44,123 nucleotides of DNA, taken from assembly GCA_016926755.1 (NCBI GenBank), contig JAFGNZ010000373.1, forward strand, positions 1-44,123, given 5' to 3'. Positions 1 through 44,123 of this stretch are shown here, piece by piece. This stretch comes from Myxococcaceae bacterium. GTDB lineage: Bacteria > Myxococcota > Myxococcia > Myxococcales > Myxococcaceae. The notes beneath the pieces are model-generated. The model worked only from the letters and a program-made list of their open reading frames with translations, was not told the DNA's origin and ran no database searches. The translations under genes were made by a program, and so were the position numbers. Each line of letters starts with the position of its first letter. Positions within the stretch are counted from its first letter, which is position 1.

Positions 1-69
1 TCACGAGGCCACGGGTCATCCCCGTCCCCCTCCCACCCTTGCCTTCAACGGGCAACACGGCGGTTGGGT

Positions 70-477
70 CTAGCCGGGGCGTGGCCTTCGGTAAGTAGCG
101 AGAATGACAGGGACCGCGACGGCTGTCACGAGGGCGGCCTGCGCCAGCAGCACAGCGGGCAGGGGACGCTGGAGGTGGACATGGAGCGAGCGGCCGAGCG
201 CCAGCCCCAGCAGCACCCCGGTCAGGGTGCGCACGAGGTTGGAGCCGCCGGCGGGCCGGAAGCGTCCCAGGGCCCAGTCCACGAGGGCCGGCAGGGTGAG
301 GCCGAGCACCACGGGCACGTCCCACTCCCACTGGAGCGGCGCGCGCAGGGCGAAGAGGCCCACCAGGGCAACCAGCATCACCGGGTAGGTGCCCAGGCAG
401 CGCGCGCAGACGCGCACCCCTCCCAGCACGTAGGTGCGGTTGTACTCATCCTCCCGATGGTGACTGAGCCAGAACAC
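70..477 (-). CDS. DUF2085-like small membrane protein
   Basis: A 135-residue integral membrane protein. I see a conserved-looking N-terminal SHH followed by the cysteine pair CARCLGTYP and then about three hydrophobic segments; His plus CxRC near the first membrane segment is the pattern of DUF2085 proteins, whose function is unknown. An in-frame ATG exists upstream at 609, but the GTG at 477 is preferred: it has a GAGGAGGA ribosome site 8 bases upstream and leaves only a 32-base overlap with the ABC ATPase gene before it. The upstream extension is Arg/Pro-rich and reads as shadow sequence. It is the last gene of the minus-strand run that begins at 5164, so it is probably co-transcribed with the ABC ATPases. 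The family call is moderately sure. Confidence 0.72.
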
Positions 478-1504
478 CTTGCGGCTCCTCCTCTCCGCGG
501 GCCTCTGCCGTCCCCGTGGCGTCCTGCTCCGCCAGGAAGCACGCGGCGGTGTGGCCATTGCCCAGCGCATATAAAGGAGGCGCCTCGCGCCGACAGCGCT
601 CGGAGGCATGGGGGCAGCGCGGGTGAAACGCGCACCCCGGCGGCGGCGAGAGCGGAGAAGGCACGTCCCCCTGGAGGATGATGCGCTTGCGCGGGTGGTC
701 CGGATCCGGCACCGGGACGGCGGACAGCAGCGCCTGGGTGTACGGGTGGCGCGGGCGGCGGTAGAGCTCCGCCGCGTCCGCCAGCTCGACGATCCTCCCC
801 AGGTACATCACCGCCACGCGCGTGGAGATGTACTCCACGATCTTCAGATCATGCGCGATGAAGAGGTAGGTGAGCTTCAGCTCGCGCTGCAGCTCCACCA
901 GCAGGTTGACGATCTGGGCCTGGATGGACACGTCGAGCGCGCTGATCGGCTCGTCCGCGATGACCAGATCCGGCCGCATGGCGATGGAGCGGGCGATGCC
1001 GATGCGCTGGCGCTGGCCGCCGGAGAACTCGTGCGGGTAGCGCTCCATCGCGTCGCGCGGGAGCCCCATCAGCTCCAGCAGCGCCAGCACCTGCTCCTCG
1101 CGCTCGCGGCCCCGGGCCAGGCCGTGGATGGCGAACGGCTCGCCGATGATGTCTCGCACCGTCATGCGCGGGTTCAGCGAGGCGTACGGATCCTGGAAGA
1201 TGAGCTGCATCCGCCGGCGCAGGGGGCGCAGCTCCCGCTGAGACAGGCCCGTCAGCTCCTGCCCTTCGAAGCGGATGGAGCCGGCGGTGGGCTCGATGAG
1301 CCGCAGCAGCGTGCGGCCCAGGGTGCTCTTGCCGCAGCCGCTCTCCCCCACCAGCCCGAGCGTCTCTCCGCGCAGCACGTCGAAGCTCACCCCGTCCACG
1401 GCCTTCACCGTGCCGCGCACCCGCCCGAGCAGGCCGTCGCGCACCGGGAAGTGCGTCTTCACGTCCCGCACCTGGAGGAGCGGCTCGGTCAGAGGCTCGG
1501 TCAT
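446..1504 (-). CDS. Oligopeptide/dipeptide ABC transporter ATP-binding protein (OppF/DppF type)
   Basis: A 352-residue ATPase subunit that would power import of peptides or related solutes through an Opp/Dpp-type permease. Walker A (GESGCGKST), the ABC signature (FSGGQRQR) and Walker B ([12 protein letters not shown]) are all present, and the C-terminus carries the cysteine-containing oligopeptide-transporter extension ([14 protein letters not shown]). The start is the ATG of [12 protein letters not shown] because it overlaps the stop of the preceding ATPase gene in an ATGA, the usual arrangement for coupled translation; a longer frame up to 1582 is not used. No permease or solute-binding protein gene lies nearby, which is unusual for this family. 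Substrate cannot be read from sequence. Confidence 0.93.
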
Positions 1505-2493
1505 GGCGCGGGCACCGGGTTGTGGCACGCGGCGGACTGCCCGTCGCGCTTCAGCTCCAGGGGCGGCTCCACCCTCGCGCACACCTCGAGCGCTCGCTCA
1601 CAGCGATCCCGGAAGCGACAGCCGACGGGCAGGCGGCGCAGGCTGGGCACCATGCCGGGGATCGCCTTCAGCCGCTGGCGCCCTCCCCCACCCCGCGCCT
1701 CCTGGAAGGAGGGGATGGAGCGCAGCAGGCCCGCCGTGTATGGGTGCGCGGGCTGGCGGAAGAGGGCGCGCACCGGGGCCTGCTCCACCACGCGGCCGGC
1801 GTACATCACCACCACCGCGTCACAGCTCTCCGCCACCACGCCCAGATCATGCGTGATGAGCATCACCGCCATCCCGCGCTCGGCCTGCAGCCGCCTGAGC
1901 AGCTCCAGGATCTGCGCCTGGATCGTCACGTCCAGCGCGGTGGTGGGCTCGTCCGCGATGAGCAACTCCGGGTTGCACGCCAGGGCCATGGCGATCATCA
2001 CCCGCTGGCGCATGCCGCCGGAGAGCTGGTGGGGGTAGGCGTCCACGCGCTGCTCGGGCGCGGGGATGCCCACCTGGCGCAGCATCTCCACCGCGCGCTC
2101 CTTCGCCCGCTTCCGATCCAGCCCCTGGTGCAGCCGCACCGCCTCGCTGATCTGCTCGCCCACCGTGTAGACGGGGTTGAGCGACGTCATCGGCTCCTGG
2201 AAGATCATGGAGAGGTGGTTGCCGCGGATGCGGCGCATCTCCTCCTCGGGCAGCGCCAGCAGATCCCTCCCCTTGAAGCGGATCTCCCCGCCCACCACCC
2301 GGCCCGGCGGCTCCGGTACCAGCCGCATCACGGACAGGGCGGTGACGCTCTTGCCGCAGCCGCTCTCCCCCACCACCCCCAGCGTGCCACCGGGCGGGAT
2401 GGAGAAGGACACGTCGTCCACCGCCAGCACCGGGCCCTCCTCCAGGGAGAAGCGGGTCTTCAGGCCGCGGACTTCGAGGAGGGGCTCGGTCAT
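1501..2493 (-). CDS. Oligopeptide/dipeptide ABC transporter ATP-binding protein (OppD/DppD type)
   Basis: A 330-residue ABC ATPase, the partner of the following gene; Opp/Dpp importers use one OppD-type and one OppF-type ATPase. Walker A GESGCGKS, signature LSGGMRQR, Walker [13 protein letters not shown] and the C-terminal cysteine motif [14 protein letters not shown] are intact. Its N-terminus ([15 protein letters not shown]) closely resembles that of the next ATPase, as expected for paralogues that form a heterodimer. It lies 40 bases downstream of a MshEN-domain gene and shares an ATGA overlap with the OppF-type gene, so it appears to sit inside the operon beginning at 5164. The transmembrane and periplasmic partners must be encoded elsewhere or be absent. 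Confidence 0.93.
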
Positions 2494-2533
2494 GGGCAGA
2501 CTCTCGAGCCGGCTTGAACCGCCGGACGCGCCC

Positions 2534-3493
2534 TCACTTCCGGGTCAGCTCTTCCAGGAACTCCTCCTCCTGGATGATGCGCTTCTGGATGAGCAGGCGG
2601 ATGAGGGCCGCGATCATCTGCGCGGGCATGATCTTCTGCGTGGGGCTCGTCGGCTCCTCTCCGTGGGAGATGCGCTCGAGGTTGTCGAGCACCTGCAGAT
2701 CCTCCTCGGAGAAGTCCGGAGGCAGGTGGCGCTCCGGCGGCTTCACGTTCGAGGCCGCCCCACCGAACATCACCACCGGCACGCGTGGGGTGTCCGGATC
2801 CGGCGGAGGCGGAGGCGGAGGCTGCACGGCCGGGCGCGGCTTCGTCCCGAGCAGATCGTCGATGAAGTCCGTGGCCTCCCTGGGCGGGGGCGGCGGCATC
2901 ACGGCCGCGGCGGGCTCCGGCCGCGCGATGGGCGTGGGCGGGGTGATCTCCTCGCCGTCCCAGCTGCCCTCCACCACGGGCGGGTTCCCGCGCTCGAGCC
3001 TCATCTCCTCGCCGTCCCCACCGTCCTCCATTGGCAGGGCGTGGATGATGTCGAGCTTCTCCCCGCGCGCCATCACGAGCGCGTTGTCGATGTCATCCGA
3101 GGCGGCCACGTAGACGCGGAGCGTCTTGTGGAGCTGGAAGCGCAGCTCGTCGATCAGGGAGAGATCCGCCGGATCCTCCACCGCCACGTGCAGCCGCTCG
3201 TTCTTGCCCTCCACCTCGAGGCGGAACGGGACGATGCGGTGCTCGGACTGGAAGTCGAGCGAGAGCAGCCCCGCCACCTCGGGAGGGACCTCCGGCAGCT
3301 GCACGAAGGGCACGTCGAACTGGATCGCCAGCGCGCGCGCGAGCTGCTTGGGGGTGACCATCCCCATGGACACCATCACCGAGCCCAACTTGTAGCCCCG
3401 GCCAAAGGCTCTCTTCTGGGCGAGCGCGGTGCGCACCTGCGCCTCCGTCACGGCCCCGGACTCGACCAGCAGCTCGCCGATCTTCTTGCGCAT
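2534..3493 (-). CDS. Stand-alone MshEN (GspE N-terminal) domain protein, long form
   Basis: A 319-residue soluble protein with two tandem MshEN half-repeats at its N-terminus (from [12 protein letters not shown] at residue 4, and [12 protein letters not shown] about 30 residues later), then the rest of the GspE/PilB N-terminal domain to about residue 140. After that come a Pro-rich linker and an acidic C-terminal helical region (about 255-319). The family normally precedes the ATPase of type II secretion or type IV pilus motors, and many MshEN domains bind cyclic-di-GMP. Here no ATPase domain follows. The repeat glycines are kept, the first Arg of each repeat is Lys, and the final Gln of the first repeat is Lys, so ligand binding is possible but unproven. 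Ten bases separate it from the related gene upstream. Confidence 0.85.
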
Positions 3494-3502
3494 GGCCGGA
3501 TG

Positions 3503-4243
3503 TTACCGCTTGACCTTGGCGAGGTACTCCTCGCGCGTAAAGACGCCCTTCTCGATCAGCAGCTCCACCATGGCCTTGAGGGCGGCGACCTCCTTGCGCT
3601 GCACCTCCTCCACGGTCTTGAGCAGCTCGGCGGGGTTGCCCGAGACGGCACGGGCCGCGGGCGGGGGTGGCGGGGGCGCGGACCTGGGCGCGGCCTGCTG
3701 CGACGGTGCGCCACCCGCGCCGTTCACGTCCTTGATGTTCTTGACGAGGGTGCGCCCTTGCGCGTCCATCACCTTGAAGTTGGTGTCCGCCTCCCCCAGC
3801 TCCGCCTGCTCCTCATAGAGCCGGGCGTAGGCGCGCGCGATCGCCGTGCGCCCCGCCACGTTGGGGAGGATGCGGCACTTGGTGATGGCGCGCAGCTCGT
3901 CCAAGTGGCGCACGTTGAGCGGGTCCGCGACGGCCACCACCAGCGTCTTGCCGTCATCCCTCAGCTGCAGCGGCAGCACCGCGAAGTCCCGCGCCGTCTG
4001 GGCCGGGATCTTCGTGCGCACGTGGGGAGGAATCGTCTGCACCGCGTCCAGGTTCACCGCGGGGATGTTGAGCTGCTTGGACAAGGCCCGGACCAGGATG
4101 TCCTCGGACACCAGGCTCATGCGGACCAGGATCTCTCCCAGCTTTCCGCCCCACTTCGCCTGCTCCGCGAGCGCCGCCTTGAGCTGGCTCTCCTGGAGCA
4201 CGTTCGCCTTGATCAGCAGTTCACCGAGCTTGATCTGTGCCAT
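3503..4243 (-). CDS. Stand-alone MshEN (GspE N-terminal) domain protein, short form
   Basis: A 246-residue paralogue of the next gene, with the same order: two MshEN half-repeats (starting KLGELLIKANVL at residue 5 and KLGEILVRMSLV about 28 residues later), the remaining GspE_N fold to about residue 135, a Pro/Ala linker, and a C-terminal helical segment (VEEVQRKEVAALKAMVELLI, then a VFTREEYL motif) that resembles the C-terminal part of its neighbour. Unlike the neighbour, the glycine near position 10 of each repeat is Asn or Ser, so this copy is the less likely cyclic-di-GMP binder. The two may form a heteromeric adaptor. The start ATG is followed by a typical N-terminus; 93 bases separate it from the lipoprotein gene upstream. 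Confidence 0.85.
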   Translation of the reverse strand: MAQIKLGELLIKANVLQESQLKAALAEQAKWGGKLGEILVRMSLVSEDILVRALSKQLNIPAVNLDAVQTIPPHVRTKIPAQTARDFAVLPLQLRDDGKTLVVAVADPLNVRHLDELRAITKCRILPNVAGRTAIARAYARLYEEQAELGEADTNFKVMDAQGRTLVKNIKDVNGAGGAPSQQAAPRSAPPPPPPAARAVSGNPAELLKTVEEVQRKEVAALKAMVELLIEKGVFTREEYLAKVKR

Positions 4244-4336
4244 GTCGCTTCCGGGGCATACCCCGACTGTCCCTGTAAGGGGGGCATTTTAGACCGAGTT
4301 TGGCCTTTCCTGCGCGTTTCCGGCCACCTCCCCTGC

Positions 4337-5164
4337 TCAGGAGCCGGGCGGCACGGGTGCCGAGGGGGCGGGCTCGGGGCCCACCTCCCGGCCCCGGGCG
4401 TCCACCTGCACCACCCGTGCGCCCTCGGGGGGGACCAGCTCGTAGAGCGTCAGATCCGGGGGCGCGTTGAGGGTTACATCGCTGTAGCGCAGCCGCAGCT
4501 CCGTCTCCGCCACCTCCGCGGTGAGCTTCACCTCCTTGGGGAAGACGACGGAGCCCTGCTCCTGGAAGTCGTCGAAGCGCAGATCGTACCCCGGCACGCC
4601 GCGCACCTCGCTGCGCACCACCCGGTGGAACTTCGTGTGGACCTGGAGCGTCTGCGTCACCTGCCCCCGGAAGAGCTTGAGCACGTAGACGCCCTCGCCG
4701 CGATCCAGCTCCAGCGTCTTGCGCTCGGCGGGGATGAAGGGCACCTGCCCGAGCATCACGGCCACCAGTTCCTCGCTCGGCAGCACCACGGGCAGGAAGC
4801 GCGAGACGTTCTCCGGGCTGGCGGGCCCCTGGTAGAAGACGTTGCCCTCCGTCTGGTACAGGCTGAAGCGTTGGCCGTCCGACACCAGCGCCGCCACTGG
4901 CCGGTTGAAGAAGTCGAAGGTCTCCAGGTGCATCAGCCCCGGGCGGGAGATGGCGATGAACATGGACAGGGTGCCGCTGCCCTGCGGCGAGGCCACCCGG
5001 AGCTTGGCGTCCCCCTGGAGGGTCACCAGGTTGGCCTGGGCCTGGGTCACCCGCTCGAAGAGCTGCTCCGGGTCGTCGATGGGGCCCTCGGGGCCGAACT
5101 CGATGCGCTTGGGACACCCAGAACAGACGACTACCAGGAAGATTGCTGCGGCCGCGCGGTTCAT
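4337..5164 (-). CDS. LolB/DUF4292-like lipoprotein
   Basis: A 275-residue predicted lipoprotein. The signal peptide ends in a lipobox-like VCSGC with Cys17 as the lipidation site. The mature part is rich in alternating beta segments (for example GDAKLRVASPQGSGTLSMFI, the DGQRFSLYQTEGNVFYQG stretch), which fits the open beta-barrel of LolB/LolA and DUF4292 proteins that carry lipids or lipoproteins across the periplasm. The assignment is by fold pattern, not by a diagnostic motif. The C-terminus is Pro/Ala-rich. It is the first gene of the minus-strand run that continues into the MshEN and ABC genes and starts 43 bases from the divergent ExbB gene, so both promoters share this short gap. Confidence 0.75.
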   Translation of the reverse strand: MNRAAAAIFLVVVCSGCPKRIEFGPEGPIDDPEQLFERVTQAQANLVTLQGDAKLRVASPQGSGTLSMFIAISRPGLMHLETFDFFNRPVAALVSDGQRFSLYQTEGNVFYQGPASPENVSRFLPVVLPSEELVAVMLGQVPFIPAERKTLELDRGEGVYVLKLFRGQVTQTLQVHTKFHRVVRSEVRGVPGYDLRFDDFQEQGSVVFPKEVKLTAEVAETELRLRYSDVTLNAPPDLTLYELVPPEGARVVQVDARGREVGPEPAPSAPVPPGS

Positions 5165-5207
5165 GGCTTAAGTCTCGGTCCTTGCAGAGCCCGCTGGCCA
5201 CCATTCC

Positions 5208-5912
5208 ATGAGTCTGAACGAACTTCTCCACTATCTACGCCTCGGCGGCGTCACCCTGGCCCTCCTGCTGTTTGCCTCCGTGGTGGCGCTGGGGGTGGCC
5301 ATCGAGCGCCTCATCGCCCTCTGGGGGGTGAGCGAGCGCTCGCGCGCCCTGGGCGAAACGGTCCATAAGCACCTGCTGCGCGGGGACGTGACCGCCGCCC
5401 GCACGGCGTCCGAGCGCTCGGACGCCGCGGTGGCCGACATCTTCCTGGCCGGCTTCGACCGGCTGGAGCGCGTGAAGACGAACGGGGGCGGCGTGGAGTC
5501 CGCCGTGGAGCGCGAGCGCGCCCAGGTGGGCCTCAGGCTGCGGCGCAACCTGTGGATCCTGGCCACCATCGGCTCCATCACGCCGTTCGTGGGCCTGTTC
5601 GGCACCGTGGCCGGCATCATGCGCTCCTTCAAGGATCTGGGCCTGGACGTGGAGGCCGGCGGCACCGGAGGCACGGCGACGGTGATGACGGGCATCTCCG
5701 AGGCGCTGGTGGCTACCGCCGTGGGCATCCTCGTCGCGGTGCAGGCGATGGTCTTCTACAACTACTTCCAGGCGCGCCTGGCGCGGGTGATCGTGGAGCT
5801 GCGCCTGCTGGGCGACGAGTTCGTGGAGCTGCTCAAGGAGCGCCCCGCCCCGCCCGTGCCTGGCGCTCCCTCCCCCGAGCCCGCCGCCCGCGGCGACGCC
5901 CCTCACGCCTGA
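5208..5912 (+). CDS. MotA/TolQ/ExbB proton channel family protein
   Basis: A 234-residue inner-membrane protein of the ExbB/TolQ family, which together with an ExbD/TolR protein converts the proton gradient into force on a periplasm-spanning partner (TonB or TolA). It shows the family layout: one N-terminal membrane segment (about residues 13-35), a cytoplasmic domain, then two segments around LRRNLWILATIGSITPFVGL and ATVMTGISEALVATAVGIL. The GLFGTVAGIM and GISEALVATAVG motifs are typical. The C-terminal tail is Pro/Ala-rich. The ExbD partner follows after 15 bases. No TonB or TolA gene is present in the window, so ExbB and TolQ cannot be told apart. Confidence 0.93.
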   Translation: MSLNELLHYLRLGGVTLALLLFASVVALGVAIERLIALWGVSERSRALGETVHKHLLRGDVTAARTASERSDAAVADIFLAGFDRLERVKTNGGGVESAVERERAQVGLRLRRNLWILATIGSITPFVGLFGTVAGIMRSFKDLGLDVEAGGTGGTATVMTGISEALVATAVGILVAVQAMVFYNYFQARLARVIVELRLLGDEFVELLKERPAPPVPGAPSPEPAARGDAPHA

Positions 5913-5927
5913 GTCGAGGCTCCAACC

Positions 5928-6380
5928 ATGGCCATGGGAAGGATACCGGGGGGCGATGACGACGAGGGCGAGGGCGTCTTCGCCGAGATCAACATCACCC
6001 CGCTCACGGACATCTTCCTCGTGCTCCTCATCATCTTCATGGTGACGAGCACGGTGATCGTCCAGCAGGGCCCGGGCGGCGGCGCCAAGGCCGGCCTCAA
6101 GGTGAACCTGCCCAAGGGCGGCGTCACGGACGTCACCGCGCGCACCACGGATCTGTCCGTGGCGGTGCTGGCAGACGGGAGCTTCGTGCTGGGCGGTGAC
6201 GTCGTCAGCGCGGAGGAGCTGAGGGCCGCCTTCGACAAGGCCAAGGTGGACAACCCGGACACGCTCGTCATCGTCCAGGCCGACGAGGGAGTGCCCCACG
6301 GCACCGTCGTCCAGGTGATGGAGCTGGCCAAGAAGGCCGGCCTGGCGCAGCTCGCCATCGGCGTGCGCGACGGCGAGTAG
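5928..6380 (+). CDS. ExbD/TolR family biopolymer transport protein
   Basis: A 150-residue partner of the preceding channel protein. The N-terminus INITPLTDIFLVLLIIFMV contains the conserved NITPLxD start of the single membrane helix; its Asp is the residue that carries protons in ExbD/TolR proteins. The rest is a periplasmic domain ending near residue 150. A GAGG sequence lies 8 bases upstream of the ATG. With the upstream gene it forms a two-gene motor unit; the periplasmic partner is not encoded here. A 140-base gap without a visible hairpin separates it from the next lipoprotein gene. Confidence 0.93.
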   Translation: MAMGRIPGGDDDEGEGVFAEINITPLTDIFLVLLIIFMVTSTVIVQQGPGGGAKAGLKVNLPKGGVTDVTARTTDLSVAVLADGSFVLGGDVVSAEELRAAFDKAKVDNPDTLVIVQADEGVPHGTVVQVMELAKKAGLAQLAIGVRDGE

Positions 6381-6520
6381 GCCTCTCCGCGGCCAGCGGC
6401 TGAGGCGGCGCCGCGCGAGGCGGCTGGCGAGCACTCGCGCCAGCGCGCTCCGCTGCCACGTTCTTGCGAAGCGCCGGGGCTATGCCAGAAACCCTCCACC
6501 CACTCAGGGACGGAGGAACC

Positions 6521-7003
6521 ATGGCGAAGACACGTTGGAGCATCCTGATCGCAGTCGCTGCCCTTGCAAGCCAGACCGCCTGTTTCACGACGAGGATCGT
6601 CACCGACAAGCGGCCCGAGACGCGGGCGTTCGAGCACGAGGATCGGCAATGGTTCACGATCGGAGGGCTGGTGCCCCTGTCAGGGCCCGCGGGGCGTGAG
6701 TGCGAGCACGGCCTCTCCTACGCGGAGAGCAAGATGGGCGGCATCGACATCCTCATCAACATCGGGCTGTCGGTGGCGGGCACCCTTGTCGGCGCGTCGG
6801 CCTGCACCTCCGGCACTGAGGCGGAGCGCTTCTCCTGTGCGACCTCGGCAGGCACGCTCGTGCCCTTCCTGCTGGGCTCGCGCACGGTGACGTATACGTG
6901 CGCCGCCGCTCCCTCGGCCCGCGACCTGGCCCCAGCCGCCCCAGGCGCTCCGCCGCCGCCGAGCGCCCTGCCACCTCCGCCCCCATCCGCCCCGACGCCC
7001 TGA
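6521..7003 (+). CDS. Bor-like small lipoprotein
   Basis: A 160-residue secreted protein, probably a lipoprotein: the signal peptide ends QTAC with Cys21 as candidate lipid site, although the -3 position is Gln and the lipobox is weak. The stretch RQWFTIGGLVPL, a conserved Cys shortly after it, and a later hydrophobic glycine-rich segment containing INIGLSVAGTLVG resemble the Bor/Iss family of surface lipoproteins known from phage lambda and serum-resistant E. coli; similarity is only by pattern. The C-terminal 30 residues are Pro/Ala-rich and look disordered. The ATG is chosen because GGAGGA lies just upstream; the longer frame from 6464 has no ribosome site. It probably has its own promoter. 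Confidence 0.7.
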   Translation: MAKTRWSILIAVAALASQTACFTTRIVTDKRPETRAFEHEDRQWFTIGGLVPLSGPAGRECEHGLSYAESKMGGIDILINIGLSVAGTLVGASACTSGTEAERFSCATSAGTLVPFLLGSRTVTYTCAAAPSARDLAPAAPGAPPPPSALPPPPPSAPTP

Positions 7004-7069
7004 CCGGCTTCGCCGCGACCGCGCTCGCCACCGGCGGGCGCGCCTCGTTTTCAGAGGCAGGAGAGTCCC

Positions 7070-7113
7070 GCAACAAAATAAAATACGAAAACTCATGCCA
7101 TTGACTTATAAGT
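7070..7113 (+). promoter_or_regulatory. AT-rich promoter region upstream of the M35 protease
   Basis: In otherwise very GC-rich surroundings this short stretch contains runs such as AACAAAATAAAATACG and ends in the perfect palindrome ACTTATAAGT (7104-7113). It lies about 70 bases before the protease start. TTGACT followed by TTATAAG gives several possible promoter readings, none with ideal spacing, so the exact promoter cannot be fixed; the palindrome may bind a regulator. Confidence 0.4.
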
Positions 7114-7184
7114 GGGAAACCCCGACGGCTGCCTGCCCGAGGGGCGGACTGGCATCGCATCCCCCACGAAAGGAAGTTCCTCGC

Positions 7185-8276
7185 ATGAGCACGAGCTCTC
7201 GTTACCTGCGGTGGTTGGTTGGCGGCGTCGTTGGTTTCTCCCTGCTGAGTGCCTGTGGCGCGCCGGATGAGCAGATCGACACCGCTGACGGGCAGAGCGC
7301 GCCGGAGGCTACCGCTGGAGATGTGGCGGTGAGCCTGTCCATGGGCTCGACGGCGCTGAGCGCCCGGGACGATGTCCAGGTGACGGTCACCCTCACCAAC
7401 GTCGCGGGCCACCCGGTGAAGCTGCTCAAGCGGAACACCCCGGTGGACGGCATCAAGAACGAGCTGTTCAACATCACCCGCAATGGCGCCGCCGTGCAGT
7501 ACATCGGCCGGCACTACAAGTGGGCGGCTCCGGAGGCCGGGGATTTCCTCACCCTGGGCACGGGCGAGAGCCTCACCCGCACGGTGAGCCTGGCGGGCGC
7601 CTATGAGTTCACGGAGACGGGCAGCTACTCCATCAGCTACGCCGAGGAGATCCACGGCGGCGGCGCCACGCAGTTCGCCTCCAACAGCATCAACGTGTGG
7701 GTCGAGGGCCGTCCCAACGTCCTGCCCGAGGAGGCCGGTGAGCGTGAAGTCACTGCCTTCGGCCTGTCGACCTCGGGTGCCTGCACCAGCACGGAGGTGT
7801 CGTCGATCACGACGGCCTTCAACAGCGCGAAGACCTACGCCAGCGGCTCGCTGAGCTACCTGACCAACACCACCCCCAGCGGCACGGCGCGCTACACCAC
7901 GTGGTTCGGCACCTACTCGAGCACCGGCTGGAACACCGTCAAGAGCCACTTCTCGTCCATCAACAGCGCCTTCACCACCAAGTCGGTGGTCGTCGACTGC
8001 TCCTGCTCGGACAGCGCCTACGCCTACGTCTACCCCTCGCAGCCGTACAAGATCTACGTGTGCAACGCCTTCTGGAGCGCGCCCAACACGGGCACGGACT
8101 CCAAGGCCGGCACGCTCATCCACGAGATGAGCCACTTCACCGTGGTGGCGGCCACGGATGACTGGGCCTACGGCCAGAGCGCGTGCAAGAGCCTGGCGAA
8201 GTCCAGCGTTACCAAGGCGCGGGACAACGCGGACAGCCACGAGTACTTCGCCGAGAACACCCCCGCGCAGAACTGA
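7185..8276 (+). CDS. M35 family (peptidyl-Lys / deuterolysin type) metalloprotease lipoprotein
   Basis: A 363-residue zinc endopeptidase. A signal peptide ends in the lipobox LSAC (Cys24), so the protein is probably anchored to a membrane or shed from it. Residues about 45-175 form an immunoglobulin-like N-terminal domain. The catalytic domain follows, with the zinc motif HEMSH (313-317), the aspzincin third-ligand region ATDDWAYG (323-330, Asp326) and a C-terminal NADSHEYFAENTP. This combination is that of fungal Lys-N, which cleaves before lysine; that specificity is inferred from family. Cysteines in the catalytic domain (for example VVVDCSC, KIYVCNAF, QSACKSL) can form disulfides. AAGGAAG lies upstream of the chosen ATG. 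A likely role is digestion of prey or matrix protein. Confidence 0.92.
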   Translation: MSTSSRYLRWLVGGVVGFSLLSACGAPDEQIDTADGQSAPEATAGDVAVSLSMGSTALSARDDVQVTVTLTNVAGHPVKLLKRNTPVDGIKNELFNITRNGAAVQYIGRHYKWAAPEAGDFLTLGTGESLTRTVSLAGAYEFTETGSYSISYAEEIHGGGATQFASNSINVWVEGRPNVLPEEAGEREVTAFGLSTSGACTSTEVSSITTAFNSAKTYASGSLSYLTNTTPSGTARYTTWFGTYSSTGWNTVKSHFSSINSAFTTKSVVVDCSCSDSAYAYVYPSQPYKIYVCNAFWSAPNTGTDSKAGTLIHEMSHFTVVAATDDWAYGQSACKSLAKSSVTKARDNADSHEYFAENTPAQN

Positions 8277-8308
8277 CGAAACGCGGTAGGACGATGCTGT
8301 AACGAAGG

Positions 8309-8340
8309 CGGGAGCGGCGACGCTCCCGTCTTCTTTTTTG
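8309..8340 (+). terminator. Rho-independent terminator after the M35 protease
   Basis: CGGGAGCG and CGCTCCCG form a perfect 8-bp stem around a GCGA loop, followed directly by TCTTCTTTTTT. It lies 32 bases after the protease stop and 11 bases before the next start codon, so it largely separates the two related genes. Confidence 0.93.
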
Positions 8341-8351
8341 AGGCCCAGCCC

Positions 8352-8918
8352 ATGACACGAGGACACGTTGGTTGGATCGCGCTGTGCTGCCTGGCGCTCG
8401 GCAGCGGCGCCTGCGCATCACGCAAGGAGGGACCGGACATGGCAGCCACCCAGGGAACGGAGGGAGCAACCCCAGCAGCCGCCCTGCGGTGCGAGGTGAG
8501 CGCGCCCCAGAGCGTGAAGGCTGGAGAGCCGGTGCACGTCACCTTCCGCCTCACCAACTCCACGGCGCAGCCCCTGTTCGTGCTGACGTGGCGCTCGCCC
8601 TTCGAGGGGGAGCCGCGCAGCCGCTTCCTGGAGATCACCCGCGACGGCACCGAGGTCCCCTACCAGGGGCCCATGTTCAAGCGCGGCGATCCCGAGGCGG
8701 GCGACTACGCCACGCTGGCCCCCGGGGCCACCGCCGAGCTGAAGATCGAGGTGTCGCTCGCCTATGACTTCTCGCGGCCGGGCACCTACCGCATCGCCTT
8801 CCGAGGCCCGCTGATGGACGTGGCCACGCAGCAGGCCGAGGTGCCTCGCCCCCTGGCGCAGCACCGCGCCATGCCGGTGCAGTGCCCCGTGGTCGAGACG
8901 ACGATCGTCGCCCCCTGA
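8352..8918 (+). CDS. Single-domain relative of the M35 protease N-terminal domain
   Basis: A 188-residue exported protein. After a signal peptide (cleavage or lipidation near SGACAS), almost the whole mature part aligns with residues 45-175 of the upstream protease: both have a V.VT/VHVTFRLTN strand, an F.I/LEITR-DG/NG-A/TEV-QY/PYxG segment, then PEAGD(F/Y)xTL with a following strand and a TGSYSISY/PGTYRIAF turn. No catalytic domain, HExxH or other active-site motif follows. In M35 proteases this N-terminal region is removed or stays as a beta-sandwich propeptide. A free-standing copy could be a folding helper or an inhibitor of the neighbour; this is inference. GAGG precedes the ATG. The gene has its own hairpin at its end. 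Confidence 0.8.
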   Translation: MTRGHVGWIALCCLALGSGACASRKEGPDMAATQGTEGATPAAALRCEVSAPQSVKAGEPVHVTFRLTNSTAQPLFVLTWRSPFEGEPRSRFLEITRDGTEVPYQGPMFKRGDPEAGDYATLAPGATAELKIEVSLAYDFSRPGTYRIAFRGPLMDVATQQAEVPRPLAQHRAMPVQCPVVETTIVAP

Positions 8919-8933
8919 GCCGCTTCGAGAACA

Positions 8934-8965
8934 ACGGCCACACGGGGCCGAGCCCGTGTGGCCGT
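8934..8965. terminator. Bidirectional terminator hairpin between convergent genes
   Basis: ACGGCCACACGGG and CCCGTGTGGCCGT form a perfect 13-bp stem with a 6-base loop. It sits between the convergent single-domain protein gene and the acyl-CoA dehydrogenase gene. No T-run follows on either strand, but the strength and position make termination or transcript protection the natural reading. Confidence 0.75.
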
Positions 8966-8988
8966 GGAGTGCTCTCTCCGAGAGCGGA

Positions 8989-10836
<1,848 letters not shown>

Positions 10837-10907
10837 GGCCTCTCCCGTCTGAGGGGGCTCGCTGCCCGGCCATACGAATGGTCAGCGGCGCCCAATGAGA
10901 CAGGAAA

Positions 10908-10936
10908 AGTGTTACGCCGATTGATTCGAGAGTCAA
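10908..10936 (-). promoter_or_regulatory. Candidate sigma-70 type promoter of the acyl-CoA dehydrogenase gene
   Basis: Read on the minus strand, TTGACT is followed after 17 bases by AACACT. The -35 element matches the consensus in five of six positions and the -10 in three. It would give a leader of about 65 bases. The surrounding bases are relatively AT-rich. Start-site mapping would be needed to confirm it. Confidence 0.4.
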
Positions 10937-11038
10937 CCCTGATTGACGCTTTGCGTCGTTCAGCGGGCACACGTCCCCCCGCTGGGCTCTCCGGAATGGT
11001 GCCAGGGAGGGGGGCTCCGCGTCCCCCGCATCAGGGCG

Positions 11039-11689
11039 CTACTTCTTGATCTTCTTCGCCGCCGAGACAGGAGAAGGCGTCGGGGCCGTGGCCGTCTTGG
11101 CGGACTTCTTGGTGTTGCTGGGGGCCTTCTTGGCGCCCGTCTCCTCGGCCACCTCTCCGCCCTCTGGGTGCCCGCCTGTCGGGGGGGTGAGGATGCTCTC
11201 GCGCGGCACCTCGATGACGATGGGCGCCTGGCCGGAGCGCTGCCGGTTCTCATCCTCCATCGAGTAGAAGAGCTGGATGACGGACTGCCCCTTCATCAGC
11301 AGCTCGCCGCGCTGGTTCTCCGCCCACAGATCGATCTCGACGAAGTAGCGGCCCCCAGAGCCGTGCCGATCGCTCACGCGGCCCTTGCAGACCACCGTGT
11401 CCCCCGGCCACACCATCTTGATGAAGCGCACGCCGTAGCGGCGCAGCTGGCCGCCGCGGGCCCAGTCGCTGATGAGCTGGCCCAGCATGCCCATGATGAG
11501 CATGCCGGGGGCGTACACGGAGGGCATGCCCACGCTCTTGGCGTAGAGCTCGTCCACGTGCACGGGGTTGTAGTCCCCGCTGGCCCCCGCGTAGCGAGAC
11601 AGCTGGACGCGATCCACCGGGGCCTTGGCGAGCGCCGGCAGCTCATCACCGACGCGGACGGCTTCGAAGTAAAGCTTGCGCGCGGGCAT
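11039..11689 (-). CDS. MaoC-family hot-dog hydratase with basic tail
   Basis: A 216-residue hot-dog fold protein. ASGDYNPVHVD holds the Asp and His of the (R)-specific enoyl-CoA hydratase active site, so this is the likely catalytic half of a heteromeric 2-enoyl-CoA or 3-hydroxyacyl-ACP dehydratase, comparable to HadB. After about residue 150 comes an odd low-complexity tail rich in Lys, Ala, Thr and Pro (ending SAAKKIKK) that is not part of the enzyme fold; it may be a flexible membrane or nucleic acid contact. Its ATG overlaps the stop of the upstream MaoC gene (TGATG), which points to coupled translation and a complex. Confidence 0.87.
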   Translation of the reverse strand: MPARKLYFEAVRVGDELPALAKAPVDRVQLSRYAGASGDYNPVHVDELYAKSVGMPSVYAPGMLIMGMLGQLISDWARGGQLRRYGVRFIKMVWPGDTVVCKGRVSDRHGSGGRYFVEIDLWAENQRGELLMKGQSVIQLFYSMEDENRQRSGQAPIVIEVPRESILTPPTGGHPEGGEVAEETGAKKAPSNTKKSAKTATAPTPSPVSAAKKIKK

Positions 11690-12138
11690 CAGGCGTTCTC
11701 CTTCGCGGCGCGGACGATCAGGGTGCGGCGGGCCCGGAAGACCAGGTTGCCCTCCTCATCGCGGCCCTCGTCTTCGATGACCGCGACATCCATCTTCCCC
11801 GCGGGGCCGGTGCGCTCCAGCACATCCGCCACCTTGGTGGCCACGTAGATGCGATCCCCGGCGAAGATGGGCCGCTCGTACTCGAAGCCCTGCTCGGCGT
11901 GCAGCAGGCTCTTGATGCCCACCCCGAGCAGCTCGCGCAGATCCGCCGCCGAGTGGAACGAAGCTGGAAAGGTGGGTGGCGCGACGATGGTGGGGTAGCC
12001 GGAAGCCCGGGCGTACTCCTCGTCGTAATAGATGGGGTTGTAGTCCCCGATCGCCTCCGCGAAGCGCCGGATTGAGCCCTTCTCCACCTCGTTGAGCGTC
12101 GGCGGCGAGGAGCGACCGATCGCGTTCTTGTCCAGCAT
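11689..12138 (-). CDS. MaoC-like N-terminal hydratase subunit (FAS1_DH/HadA type)
   Basis: A 149-residue hot-dog protein of the type that pairs with a catalytic MaoC subunit, as HadA does in mycobacteria. EAIGDYNPIYYD aligns with the active-site loop of the partner but has Tyr where the catalytic His of the partner stands, so it is probably the substrate-binding or structural half. It follows the DapB-like gene by 16 bases and shares one base with the next MaoC gene. The order here (oxidoreductase, hydratase pair, acyl-CoA dehydrogenase) suggests fatty-acid or branched-chain acyl metabolism; the exact substrate is unknown. Confidence 0.87.
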   Translation of the reverse strand: MLDKNAIGRSSPPTLNEVEKGSIRRFAEAIGDYNPIYYDEEYARASGYPTIVAPPTFPASFHSAADLRELLGVGIKSLLHAEQGFEYERPIFAGDRIYVATKVADVLERTGPAGKMDVAVIEDEGRDEEGNLVFRARRTLIVRAAKENA

Positions 12139-12155
12139 TTCCCCTCCCTTGACTT

Positions 12156-13157
12156 CTAGCGACCGGCTGGAAGCTCGAGCACGGTCAGCAGCCCGGCCTC
12201 CGCGGCCGTCAAGCGTGGCGCGGCATTCACCAGCGTATTCGCGGTGGCCCGGTCCCCCGCCACTCCCCCCGGGATCTCCATGATGATTCTCGGCTCCGCG
12301 TCGATCTCGATGCGATCCCGCGGATCCTCCGCCCCAACGGCGATGGTCAGCTCCAGCCGCACCCGCTCCTGCTCGTCCTCCAACCCCACCACCGACTGGA
12401 AGATGCCCGCCACCCGGCCTTTTCGCACCGGAAACGCACCGCCGGTGATGTCCTCTTCGGCCATCACCGGAGCGATCTCCTCCTCATAGTCGTCACAATC
12501 CAGGCCGAGCCCCAGCCCACACAGCGCCGCGGACTCCACCAGCCCCACGTGGCCGAGCTGATCCTTGTCCACCAGGGCGAAGAACTCCTCCTCCGTCAGG
12601 CCGGCGCCCACCCTGCGCTGCAGGGCCTCGCGCCGCGTGCGAGCGTCCACCACCCGGGTGACGGAGACGCGCCGCACCGGGCCGCACGCCTGCCCCGCGG
12701 TGGCCACCAGCCGATCCATCACGAAGCCCGGGTTGACGCCGGTGCCCAGCACCGCCACGCCCGCCTTCTGCGCGGCGCGATCCAGCTTCGCCGCCAGCTC
12801 CGGGTGCTTGAGGAAGGGGAACGCCAGCTCCTCGCAGGTGGAGACGACCGAGACGCCGAGCTTCACCGCCTCCAGCAGCTGCTCCATCACCTGCGGCAGC
12901 CGGGAGCCGGTGGCCTGCAGCAGCACCACCCCGCGGCGCCGCCCGAGCGCGCGCTCCAGCGAGTCCACCACCTTCACCTTCGGCCCGGGCTGCCCCAGCA
13001 CGTCCGCCAGCGCGCGGCCCGCCAGCTGCGGACTGGTGTCCACCGCGCCGATCAGCTCCACCTCGGCAGAGGCCAGCGCCGCGCGAGCGATCTCCTGCCC
13101 GATGAACCCAAGCCCCATGACCACCACCGGGACCGGCCCTGCGGGGGCTCTAGCCAT
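12156..13157 (-). CDS. DapB-like / 2,4-diaminopentanoate dehydrogenase-like oxidoreductase
   Basis: A 333-residue NAD(P)-binding protein. The N-terminal Rossmann motif VVVMGLGFIGQEIARAAL is clear, followed by ELIGAVDTSPQLAGR and STCEELAFPF, as in dihydrodipicolinate reductase and the related amine/amino-acid dehydrogenases. The C-terminal half (GTGVNPGFVMDRL onwards) fits the DAP-dehydrogenase-like family better than true DapB, so lysine biosynthesis is not implied. The ATG at 13157 is preferred over an in-frame TTG five codons earlier because GGAGAG lies 8 bases before it. It heads the minus-strand run into the MaoC genes. Confidence 0.82.
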   Translation of the reverse strand: MARAPAGPVPVVVMGLGFIGQEIARAALASAEVELIGAVDTSPQLAGRALADVLGQPGPKVKVVDSLERALGRRRGVVLLQATGSRLPQVMEQLLEAVKLGVSVVSTCEELAFPFLKHPELAAKLDRAAQKAGVAVLGTGVNPGFVMDRLVATAGQACGPVRRVSVTRVVDARTRREALQRRVGAGLTEEEFFALVDKDQLGHVGLVESAALCGLGLGLDCDDYEEEIAPVMAEEDITGGAFPVRKGRVAGIFQSVVGLEDEQERVRLELTIAVGAEDPRDRIEIDAEPRIIMEIPGGVAGDRATANTLVNAAPRLTAAEAGLLTVLELPAGR

Positions 13158-13407
13158 CGGAGAACTCTCCAAAATTCAAGGGGTTAGCCTGATTCACAGC
13201 GCAGCGCGGACCATAGACCACCCCCTACCAGACAGGCAAGCATCACGTGACCTGGAGGGCCCTGGGGCAACGAGTATTTGTCAGGAGTTTCCCGGGCTTG
13301 GAAAGCTGCACTGGGGTCCGATACGAAGCCCGTCACCCCCCTGTCTGAGGCCGACTGAAGGCGTGTATAAGGGACCTCCTGCTCTTCCTGCTGGAGACCT
13401 CGCACGC

Positions 13408-14502
13408 ATGGACCGCATCCTCGTCGTGGATGACGACGTACGCATCCTCGCCGCGCTTTCTCGGATCCTCCAGACCGAGGGCTATGAGGTCATCACGCAC
13501 AGTGATCCCGTCCAGGCCGCGCGCGAGGAGGGGTTCCAGGTCGTCCTGACGGACTTCATGATGCCGTACCTCAACGGCATCGATCTGCTGGCGGCGCTGC
13601 GGGAGAAGAACCCGCGCGCGGTGCGGCTGATGCTGACGGCGGCGGCGGACTTCCGCACCGCCTCCGAGGCCGTCAACCGGGGCGAGGTGTACCGGCTGCT
13701 GGGCAAGCCCTGGTCGCTGGCGGATCTGACGAGCAGCGTGCGCCAGGCGTTCGAGCACTACCGGCTGGTGGAGGCCAACGAGCGGCTCACGCGCGAGGTG
13801 GCGGAGAAGAACGCGGAGCTGATTGCCATCAACCAGGAGCTGGAGCGGCGCGTGCTGGAGCGCACCGCGGGGCTGCTGGACGGGCTGATCAGCGCGCTGG
13901 ACTACCGGGACACGGAGACGCAGTGGCACTCGCGGCGCGTGTCCCTGTACGCGCGGCGGCTGGCGGAGGAGATCGGGCTGGTGGGGTCGGCGCTGGATGT
14001 CGTGGAGCAGGGGGCGCTGCTGCATGACATTGGGAAGATCGGCGTGAAGGACTCGATCCTGCTCAAGCCCGGGCCGCTGACGCCGGATGAGTGGGTGGAG
14101 ATGCGCAAGCACCCGGAGTTCGGCTTCCGGATGCTGGCGAAGATGCCCTACCTGCACGAGGCCTCGCTCATCGTGCTGCAGCACCAGGAGCGCTGGGACG
14201 GCAAGGGCTACCCGGCCAACCTCTCCGGCGAGGCCATCGTCATTGGCGCGCGCATCTTCGCGCTGGTGGACACGCTGGACGCCATCACCTCCGATCGGCC
14301 CTACCGCAAGGGCCGGTCGCTGCAGGTGGCTCGGGAGGAGATCCAGCGCTGCGCGGGCACGCAGTTCGATCCCGGGCTGGCGGCGGCGTTCCTCCGCATC
14401 CCGGACTCGGAGTGGCTGCGCATCCAGAGCCAGGTGAAGTCCATGGAGACCAACGAGCTGGAGCGGTTCGGCCACCTCCCGCATCCGCTGGCCGTGGCGT
14501 AG
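13408..14502 (+). CDS. Response regulator with HD-GYP domain (RpfG-like cyclic-di-GMP phosphodiesterase)
   Basis: A 364-residue two-domain signalling protein. Residues 1-120 are a receiver domain: VVDDD for metal binding, Asp49 in LTDFMMPYLNG as phosphorylation site, Lys100 in GKPW. A coiled-coil linker (about 122-155) leads into an HD domain with HSRRV (from 174), HDIGK (206-210) and the GYP signature in HQERWDGKGYP (259-269). Such proteins hydrolyse cyclic-di-GMP when the receiver is phosphorylated. No histidine kinase is encoded next to it, so its partner is elsewhere. The 250-base divergent gap before it contains TATAAG about 40 bases upstream, a possible -10 element. Confidence 0.93.
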   Translation: MDRILVVDDDVRILAALSRILQTEGYEVITHSDPVQAAREEGFQVVLTDFMMPYLNGIDLLAALREKNPRAVRLMLTAAADFRTASEAVNRGEVYRLLGKPWSLADLTSSVRQAFEHYRLVEANERLTREVAEKNAELIAINQELERRVLERTAGLLDGLISALDYRDTETQWHSRRVSLYARRLAEEIGLVGSALDVVEQGALLHDIGKIGVKDSILLKPGPLTPDEWVEMRKHPEFGFRMLAKMPYLHEASLIVLQHQERWDGKGYPANLSGEAIVIGARIFALVDTLDAITSDRPYRKGRSLQVAREEIQRCAGTQFDPGLAAAFLRIPDSEWLRIQSQVKSMETNELERFGHLPHPLAVA

Positions 14503-14529
14503 CCCGCGGCCCCTGGCCGGCTCCAGCCC

Positions 14530-16602
14530 TCAGGGCTCGGCCCGCACCTCGAGGATGACGTCGCCCTCGATCAGCGCGTCCACCACCTCCATGCCCGCGG
14601 TCACCTCTCCAAAGGAGGTGTAGCGCCCGTCCAGGTGTGGCTGCGGCGTGTGGGTGAAGAAGAACTGACTGCCGCCGGTGTCCTTGCCCGCCAGCGCCAT
14701 TCCGATGACGCCGCGTCGGTACGGGCGGCGGGTCATCTCGCAGCGGATCGAGTAGCCGGGGCCCCCCTCCCCATCCCCGCGGGGATCGCCGCCCTGGGCG
14801 ACAAAGTCCGGCACCACGCGGTGGAAGGTGACGTCGCGGAAGTACCCCTTGCGGGCCAGTGAGTAGAGGTTGCCCGACGTCAGCGGCGCCTGCTCCGCGT
14901 CCAGCGCCACGGTGAAGTCTCCCTTGCGCGTGCGGAAGGTGAGCTTCGCGCCGGGAGGCGCAGCGGACGGGCGGTACGCCCCCGACGGGAGCTCCACGCG
15001 GGAAGAGCGCACGGGCTGGCCCGTCAGCCCGGTGAGGGCCTCGGCCGCCACGCGCCGCAGGTTGTCATGAGGGTGCCCGAGCCACGTCCGCAGCATGGGC
15101 TCCGCCTCCTTCCCCTCGAGCGCCACGAGCGCCCCCGCCACGGGCTCGGCCAGCTCCCCCGGCTCCTGGGGCACCCGAGCCGCCAGGGCGCGGACCTCGG
15201 GCAGGGCCTGCGTGGCCTTCAGCTTCCCCGCCGTGGCCGCCGCCGCCCCGGCCACCACCCGATCCTCGCCCGCGATGAGGGCTCGCACGGCCTCCAGCGC
15301 CTCGGGCACGGGGCGTGCCCCGACTGCCTCCAGCGCGGCCAGGCGCACCCGCGCGTCCGGGTAGCGCAGCCAGGCCACCGCCTCGGGTGCGCCCCCCTGC
15401 CCCTGCGTCTGCGCCACCTCGCGCAGGCCGAGCGCCAGCCGCCGAGCCTCCGGCACCCGCTCGCCGCCACAGCGCAGCACCTCGGCGAGCGCGCCCGTCT
15501 GCCGATCCATCGCCGCCGAGAGCCGACAGTCGAGCCACGCCAGGTCATCGAGCGCCACGGCAGAAGCGCCCCGAGGCGCCTCCCGAATCGACCGCCGCAG
15601 CGCCTCCAGCACCGGACGCCCGAAGGGAGGGAGCCCCTGCTGGGCCACCGCCAGGAGCGCATGCCCCGCCGAGGAGTCTCCCGCCGCGACAGTCGCCGCG
15701 TGGCGCTTCAGGGCCAGCAGCGCGTCCAGCGCGGGGCATGGGCCGCTGCATCCGGCGGAGAGCCTCGCCAGGGAGCGCGCCGCCTCGGCCGACACGCGCG
15801 CCACCGGATCCTCCAGCAGCTTGCCCAGCGGGGCCACGGCCTCCGGCCTCCCCACCTCCGCGAAGCCCTTGGCGCACAGCGCCCGCACCTCCGGGTCCGC
15901 GTCCGAGGCGCACCGCTGCAGGTGCTCCAGCGCGGCGGGGCGCCGGAGATAGACGAGCAGGTACGTGGCGCCGTAGCGCGTCTCCGGCGGCTGCCCCGGT
16001 GCCATCAGCGGCCCTACCCGCTCGAGGGGCACCTCCGCGAGCGAGGCTCCCCGGCGTCCGGCCACGCCCAGGGCCAGCGCCGCGCGGCCCGCTACCCCTT
16101 CCCGCGCCTCCCCGAGCCGCTCGGTGAGGCGCTCCACCGCGCCCGGGGTGGCCAGCTTGCTCAAGGACTCCAGGAGCGTCCGCCGCACGCCGGGATCCGC
16201 CTCCGTCGCCTCGGCCGCTCGCAGCCCCTCCGTCAGCCGAGCCTTCGCCTCATCCGGCAGCGGCTCCCAGGACAGCGCCAGCTCTCCCGCGGCGAAGGCC
16301 GCCTCGTCCCGCACCGTCGGCTCGGAGGCGAGCAGGCTGGAGAGGACGACGTCGAGCGTCCCGGGATCCTGGATCCGGGCGAGCGCGCGCAGGGCGCGGG
16401 TTCGGACGGCAGCCCCCTTCTGCCCTTGGGCCCACGCGATGAGCTGTCCCTCCCCCAGCGAGCGCCGATCCTCCCAGTCCGCGATGCGCGCCATCGCCTC
16501 GGACTCCCCCGTGTCAGCGGGAGGGACGGTGCGAAGGCACGCGGGGAGCACGAACAGGACGGCCAGCAGGGCGGCGGACTCATGAGAGGACAGGCGTCGC
16601 AT
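14530..16602 (-). CDS. HEAT-repeat lipoprotein with C-terminal cyclophilin-type peptidyl-prolyl isomerase
   Basis: A 690-residue fusion. The N-terminus is a lipoprotein-like signal (FVLPAC), so the protein acts in the periplasm or at the outer membrane. Residues about 40-510 are a long series of alpha-helical HEAT/PBS-type repeats (for example VRDEAAFAAGELAL, VRRTLLESLSKLAT, VSAEAARSLARLSA). The last 155 residues are a cyclophilin: FHRVVPDFVAQGGDPRGDG, MALAGKDTGGSQFFFTHTPQ and LDGRYTSFGEV cover the usual Arg, Gln and Phe active-site residues, with the final Trp position changed. It would fold or isomerise exported proteins held on the repeat scaffold. The start is the ATG of MRRLSSHES; a longer frame to 16770 reads into the divergent promoter. 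Confidence 0.88.
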   Translation of the reverse strand: MRRLSSHESAALLAVLFVLPACLRTVPPADTGESEAMARIADWEDRRSLGEGQLIAWAQGQKGAAVRTRALRALARIQDPGTLDVVLSSLLASEPTVRDEAAFAAGELALSWEPLPDEAKARLTEGLRAAEATEADPGVRRTLLESLSKLATPGAVERLTERLGEAREGVAGRAALALGVAGRRGASLAEVPLERVGPLMAPGQPPETRYGATYLLVYLRRPAALEHLQRCASDADPEVRALCAKGFAEVGRPEAVAPLGKLLEDPVARVSAEAARSLARLSAGCSGPCPALDALLALKRHAATVAAGDSSAGHALLAVAQQGLPPFGRPVLEALRRSIREAPRGASAVALDDLAWLDCRLSAAMDRQTGALAEVLRCGGERVPEARRLALGLREVAQTQGQGGAPEAVAWLRYPDARVRLAALEAVGARPVPEALEAVRALIAGEDRVVAGAAAATAGKLKATQALPEVRALAARVPQEPGELAEPVAGALVALEGKEAEPMLRTWLGHPHDNLRRVAAEALTGLTGQPVRSSRVELPSGAYRPSAAPPGAKLTFRTRKGDFTVALDAEQAPLTSGNLYSLARKGYFRDVTFHRVVPDFVAQGGDPRGDGEGGPGYSIRCEMTRRPYRRGVIGMALAGKDTGGSQFFFTHTPQPHLDGRYTSFGEVTAGMEVVDALIEGDVILEVRAEP

Positions 16603-16723
16603 GAGGCGCGGGCCTAGGCCAAATCCCCGCTGAAATCCAGGGGTTAGAGCCCAAGCGGTTTGACTTGGACGACGGGGCGCCAGAAGATGGAAGCTCGTCT
16701 CTCTCGCTGAAGGAGCGCTGGCT

Positions 16724-17668
16724 CTGAACTGCCCTGGCTGTGGCACCAAGGTCGCGGATGGAACCTCCATCTGCCCGAAGTGCGACTACATCATCGACTC
16801 CTCCTTCCTCTCCGCGGAGCCACCCGCGGCCGGGAACGATGACGAGGCGACGAGCGCGAGCAGCGATCCGAGGAGGGCCGCCCCCGCGTCCCGGCCCGCG
16901 CGCTCGGGAGCCACGGGGCAGCGCACCGGCGTCACCAGCACGGGCACCCGACGCGCCCTCAGGAACACCGGTCCCCGGCCCGCGGTCGCTCCGACGGACG
17001 CCGCGAGCGCCGCGGAGGGGAGCCCTCGCAGCAGGCCGGGCCTGCGCGCCGTGAAGCCCGTCAGCAAGTCCGTCCCCGCGGTCCGGCGCGCGCCGATGGA
17101 GGCCACCACCTCCGAGACGGAGCTGGACGACGCGGATCCGCGCAAGCGCCTCTCCCCTCCTGCGCCTTCCCCACGCGGGCGCCCTCCCCCCAACACCGGC
17201 AACATCGTCGCACCCGAGGAGCTCCTCTCGGACGCGCGCGAGTTCGTCGGCGAGCTGTCTCGCTCGGACAAGATCGCCTTTGGCGGCGCCTGCCTGATCG
17301 CCGTCTCCTGCTTCCTGCCCTGGAAGGAGACGGCGGCGGAGGGAGAGATCCTCGGGCTGATGAGCATGGGCGTGGGCGCCCTGCTCGGAGCCGTGGTCAT
17401 CATCAGCGCCATCTTCGTCCGCGTGCGCCGGACGATGCCGAAGCTCAACCCGCTGGTGCCCTGGATGGTGCAGCTCAGCGTGGCGTTCTTCTGCATCATC
17501 TACTCCGTCGTCTTCATGCGCGTGGCCCTCGACTCCAACGAGGTCCCCTCCGCCATCGGCAACCAGATGATCATGAACTCGTCGCCCAGCTTCGGCGTGT
17601 TCCTGGGGCTGCTGGGCGCGCTGGTGGCGCTGGTGGGCTCGCTGCTCGGCTTGAAGGAGCGCACGTAG
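16724..17668 (+). CDS. Zinc-ribbon membrane protein, apparent CTG start
   Basis: A 314-residue protein: a zinc ribbon at the very N-terminus ([19 protein letters not shown], Cys 3, 6, 17 and 20), a long Ser/Pro/Arg-rich linker to about residue 175, then about four membrane helices (near [52 protein letters not shown] and [16 protein letters not shown]). No ATG, GTG or TTG exists in frame between the stop at 16661-16663 and the ribbon. CTG at 16724 lies 8 bases after AAGGAG and is the best start; CTG at 16718 is two codons earlier with poor spacing. A start at GTG 17051 would lose the ribbon, whose codons look fully coding. It precedes the MoxR gene by 46 bases. Function unknown. Confidence 0.78.
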
Positions 17669-17714
17669 AAATCCCCGCGCTCCGGCCCATCCCCGGACTA
17701 CCTTCACCGCCTCG

Positions 17715-18650
17715 ATGCCCAGCGATACTCCTCTCTCTCGGCTCACCGCGGCGCTCGACGCGACGGTGATCGGCCAGCCTCACGTCATCGCGGATCTGGT
17801 GACGGCCTTCCTCGCGCGCGGCCATGTGCTGCTGGAGGGCGTGCCCGGCGTGGCCAAGACGCTCGCCGCCCGCAGCATGGCCGCGGCGCTCGGCCTCCAG
17901 TTCACCCGCGTCCAGTTCACCCCGGACCTGATGCCCAGCGACATCCTCGGCACCAACGTCTTCAACCCCGGGGAGAACGCCTTCCGCCTGGTGCGCGGGC
18001 CCGTCTTCACCGAGGTGCTGGTGGCCGACGAGATCAACCGCACCCCGCCGAAGACCCAGGCGGCGCTGCTGGAGGCGATGGAGGAGCGCCAGGTCACCAT
18101 CGACGGCACCACCCACCCGCTGCCGCCGCCCTTCTTCGTGGTGGCCACGCAGAACCCGCTGGAGTTGGAGGGCACCTACCCGCTCCCGGAGGCGCAGCTC
18201 GATCGCTTCCTCATGCGCATCCGGGTGGGCTACCCGGAACCGGACGCGGAGGTGACGATGCTGCGAGGCTTCCACCAGCGCGAGGGCCGGCCCGCCACGG
18301 TGGAGCGAGTGCTGGAGGCGCCCACGCTGGCGGAGCTGCAGGCCCGGGCCGCCCGCGTCACGTGCGATGAGTCCATCCTCTCCTACGTGGTGAAGCTGAT
18401 CCGGGAGACCCGCGCCAACCCGCGGGTGCGGCTGGGGGCCTCGCCGCGCTCGGCGCAGGCGGTGCTCGCCGCGGCCAAGGCACGCTCGGCCCTGCAGGGC
18501 ACGGACTTCGTCACCCCGGACGACGTGAAGGCCGTGGTGCCCGGCGTCCTCAACCACCGCCTCCTCCTCAAGCCCGAGGCGGAGGTGGAGGGCGTCACCG
18601 CCGACGACGTGCTGAGGCAGACGCTGGAGCAGGTGAAGGTCCCCCGGTGA
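17715..18650 (+). CDS. MoxR-type AAA+ ATPase
   Basis: A 311-residue AAA+ ATPase of the MoxR family, chaperone-like enzymes that help mature or activate protein complexes, often with a DUF58 or von Willebrand A-domain partner. Walker A is GVPGVAKT, Walker B is [21 protein letters not shown], sensor 1 is [26 protein letters not shown] in sequence order (ATQNP with the [13 protein letters not shown] box), and the C-terminal lid follows. Its stop overlaps the GTG start of the DUF58 gene by four bases, the standard arrangement. The complex it serves is not known; the zinc-ribbon membrane protein upstream is a candidate member of the same unit. Confidence 0.94.
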
Positions 18651-19972
18651 GCCTGGGCCGCCCCGTCCCCACCGGGCTCGCCGTGGCGCTGCTGGCGGCG
18701 GCCCTCGTGCCCGCGGCCCTGGCCGTGGCGAGCCCCGCCTTCGCCTGGCTGGCCCTGGTGCTCAACGTGGCCGTGGTGGCCCTGTGCGCGGTGGACTTCG
18801 TGCGGGCGCCCCGTGCCTCGGATCTCGAGCTCCAGCGGGTGGTGGAGCCCGTGCTCCGCTCGGGCGTGGACAACGCCGTTCACCTGGAGCTCACCTGCCG
18901 CCGCGCCGCCCCGATCCGCGGCGAGGTGCGGGACGAGGCCCCCGTGGACCTGGAAGTCCACGGCCACCGGCAGCCCTTCTCCGTGGCGCCCGGCCTGCGC
19001 CCCACGCGGCTGACCTATACCGTCCACCCACCGGCACGCGGGGATGCGCGCTTTGGAGATCTCCACCTGCGGCTGCTGGGCCCGCTGGGGCTGTGCGCGC
19101 GCCAGGTGCGCGTGCCCGCGGGGCAGCCGGTGAAGGTGTACCCGGACCTGACCGCGCTGACCCGGGAGGCGCTGACCCTGGCGCGCGCCTCGGACGCTCC
19201 GGCCGAGCGCTCCCAGCGGCGCCCGGGCGAGGGGCGCGAGTTCGAGTCCCTGCGCGAGTACCGCACCGGGGACGACTACCGCACCATCGACTGGAAGGCC
19301 TCCGCGCGCCGGGCTCGGACGATGGTGCGCGTGTACCAGCCCGAGCGGAACCAGCCGGTGCTGCTGCTGCTGGACTGCGGGCGCCACATGGCCGGCAAGG
19401 TGAACGGCCGCCGCAAGCTGGATCACGCGGTGGACGCCGCGCTGCGGCTGGCCAAGGTGAGCCTGGATGCGGGGGATCTGGTGGGGGTGCTCGCCTTCGC
19501 CAGCGAGGTGCGCACCTACCTGCCGCCGCACAAGGGCCGCGAGCACCTGCGCCTGCTCACCGGGGCGCTCTACCGCGCCGAGGCCGCGCTCGAGGAGAGC
19601 GACTACGGCCGGGCCTATGACTTCGCCTTCGCGCGCAGCTCGCGGCGCTCGCTGGTGGTGCTCTTCACGGATCTGGTGGATCCGGACGCCTCGGGCACGC
19701 TGGTGACGCGTACGCTCATGCTGCGCCCGCGCCACCTGCCCGTGGTGGCCTCGCTGCTGGATGAGGAGCTGCAGGCCGCGGCCACGGAAGTGCCGCGAAC
19801 GCCCCAGGACGCCTACACGCGCCAGGCCGCCGCGCGCCTGGAGGACGAGTACCGGCGCACGGCGGTGACGCTGCGGGACTCGGGCGTGCTGGTGGTGCGC
19901 GCGCCGGCCCAGGGCTTCGGGGCCGCGGCCATCAACACCTACCTGCACGTCAAGGCGCGTGGACTGCTCTAG
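18647..19972 (+). CDS. DUF58 domain protein
   Basis: A 441-residue protein with two N-terminal membrane helices (about residues 5-45), a beta-rich middle and the DUF58 core near [20 protein letters not shown] followed by WKASARR; the C-terminal part is von Willebrand A-like ([10 protein letters not shown] resembles the DxSxS metal site, but with Gly-Arg in place of the serines). DUF58 proteins are regular partners of MoxR ATPases, and the GTGA overlap shows coupled translation here. Function is unknown beyond that link; envelope or stress roles are known for some relatives. No gene for a further von Willebrand or transglutaminase partner follows, so this is a minimal cluster. Confidence 0.93.
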
Positions 19973-20055
19973 CTCCCGCCGTCAAGTCCCTTGTGAACGC
20001 GGCACGAACCCGGGTCCGGCGCCGCGCCGCTGATAAAGAACCGTGCCAATCGCTC

Positions 20056-20077
20056 CGAGGCCGATTTTTCGGCCTCG
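20056..20077 (+). terminator. Hairpin between the DUF58 and SNF2 genes
   Basis: CGAGGCCGA and TCGGCCTCG form a perfect 9-bp stem with a TTTT loop. It lies 84 bases after the DUF58 stop. No T-run follows, so it is either a factor-assisted terminator or a leader structure of the SNF2 gene. It would fall inside the coding region if that gene began at the GTG at 20043. Confidence 0.5.
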
Positions 20078-20162
20078 CGTGAGACCCCCTTTACAGCGCG
20101 ATCTTGCTCCTCAAAATGTCGGCCGCTTGATACGCACGCCGCTGGTGGCGGAGCGTTTGCGA

Positions 20163-22928
20163 ATGGATGGAGACCGGGTCTTGGGTGTGGAGGTCGCACG
20201 GAGTCTGAGAGCCGAAGTCGAGGTATCGGCGGCGACGGCGGCGCGGGGCGCGGCGGAGCCAGGGAGGCCTCTCACGCCGTTCCATGAGCGGCTGCTCTCG
20301 GAGGAGCTCACCCTCCGCAGCGCGGACTCGCACCAGCGGATGGCCAACGCCCTCTCCGAGGCGAAGGTCGACCTCAACCCCCACCAGGTGGAGGCCGCGT
20401 CGTTCGCGCTCGACTCGCTGTCGCGCGGCGGCTGCATGCTCGCGGACGAGGTGGGCCTGGGCAAGACGATCGAGGCGGGCCTCGCGATCGGCCAGCTCAT
20501 GGCCGAGGGCAAGAGCCGCATCCTCATCCTCGCGCCCGCCACCCTGCGCGCGCAGTGGAACAGCGAGCTGAAGGAGAAGTTCGACCTGGAGTCCGTGCTG
20601 GTGGACGGCCGCACGGTGCGCGCCACCGGCAACTGCTTCGACCAGCCCTTCCCCGTCATCTGCTCGCACCCGTTCGCCGCGAACAAGGCGGCGCTGCTGG
20701 CGGAGATCCCCTGGGACGTGGTGGTGATCGACGAGGCGCACCGCCTGCGCAACTCCCACAAGCAGGGCCACAAGACGGGCCAGGCGCTGCGCGCCGCGCT
20801 CCAGGGCCGCCCCAAGCTGCTGCTCACCGCCACGCCGCTGCAGAACGATCTGATGGAGCTGTTCGGGCTGATGTCGCTCTTGGACGAGCAGATCCTCGGC
20901 CCGGAGCACGCCTTCCGCAGCCGCTACCAGGTGGATCCGGAGTGCGGCGGGCTCAAGGAGGACGCAGTCTCGGAGCTGAAGGAGCGGCTGGCGCCCGTGG
21001 TGCAGCGCACGCTGCGCCGGCAGGTGCGCGAGTACGTGCGCTACACCAACCGCCGCAGCATCGTGGAGGACTTCGCGCCCTCGCCCGAGGAGCAGGATCT
21101 CTACGAGAAGGTGAGCGAGTACCTGCGGCGCTCCGAGGCGGCGGCGATCGAGCCCGGCAAGAAGACGCTGCTCACGCTCTGCTACCGCAAGCTGCTGGCC
21201 TCCTCCACCTACGCCATCGCCCCCACCCTGCGGCGGCTGGCGGACAACCTGGAGAAGCGCCTGGAGGCCGCGAAGCTGGGCGCCCAGGCGCTGGCCCTCT
21301 TCGAGCCCGAGGAAGTCAAGCAGTACGCCGAGGAGGGCGAGGAGTGGTCGGACGAGCCCGCCCGGCCGAGCAACGTCCGCCTGCTCCAGAACGAGGTGTG
21401 GGAGCTGAAGCAGTACGCGGACCTGGCGGACTCCATCAAGGTGAACGCCAAGGGCGAGGCGCTCAAGCGCGCGCTGGACCGCACCTTCACGGTGATGCGG
21501 GCGCACCAATGGCCGGAGAAGGCGCTCATCTTCACCGAGTCCAAGCGCACGCAGGCCTACCTCTTCAGCCTCCTGTCTGAGCACGGCTACCGGGGGAAGA
21601 TCTCCCTGCTCTCCGGAGACGTGGCGGCCACCCCCGAGGAGCGCCGCGCGCTGGTGGAGGAGTTCCGCGACCGCACGCAGATCCTCATCTGCACGGAGGC
21701 GGGGGCCGAGGGGCTCAACCTCCAGTTCTGCAACCTGGTGGTGAACTACGATCTGCCGTGGAACCCGCAGCGCGTGGAGCAGCGCATCGGCCGGTGCCAC
21801 CGCTACGGCCAGCAGCGGGACGTGCTGGTGATCAACTTCCTCAACCGGCAGAACGCGGCGGACGCGCGGCTGTTCGAGCTGCTGGAGAAGAAGCTCAACC
21901 TCTTCGACGGGGTGTTCGGGGCCTCGGACGAGATCCTCGGCGCGCTGGAGAGCGGCGTGGACTTCGAGCGGCGCGTGCTGGACATCTACCAGTCCTGCCG
22001 CCACCCGGACGAGATCAACGCCGCGTTCGACAAGCTGCGCTCGGACATGGAGCAGCGCATCAGCTCGCGCATGACGGAGATGCGCTCGGTGGTGCTGGAG
22101 CGCTTCGACGGGGACGTGCGCCGGCGGCTGAAGCTGGCCGGAGAGCAGACGAAGGAGGTGCTCGCGCGCAGGCAGCAGGAGGCGCGGGCGCTCACGGGCT
22201 CGGTGCTGGGCAACCGCGCCTCGGGGCGGCTCCAGGTGGCCAAGGCCGCCTATGCCGTGCGGGACAGGACGCACGACGCCATCAGCTACCTGCAGCTGGA
22301 CGCGGCCGGGCTGCCCTCACGGCTGGCGCGGCTGGCCGGCAGCGAGGGCTGGTGGTTCGTCTACAAGTTCGAGCTGACGGGCCTCAAGCCGGAGGAGAAG
22401 CTCGTCCACCTGGTGGTGGTGCGGGATCGGGACGGAGGCTTCCGCGCGCTGCCCGTGGCGGACGGCGCGCACTTCGTGAAGCTGGCGGCGAAGGCGGAGA
22501 AGCGCCGGCAGCCGGAGGCGGTGTCGGTGACGCTGGTGCAGGAGCAGGCGCTGCTGGCGGCCAAGGACGAGCTGGTGCGCGCCGCCGAGCGCCGCAACGC
22601 CCGGGAGCTGGACAGGGCCCGGGAGCGCGCGGACCGCTACGCGGAGGACTGCCTGCTGGAGTCGCGCGAGGCCATGGAGCACGCGCGCGAGCAGTGGATC
22701 CTGGCGCGCAAGGCCGTGACGTCCGCCGAGGATCCCGCGGAGCGCGTGAAGGCGCGCGCGCACTCGGATCGGCTGGAGCGCGAGTACCGCAAGAAGCTGG
22801 CCTCGCTGCGCAACGAGGAGGAGAAGCGCTACGCGGCCAAGGATCGGCAGATCGCCGACCTCGTGCAGAAGTCGAAGGTGACGGAGAAGCGCTCCCTCAT
22901 CGCCTCCGCCTACTTCTGGCTGAGCTGA
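20163..22928 (+). CDS. Stand-alone SNF2/RapA-like DNA-dependent ATPase
   Basis: About 921 residues. The helicase core is complete: motif I LADEVGLGKTIEAGLA, motif II VVIDEAH, motif III LLLTATPLQND, motif V ICTEAGAEGLNLQ and motif VI QRIGRCHRYGQQ. These define a Swi2/Snf2 translocase that moves on double-stranded DNA and remodels protein-DNA complexes; RapA and the DISARM helicase DrmD are the bacterial relatives. The C-terminal 300 residues are long charged helices, probably coiled coil, ending in YFWLS. The ATG is preferred because GGAG lies 9 bases upstream and the bases before it (from GTG 20043) include a hairpin and poor codon bias; the longer form would add 40 residues. No DISARM or restriction genes adjoin, so a defence role is not supported. 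Confidence 0.9.
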   Translation: MDGDRVLGVEVARSLRAEVEVSAATAARGAAEPGRPLTPFHERLLSEELTLRSADSHQRMANALSEAKVDLNPHQVEAASFALDSLSRGGCMLADEVGLGKTIEAGLAIGQLMAEGKSRILILAPATLRAQWNSELKEKFDLESVLVDGRTVRATGNCFDQPFPVICSHPFAANKAALLAEIPWDVVVIDEAHRLRNSHKQGHKTGQALRAALQGRPKLLLTATPLQNDLMELFGLMSLLDEQILGPEHAFRSRYQVDPECGGLKEDAVSELKERLAPVVQRTLRRQVREYVRYTNRRSIVEDFAPSPEEQDLYEKVSEYLRRSEAAAIEPGKKTLLTLCYRKLLASSTYAIAPTLRRLADNLEKRLEAAKLGAQALALFEPEEVKQYAEEGEEWSDEPARPSNVRLLQNEVWELKQYADLADSIKVNAKGEALKRALDRTFTVMRAHQWPEKALIFTESKRTQAYLFSLLSEHGYRGKISLLSGDVAATPEERRALVEEFRDRTQILICTEAGAEGLNLQFCNLVVNYDLPWNPQRVEQRIGRCHRYGQQRDVLVINFLNRQNAADARLFELLEKKLNLFDGVFGASDEILGALESGVDFERRVLDIYQSCRHPDEINAAFDKLRSDMEQRISSRMTEMRSVVLERFDGDVRRRLKLAGEQTKEVLARRQQEARALTGSVLGNRASGRLQVAKAAYAVRDRTHDAISYLQLDAAGLPSRLARLAGSEGWWFVYKFELTGLKPEEKLVHLVVVRDRDGGFRALPVADGAHFVKLAAKAEKRRQPEAVSVTLVQEQALLAAKDELVRAAERRNARELDRARERADRYAEDCLLESREAMEHAREQWILARKAVTSAEDPAERVKARAHSDRLEREYRKKLASLRNEEEKRYAAKDRQIADLVQKSKVTEKRSLIASAYFWLS

Positions 22929-22937
22929 GCCGAGTGC

Positions 22938-23303
22938 TCAGGCTGAGGGGTCCGTCCCCCCCACATTGGGGTCTGCAGCCCTCAGGCGGACCCAGGTGGC
23001 CCCCCAGCCCCCATCCGCCTCGCTGGCGGACTGGAAGGACTCCACCTCGGGCAGCTTCGGCAGCAGGGAGTGGACGGTACGGCGCAGCGCGCCAGTCCCT
23101 TTGCCGTGGATGATGCGGACGTCCAGGATGCCCTTCTGGCGGCAGGCCCAGAGGTACTCGGTGACGAGCTCCTTCACCTCCCGAGGGTGAAAAAAATGCA
23201 GGTCGAGGTTCCCATCGATGGGAAGTTCGACCACCTCCTCCTCAGAGGGCATCTCCTCCAGGGTTGGCGCGGGCTCCGGTGGATCCTGAGGTCTGCGGCT
23301 CAT
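22938..23303 (-). CDS. Smr domain protein
   Basis: A 121-residue protein whose residues about 30-105 form an Smr domain: LDLHFFHP at the start and IIHGKGTGALRRTVHSLL at the core, the HGxG motif being the family mark. Smr domains occur at the C-terminus of MutS2 and as small proteins; several nick DNA or cleave RNA. The LDxH and HGxG motifs are kept, so nuclease activity is plausible but not certain. The gene converges with the SNF2 ATPase gene (9 bases between stops) and begins inside the last 62 bases of the small secreted-protein gene upstream, from which it is probably co-transcribed. Confidence 0.87.
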   Translation of the reverse strand: MSRRPQDPPEPAPTLEEMPSEEEVVELPIDGNLDLHFFHPREVKELVTEYLWACRQKGILDVRIIHGKGTGALRRTVHSLLPKLPEVESFQSASEADGGWGATWVRLRAADPNVGGTDPSA

Positions 23304-23532
23304 GGGCGCCCTCGGCCTCCCGCTTCTTCCGTTCGGCATCGAGCCGAGCCCGCTCCCGGGCCTCGCGGAACTGCTGCGACAGCGAGGACACCTCGTCCTT
23401 CAGGGCGGAGAAATGTCTACCCACGTCCTTCGCGGGCTCACTGCCCCGCGAGTGCTCCCCCGCCTGCCCGCTCCCCGCGCCTCCCGCGGAGGTCAGCTGG
23501 ACCACGAGTGCCGCCATCATCAATGGCTTCAT
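23242..23532 (-). CDS. Small secreted coiled-coil protein, overlaps smr gene
   Basis: A 96-residue protein not recognised from any family. It begins with a signal peptide (MKPLMMAALVVQLTSAGG), followed by a Gly/Ser-rich part and a charged helix with heptad spacing (VGRHFSALKDEVSSLSQQFR continuing into REARERARLDAERKKREAEG). The last 20 residues lie in the overlap with the Smr gene and are Gly/Ala-rich, so the C-terminus may be shaped by that overlap. It could be a small periplasmic structural protein. The existence of the gene is supported by the signal peptide and codon pattern only. Confidence 0.6.
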   Translation of the reverse strand: MKPLMMAALVVQLTSAGGAGSGQAGEHSRGSEPAKDVGRHFSALKDEVSSLSQQFREARERARLDAERKKREAEGAHEPQTSGSTGARANPGGDAL

Positions 23533-23583
23533 GCTCGCCTCTCTTAGCAAGAGTTGTGCACGCTCTTCCAGGTGGTCCAGGTG

Positions 23584-24633
23584 TCAATCCTGTGACGCAC
23601 CACGTCGTCCGGCCAGCACGCGATCGATGCTCTCGGCGAGCTTGCGGGCGGACAAGGGGGCGCTGCCTTCCGCCTTGTTGTTGATGGTGACGAAGGCCGG
23701 CACCCCCTTGTGGGAGGCGGCGGCGCAGATGCCGGCCAGGGCCTCGCGGGTGACGGTGTCCTCGTCCACCAGCCGCTGGAAGGGGGCGAAGCGCGCGTAG
23801 GCCTCCTCGTAGCCGAGGTGCGGCGGCAGCATCCACCGCGCCACCAGGGCCCGGGAGGTGAGCGCGTGCGTGCGCACGGCCTGGTGCACCACCGGAGGCA
23901 TGTGCCGCCAGGCGGAGAGCACCGGGCTTACCCCCAGCTCCGCGAGCGCCTGGGCGAAGCCCTCGGTGAGCAGCTCCTCGTTGCGGACCTCCACCGCGTA
24001 GAGGGGGCCGCGGGGCAGCGCGGCGAAGAAGGCGTGGAGGCGCTCGACGAAGCGCGCCGGGCCCCCGAAGCCACGCGTGTCCTGGGGCGGGAACTGGAAG
24101 ACGAGCGGACCGGCCTTGTCCCTCAGCCCCTCCACGAAGGGCGCCACCACCATGTCCGCCGCGTAGCTGGCCTGGAGGAAGCGATCGTTGGGAAGCCCCC
24201 GGTGGACGCCGTAGCGCTCGTGCAGCGGGTAGCGCGCCAGGGTGCAGACCTCGTGCGCCTTCACCAGGAAGCGGAAGCTGGCGGGGACCTGCGCGGCGTA
24301 CTCGGCGAAGGTGACGGAGGAGATGGGGCTGTAGAAGGTCCGATCGATGCCGACCGTGCGCAGCACCGGGTGCCGGGCGTAGGCCGAGAGCCCTTCCCGG
24401 GCCAGCGTGGACTGCGCCGCCTCGCGCTCGTAGACGATGCCCGCCCACCCCGGGAAGGCCCAGGACGAGGTGCCCAGGTAGATCCCCTGGGGCAGCCGCT
24501 CGCCCAGGGCGCGCAGCTCATCCGAGACGGCCGCGGGCCCCACGGGCACCGCCTTTCGCGCGCGGCGCGCCTGCGTCTGGGAGACAGCGCCGGTGAAGAG
24601 ATCGAGCTGAGCGGGCGGTTCTCGCTGGGACAT
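23584..24633 (-). CDS. DUF72 family protein
   Basis: A 349-residue protein of the DUF72 family (YecE-like, TIM-barrel fold, biochemical role unknown). The family marks are IYLGTSSWAFPGWAGIVY near residue 50, VGIDRTFYSPISSVTFAEYAA, FRFLVKAHEVCT, and further on FQFPP and EVRNEE. The 35 N-terminal residues before the barrel are polar and probably a tail. An untemplated role in DNA or nucleotide repair has been guessed for the family but nothing here tests it. It sits alone, 105 bases after the lipid-kinase gene on the same strand. Confidence 0.92.
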   Translation of the reverse strand: MSQREPPAQLDLFTGAVSQTQARRARKAVPVGPAAVSDELRALGERLPQGIYLGTSSWAFPGWAGIVYEREAAQSTLAREGLSAYARHPVLRTVGIDRTFYSPISSVTFAEYAAQVPASFRFLVKAHEVCTLARYPLHERYGVHRGLPNDRFLQASYAADMVVAPFVEGLRDKAGPLVFQFPPQDTRGFGGPARFVERLHAFFAALPRGPLYAVEVRNEELLTEGFAQALAELGVSPVLSAWRHMPPVVHQAVRTHALTSRALVARWMLPPHLGYEEAYARFAPFQRLVDEDTVTREALAGICAAASHKGVPAFVTINNKAEGSAPLSARKLAESIDRVLAGRRGASQD

Positions 24634-24738
24634 GGGCGGGAGATAGCTCCCACCCGGAGAGAATGCACCAGGTTGTGTCGGATGCGCCCAACTCCCTACG
24701 TTGTCCGGCCGACCTCCAGGCAGCCAGGCTCGAGGGGG

Positions 24739-25662
24739 CTACACCTTGAGGCGGATGGCGGCGGGCAGCACCGTCATCTTCACCGGCAGGCGGCCGGGCA
24801 CCTCGCCATCCACCTCGATGGCCACCTCCCGGCCGTTCGCGCTCTCCGCCTCGAACGTGCGGCACTGCAGGCGCCGCGTGCCCTTCCACGTCACGTGCTC
24901 GCCGCTGTAGATGCCCTTGGACTTGAAGATGAAGTCCTTGAGCGTGTAGCCGGACCAGATGGTGACGTCGAACAGGCCGTCATGCGTGAGCGCATCCGGC
25001 GCCACGCACATGCCGCTGCCGAAGTAGCGGCCGTTGGCCACCGCCACCACGTTGATGGACACGGACTGCGGCTCCCCACCGTCCGCGCGGATGAGCACCG
25101 TGGGGGGCTCGAACCGGAACATGCCCTTCACGGTGCCCCACACGAAGGCCATGTTGCCGCCGAGCGCCTTGCTGCTCGTGTTCACCTCGGTGGCCACCGC
25201 AGCGCTCACCCCCAGGGAGGCGATGTTGGCGAAGTAGCGGCGCTCCGGCTTGCCCTCGTGGTTGATGTACTCGACGAGCCCCACGTCGAAGGGCTCCGTC
25301 TTGTCCGTGCGCAGCCGCGCCAGCGCCGCGTCCAACTCCAGATCCCAGCCGAACGCGCGCCGGAAGTCGCCGCCGGTGCCGCGGGGGATGACGCCCAGCG
25401 CCGCATTCGGGTTGAGGACCCGGCCCTCATGGAAGAAGCCGTTGACCACCTCGTTGATGGTGCCGTCCCCGCCCACGGCGACGATGCACTCGTAGCCACT
25501 CTCGATGGCCTTCCGGGCGATGCGCGCCGCGTCCATGGCGCCGGCCGTGAACTCATGCCCGAACTCGCCGATGGCTTTGCCGATATGGGCGGACAGCTCC
25601 GCCCAGCGCTTCCCCGTCTGACCACCGGCGCTGCGCGGGTTGACCACGAGGAACGTCTTCAT
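24739..25662 (-). CDS. Diacylglycerol/lipid kinase family protein (YegS/BmrU type)
   Basis: A 307-residue soluble kinase. The nucleotide site VGGDGTINEVVNG (from about residue 62) and LGVIPRGTGGDFRR are the two signatures of the diacylglycerol kinase catalytic domain; the C-terminal beta domain with NVVAVANGRYFGSGMCVAPDA completes it, with the usual length of about 300 residues. It would transfer phosphate from ATP to a lipid such as diacylglycerol, or to a related lipid; substrate is not predictable. The start MKTFLVVNPRSAGG is typical of the family. The gene stands alone between DUF72 and phzF genes on the same strand, with gaps above 100 bases on both sides. Confidence 0.93.
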   Translation of the reverse strand: MKTFLVVNPRSAGGQTGKRWAELSAHIGKAIGEFGHEFTAGAMDAARIARKAIESGYECIVAVGGDGTINEVVNGFFHEGRVLNPNAALGVIPRGTGGDFRRAFGWDLELDAALARLRTDKTEPFDVGLVEYINHEGKPERRYFANIASLGVSAAVATEVNTSSKALGGNMAFVWGTVKGMFRFEPPTVLIRADGGEPQSVSINVVAVANGRYFGSGMCVAPDALTHDGLFDVTIWSGYTLKDFIFKSKGIYSGEHVTWKGTRRLQCRTFEAESANGREVAIEVDGEVPGRLPVKMTVLPAAIRLKV

Positions 25663-25784
25663 TCAGCCCCTCTCCTCCTGCCTGGAGACGCCTCCTTACT
25701 TGCTTGGGAGGCCTCGCACCACTCCTCCGAGACGCAAGCCCGTAGCGCGGGGGGGCTGAGGCCCGCGGCCTACGACGCTCTGCA

Positions 25785-26672
25785 TCAAACCCGCAGCTCC
25801 CCCTCGATGACGGTGACCGCCGCCCCGCCGATGCGGGCCCGCTCCAACGCCCCCGGGCGCCCCTTCACCTCGAGCTCCACCCGGCCCGGCTTCCCCATGG
25901 CATCACCCTGCTCGGCGCGCACGCGCACCACTCCACCCGCCTCGGGCAGCTCCAGCACCCCGTGGTTCACCAGGTAGGCGGCCAGCGGCCCGTGGGCGGA
26001 GCCGGTGACGGGATCCTCGGGCACGCCGAAGCCCGGGGCGAAGAAGCGCGCGTGCGTCACGCTGCTGGCCTCCTTCGTCTCCCGGGTGAAGGCGAACACG
26101 CCGCGGATGCCATGAGGGCGCGCGGCCGCCACCAGCGCGTCGCTCCGCGGCGCCAGCGCCCAGATGTCATCACGGCGCCGCAGGGGCACGAAGAGCTTGT
26201 GGCCGTTGGCCAATACCGGCAGCGAGCGGTCCACCATGTCCGCCGTCCCCCCCAGCAGGGGCATCAGCGCCTCCACGGGCAGCGGGCTCTCCTTCCACGG
26301 GTACTGCGGGGTGACGATCCAGACGCGGCTGTGGCGCGCGTCCACGGGCTCCAGCTCCACGTCATACGTCCCGGCGGCGCATTCGAGCCGGACCTGCCCC
26401 GAGCGCCCCAGCACGCCGCGCTCGCTCAGGAGGTGGAACGAGGCCACCGTGGCGTGGCCGCAGAAGTCGATCTCGTCCGAGGGGGTGAAGTAGCGCAGCT
26501 TCACGGCGACATCCCCTGGCCGGGACAGGACGAACGCTGTCTCCGAGGCGGCCACGGCCGCGGCGATCCGCTGCATGGCCCCCGTGTCCAGGCCCGCCGC
26601 GTCCAGCACCACGCCCGCGCGGTTTCCGGCTCCAGGGGTCCGAGTGAACGCATCGACGATTGAGACCAGCAT
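25785..26672 (-). CDS. PhzF family isomerase/epimerase
   Basis: A 295-residue protein of the PhzF family, two similar domains resembling diaminopimelate epimerase. SETAFVL (Glu44) is the catalytic acid-base region, IDFCGHATVAS and PVTGSAHGPL are the paired glycine-rich loops of the two domains. Phenazine genes are absent, so a general isomerase role is more likely. The ATG is chosen because AAGGAG lies 7 bases before it; the longer frame crosses the promoter. It is divergent from a MocR regulator, and the 128-base gap between them is full of ATTGT/ACAAT sites, so it is probably the regulator's target. Confidence 0.92.
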   Translation of the reverse strand: MLVSIVDAFTRTPGAGNRAGVVLDAAGLDTGAMQRIAAAVAASETAFVLSRPGDVAVKLRYFTPSDEIDFCGHATVASFHLLSERGVLGRSGQVRLECAAGTYDVELEPVDARHSRVWIVTPQYPWKESPLPVEALMPLLGGTADMVDRSLPVLANGHKLFVPLRRRDDIWALAPRSDALVAAARPHGIRGVFAFTRETKEASSVTHARFFAPGFGVPEDPVTGSAHGPLAAYLVNHGVLELPEAGGVVRVRAEQGDAMGKPGRVELEVKGRPGALERARIGGAAVTVIEGELRV

Positions 26673-26715
26673 GGCGTGCTCCTTCCGAGGCTCGGGCCGG
26701 GCGCCAGGCCCGCCC

Positions 26716-26808
26716 GGATTGTGCCCACACAATCCAAAGACTTGATGGAGACAATAAATGCATTGCGCACAATCCGGGGTCAATTGTATTCATTGTCACC
26801 ATGACAAT
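26716..26808. promoter_or_regulatory. Operator cluster between phzF and mocR-type genes
   Basis: Seven ATTGT or ACAAT half-sites lie within 93 bases. Two pairs are perfect inverted repeats: GGATTGTG-N4-CACAATCC (26716-26735), near the phzF side, and ATTGTCA-CCA-TGACAAT (26792-26808), which covers the regulator's ATG. Others are at 26751-26755, 26769-26773 and 26783-26787. The density and symmetry suggest binding sites for the adjacent MocR protein, with autorepression through the site on the start codon. Confidence 0.7.
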
Positions 26809-28204
26809 CTGGACGCCGAACCTCCAGGGCCGGGATGGGCCGCTCTACCGCGTCATCGCGGACGCGCTGGCCGCGGACATCGAGGAGGGGCGGCTGGCCC
26901 CTGGCACCCGGCTGCCCACGCACCGGGAGCTGGCGGAGCGAGTCGGCGTGACGGTGGGCACGGTGACGCGGGCGTACTCCGAGGCCGAGCGCCGGGGGCT
27001 CATCGCCGGTGAGGTGGGCCGAGGGACGTACGTGCGGCACCGGGAGGCGCCGCGCCCCCTGCCCTCCTCCGCGCCGGAGCCCTCCGGGGACGACGCGCTC
27101 ATCGAGCTGGGGCTCAACTGGCCGGCGACACCGGAGGCGGATCCAGCGGCCCAGGCGCTGCGCCGGACACTGGAGGAGCTCTCACGGTCGGCGGAGCTCT
27201 CGGAGCTGCTCTCGTACCAGCCGCATGCGGGGCTCTTCGCCCACCGCGCGGCCGGCGCGGCGTGGATCTCGCGCTTTGGCGTCACGGTGCAGCCGGACCA
27301 GGTGGCGATCTGCTCGGGTGGGCAGCACGCGATGGAGGTGTCGCTCAAGGCCCTCACGCGGCCGGGGGACACCGTCCTCACGGAGGCCCTCACCTACCCG
27401 GGGATGAAGGGGCTCGCGAGCCAGCTCCACCTGCGGCTCCAGGGTGTCGCCATGGACGAGCACGGCCTCATCCCGGAGGCGCTGGAGGCGGCGGGCCGCG
27501 GGGGGGCGAAGCTCCTCTATTGCGTGCCCAACCTGCAGAACCCCACCAGCGCGGTGATGCCGCCCGAGCGGCGTGAGCGGATCGCCGCCATCGTGCGCGC
27601 GCAGGGGCTCACGCTCCTGGAGGACGATCCTTACGGATTGCTGCTCGAGGATCGGCCCGAGCCCTTGTCGGCGCTCGTGCCCGAGTCCAGCTACTTCATC
27701 GCGGGGGTGTCCAAGCTGCTCGCGCCCGGCTTGCGCATCGGCTACCTGGCGGGGCCGCGGGGAGGAGTGAGCCGGCTCGCGGAGAGTGCGGGGCTGGCCA
27801 CGCGCCTGACGCCGCCGCTGACGGCGGAGATCTGCGCGCGGTGGATCACCGACGGCACCGCGGAGGAGCTCGTGAGGAGCCGACAGCGGGAGGCGCGGGA
27901 GCGGCTGGAGCTGGCGAGAGCGGCGCTGGGCGAGGAGGCGCTGCGGAGCGCGCGCGGCCTCACCTATCACCTGTGGCTGGAGCTGCCGGCGCACTGGAGG
28001 AGCGAGGCCTTCGCGGCCCAGGCGCGGCGGCAGGGGGTGTCCGTCACTCCGTCCGAGGTGTTCGCGGTGGGGGCCGCGGTGGCGCCGGGGGCGGTCCGGA
28101 TCTGCCTGGGCGCGCCGCGCACGCGGGCCTCGCTGAGCAAGGGGCTCCAGCGCCTGAGGGACACGCTCACGGGCGGGCCAGCGCCCCTGGCCTCCATCGT
28201 CTGA
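26801..28204 (+). CDS. MocR-type transcriptional regulator (GntR winged helix + aminotransferase-like domain)
   Basis: A 467-residue regulator. Residues 1-80 are a GntR-type winged helix (PTHRELAERVGVTVGTVTRAY); about 110-460 is a fold-type I aminotransferase-like domain with VPNLQNPTSAVMP, LEDDPYGLL and the PLP-lysine motif GVSKLLAPGLRIGYLAG. MocR proteins bind pyridoxal phosphate and often an amino compound, and control neighbouring genes. The target here is most likely the divergent phzF gene. The ATG at 26801 lies inside a perfect inverted repeat, so binding there would block its own translation start or transcription. No aminotransferase or GABA genes adjoin, so the effector is unknown. 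Confidence 0.94.
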   Translation: MTIWTPNLQGRDGPLYRVIADALAADIEEGRLAPGTRLPTHRELAERVGVTVGTVTRAYSEAERRGLIAGEVGRGTYVRHREAPRPLPSSAPEPSGDDALIELGLNWPATPEADPAAQALRRTLEELSRSAELSELLSYQPHAGLFAHRAAGAAWISRFGVTVQPDQVAICSGGQHAMEVSLKALTRPGDTVLTEALTYPGMKGLASQLHLRLQGVAMDEHGLIPEALEAAGRGGAKLLYCVPNLQNPTSAVMPPERRERIAAIVRAQGLTLLEDDPYGLLLEDRPEPLSALVPESSYFIAGVSKLLAPGLRIGYLAGPRGGVSRLAESAGLATRLTPPLTAEICARWITDGTAEELVRSRQREARERLELARAALGEEALRSARGLTYHLWLELPAHWRSEAFAAQARRQGVSVTPSEVFAVGAAVAPGAVRICLGAPRTRASLSKGLQRLRDTLTGGPAPLASIV

Positions 28205-28261
28205 GTCAGCGCACGGGGATCTCCCGGAACACGATCTCTGACGGCTCCAGAAGACGCCCGC

Positions 28262-29047
28262 TCAGCCTGGGCTATCCCCGACGCGGCGCAGCCGCTCGGT
28301 GTGGTCCTTCACCAGCTGCGTGTACTGCCGCACGATGGCGTCGAACCGCTCCCGGCGCTCGGCGATATCCGAGACGTGCTGCCCCTCCAGGGCCTCCATG
28401 CTCAGGTGCAGCGAGTGCCGCAGCTTCATGAACAGATCCGTCAAGCTCACGCTGCCCACCACCTCCTTCGGGGTGACCACCCGCGTGGCGACGATCGTCT
28501 GCCGGGTGCCCTGGAGCTCATCGGCGACCACCTGCCACGTCCCCACCAGGTGCACCTCGACGAGCCGCCCATCCACCAGGAGGTAGTAGGCCTTGCTGGT
28601 GAGCACCCCGGTGTCTCCAGCCTGGGCATCCGTGAAGGCCCCCAGGAAGTTTTGCGACCCATCCAGATGAAACGCGGGCACGTCGAGCCACTCGGACTGG
28701 CGGTGCCGGGCCGGCAGGGAGCCACAGAGGGCCTCCAGCTCCGCCACGCTCGCCGCCGGCTCCGCGTCCGCGGTGGACACGCGGATCGGCTTCGCCACCA
28801 GCTTGATCTCGGGCAGGACGACGTCGCAGACCTCCTCGAGGATCGCGGCCTCCGCGTCCAGCCGGACCTCGTACGCGTCGTACAACTGGGAGGTGGGATC
28901 GGCTTCCAGCTCGAAGGTGGCGTTCGGATCGCTGACCTTCGCTTCCTTCAGCAGCTGCTCCAGCTCGTTGGCGGTCTGGCTCGCCCGCTCCGCGATCGCC
29001 TGGCGCTCGGCTTCGAGTTCCTCGGGGCTCTTCTGTTCGTTGGACAC
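28262..29047 (-). CDS. Hypothetical soluble protein
   Basis: A 261-residue protein that I do not recognise. It has an acidic N-terminal coiled-coil segment (about residues 5-40, rich in Glu, Ala, Leu), a middle mixed region with alternating strands such as KAYYLLVDGRLVEVHLVGTW and RQTIVATRVVTPKEVV, and a long C-terminal helical part (FMKLRHSLHLSMEALEG to RRERFDAIVRQYTQLV). There is no signal peptide, membrane segment or cysteine cluster; it appears cytoplasmic. Codon bias matches the surrounding genes. It follows aspS on the same strand after an 82-base gap with a strong hairpin, so it probably has its own promoter. Confidence 0.75.
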   Translation of the reverse strand: MSNEQKSPEELEAERQAIAERASQTANELEQLLKEAKVSDPNATFELEADPTSQLYDAYEVRLDAEAAILEEVCDVVLPEIKLVAKPIRVSTADAEPAASVAELEALCGSLPARHRQSEWLDVPAFHLDGSQNFLGAFTDAQAGDTGVLTSKAYYLLVDGRLVEVHLVGTWQVVADELQGTRQTIVATRVVTPKEVVGSVSLTDLFMKLRHSLHLSMEALEGQHVSDIAERRERFDAIVRQYTQLVKDHTERLRRVGDSPG

Positions 29048-29080
29048 GCGCAGAGCCTATCCCGGCCCCCTGCTGGAGAC

Positions 29081-29106
29081 GACACCCCTCGCTCGGACGG
29101 GGTGTC
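29081..29106 (-). terminator. Hairpin after aspS
   Basis: GACACCCC and GGGGTGTC make a perfect 8-bp stem with a 10-base loop, 24 bases downstream of the aspS stop. No T-run follows. It is the most likely end of the aspS transcript. Confidence 0.55.
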
Positions 29107-29129
29107 CTCCGTGTCACTGGACGCCGTGG

Positions 29130-30950
<1,821 letters not shown>

Positions 30951-31018
30951 GACACCGCCTGCGTGGTTGAGCGTTTCGAGAAGAGAGAAGGGGCGGCACC
31001 ATACGGAGCGTGGAAACG

Positions 31019-32107
31019 ATGCGTCAAGGAATCCGAAAGAGGGGCCGTCCGCTCCCACCTGGGGGGCTCGGCCTGCTGCTGGCGCTGGGCGCTTTCGCCC
31101 TGCCAGCGCACGCGGCCACGTTGATCGCCGAGCTGAGCGCCAGCCGGGACAGCCGGGCGTGGACGCTGCTCGGGGACGTGGAGCTACGCGAGAACGAGAC
31201 GTTCCTCACCTTCGGCTACAGCGGCCTGCGCCCCGAGCCCGACATCGCCGCCAGCCACCAGCTCTCCCTGGGGGTGGATCACGCCCTGTCGGAGCACTGG
31301 CTCGTGGCCGGCTCGGTGCTGGTAGGCCTCCCCAAGGCGACGCTCACCCCGCTGGCCCAGGCGCGGCCTCGGCTGGGGCTGCCGGGCCTGGCCGCTCGCA
31401 CCTCCTACGCCAGCCAGGGGCTCGTCCTCTCGGCGGGCTATGACTCGGGCGGGCTGTCGGAGGTGGAGTACGGGCTGGATGCCGGCCTGGGCCTCACCCG
31501 CTACCCCCTGCGCCGGCAGCTCCTGGTCCGCCACCTCGAGACGGAGCAGCCCACCGTCATCTTCCAGCGCGTGGAGCGCCTCGGGGTGCTCCGCCCCTCG
31601 CTGGGCGCGCGGCTGCTGCTGGGGGCCCGCTGGGAGCTGGGTGTGCGGGGCGGCCTCTACCTCTACAGCGGGGATCCCCTGAGCGCGGGCCAGTTCACCG
31701 AGGAGGAGCAGCGCGCGCTGTCCGAGCGCTACGCGCAGGTGGCCGAGGATCGGGAGCTGCAAAGCGCCTTCGTGGAGCAGCTGTACCGGGATCTGGGCTC
31801 CGCGGTGGCCGGCCGCCTGGCGGAGGTGAACGCGGTGTCCGGCCTGCCCAGCGCCCCGGCGCGCTTCGACGTGAAGCCCTCCGTCACCTACCGCTTCAGC
31901 GCCACCCTCCGGGGACAGCTCTCCTACGCCTTCACCGGCTACGTGCCGGGCCAGGGCCACGGCCATGTGCTGGGGAGCCGGTGGACGGTGCGCCTGGGCG
32001 AGCCGCTCCGGCTGTGGGGCGCCATCGCCCTGCAAGCGGATGTGCCCGAGGATTTGCCTCCCCTGTACACCGGGCTCGCCACCCTGGGGGCGGAGTACAC
32101 CTTCTGA
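31019..32107 (+). CDS. Predicted outer-membrane beta-barrel protein
   Basis: A 362-residue exported protein. A signal peptide precedes LPAHAATLIAEL. The mature part has repeated amphipathic strands with alternating hydrophobic residues (for example HWLVAGSVLVGLP, GLVLSAGYDS, WELGVRGGLYLY, ATLRGQLSYAFTGYV) and ends in Phe after LGAEYTF, the typical outer-membrane assembly signal. A polar helical insert (about 240-280, FTEEEQRALSERYAQVAEDR) is unusual and may form a plug or periplasmic part. The ATG is taken because GGAG lies 10 bases upstream. It is the first of three genes, 32 and 4 bases apart, that seem to form one operon. No family is recognised. Confidence 0.82.
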   Translation: MRQGIRKRGRPLPPGGLGLLLALGAFALPAHAATLIAELSASRDSRAWTLLGDVELRENETFLTFGYSGLRPEPDIAASHQLSLGVDHALSEHWLVAGSVLVGLPKATLTPLAQARPRLGLPGLAARTSYASQGLVLSAGYDSGGLSEVEYGLDAGLGLTRYPLRRQLLVRHLETEQPTVIFQRVERLGVLRPSLGARLLLGARWELGVRGGLYLYSGDPLSAGQFTEEEQRALSERYAQVAEDRELQSAFVEQLYRDLGSAVAGRLAEVNAVSGLPSAPARFDVKPSVTYRFSATLRGQLSYAFTGYVPGQGHGHVLGSRWTVRLGEPLRLWGAIALQADVPEDLPPLYTGLATLGAEYTF

Positions 32108-32138
32108 ATGGCTGCCCGGCCGTAGTAAAACCCTGGCC

Positions 32139-33389
32139 ATGCATCGAACAGTCATCGCCGCCCTCGTGCTGCTGGCCGCGTGCGCCCCGCCCGAGACACA
32201 GTCCCCGGTGAAGGTCCAGGCCCTGGTGTACTCCAATGGCAAGTACTCGCCGCAGGAGGTCCAGCTCACCACCGTCAGCGACATCGTCCGCCTGGAGGGC
32301 ACCGTCGCGAAGATGCTCGGCGGGGCGCGCATCGTCTCGGACTCCCAGGATCCGGAGCTCCAGGCGGCCGAGACGGCCCCAGACCCGGAGAAGGCGTTCG
32401 CCGAGGCGCTGATCAAGTCGGACGGCCGGCCCGTCACCGCCAGCTACATCGACCATGCCGGGGTGCTGTGGCCGGCGGACTTCCACACCTGGAACCTCGT
32501 CACGGCCTACTACAACTTCGAGAGGGCCTACGACTACTTCCAGGCCTTGGGCATGACCGCGGCCGAGTTCAACGGGCCCGCCACCGTCTTCTACTTCCCC
32601 GATTTCATCCTGAAGGACATCGATCCGGAGCCGCTCAGGGACAACGCCATCTTCTTCTCGCCGACGCACTCGCTGATGGTGCTGCCCTTCGACGCGCTGC
32701 AGGACGCCCCGCTGGCGATCAACCCCGGGATCATGGCGCACGAGTACTCGCACCGCATCTTCAACCTGAAGGTGTACGGCGGCAGCATGCTGCCCTTCCC
32801 GATCCTGGAGTGGGGCAGCCAGAGCGCCAGCGTGGGCGCCAACCTGATCAAGTCCCTGGATGAGGGCCTGGCGGACTACCACGCCTATGGCGTCACCTGC
32901 AGGAACCCCAGTGGCTGCAACCCGCAGCTGCTCTTGAGCACCTCCTTCGATGGCCCCCTGGGCGACATCCGGGATCTCTCCAATGCAAGCCGGTGCATGG
33001 ACACCGCCCTGCTCCAGTCGCTCACCCAGGCCAGCCTGGGCGAGTTCTCCGGGCAGGGCAACGAGTACAAGGTGGGCTCCATCCTCGCCAGCGCGCTCTA
33101 CCAGGCGGGTGAGAGCACCGGGCAGCGCGAGGTGCTCCAGCGCGCCATCCTCTCCTCCTACTCGGGCCTGCAGCAGCTCGCCCTCCTGGCCAGGGGCAAT
33201 CAGCAGAACTTCAACCTCACCTCCGTCTCCGCCGTGTTCATCACCAGCGTGACGGACGTGCAGCTGAAGACGGCGCTCTGCAACGAGCTGATCGATCACC
33301 TCCAGGTCCCCGCCGCCGAGCTGGTGGGCCCTGGCAAGCCCTGCCCTGCCGCCGCCCAGGGCGGCACCACCTGCCCGCGGCTCCCCTGA
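32139..33389 (+). CDS. Lipoprotein with gluzincin-like HEYSH motif
   Basis: A 416-residue predicted lipoprotein (lipobox LAAC, Cys15). MAHEYSHRIF places an HExxH zinc motif at residues 201-205, and DEGLADYHAY (from 241) provides a downstream Glu242, as in thermolysin/fungalysin-type proteases, although the spacing of about 40 residues is longer than in classic M4 enzymes. The N-terminal 100 residues resemble a propeptide-like beta region. Paired cysteines in TCRNPSGCNP and later parts can form disulfides. This indicates a secreted or surface metalloprotease, but activity is unproven. It lies between two barrel-type genes of the same operon, so it may be attached at the outer membrane. Confidence 0.8.
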   Translation: MHRTVIAALVLLAACAPPETQSPVKVQALVYSNGKYSPQEVQLTTVSDIVRLEGTVAKMLGGARIVSDSQDPELQAAETAPDPEKAFAEALIKSDGRPVTASYIDHAGVLWPADFHTWNLVTAYYNFERAYDYFQALGMTAAEFNGPATVFYFPDFILKDIDPEPLRDNAIFFSPTHSLMVLPFDALQDAPLAINPGIMAHEYSHRIFNLKVYGGSMLPFPILEWGSQSASVGANLIKSLDEGLADYHAYGVTCRNPSGCNPQLLLSTSFDGPLGDIRDLSNASRCMDTALLQSLTQASLGEFSGQGNEYKVGSILASALYQAGESTGQREVLQRAILSSYSGLQQLALLARGNQQNFNLTSVSAVFITSVTDVQLKTALCNELIDHLQVPAAELVGPGKPCPAAAQGGTTCPRLP

Positions 33390-33392
33390 TTC

Positions 33393-34151
33393 ATGAGGAT
33401 CTCCACCTTGCACGCCCGCCTCCTGCCCCTGCTCCTCGGGGCGCTCGCCCTCTCCACGCCCGCGCTCGCCCAGGACGAGGACGACGCGCCCCTCGCCTAC
33501 CCGGATGATGAAGAGGAGGTGGAGGACGCCCCGCGCAAGCTCCCCCGCCGCAGCGAGCCCACCGCGGACTATGACCGCATGGCCGAGGAGGCGGAGAACG
33601 AGGAGTTCGAGGCCCTGGCCGGCCTGGACGATCCCAACAAGGGCTTCGCCGGAGAGCTCATCCTGGGCACCATGCTGTTGGACAGCTCTCGCGGCCGCTT
33701 CGCCGATCCGACCCTGGGGCTCGGCCTGCGCTTCACCTGGGAGTATGGCCGGATCCTCAACAACGAGCCGCTGCGCGAGGCCCTCTGGGCGGACGTGCGC
33801 TGGATGATGTCGAGCCAGAGCGATGGGACGGAGCTCATCAACGGCCGCTCGCGGATCCATTACTTCTCCGTGGCACCCGCGTACGAGTTCGCCTTCGGCC
33901 CCTCCAAGGCCTATGGCTTCTTCGGGCAGGTCGGCGGCGGGCTCGCCTACCAGTCCACCGCCATCGTCATCAACGAGGAGGAGACCGGAGTGAAGGGCAT
34001 GAAGGCCCTCATCCAGTACGGCGTGGGCTTCCGTGGCCGGCCTCGGGTCTCGGACAAGGTGGCCCTCTCCTTCCGCCTGGAGCTGATGCGCTTCCGCCGC
34101 GGTTACCTGGACGACACCTTCCTCGGCGGCAGCGTGGGCACGGCCTTCTGA
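33393..34151 (+). CDS. Predicted outer-membrane beta-barrel protein
   Basis: A 252-residue exported protein with signal peptide ending ALAQDEDD. An acidic, low-complexity stretch (about residues 27-70) follows, then strand-rich sequence (GFAGELILGTMLL, LGLGLRFTWEYGRIL, VAPAYEFAFGPSKAYGFFG, KVALSFRLELMRF) ending GSVGTAF with a C-terminal Phe. This is the pattern of a small outer-membrane barrel. The acidic linker may reach into the periplasm or bind cations. It begins only 3 bases after the metalloprotease-like gene, so the two are probably translated together. A strong hairpin follows it. No family is recognised. Confidence 0.8.
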   Translation: MRISTLHARLLPLLLGALALSTPALAQDEDDAPLAYPDDEEEVEDAPRKLPRRSEPTADYDRMAEEAENEEFEALAGLDDPNKGFAGELILGTMLLDSSRGRFADPTLGLGLRFTWEYGRILNNEPLREALWADVRWMMSSQSDGTELINGRSRIHYFSVAPAYEFAFGPSKAYGFFGQVGGGLAYQSTAIVINEEETGVKGMKALIQYGVGFRGRPRVSDKVALSFRLELMRFRRGYLDDTFLGGSVGTAF

Positions 34152-34175
34152 AGCCATTGCCTTCTTGCAAGTCGA

Positions 34176-34200
34176 GAGGGGGAAGAAACTTTTCCCCCTC
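34176..34200 (+). terminator. Hairpin terminator after the envelope operon
   Basis: GAGGGGGAA and TTCCCCCTC form a perfect 9-bp stem with a 7-base loop, 24 bases after the last barrel gene. A further G-T pair can extend it. The T-rich side is inside the stem, not behind it, so it is a likely but not classic terminator. Confidence 0.65.
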
Positions 34201-34357
34201 CCCGGAATCGCTCACGCCTCCCTGCCTGCCCACGATCCTCTGGCTTCTCGGGGCCTTATGCGCCCCGAGTCCCTGGCATGTGTCCTGCTAGGGAGCTGGT
34301 CCTGGGTGGGGCGTACGGCCAGCGCCGGCCGGCGTCCCAAAGTGGGAGGCGAGCGCG

Positions 34358-34579
34358 ATGAAGAGCGGACAGGGCCAGCACCTGGATCCGGTCTGTGGCC
34401 GGCAGGTGGACAAGCCGGAGGGGCAGCCCTCCGCGGAGTACAAGAAGCGCCGGTACTTCTTCTGCTCGGAGCAGTGCCGCTCCGCGTTCGAGAAGCAGGC
34501 GGAGCGCTTCCGGCTGAACGAGCTGGCGCGAGCCGGCGCGCTGCTGTCACCGGGCCGGGTGCGCTGGGGCATCTCCTGA
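34358..34579 (+). CDS. YHS domain protein
   Basis: A 73-residue small cytoplasmic protein that is almost entirely a YHS domain: DPVCGRQV at residues 10-17, YFFCSEQCRSAFEKQAERF at about 33-51. YHS domains bind metals through these cysteines and occur in copper-transporting ATPases and in small metallochaperone-like proteins. The start context contains GGAGG upstream of ATG. The gene lies about 200 bases after the envelope operon and 100 bases before a DUF2231 membrane protein, with which it might share a redox or metal role; no heavy-metal transporter gene is present in the window. Confidence 0.9.
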   Translation: MKSGQGQHLDPVCGRQVDKPEGQPSAEYKKRRYFFCSEQCRSAFEKQAERFRLNELARAGALLSPGRVRWGIS

Positions 34580-34677
34580 GGGCGAGGGCAGGGAGGCGAG
34601 CCTCGGGTCGGCGGCCAGGGAGGAGGCAGACGACGACGGCGTGCCTACCCTCCCAAGACATAACAGGGGGAGTTCCT

Positions 34678-35343
34678 ATGAAGATGCTTCTGCACGAGCT
34701 GCACCCGGCCGTGGTCCATGCCCCGCTGACCTTGCTGCCCACCGCGACAGCGGCCGACTTGATCTCGGTCCTGAGCGGGGATCCCGCCTGGGCCCGGGTG
34801 GGCCGGAGGCTCTGGGTGGTCGGCACCGCGAGCGCTCTCTTCTCGGGGCTTGCGGGATTGGCGGCCTCCCAGGAGGTGAAGCTCGAACAGCCGCGCGCAC
34901 GGGACATGGTGTTCCTCCATGGCCTGGGCAACGCCTGCATCACCGCGGGCGCGATCGGGGTGACGCTCTGGCGGTTGCGCAACCCGCCCACCCTGGGCCA
35001 GGGCTTGATCGGGCTGATGGCCACCGCGGCGGCGCTGTACACGGGCGCCCTGGGAGGCAAGCTGGTCTACGAGCTGGGCGTGGGCGTGAATTCGATGCCG
35101 CCGGACGCCTCGGTGGGGACCTTGAAGGGGCAGCCGCTCCTGTCCCGCGCCGCGCCCGCGGCGCTCCTGCGCGACGCTTTCACAGGGCTGCGTTGGCTGC
35201 TCGGCCGGGCGAGGAGCCTCCTCAAGGGAGCGCACCCGCTGGCCCCGGGCGCCAAGGGCTTCGGCCCGAGCCACGAGCTGCCTCCCTCGGTGCCGAGCGA
35301 GCTCCTGGCCTATGAGGCGGAGGTGCCCAGGCCCCGCCCATAG
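34678..35343 (+). CDS. DUF2231 family membrane protein
   Basis: A 221-residue inner-membrane protein. LHELHPAVVHAPLTLLP at the start is the DUF2231 signature: histidines before and within the first of about four membrane helices (near VGTASALFSGLAGLAA, LGNACITAGAIGVTLW, LIGLMATAAALYTGALGG). Such proteins are thought to be heme- or metal-linked membrane proteins; function is unknown. GGGGGAG lies 6 bases before the ATG. The C-terminal 80 residues are a polar, basic and Pro-rich tail, and the last 34 bases overlap the end of the convergent LysR gene, so both C-termini are encoded on opposite strands of the same DNA. Confidence 0.87.
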   Translation: MKMLLHELHPAVVHAPLTLLPTATAADLISVLSGDPAWARVGRRLWVVGTASALFSGLAGLAASQEVKLEQPRARDMVFLHGLGNACITAGAIGVTLWRLRNPPTLGQGLIGLMATAAALYTGALGGKLVYELGVGVNSMPPDASVGTLKGQPLLSRAAPAALLRDAFTGLRWLLGRARSLLKGAHPLAPGAKGFGPSHELPPSVPSELLAYEAEVPRPRP

Positions 35344-36218
35344 CGGACGAGTGCCTCCTTGAGGCGCAGCGCGGCGCGCGTGCGGTGGCCATCCGCGCGG
35401 TAGACGAGGGAGATGGTATCCGGGAAGAACGGCAGCGAAGGGTGGAGCCTGCGCAGGCGCCCCTCCTGGCCATAGGCGGCGACGCGGCGCGGGAGCAGGC
35501 CGATGCCGATCTCGGCCAGGGTGAGGCTCTTGACCAGCTCGAGGTCTCCGCAGGACAGCAGGCGGTGCGGGCGCAGCTTCTTCGCCGCGAGCTGCTCCAG
35601 GAGCTCCTGGGACTGGAACACGCGGCCGGCGAAGATGAGGGGGGCCTCGCGCAGGCGCCGGTGGGCCTCCTCCAGCTGCGTCACCGCGGGCGCTCCCGCG
35701 GGGGGCGTGGCGATGAAGAAGTCCACGGCATCCTCGAAGAGCGAGACGATGACCAGATCCGGGTGGGGCTTCGTGTTGACCACCAGCCCGAAGTTCACTC
35801 GCCGATCGATGACGGCCTCGACCACGGCGGCGGAGGAGCCGTTCCACAGCGTGAGCTCGATGCGCGGGGCCTCGCGGAGGAAGGAGGCCATGAAGCGGGG
35901 GAGGAAGTAGGCCCCGAGCGACTCGTGGCAGCCGATGACGAAGCTGCCCACCTCGTCGGACTCCAGGCCGCGGACGTCCTGCTCGGCGTGCTCGATGAGG
36001 GCGAGGACGTTGGTGGCGTGGCGCAGGAGGAGCTCGCCGGTGCTCGTCAGGCGCACGCCGTTGCGCTCGCGGAGGAACAGCGTGGTGCCCAGGTGCTTCT
36101 CGAGGTGGCGGATGGCCACGGTGAGGCTGGGCTGGCTGATGCCCAGCTTCCTGGCCGCGGCCGACATGCTCCCGGCGGCGGCGGTCACGTGGAAGTAGCG
36201 CAGGTGCGTCAGGTCCAT
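35310..36218 (-). CDS. LysR family transcriptional regulator
   Basis: A 302-residue regulator. The N-terminal helix-turn-helix is complete (MDLTHLRYFHVTAAAG, then MSAAARKLGISQPSLTVAIR), followed by the LysR linker helix and a periplasmic-binding-protein-like effector domain (about 90-295). LysR proteins usually control a divergent gene, which here is the sterol-desaturase-family gene 300 bases away, or act on distant targets. The ATG at 36218 is chosen over a longer start at 36269 because the family begins just before the first helix. It ends within the 3' end of the DUF2231 gene. Effector unknown. Confidence 0.94.
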   Translation of the reverse strand: MDLTHLRYFHVTAAAGSMSAAARKLGISQPSLTVAIRHLEKHLGTTLFLRERNGVRLTSTGELLLRHATNVLALIEHAEQDVRGLESDEVGSFVIGCHESLGAYFLPRFMASFLREAPRIELTLWNGSSAAVVEAVIDRRVNFGLVVNTKPHPDLVIVSLFEDAVDFFIATPPAGAPAVTQLEEAHRRLREAPLIFAGRVFQSQELLEQLAAKKLRPHRLLSCGDLELVKSLTLAEIGIGLLPRRVAAYGQEGRLRRLHPSLPFFPDTISLVYRADGHRTRAALRLKEALVRYGRGLGTSAS

Positions 36219-36518
36219 GGGCCCCTCGGCCGGAGCGAGTGGAGTCTGCTCGCAGTCTAAGCTGCTCACTGCGGTGGATGCCCTTGCGGATCAACGAGGC
36301 GTAGGTGGCGAGGCGGCTCACCAGGGTGCGCACCCTCGGAGAAAGCGTGCGGTGGCGACGTCGGGAGGGAGCGCCAAACGTGGGAGGCCGCCCGCCAGGG
36401 CAGCGGAGGAGCGCACGAGCCCGTCCACGCTCTGCCGCGCGGAGGGCGGAGCCGGAAGCCCTCGATCCCTGCTATGAAGCTCCCCAGCGGGCGAGCCTGC
36501 TCGCAGGAGGGGTGCCTC
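36219..36518. other. Intergenic region between divergent lysR and hydroxylase genes
   Basis: A 300-base gap holding the promoters of both neighbours. It is rich in GC and shows no convincing gene, tRNA or strong hairpin. A TN11A-type LysR site could not be identified by eye. GGAGG stands 9 bases before the plus-strand start. Confidence 0.6.
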
Positions 36519-37343
36519 ATGGAGTCCACCCTCATCAAGGTCCTGGTGTTGGCCCTGGTCGTCTCGGGGCTGGTGAAGCTCACGGTGGTGGGCCTGGGGT
36601 GGGGGCTGTGGCGCACGCGCTGGGCCGAGCGCTGGCGGGTGTACCGGCGAGCCCTGGCGCCCGGGCAGCTGCGCAGTGAGGCGTGGGCAGCCGCCGGGGT
36701 GATCGTCTGCGATGCGCTGCTGGTCTGGCTGTTCCGGTACTTTTATGGGCCTCGCCTGGCGCCGTTCAGCGTCCCGGTGGCGCTGCTGACGTACGCCTGG
36801 ATGTACGTGGGCTTCGAGGTGTGGTTCTACGTGACGCACCGGCTGCTCCACACCCCGCTGCTCTACCGCTTCCACGCGCAGCACCACGTGGCGCAGGTGA
36901 CGGATCCGCTCACCTCGCTGTCCTTCTCGCTGGTGGAGCGGGTGGTGCTGATAGGCGGCTCGATCGGCCTGCTGCTGCTGGCCATGGAGGTGATGCCCGT
37001 CACCAACGCGGGCATCATGGCCTACCTCCTCACCAACTACCTGCTCAACGTCCTGGGGCACAGCAACACCGAGTGGTTCCCCACGGGCTTCGTGTCCTCC
37101 TGGGTGGGGCGCCTGTTCCTCACGCCCACCTTCCACGCCATGCACCATGCCCGCTACAAGGGCCACTACGGGCTCTTCACCACCATGCTGGATCGGTGGT
37201 TCGGCACGACGTTCCCGGACTACCCGCGCGTGCATGCCCGGGCGCGCGCGGGCGAGGGGCTGGTGCGCATCGGCGAGTGGCTCCCGGCGGACCCGGTGCC
37301 CGAGGCGCTCGCCGCCACGCCCTCACAGAGCAAGGCCGCCTGA
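36519..37343 (+). CDS. Sterol desaturase / fatty acid hydroxylase family membrane protein
   Basis: A 274-residue integral membrane di-iron enzyme. The histidine clusters are complete: HRLLH (107-111), HAQHH (119-123), His181 in GHSNTE and HAMHH (206-210), set among about four membrane helices. The family hydroxylates or desaturates sterols, carotenoids or fatty acids using oxygen and electrons from an external donor; myxobacteria are among the few bacteria that make sterols and carotenoids, so several substrates are possible. The ATG of MESTLIK is used because GGAGG precedes it; a longer frame from 36474 lacks this. The divergent LysR gene is a candidate regulator. Confidence 0.93.
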   Translation: MESTLIKVLVLALVVSGLVKLTVVGLGWGLWRTRWAERWRVYRRALAPGQLRSEAWAAAGVIVCDALLVWLFRYFYGPRLAPFSVPVALLTYAWMYVGFEVWFYVTHRLLHTPLLYRFHAQHHVAQVTDPLTSLSFSLVERVVLIGGSIGLLLLAMEVMPVTNAGIMAYLLTNYLLNVLGHSNTEWFPTGFVSSWVGRLFLTPTFHAMHHARYKGHYGLFTTMLDRWFGTTFPDYPRVHARARAGEGLVRIGEWLPADPVPEALAATPSQSKAA

Positions 37344-37388
37344 GCCCAGGCCTGCCGCGACGTGCGGCGGCCCGGAGCCTCGCGCCCC

Positions 37389-39101
37389 TCAAGCCGCGAC
37401 GCGCAGATCCTTGAGCCGCAGGGACACGCGGCGCTGGCCGCGGAAGGTGTCCACGCCCACCTGGAAGGCCAGATCCACGGGCCCCTCGACGATGGAGAGC
37501 CGGTCGGCCATGCCGAAGCCGATGGCATCCACCTCGGGGACGTCCACGAGCGCCAGCTTGAGGTGCGCGGAGCCATAGCCCGTCTTGGGCGTCAGCACGC
37601 GCGGGCGGGCGAGCTGCCGGCGCAGCACGAGCACCGGCTCCGGGTTGCCCTGGCCGAAGGGCCCCAGCTTCTGCAGCCCCTCCACCGCGCGCTCATCCAG
37701 CTCGCGGGGCGTCACCACCGCGTCCACCTTGCAGCGGGGGATGAGATCCTCGGGGGTGAGGCGCTCCAGGGCGATGCGCTCGAAGGCCTCGCGGAAGGCG
37801 GGGAGCCGCTCCGCCTCGATGGTGAGCCCGGCGGCGTACTTGTGCCCGCCGAAGCGCGCGAGCATGTCCGAGCAGCCCGCCAGCGCGTCATAGAGGTGGA
37901 ACGCCTCGATGCTGCGCGCCGAGCCCTTCCCCACCCCCTCATTCACGCCGACGATCACCGTGGGGCGGTGGAAGCGCTCCACCACGCGCGAGGCGACGAT
38001 GCCGATCACCCCGGGGTGCCAGCCCTCCGAGTAGAGGACGAAGCCGCGCGACTCCTTGCGAGCCTCGGCCTGCTTGAGGGCCTCGGAGAGGATGGTGCTC
38101 TCGATGCCCTGGCGCTCGGCGTTGGCGTTGTCGAGCACCTTGGCCAGCCGCCGCGCCTCCTCGAGGGACTCGGAGGTGAGGAGCTGGAGCCCGAGCGACG
38201 CGTCATGCAGGCGGCCCGCGGCGTTGATGCGAGGCCCCAGGCGGAAGCCCACCTGCCCGGCGGTGACGGGCGCCTCCGGCTCCACCCCCGCGGCCTCCTT
38301 GAGGGCGCGGACGCCGGGGCGGCGGGCGGCGGTGAGCTCCTGGAGGCCATGGGCCACGAGGATGCGGTTGGCGCCGGTGAGGGGCACCACGTCGGCCACG
38401 GTGGCCAGGGCCACCAGATCCATCAGCGCGCGGAGGTTGGGCTCCTTGCGGGTGGCGAAGAAGCCCTCGTCGCGCAGGCGCTTGCGCAGGCCCATGCAGA
38501 GGTTGAAGGCCACCCCGGCGGCGCACAGCGTCTTGGTGGGGTACTCGCAGCCCGGCTGGTGCGGGTTGAGGATGGCGACGGCCGGGGGCAACGTCTCGGG
38601 TACCGTGTGGTGGTCGACGATCACCACATCCACCCCGAGATCCCGGGCGCGGGTGATCTCCGCGGTGGCGGTGATGCCGCAGTCCAGGGTGACGAGGACG
38701 CGGGTGCCCTCGGCGGCCAGCCGCTCCACGGCCTGGAGGTTGAGCCCATAGCCCTCGCCCAACCTGTGGGGTATGTATGTGCCGGGCCGCGCACCCAACT
38801 CACGGAGGAAGAGGGTGAGCAGGGAGGTGGAGCAGACGCCGTCGACGTCGTAGTCGCCGTAGAGGGTGATCTTCTCGCCCTGGCGCAGGGCGCGGGTGAT
38901 GCGCTCGGAGGCGGCGGCCATGCCCTTCATGCGGAAGGGATCGGGCAGGTCCGCGAGTTTGTCGGAGAGGAAGGCGGAGGCGGCCTCGGGGGTGCGGTAG
39001 CCGCGGTGAAGGAGGATGCGAGCAGGCAGCGGATGCAGGCCCAGCTCCCCGGCCAGGGACGCCGCTTGCTGATCGACCGTCTCGGGTAACACCCACCGCA
39101 C
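37389..39101 (-). CDS. recJ: Single-stranded-DNA-specific exonuclease RecJ
   Basis: A 570-residue DHH-family nuclease that degrades single-stranded DNA 5' to 3' in recombination and mismatch repair. GDYDVDG (82-88) and DHH (163-165) are metal-binding motifs, together with TLDCGI, GPRINAAGRL and GGHKYAAG further on. The C-terminal part (about 440-570) is the OB-like DNA-binding region. Length matches the bacterial enzyme. The start MRWVLPETVD is typical. A perfect match to the M. xanthus LexA-box consensus stands about 117 bases upstream of the start, in the gap shared with a divergent barrel gene, so DNA-damage control is likely. Confidence 0.96.
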   Translation of the reverse strand: MRWVLPETVDQQAASLAGELGLHPLPARILLHRGYRTPEAASAFLSDKLADLPDPFRMKGMAAASERITRALRQGEKITLYGDYDVDGVCSTSLLTLFLRELGARPGTYIPHRLGEGYGLNLQAVERLAAEGTRVLVTLDCGITATAEITRARDLGVDVVIVDHHTVPETLPPAVAILNPHQPGCEYPTKTLCAAGVAFNLCMGLRKRLRDEGFFATRKEPNLRALMDLVALATVADVVPLTGANRILVAHGLQELTAARRPGVRALKEAAGVEPEAPVTAGQVGFRLGPRINAAGRLHDASLGLQLLTSESLEEARRLAKVLDNANAERQGIESTILSEALKQAEARKESRGFVLYSEGWHPGVIGIVASRVVERFHRPTVIVGVNEGVGKGSARSIEAFHLYDALAGCSDMLARFGGHKYAAGLTIEAERLPAFREAFERIALERLTPEDLIPRCKVDAVVTPRELDERAVEGLQKLGPFGQGNPEPVLVLRRQLARPRVLTPKTGYGSAHLKLALVDVPEVDAIGFGMADRLSIVEGPVDLAFQVGVDTFRGQRRVSLRLKDLRVAA

Positions 39102-39217
39102 TGGCCTGGCTCCTCTCCCCGGTAGGGCGCCCGCCCGGGGATCAATTCATGAACAGGCATGACATTACCCCAATGGTCTGACCAGCACAGCCCGACCTGA
39201 AGGATGACATTTCCCTT

Positions 39218-39235
39218 CCTGAACGCTCGTTCAGG
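39218..39235. promoter_or_regulatory. LexA-box-like palindrome between recJ and a barrel gene
   Basis: CCTGAACGCTCGTTCAGG is an 18-base perfect inverted repeat. Its last 17 bases satisfy every position of the Myxococcus LexA-box consensus as I recall it (CTRHAMRYBYGTTCAGS). It lies 117 bases from the recJ start and about 90 bases from the divergent barrel start. A TetR-type operator would look similar, so the assignment rests on the consensus match and on the neighbouring repair gene. Confidence 0.75.
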
Positions 39236-39324
39236 CAAGCGCTCGACCGCCCTCTCGGGTGGGGGCGCGCGGCGAGCGACGGGTGAGCAGGTTGAACGCA
39301 CACCACCTGACGAGGGAGGCCGGG

Positions 39325-39909
39325 ATGACGTGCAGAGGACTTCGGGTGATGGCGCTGGTGCTGGGGTTGGGCGTGGGGGGTACGGCGCTGGCGCAGGATG
39401 ACGAGCGGCAGGGCAAGCTCAAGGTATTCCTGCGCGGCGGCGTGGCGGACTTCACGGGGGACGTGGGCGAGGACATCGATTCGGGGCCGGCGTGGGGGCT
39501 GACGGTGAACGTGCAGCCGACGAACATCCTGGGCTTCGAGATCGGCTACGACGGCTCGAGGAACGTCATCGCCGACGATGTGCTGCCGGACGGCTCGCTG
39601 CTGCGGCACGGCGCCAGCGGCCTGGTGAAGCTGGCCCCGCCGCTCATCGAGGTGGTGAAGCCCTTCGTGGGAGCGGGCCTGGGCGTCTCGTACATCTCGG
39701 CGAAGGGCGGCCTGGAGCTCTACGACTCGGATCTGGTGGAGGAGGTGCCGCTGGCGGCGGGCATCGAGTTCAACACGGGCGGGCTGACGGCGGGCGTGCG
39801 CGCCACGTACCGCTTGCTGGTGGACGAGAGCTTCGCGGCGGACGCGGCGCCGGGCAATCCGCAGGGCGGCCTCTTCGATGCCTCGCTCACGCTGGGCGGC
39901 CGCTTCTAG
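39325..39909 (+). CDS. Small outer-membrane beta-barrel protein (OmpA-barrel/OMP_b-brl type)
   Basis: A 194-residue exported protein. Signal peptide ends TALAQDDE; the mature part is about eight amphipathic strands (KLKVFLRGGVADF, AWGLTVNVQPTNILGFEIGY, VKPFVGAGLGVSYIS, GLTAGVRATYRLLV) and ends LGGRF with C-terminal Phe, the usual signal for outer-membrane insertion. The size and strand number resemble the 8-stranded OMP_b-brl family. GGGAGG lies 6 bases upstream of the chosen ATG; a longer frame from 39259 has no ribosome site. It shares a 223-base promoter region with recJ that contains the LexA-type site. Confidence 0.87.
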   Translation: MTCRGLRVMALVLGLGVGGTALAQDDERQGKLKVFLRGGVADFTGDVGEDIDSGPAWGLTVNVQPTNILGFEIGYDGSRNVIADDVLPDGSLLRHGASGLVKLAPPLIEVVKPFVGAGLGVSYISAKGGLELYDSDLVEEVPLAAGIEFNTGGLTAGVRATYRLLVDESFAADAAPGNPQGGLFDASLTLGGRF

Positions 39910-39928
39910 CGCCCACTCGCGGCTCACT

Positions 39929-39960
39929 GCCCCGACGGGTTCGAATCCCCTCGGGGCCAC
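39929..39960 (+). other. Degenerate tRNA-Glu-like 3' end (T-arm and acceptor) with hairpin
   Basis: From 39934 the sequence reads as the T-arm of a tRNA (ACGGG, TTCGAAT loop, CCCCT) followed by CGGGGCCAC, the 3' acceptor strand of a tRNA-Glu that would start GGCCCC. One T-stem pair is broken and the CCA end reads CTT. No 5' half of a tRNA is present in the 75 bases before it. The bases just before it also allow an outer stem, GCCCCGA with TCGGGGC, so it may now work as the terminator of the barrel gene. It marks the border with lower-GC DNA. Confidence 0.6.
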
Positions 39961-39991
39961 TTCCATCGGGCCGGAAGTAGCTGGACGCGAC

Positions 39992-40591
39992 TCAGAGCAG
40001 TTCGATCCGATACCGAATCCGCTCCGTGGTGGGGACAAACGGATTCACCCGCTGTGTGCTCGCGCCATGGGTGGAAGCCGTTGCGTCGAACAGCTTGCGC
40101 CAACGCTCCTGATGGAAGCGGTTGTGAAACCAGGCGAAGTCCCGCTCCGACGCAGCAAGGCGCAGAAGCACGGGATCCTTCTCGAAGAAATCCAAGACCT
40201 TTTCATCCTGGTCTTGCGACGAAAAAAAGTACAATGCTGTCAGCCCGCCGATGCACCTGCTCCAGTCCTTATCCCTGTTGCCGCGACTCGGCAGGCTTGC
40301 CTTGCAACTTCGCTGGATGACCTCTAGCGTGAAGTCTATCGCTGCCGGGCCTCTGTTCAGCAGTGACGCCTTCGCACGAACGGCGCGCTGATAATTCCGA
40401 CACTCGTTGGTGTCCTCTCGCGAGCATTGGGCGACCTGCTCTTCGCTGACAGGAAACTCCAGCGCAACCTCAATGAGGGAAAGGTCCTCGAATACGGCTG
40501 GGCCGAACCGCAGATTGCACGCACAGAGGAGAAGCAGGCCTACTCCACCGGCGCGCAATCGAGAGCCTCGCGATCCACGGTGCACACTCAT
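39992..40591 (-). CDS. Hypothetical lipoprotein coupled to the caspase-like gene
   Basis: A 199-residue predicted lipoprotein, family not recognised. After a basic N-terminus (VHRGSRGSRLRAGG), the hydrophobic stretch ends LLLLCAC; the lipid site would be Cys23 or Cys25. The mature part has several Cys residues (EQVAQCSRED, NECRNY, IQRSCKAS, WSRCIGG) that could form two disulfides, and is otherwise helical and charged. The ATG overlaps the stop of the upstream gene (ATGA), so the two products are probably made in fixed ratio. A cytoplasm-made enzyme with a coupled periplasmic lipoprotein is a layout seen in effector-immunity pairs, but this is only a hypothesis. GC is lower than in the core genes. 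Confidence 0.75.
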   Translation of the reverse strand: MSVHRGSRGSRLRAGGVGLLLLCACNLRFGPAVFEDLSLIEVALEFPVSEEQVAQCSREDTNECRNYQRAVRAKASLLNRGPAAIDFTLEVIQRSCKASLPSRGNRDKDWSRCIGGLTALYFFSSQDQDEKVLDFFEKDPVLLRLAASERDFAWFHNRFHQERWRKLFDATASTHGASTQRVNPFVPTTERIRYRIELL

Positions 40592-41388
40592 GGCTGGAAC
40601 TTCTTCCATCCGTATTGCGCCGAGGCCTCGACATCCTTGAGGCTGCTCTTGTTGAAGTTCACCTTCCCGTCCGCCCCCTCGGCCCGCACCTTGAAAGTAC
40701 GAGCCCAGGTCTCAGCAAAGCCCTTCGTATTGCACCCATAGAACTTACATGAATCCTGAACAGCCACCATCGCCGCATTGGCAAACACGAACTTGCTGAC
40801 AAGGGCTCTGTATCTCGTGATGTCTGGAAGTGATACTATTTCACCCACGGTAGGGGAGACCGCGTCGTCATCTGAGTCGTGCTCGAGAGCGAGCCAGAGG
40901 TCTCTTGCCGCGTGCCCCAAAAACCACACTCGGCTGATGCTCCGATCCGGGAATTTCCCTAGCGCACTCCAGAAGCCTTCCGCGGGCGACAAGCGCGGAG
41001 AACCGGTCCACCAGTGGGTGTAAACCGTCATCTTGCTGGAGCCTGGCTTGGCGTAGGAGGCCACTTTCTTCCGGATGTAGTCGAGGTAATCAATCGCGCC
41101 CTGTGCGATGACCTTCCTCGTGTGGCCATATCGAGTCACCTGGAGACGTCCATCCTTGATGTTCTTCTCGAAGAACGAAGGCTCCGTTGCGTCGTCCTTC
41201 CACCGTCTCTCGTAGGCTGTTCCGTACACGTACCAATGAACATGCTCTTCCGGACGCGAGAGCAGCCGAGACTTGGCCGCAGACATGACTGGGTCGATAT
41301 AGTTGTACCAGGCCTTGTCATGATCTGGATCGGAGCCGTTGTACAGGCCAGGACCCCCGACGAGGATCACAAAGTGTTGCTCCGGCAT
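40588..41388 (-). CDS. Hypothetical protein with clan-CD (caspase-like) cysteine protease pattern
   Basis: A 266-residue protein without signal peptide. HFVILVGGPG at the start is a typical first strand. ISRVWFLGHA (His159) and DSCKFYGCNT (Cys219), each after a hydrophobic strand, stand in the order His then Cys about 60 residues apart, which is the arrangement of caspase, gingipain and DUF4347/CHAT-like folds (catalytic His at the end of strand 3 in a GH motif, catalytic Cys at the end of strand 4 in a GC motif). The helix GFAETWARTFKV after the Cys also fits. This is a pattern match without a search, so the fold is inferred. GGGAGGGG precedes the ATG. Lower GC suggests recent acquisition. 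Confidence 0.72.
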   Translation of the reverse strand: MPEQHFVILVGGPGLYNGSDPDHDKAWYNYIDPVMSAAKSRLLSRPEEHVHWYVYGTAYERRWKDDATEPSFFEKNIKDGRLQVTRYGHTRKVIAQGAIDYLDYIRKKVASYAKPGSSKMTVYTHWWTGSPRLSPAEGFWSALGKFPDRSISRVWFLGHAARDLWLALEHDSDDDAVSPTVGEIVSLPDITRYRALVSKFVFANAAMVAVQDSCKFYGCNTKGFAETWARTFKVRAEGADGKVNFNKSSLKDVEASAQYGWKKFQP

Positions 41389-41798
41389 TCAGCCCCTCCC
41401 TGCGTGTCCGCAGGTCCAAGCGTAGTACAAGAGCCGGAAGCATGGGAAGCACAGGAGGCCCCCGCATGCAGCAGGCCAGCACGCAGGGGCAGAAGAGGAC
41501 CGCTGGCGGGGAGCAAAGAGCATTGCGCCGCGCCGGAGTGCCCGTGGGGGCGGGCTCGCAGAGCGCCCCGGAGGAGCGGTTCACCTTCCTGGAGGGTGAC
41601 GTTATCGACCTGCCGACTCCAGGTAGCGGCAGGCCCCTGGAGTGGTGGCACTGCGAGACGACCACCGGATTGCAGGGGACTGAGGCTCAACCACCGGTCG
41701 TGCTCGGCGCTGCGCTGCTCCACTGGAGGATCGTTTCCACCCCAGGCTGGAGTTTCCGGTAATATCGTCCCTCCTGGCCACCCGTTCCGCAGGGCGCG
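41389..41798. other. Intergenic stretch without a convincing gene
   Basis: About 410 bases between the caspase-like gene and the protease pair. Several open frames of 100-155 codons exist on both strands but are rich in Cys, Gly and Arg without strand-specific codon bias, signal peptide or ribosome site. A fragment in the third plus frame (FTFLEGDVIDLPTPGSGRPL) looks a little more protein-like and may be decayed coding DNA. The promoters of the neighbours must lie here. Confidence 0.5.
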
Positions 41799-41912
41799 AT
41801 GGAACCCCACGAAAAGAAGAGCCTGACCGAGCACGGCATCTGCACGAAGGAGCGGAACGAAGTCGCTTCAACGCTAGCGGAGGCTATCCTGGCGGAGCTG
41901 ATGGCTGCATGA
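41799..41912 (+). CDS. Short 37-codon frame coupled to the protease-like gene
   Basis: MEPHEKKSLTEHGICTKERN begins a frame of 37 codons that ends in TGA overlapping the ATG of the next gene (ATGA). The peptide is helical and charged with a C-terminal amphipathic part (STLAEAILAELMAA). The overlap suggests coupled translation, so it may be a small leader peptide or the tail of a lost gene. There is no good ribosome site before its ATG, and no homologue is recognised, so it may also be chance. Confidence 0.35.
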   Translation: MEPHEKKSLTEHGICTKERNEVASTLAEAILAELMAA

Positions 41913-42994
41913 GCCACTCCCATCAAGAGGCCAATGCCCCTCTGAACGCCAAGCTGCTCCCCTCGCTTCTGCTGTGCGTGCTGCTGTTGTCCGGATGCCA
42001 TGCCTGTTCCTCGAACACGGATCCCCCGGCGAGCGCCTCACAAGTTCTCCCCGTCTCCGAGTCCACTCCAGACGCTGGCCCCCTGCCTGAAAGCGCGGAT
42101 ACTCCTCCCCCTCCCCGCCCCAGGGAGCCCGATGGCATCGATTTCGATGACGAGGACCACCCCGAAGATGCCGCACCGTGGATGAAGGAGGCGGGGCCAT
42201 TCCCCGGAGGCATGTACCTGGCCGCCGGCAAGCCGGACTTCGCGAATCAATACCCCTCCACCGTCATGGTCTCCAGACTCGGCCCGCTCAAGGCGGCCCA
42301 GTGCAGTGGCGTCCTGCTGACTCCGAGCCTGGTCCTCACGGCTGCCAATTGCGTGTGCCGGCCGCGGAAGGTGCCCTCCGCCGAGGACAGGAACTCCATC
42401 CTGTTCGACACGTCCGCGTGTGTCGAGACTGCGTACATCACCACCACCGACTACGGCGAAGTCATCAACGAATACATCGCTGCTACGAACATGTATTCCA
42501 TTCCTGGCATGGTTCGCCCACATCCAGACTTCAAGCTTGTGCTCGATGAAGACAGGAACGTGGCGTTCAATCACGCGGATCTCGCCGTCATCCTCTTGCG
42601 CCATCCTGTGAAGTCCAGGTTCCCACCTGCCTCACTGTCGAGCCTGGACATCCGTGCGCAGGAGACGCTCATCATGGCAGGCTACGGTTACGGCCAGGAG
42701 TTCGGACAGATCGCCGGTCTTCGCTTCGTTCGAAGGAACAAAGTCCTGGGCGAAGCGGCGCCCAGCGACGATGGCCGGTTCCTCTACGAGCAGCAAGGCG
42801 CCTTCATGTACAGGGGTTTCAAGGGGGGCCCATGCTTTCGACAGGAGGGGAGCCACTACAAGCTCGCCGGTATCGCCAGCATCGGCACGGACAAGGAGCT
42901 GTCCCTCACGAGCGTCTCTTTCTATCGAGACTGGCTGGACTCAGAACTCCGCCATGCCTCGAAACATGCCCCCAAGCCCAAGAAGCAGCCTTGA
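41909..42994 (+). CDS. Trypsin-family lipoprotein with substituted catalytic residues (pseudoprotease)
   Basis: A 361-residue predicted lipoprotein (lipobox LLSGC, Cys30) with a Pro/Asp/Glu-rich linker to about residue 95 and a chymotrypsin-fold domain after it. QCSGVLLTPSLVLTAANC shows the usual region around the catalytic His, but the His is Asn147 (codon AAT). The Asp is kept (HADLAVILL, Asp224). The GDSGGP box reads GFKGGPCF: the Ser is Lys305 (codon AAG) and the preceding Asp is Phe. Two of three catalytic residues are therefore missing while the fold-defining residues (TAAxC, GYG, GGPCF) stay. It cannot work as a normal serine protease and may be a regulator, scaffold or binding protein for the active paralogue next to it. 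Confidence 0.88.
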   Translation: MSHSHQEANAPLNAKLLPSLLLCVLLLSGCHACSSNTDPPASASQVLPVSESTPDAGPLPESADTPPPPRPREPDGIDFDDEDHPEDAAPWMKEAGPFPGGMYLAAGKPDFANQYPSTVMVSRLGPLKAAQCSGVLLTPSLVLTAANCVCRPRKVPSAEDRNSILFDTSACVETAYITTTDYGEVINEYIAATNMYSIPGMVRPHPDFKLVLDEDRNVAFNHADLAVILLRHPVKSRFPPASLSSLDIRAQETLIMAGYGYGQEFGQIAGLRFVRRNKVLGEAAPSDDGRFLYEQQGAFMYRGFKGGPCFRQEGSHYKLAGIASIGTDKELSLTSVSFYRDWLDSELRHASKHAPKPKKQP

Positions 42995-43036
42995 GGCTCC
43001 TTCCACACGGGCCCAGTGCATCCAGGAATTGCCCCC

Positions 43037-44005
43037 ATGCTCAGGATCTCACCTCGAAGTCAGGCCATTCTCCCCGTGGCGGTGCCCCTGCTGCTCTCAC
43101 TGCTCCCTGGTTGCGCGGTGAGTCCAGAAGCGCCTCGCTCTCCTTCGGCCCACCTGGAATATCTCGTCCTGAACGGGCAGCCTGACTACAGGAACCACTA
43201 CGCGTCGACCGTTCAACTGACAGCGAACAACGGCACATGCAGTGGCGTTCTCGTCAAGCCTCAGCTCGTCCTGACAGCCGCTCATTGTTTTTGCTTCCCC
43301 ACGCAACTCAAGCCTGGTCGAGCTTACAGGTACACGCGCAGAAACAACTCCTCGGGCGACGAACTCAAGCTCACCTGCATGGAGAAGGCGGAGATCACCG
43401 CGATGCTCTACTCCATGGAGGAGGGAAACGAGGAGGGGAACCCAGATGGCTCGCCCAATCTTCAAGGGACCAGTCGTTCACTGCGGCTGATGGGGCGCAA
43501 CGGGTCCGTTCGTATCCATGAGGGATACGAGTTCTACACCGATGCGGCCGGGAACGTGACCGCATCCAAAGTGGATCTGGCCGTGGTTGAACTCGACAAG
43601 CCCTTCGACGGGATCGTCCCTGGCGGCAAGCTGGCGACTCGGGAAGTTCAGCCCGAGGAACCCCTCACCGTGGTGGGGTATGGCCTCGCTCCGGAAAAAC
43701 AATGGGGCATCCGCCACTTCGGCAGGAACAACGTGATGGATATCCGCATCTCCGTGGGCGATGACGGCCTCTTTGCCTTCCGCACGCGACCTGGAAATGA
43801 CCGGGCGGCCCATGCCTGGCGAGGGGATAGTGGTGGCCCCTGTTTTCGCGAAGATGCCCAAGGAAACCGCTGGCTCACCGGTATCGTCAGCACGGGACAG
43901 ATAACCCCCACGGGCATGGTGACGACCTTTACGAGTGGTTTCCATCACCGGGCATGGATCATGCGCCAGATGGGCCTCAGCAGCGCGCACACGGGCTCTC
44001 GCTGA
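43037..44005 (+). CDS. Trypsin-family serine protease lipoprotein
   Basis: A 322-residue predicted lipoprotein (lipobox LLPGC, Cys26) with a chymotrypsin-fold domain starting soon after. The triad is complete: His83 in LTAAHC, Asp180 in KVDLAVVEL, Ser265 in WRGDSGGPCF. Conserved Cys pairs (TCSGVL with AHCFCF, and GGPCF) fit disulfides. The active-site layout and several surrounding stretches (NHYASTVQL / NQYPSTVMV, CSGVL, GYG) are shared with the upstream pseudoprotease, so the two come from a duplication. AGGA stands 9 bases before the ATG; a GTG seven codons earlier is possible. Substrate is unknown; cleavage after basic residues cannot be claimed. Confidence 0.93.
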   Translation: MLRISPRSQAILPVAVPLLLSLLPGCAVSPEAPRSPSAHLEYLVLNGQPDYRNHYASTVQLTANNGTCSGVLVKPQLVLTAAHCFCFPTQLKPGRAYRYTRRNNSSGDELKLTCMEKAEITAMLYSMEEGNEEGNPDGSPNLQGTSRSLRLMGRNGSVRIHEGYEFYTDAAGNVTASKVDLAVVELDKPFDGIVPGGKLATREVQPEEPLTVVGYGLAPEKQWGIRHFGRNNVMDIRISVGDDGLFAFRTRPGNDRAAHAWRGDSGGPCFREDAQGNRWLTGIVSTGQITPTGMVTTFTSGFHHRAWIMRQMGLSSAHTGSR

Positions 44006-44006
44006 C

Positions 44007-44037
44007 GCCCGCAGCGCCATGACATACGTGTGCGGGC
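44007..44037 (+). terminator. Hairpin after the serine protease gene
   Basis: GCCCGCA and TGCGGGC form a 7-bp stem around a 17-base loop, starting 1 base after the stop codon. It is followed by TTCAG and not by a T-run. A weak terminator or part of a mobile element end. Confidence 0.4.
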
Positions 44038-44043
44038 TTCAGC

Positions 44044-44081
44044 GCTCTCCAGAAATGACCCACCTGTGCTCTCCAGAAATG
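44044..44081. repeat. Direct repeat pair at the right edge
   Basis: GCTCTCCAGAAATG occurs at 44044-44057 and again at 44068-44081, a 24-base period, both followed by ACC or GACC. Multiple short direct repeats of this size near an end are a feature of IS21-type elements, and the remaining 40 bases contain no complete gene. The window stops too soon to tell. Confidence 0.55.
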
Positions 44082-44123
44082 GACCAGGCGAGGATCGCGA
44101 TCGCTGGCTGAGGATCAGCGGGA

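Follow-up and report, generated by a model that had tools for sequence, protein, structure and literature searches.

Pseudoproteases have been well studied in animals, and to our knowledge few bacterial cases come with a defined protease partner. Among the closest known systems are the insect serine protease homologues, which have the S1 fold, have lost catalytic residues and act as non-catalytic members of protease cascades (PMC7580898, PMC1761132). Another is the Csp set of C. difficile, in which only CspB carries a catalytic triad, with CspA and CspC as pseudoproteases that regulate germination (PMC6636752, PMC12880746); Csp relatives in other clostridial families have intact triads (PMC6636752). 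A 2008 survey reported 42 dead serine protease homologues in 91 prokaryotic genomes, and a term search of that paper returned no description of a paired, multi-copy family of S1 lipoproteins (PMC2605481).

Here we describe two adjacent S1 (trypsin-family) lipoprotein genes, A and B, from a Myxococcaceae bacterium (assembly GCA_016926755.1, contig JAFGNZ010000373.1). They lie in a window of 44,123 nucleotides, by which we mean the whole stretch of DNA that was analysed. At somewhat better than even confidence, we propose that the pair represents a two-gene cassette present in many copies, in which a lipid-anchored protease (B) is accompanied and controlled by a selected, non-catalytic partner (A). 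A literature search, mostly outside subscription journals, did not find this paired family, and NCBIfam holds no model that names it.

The tandem pair in the window

The features of the pair, with the basis of each assignment, are as follows.

41909..42994, + strand: gene A, predicted catalytically dead upstream S1 (trypsin-family) lipoprotein, 361 aa (sequence, Pfam, model)
41909..42007, + strand: gene A signal peptide and lipobox LLSGC, with lipidated Cys33 (sequence)
42008..42217, + strand: gene A long linker, acidic and proline-rich, residues 34-103 (sequence)
42218..42946, + strand: gene A chymotrypsin-fold domain, residues 104-346 (AF2 pLDDT 87; VIA Z 22.5 over 217 residues)
42347..42349, + strand: gene A AAT, Asn147, in place of catalytic His57 (codon read directly)
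42578..42580, + strand: gene A GAT, Asp224, equivalent to Asp102 and retained (codon read directly)
42818..42823, + strand: gene A TTC AAG, Phe304 and Lys305, in place of Asp194 and catalytic Ser195 (codons; replaced clade-wide)
42995..43036, + strand: spacer of 42 bases from the A stop to the B ATG (sequence)
43037..44005, + strand: gene B, active-type downstream S1 lipoprotein, 322 aa from ATG (an alternative GTG start at 43016 is possible)
43112..43114, + strand: gene B Cys26 of the lipobox LLPGC (sequence)
43166..43168, + strand: gene B Val44, at the Ile16 position, the residue freed in zymogen activation (family column; structural alignment)
43283..43285, + strand: gene B CAT, His83, catalytic His57 (codon)
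43574..43576, + strand: gene B GAT, Asp180, catalytic Asp102 (codon)
43829..43831, + strand: gene B AGT, Ser265, catalytic Ser195, in GDSGGP (codon)

The original prediction had Asn147 (AAT), Lys305 (AAG) and Phe304 (TTC) replacing the His, Ser and Asp of the first protein, and an intact His83/Asp180/Ser265 triad in a second gene 42 bases later; direct re-reading of the codons returned the same residues and spacing. Its placement of both proteins among trypsin-family lipoproteins also stands, given the lipoboxes LLSGC and LLPGC and scores against Pfam Trypsin (PF00089) of 36.5 bits for A and 58.6 bits for B, both above the cut-off of 20.6. In NCBIfam, gene A has no named model and gene B matches only below threshold.

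Structural models agree with the family assignment. The AlphaFold model of A, built with 62 relatives, has a mean pLDDT of 87.1 and aligns in VIA-align with thrombin/trypsin-type S1 chains at Z 22.5 and rmsd 2.9 over 217 residues; that of B, built with 46 relatives, has a mean pLDDT of 85.7 and aligns at Z 24.8 and rmsd 2.5 over 203 residues. The structural match begins at chymotrypsin residue 17 in A and at residue 16 in B.

Protein A keeps the S1 profile and fold, and its catalytic residues are replaced (Asn147, Phe304, Lys305), as in an S1 pseudoprotease; judged by these replacements, it is almost certainly unable to cleave. Protein B has the S1 profile, the double-barrel fold, His57/Asp102/Ser195, Gly193, Asp194 and Ile/Val16, and is predicted to be a lipid-anchored serine protease bearing every mark of a classical zymogen. 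Val44 would become its free N-terminus and, because the lipidated Cys26 lies only 18 residues earlier, cleavage just ahead of Val44 would detach the enzyme from its lipid anchor as well. In A, about 77 residues separate the lipidated Cys from the domain.

Two other assignments were considered and dropped. Localisation was sought from the residue at lipobox position +2, where Lys is associated with the inner membrane in M. xanthus lipoproteins (PMC3222651); upstream proteins mostly have G, D or K there and downstream proteins mostly A, and neither window protein is assignable (His in A, Ala in B). No defence role is assigned to B from its PADLOC matches to LmuA (E 1.8e-6) and Avs1b, since their best stretch covers only some 30 residues in the vicinity of the His motif.

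Before the pair, on the minus strand, lie a gene of 266 aa (40588-41388) and a likely lipoprotein of 205 aa (39992-40609), both with no Pfam match. All-against-all comparison of flanking ORFs across the family found no conserved third gene; the shared genes belonged to widespread families (kinases, sensor proteins) or to a few syntenic sites, and none of them lay near the window pair. At another locus (L032 972-2864, G000:C241), two HtrA-like proteins of 313 and 317 aa are in tandem, the first with GFSGGP for GNSGGP and with His and Ser kept.

Two clades in a multi-copy family

Across the genome to which the window belongs (9.6 Mb, 409 contigs), Pfam gave 64 trypsin matches, many of them as adjacent pairs. 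From these loci and those of relatives we fetched 136 ORFs; 131 belong to the family and 113 are near full length. The original prediction took the window pair for a single, lineage-specific one; it is instead one of at least 45 complete tandem pairs with members of both clades described below, in a handful of myxobacterial genomes.

The family occurs in 7/96 Myxococcaceae genomes, the same 7 being found among 195 Myxococcota genomes. These are three genomes of the window's genus (that of the window itself, Hyalangium versicolor H56D21 and one more), G020 of another genus and, with small numbers, Archangium lansinium, Pyxidicoccus fallax and an Archangium MAG. In four further genomes of the window's genus no member was found. 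Occurrence is thus patchy, with many copies where the family is present and absence from close relatives. Against genome contigs, gene A as a lone query gave no match; profile A1 gave matches in Hyalangium versicolor, Archangium lansinium, Pyxidicoccus fallax and the Archangium MAG. No orthologues of the window pair were found in other genomes, the nearest relative being the own-genome paralogue C110, at 59% identity.

A tree built without the active-site columns splits upstream genes (64) from downstream genes (49). Gene order follows clade except in three cases: two upstream-type genes in tandem (C353), a triplet (G002) and a gene split between frames (C368). Among full-length rows, the His57/Asp102/Ser195 triad is broken in 27/63 upstream proteins, with 7 changes on the tree, versus 2/48 downstream proteins, counts over rows that are related by descent and so are not independent observations. 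The total lengths of the two subtrees are similar (32 upstream, 28 downstream). The two broken downstream rows are the orphan L110 and an L033 ORF with its first part out of frame, and wherever a complete pair has a broken upstream triad, its downstream triad is intact (18/18). The safer statement is therefore that several separate losses occurred upstream versus none in a paired, undamaged downstream gene. Besides the large subclade treated below, the separate upstream losses comprise replacements of Ser195 by Thr, Asp and Leu, and of Asp102 by Asn.

The two clades also differ beyond the triad. The Ile16 position holds Ile or Val in 36/41 downstream proteins versus Val in 2/63 upstream proteins, where Glu, Leu, Pro, Arg, Gln or Ala mostly occur, and the oxyanion-hole Gly193 is present in 48/48 downstream versus 47/63 upstream. 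In S1 enzymes, Asp194 holds the freed N-terminus. Judged by these positions, the classical zymogen mechanism appears to have been abandoned throughout the upstream family, even in members with an intact triad, which may explain how Asp194 became free to change. Many sister pairs have an upstream gene with an intact triad, so upstream catalysis is not dispensable everywhere.

The tree of the upstream genes mirrors that of the downstream genes (r = 0.656, 0/5000 permutations as high), and the nearest neighbour is the same in 34/45 pairs. This mirroring shows joint inheritance, that is linkage, and not binding; joint duplication of both genes may produce it on its own.

Several further members are of note in their own right. 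A second upstream subclade (L088, L090, L091, L067, L108, L030) has SG-SG-[EDA]-PC-like motifs for GDSGGPC, with Asp194 and Gly197 changed, Ser195 apparently kept and intact downstream partners. In 24/46 upstream proteins (e.g. L024, L026, L069) a second Cys follows three residues after the lipobox Cys (C-x-x-C), an arrangement hardly ever seen in downstream proteins. The orphan downstream-type gene L110 (2934-3926; G006:C79:332415-333158) has Asp for His57 and Asn for Asp194; no other downstream-clade gene whose domain is otherwise readable appears to be dead. At L039 (1050-2290, G000:C222), an upstream-type gene with Asp102 changed to Asn is retained beside a decayed B, in which the signal peptide and VYPG start are preserved and the sequence ends early.

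Loss and constraint in the Phe/Tyr194 subclade

Window gene A belongs to a subclade of 22 upstream genes from four genomes (SH-aLRT 99), 14 complete pairs among them, with the motif G-[FY]-x-GGPC instead of GDSGGPC. Asp194 is Tyr or Phe in 22/22 members. Ser195 is replaced in 21/22, by A, T, D, N, H, K, R, E or P, and kept in L059; His57 is kept in 5, Ser in 15 and Asn in 2; Asp102 is kept in 21/22. The changes of His and Ser noted in the window gene thus recur in homologues, together with that of Asp194, throughout a 22-member clade. The further idea that two catalytic residues were lost together does not hold: Asp194 is Phe or Tyr clade-wide, with Ser195 still present in L059 and His57 in five members. 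Most economically, Asp194 would have been lost first, then Ser195, then His57, on a subclade root that is weakly resolved.

Site 195 is hypervariable, with 10 residue types and 13 changes (98.6th percentile of columns, median 6), and its neighbours Gly193, Gly196, Gly197, Pro198 and Cys are invariant. The disulfide cysteines are kept in the dead clade, as is the lipobox Cys (22/22 with a letter in that column), and reading frames are open in nearly all 22 members. Beyond the marks of the fold, the clade has conserved positions of its own, for example Met256, Arg275, Tyr293, Gly297 and Glu330 of A. Three members have no downstream partner, L072 (G000:C162:30722-31690), L071 (G000:C396:18289-19233) and L079 (G002:C6:54132-55091), so a neighbour is not strictly required.

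The pseudo-enzymes evolve under purifying selection, with pairwise dN/dS of about 0.2-0.45. The dead upstream genes L033, L043 and L052 are close orthologues in three species (91-96% identical), with Ser57 and Ala195 in all and dN/dS of 0.21-0.39; another dead set of six gives 0.23-0.44 (NG86). At comparable distance, intact upstream genes give 0.23-0.35 and downstream genes 0.10-0.26. For window gene A itself, dN/dS against its C110 paralogue, also dead (Asn57, Asn195), is 0.30, a value that is only indicative at a dS of about 1.1, near saturation. We also looked for close homologues with intact triads together with relaxed selection, the combination expected of a decaying copy, and found instead Ser57 and Ala195 fixed across three species. 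The core of the original prediction, a dead upstream paralogue under selection beside an active-type enzyme, is therefore borne out by the 22-gene clade and its dN/dS. Decay and sequencing error are effectively excluded as causes of the changes in A, because of the dN/dS values, the kept disulfides and lipobox, and the clade-specific conserved positions.

Proposed role of the upstream protein and relation to known systems

The simplest reading makes A the partner of B, because a dead, membrane-anchored S1 protein is kept immediately upstream of a live one. A would bind its cognate B, or the substrate or activator of B, at the cell envelope, and would control the timing or the target of B's action, like the pseudoprotease subunits of insect serine-protease cascades. 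The original prediction named regulator, decoy or co-receptor as candidate roles. In this social predator the pair probably serves a process at the cell surface or between cells. The orphan pseudo-enzymes and the many sister pairs with an intact upstream triad count against A and B as partners. So does one analogy: the reported Csp heterodimer joins two pseudoproteases, CspC and CspA, without the active CspB (PMC12880746).

It is possible, and we hold the view tentatively, that A acts alone as a lipid-anchored binder of peptides, surface ligands or foreign protease inhibitors (a decoy), sharing a cassette with B merely through its origin by tandem duplication. The three pseudo-enzyme genes that lack a B neighbour (C162, C396, G002:C6) fit this, as A may act alone or in trans, and constraint persists (dN/dS of 0.25-0.37 for L064, L049 and L072); site 195, hypervariable in its invariant frame, resembles a recognition site. 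Against this, the trees of the two genes are mirrored, and most pseudo-enzymes lie directly before a downstream enzyme that is intact.

A more speculative and rather doubtful reading is that the cassettes form a diversifying recognition system of social predatory bacteria, in which the former serine site of the dead paralogue, hypervariable in its invariant loop, would be a specificity residue matching it to its own protease or to a partner-cell ligand. If true, each such genome would hold a large set of orthogonal protease/pseudoprotease pairs.

We consider it unlikely that A is an inhibitor of, or immunity factor for, B, with the pairs serving as polymorphic self/non-self or weapon modules, perhaps passed from cell to cell by outer-membrane exchange. 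Many highly divergent pairs per genome, their patchiness among close relatives and lipoproteins on both sides would suit such a role, as would the known exchange of outer-membrane lipoproteins between myxobacterial cells (PMC3325183). Sister pairs with intact-looking upstream proteins, the orphan pseudo-enzymes and flanks with no conserved third gene argue against it.

That A is a decaying duplicate is very improbable: the loss of catalytic residues and a truncated B copy elsewhere in the family (C222) would fit, but 22 members in four genomes, nearly all with open frames, have dN/dS well below 1, disulfides, lipobox and new conserved positions. A switch to an unusual catalytic mechanism, such as a Lys-based one with Lys305 at the former Ser195 position, is scarcely credible, as Lys occurs only in the window copy and A, T, D, N, H, R, E, P or S elsewhere.

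The favoured reading, with A as the controlling partner of B, can be set beside the known systems. Like the insect clip-domain homologues, A has the S1 fold, has lost catalysis and is kept as a non-catalytic protein. The insect proteins are, however, secreted animal proteins with clip domains, whereas the family described here consists of bacterial lipoproteins in adjacent pairs with loss only in the first gene; a Pfam search of A and B found no clip domain, only Trypsin, Trypsin_2 and sub-threshold chance matches, which makes A an analogue and not a member. The scabies mite SMIPP-S proteins (3h7o) are likewise dead S1 paralogues expanded in one lineage and match A weakly (E 0.005), but they are secreted mite proteins, not bacterial lipoproteins, and the link to A is the S1 fold only. 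The prokaryotic survey (PMC2605481) shares with this family catalytically dead serine protease homologues in prokaryotes.

The Csp set likewise has bacterial active and inactive paralogues, which work together, with intact relatives in other families and regulatory inactive members that form a heterodimer. Csp proteins, in contrast, are spore proteins with a subtilisin fold, and A and B are lipoproteins with a chymotrypsin fold that occur as many divergent pairs per genome, so the Csp set is a functional analogue only. The family offers a natural series across several genomes, in which the upstream subunit is intact, partly broken or fully dead and the downstream partner stays intact. The order in which catalytic parts are lost (I/V16, Asp194, Ser195, His57) becomes readable from it, and the many cognate pairs are material for testing whether dead paralogues control live ones. 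Taken together, the comparison suggests that the principle of a pseudoprotease with a protease is known, and that what is new here is a bacterial lipoprotein cassette, present in many copies, in which only the first gene shows the loss.
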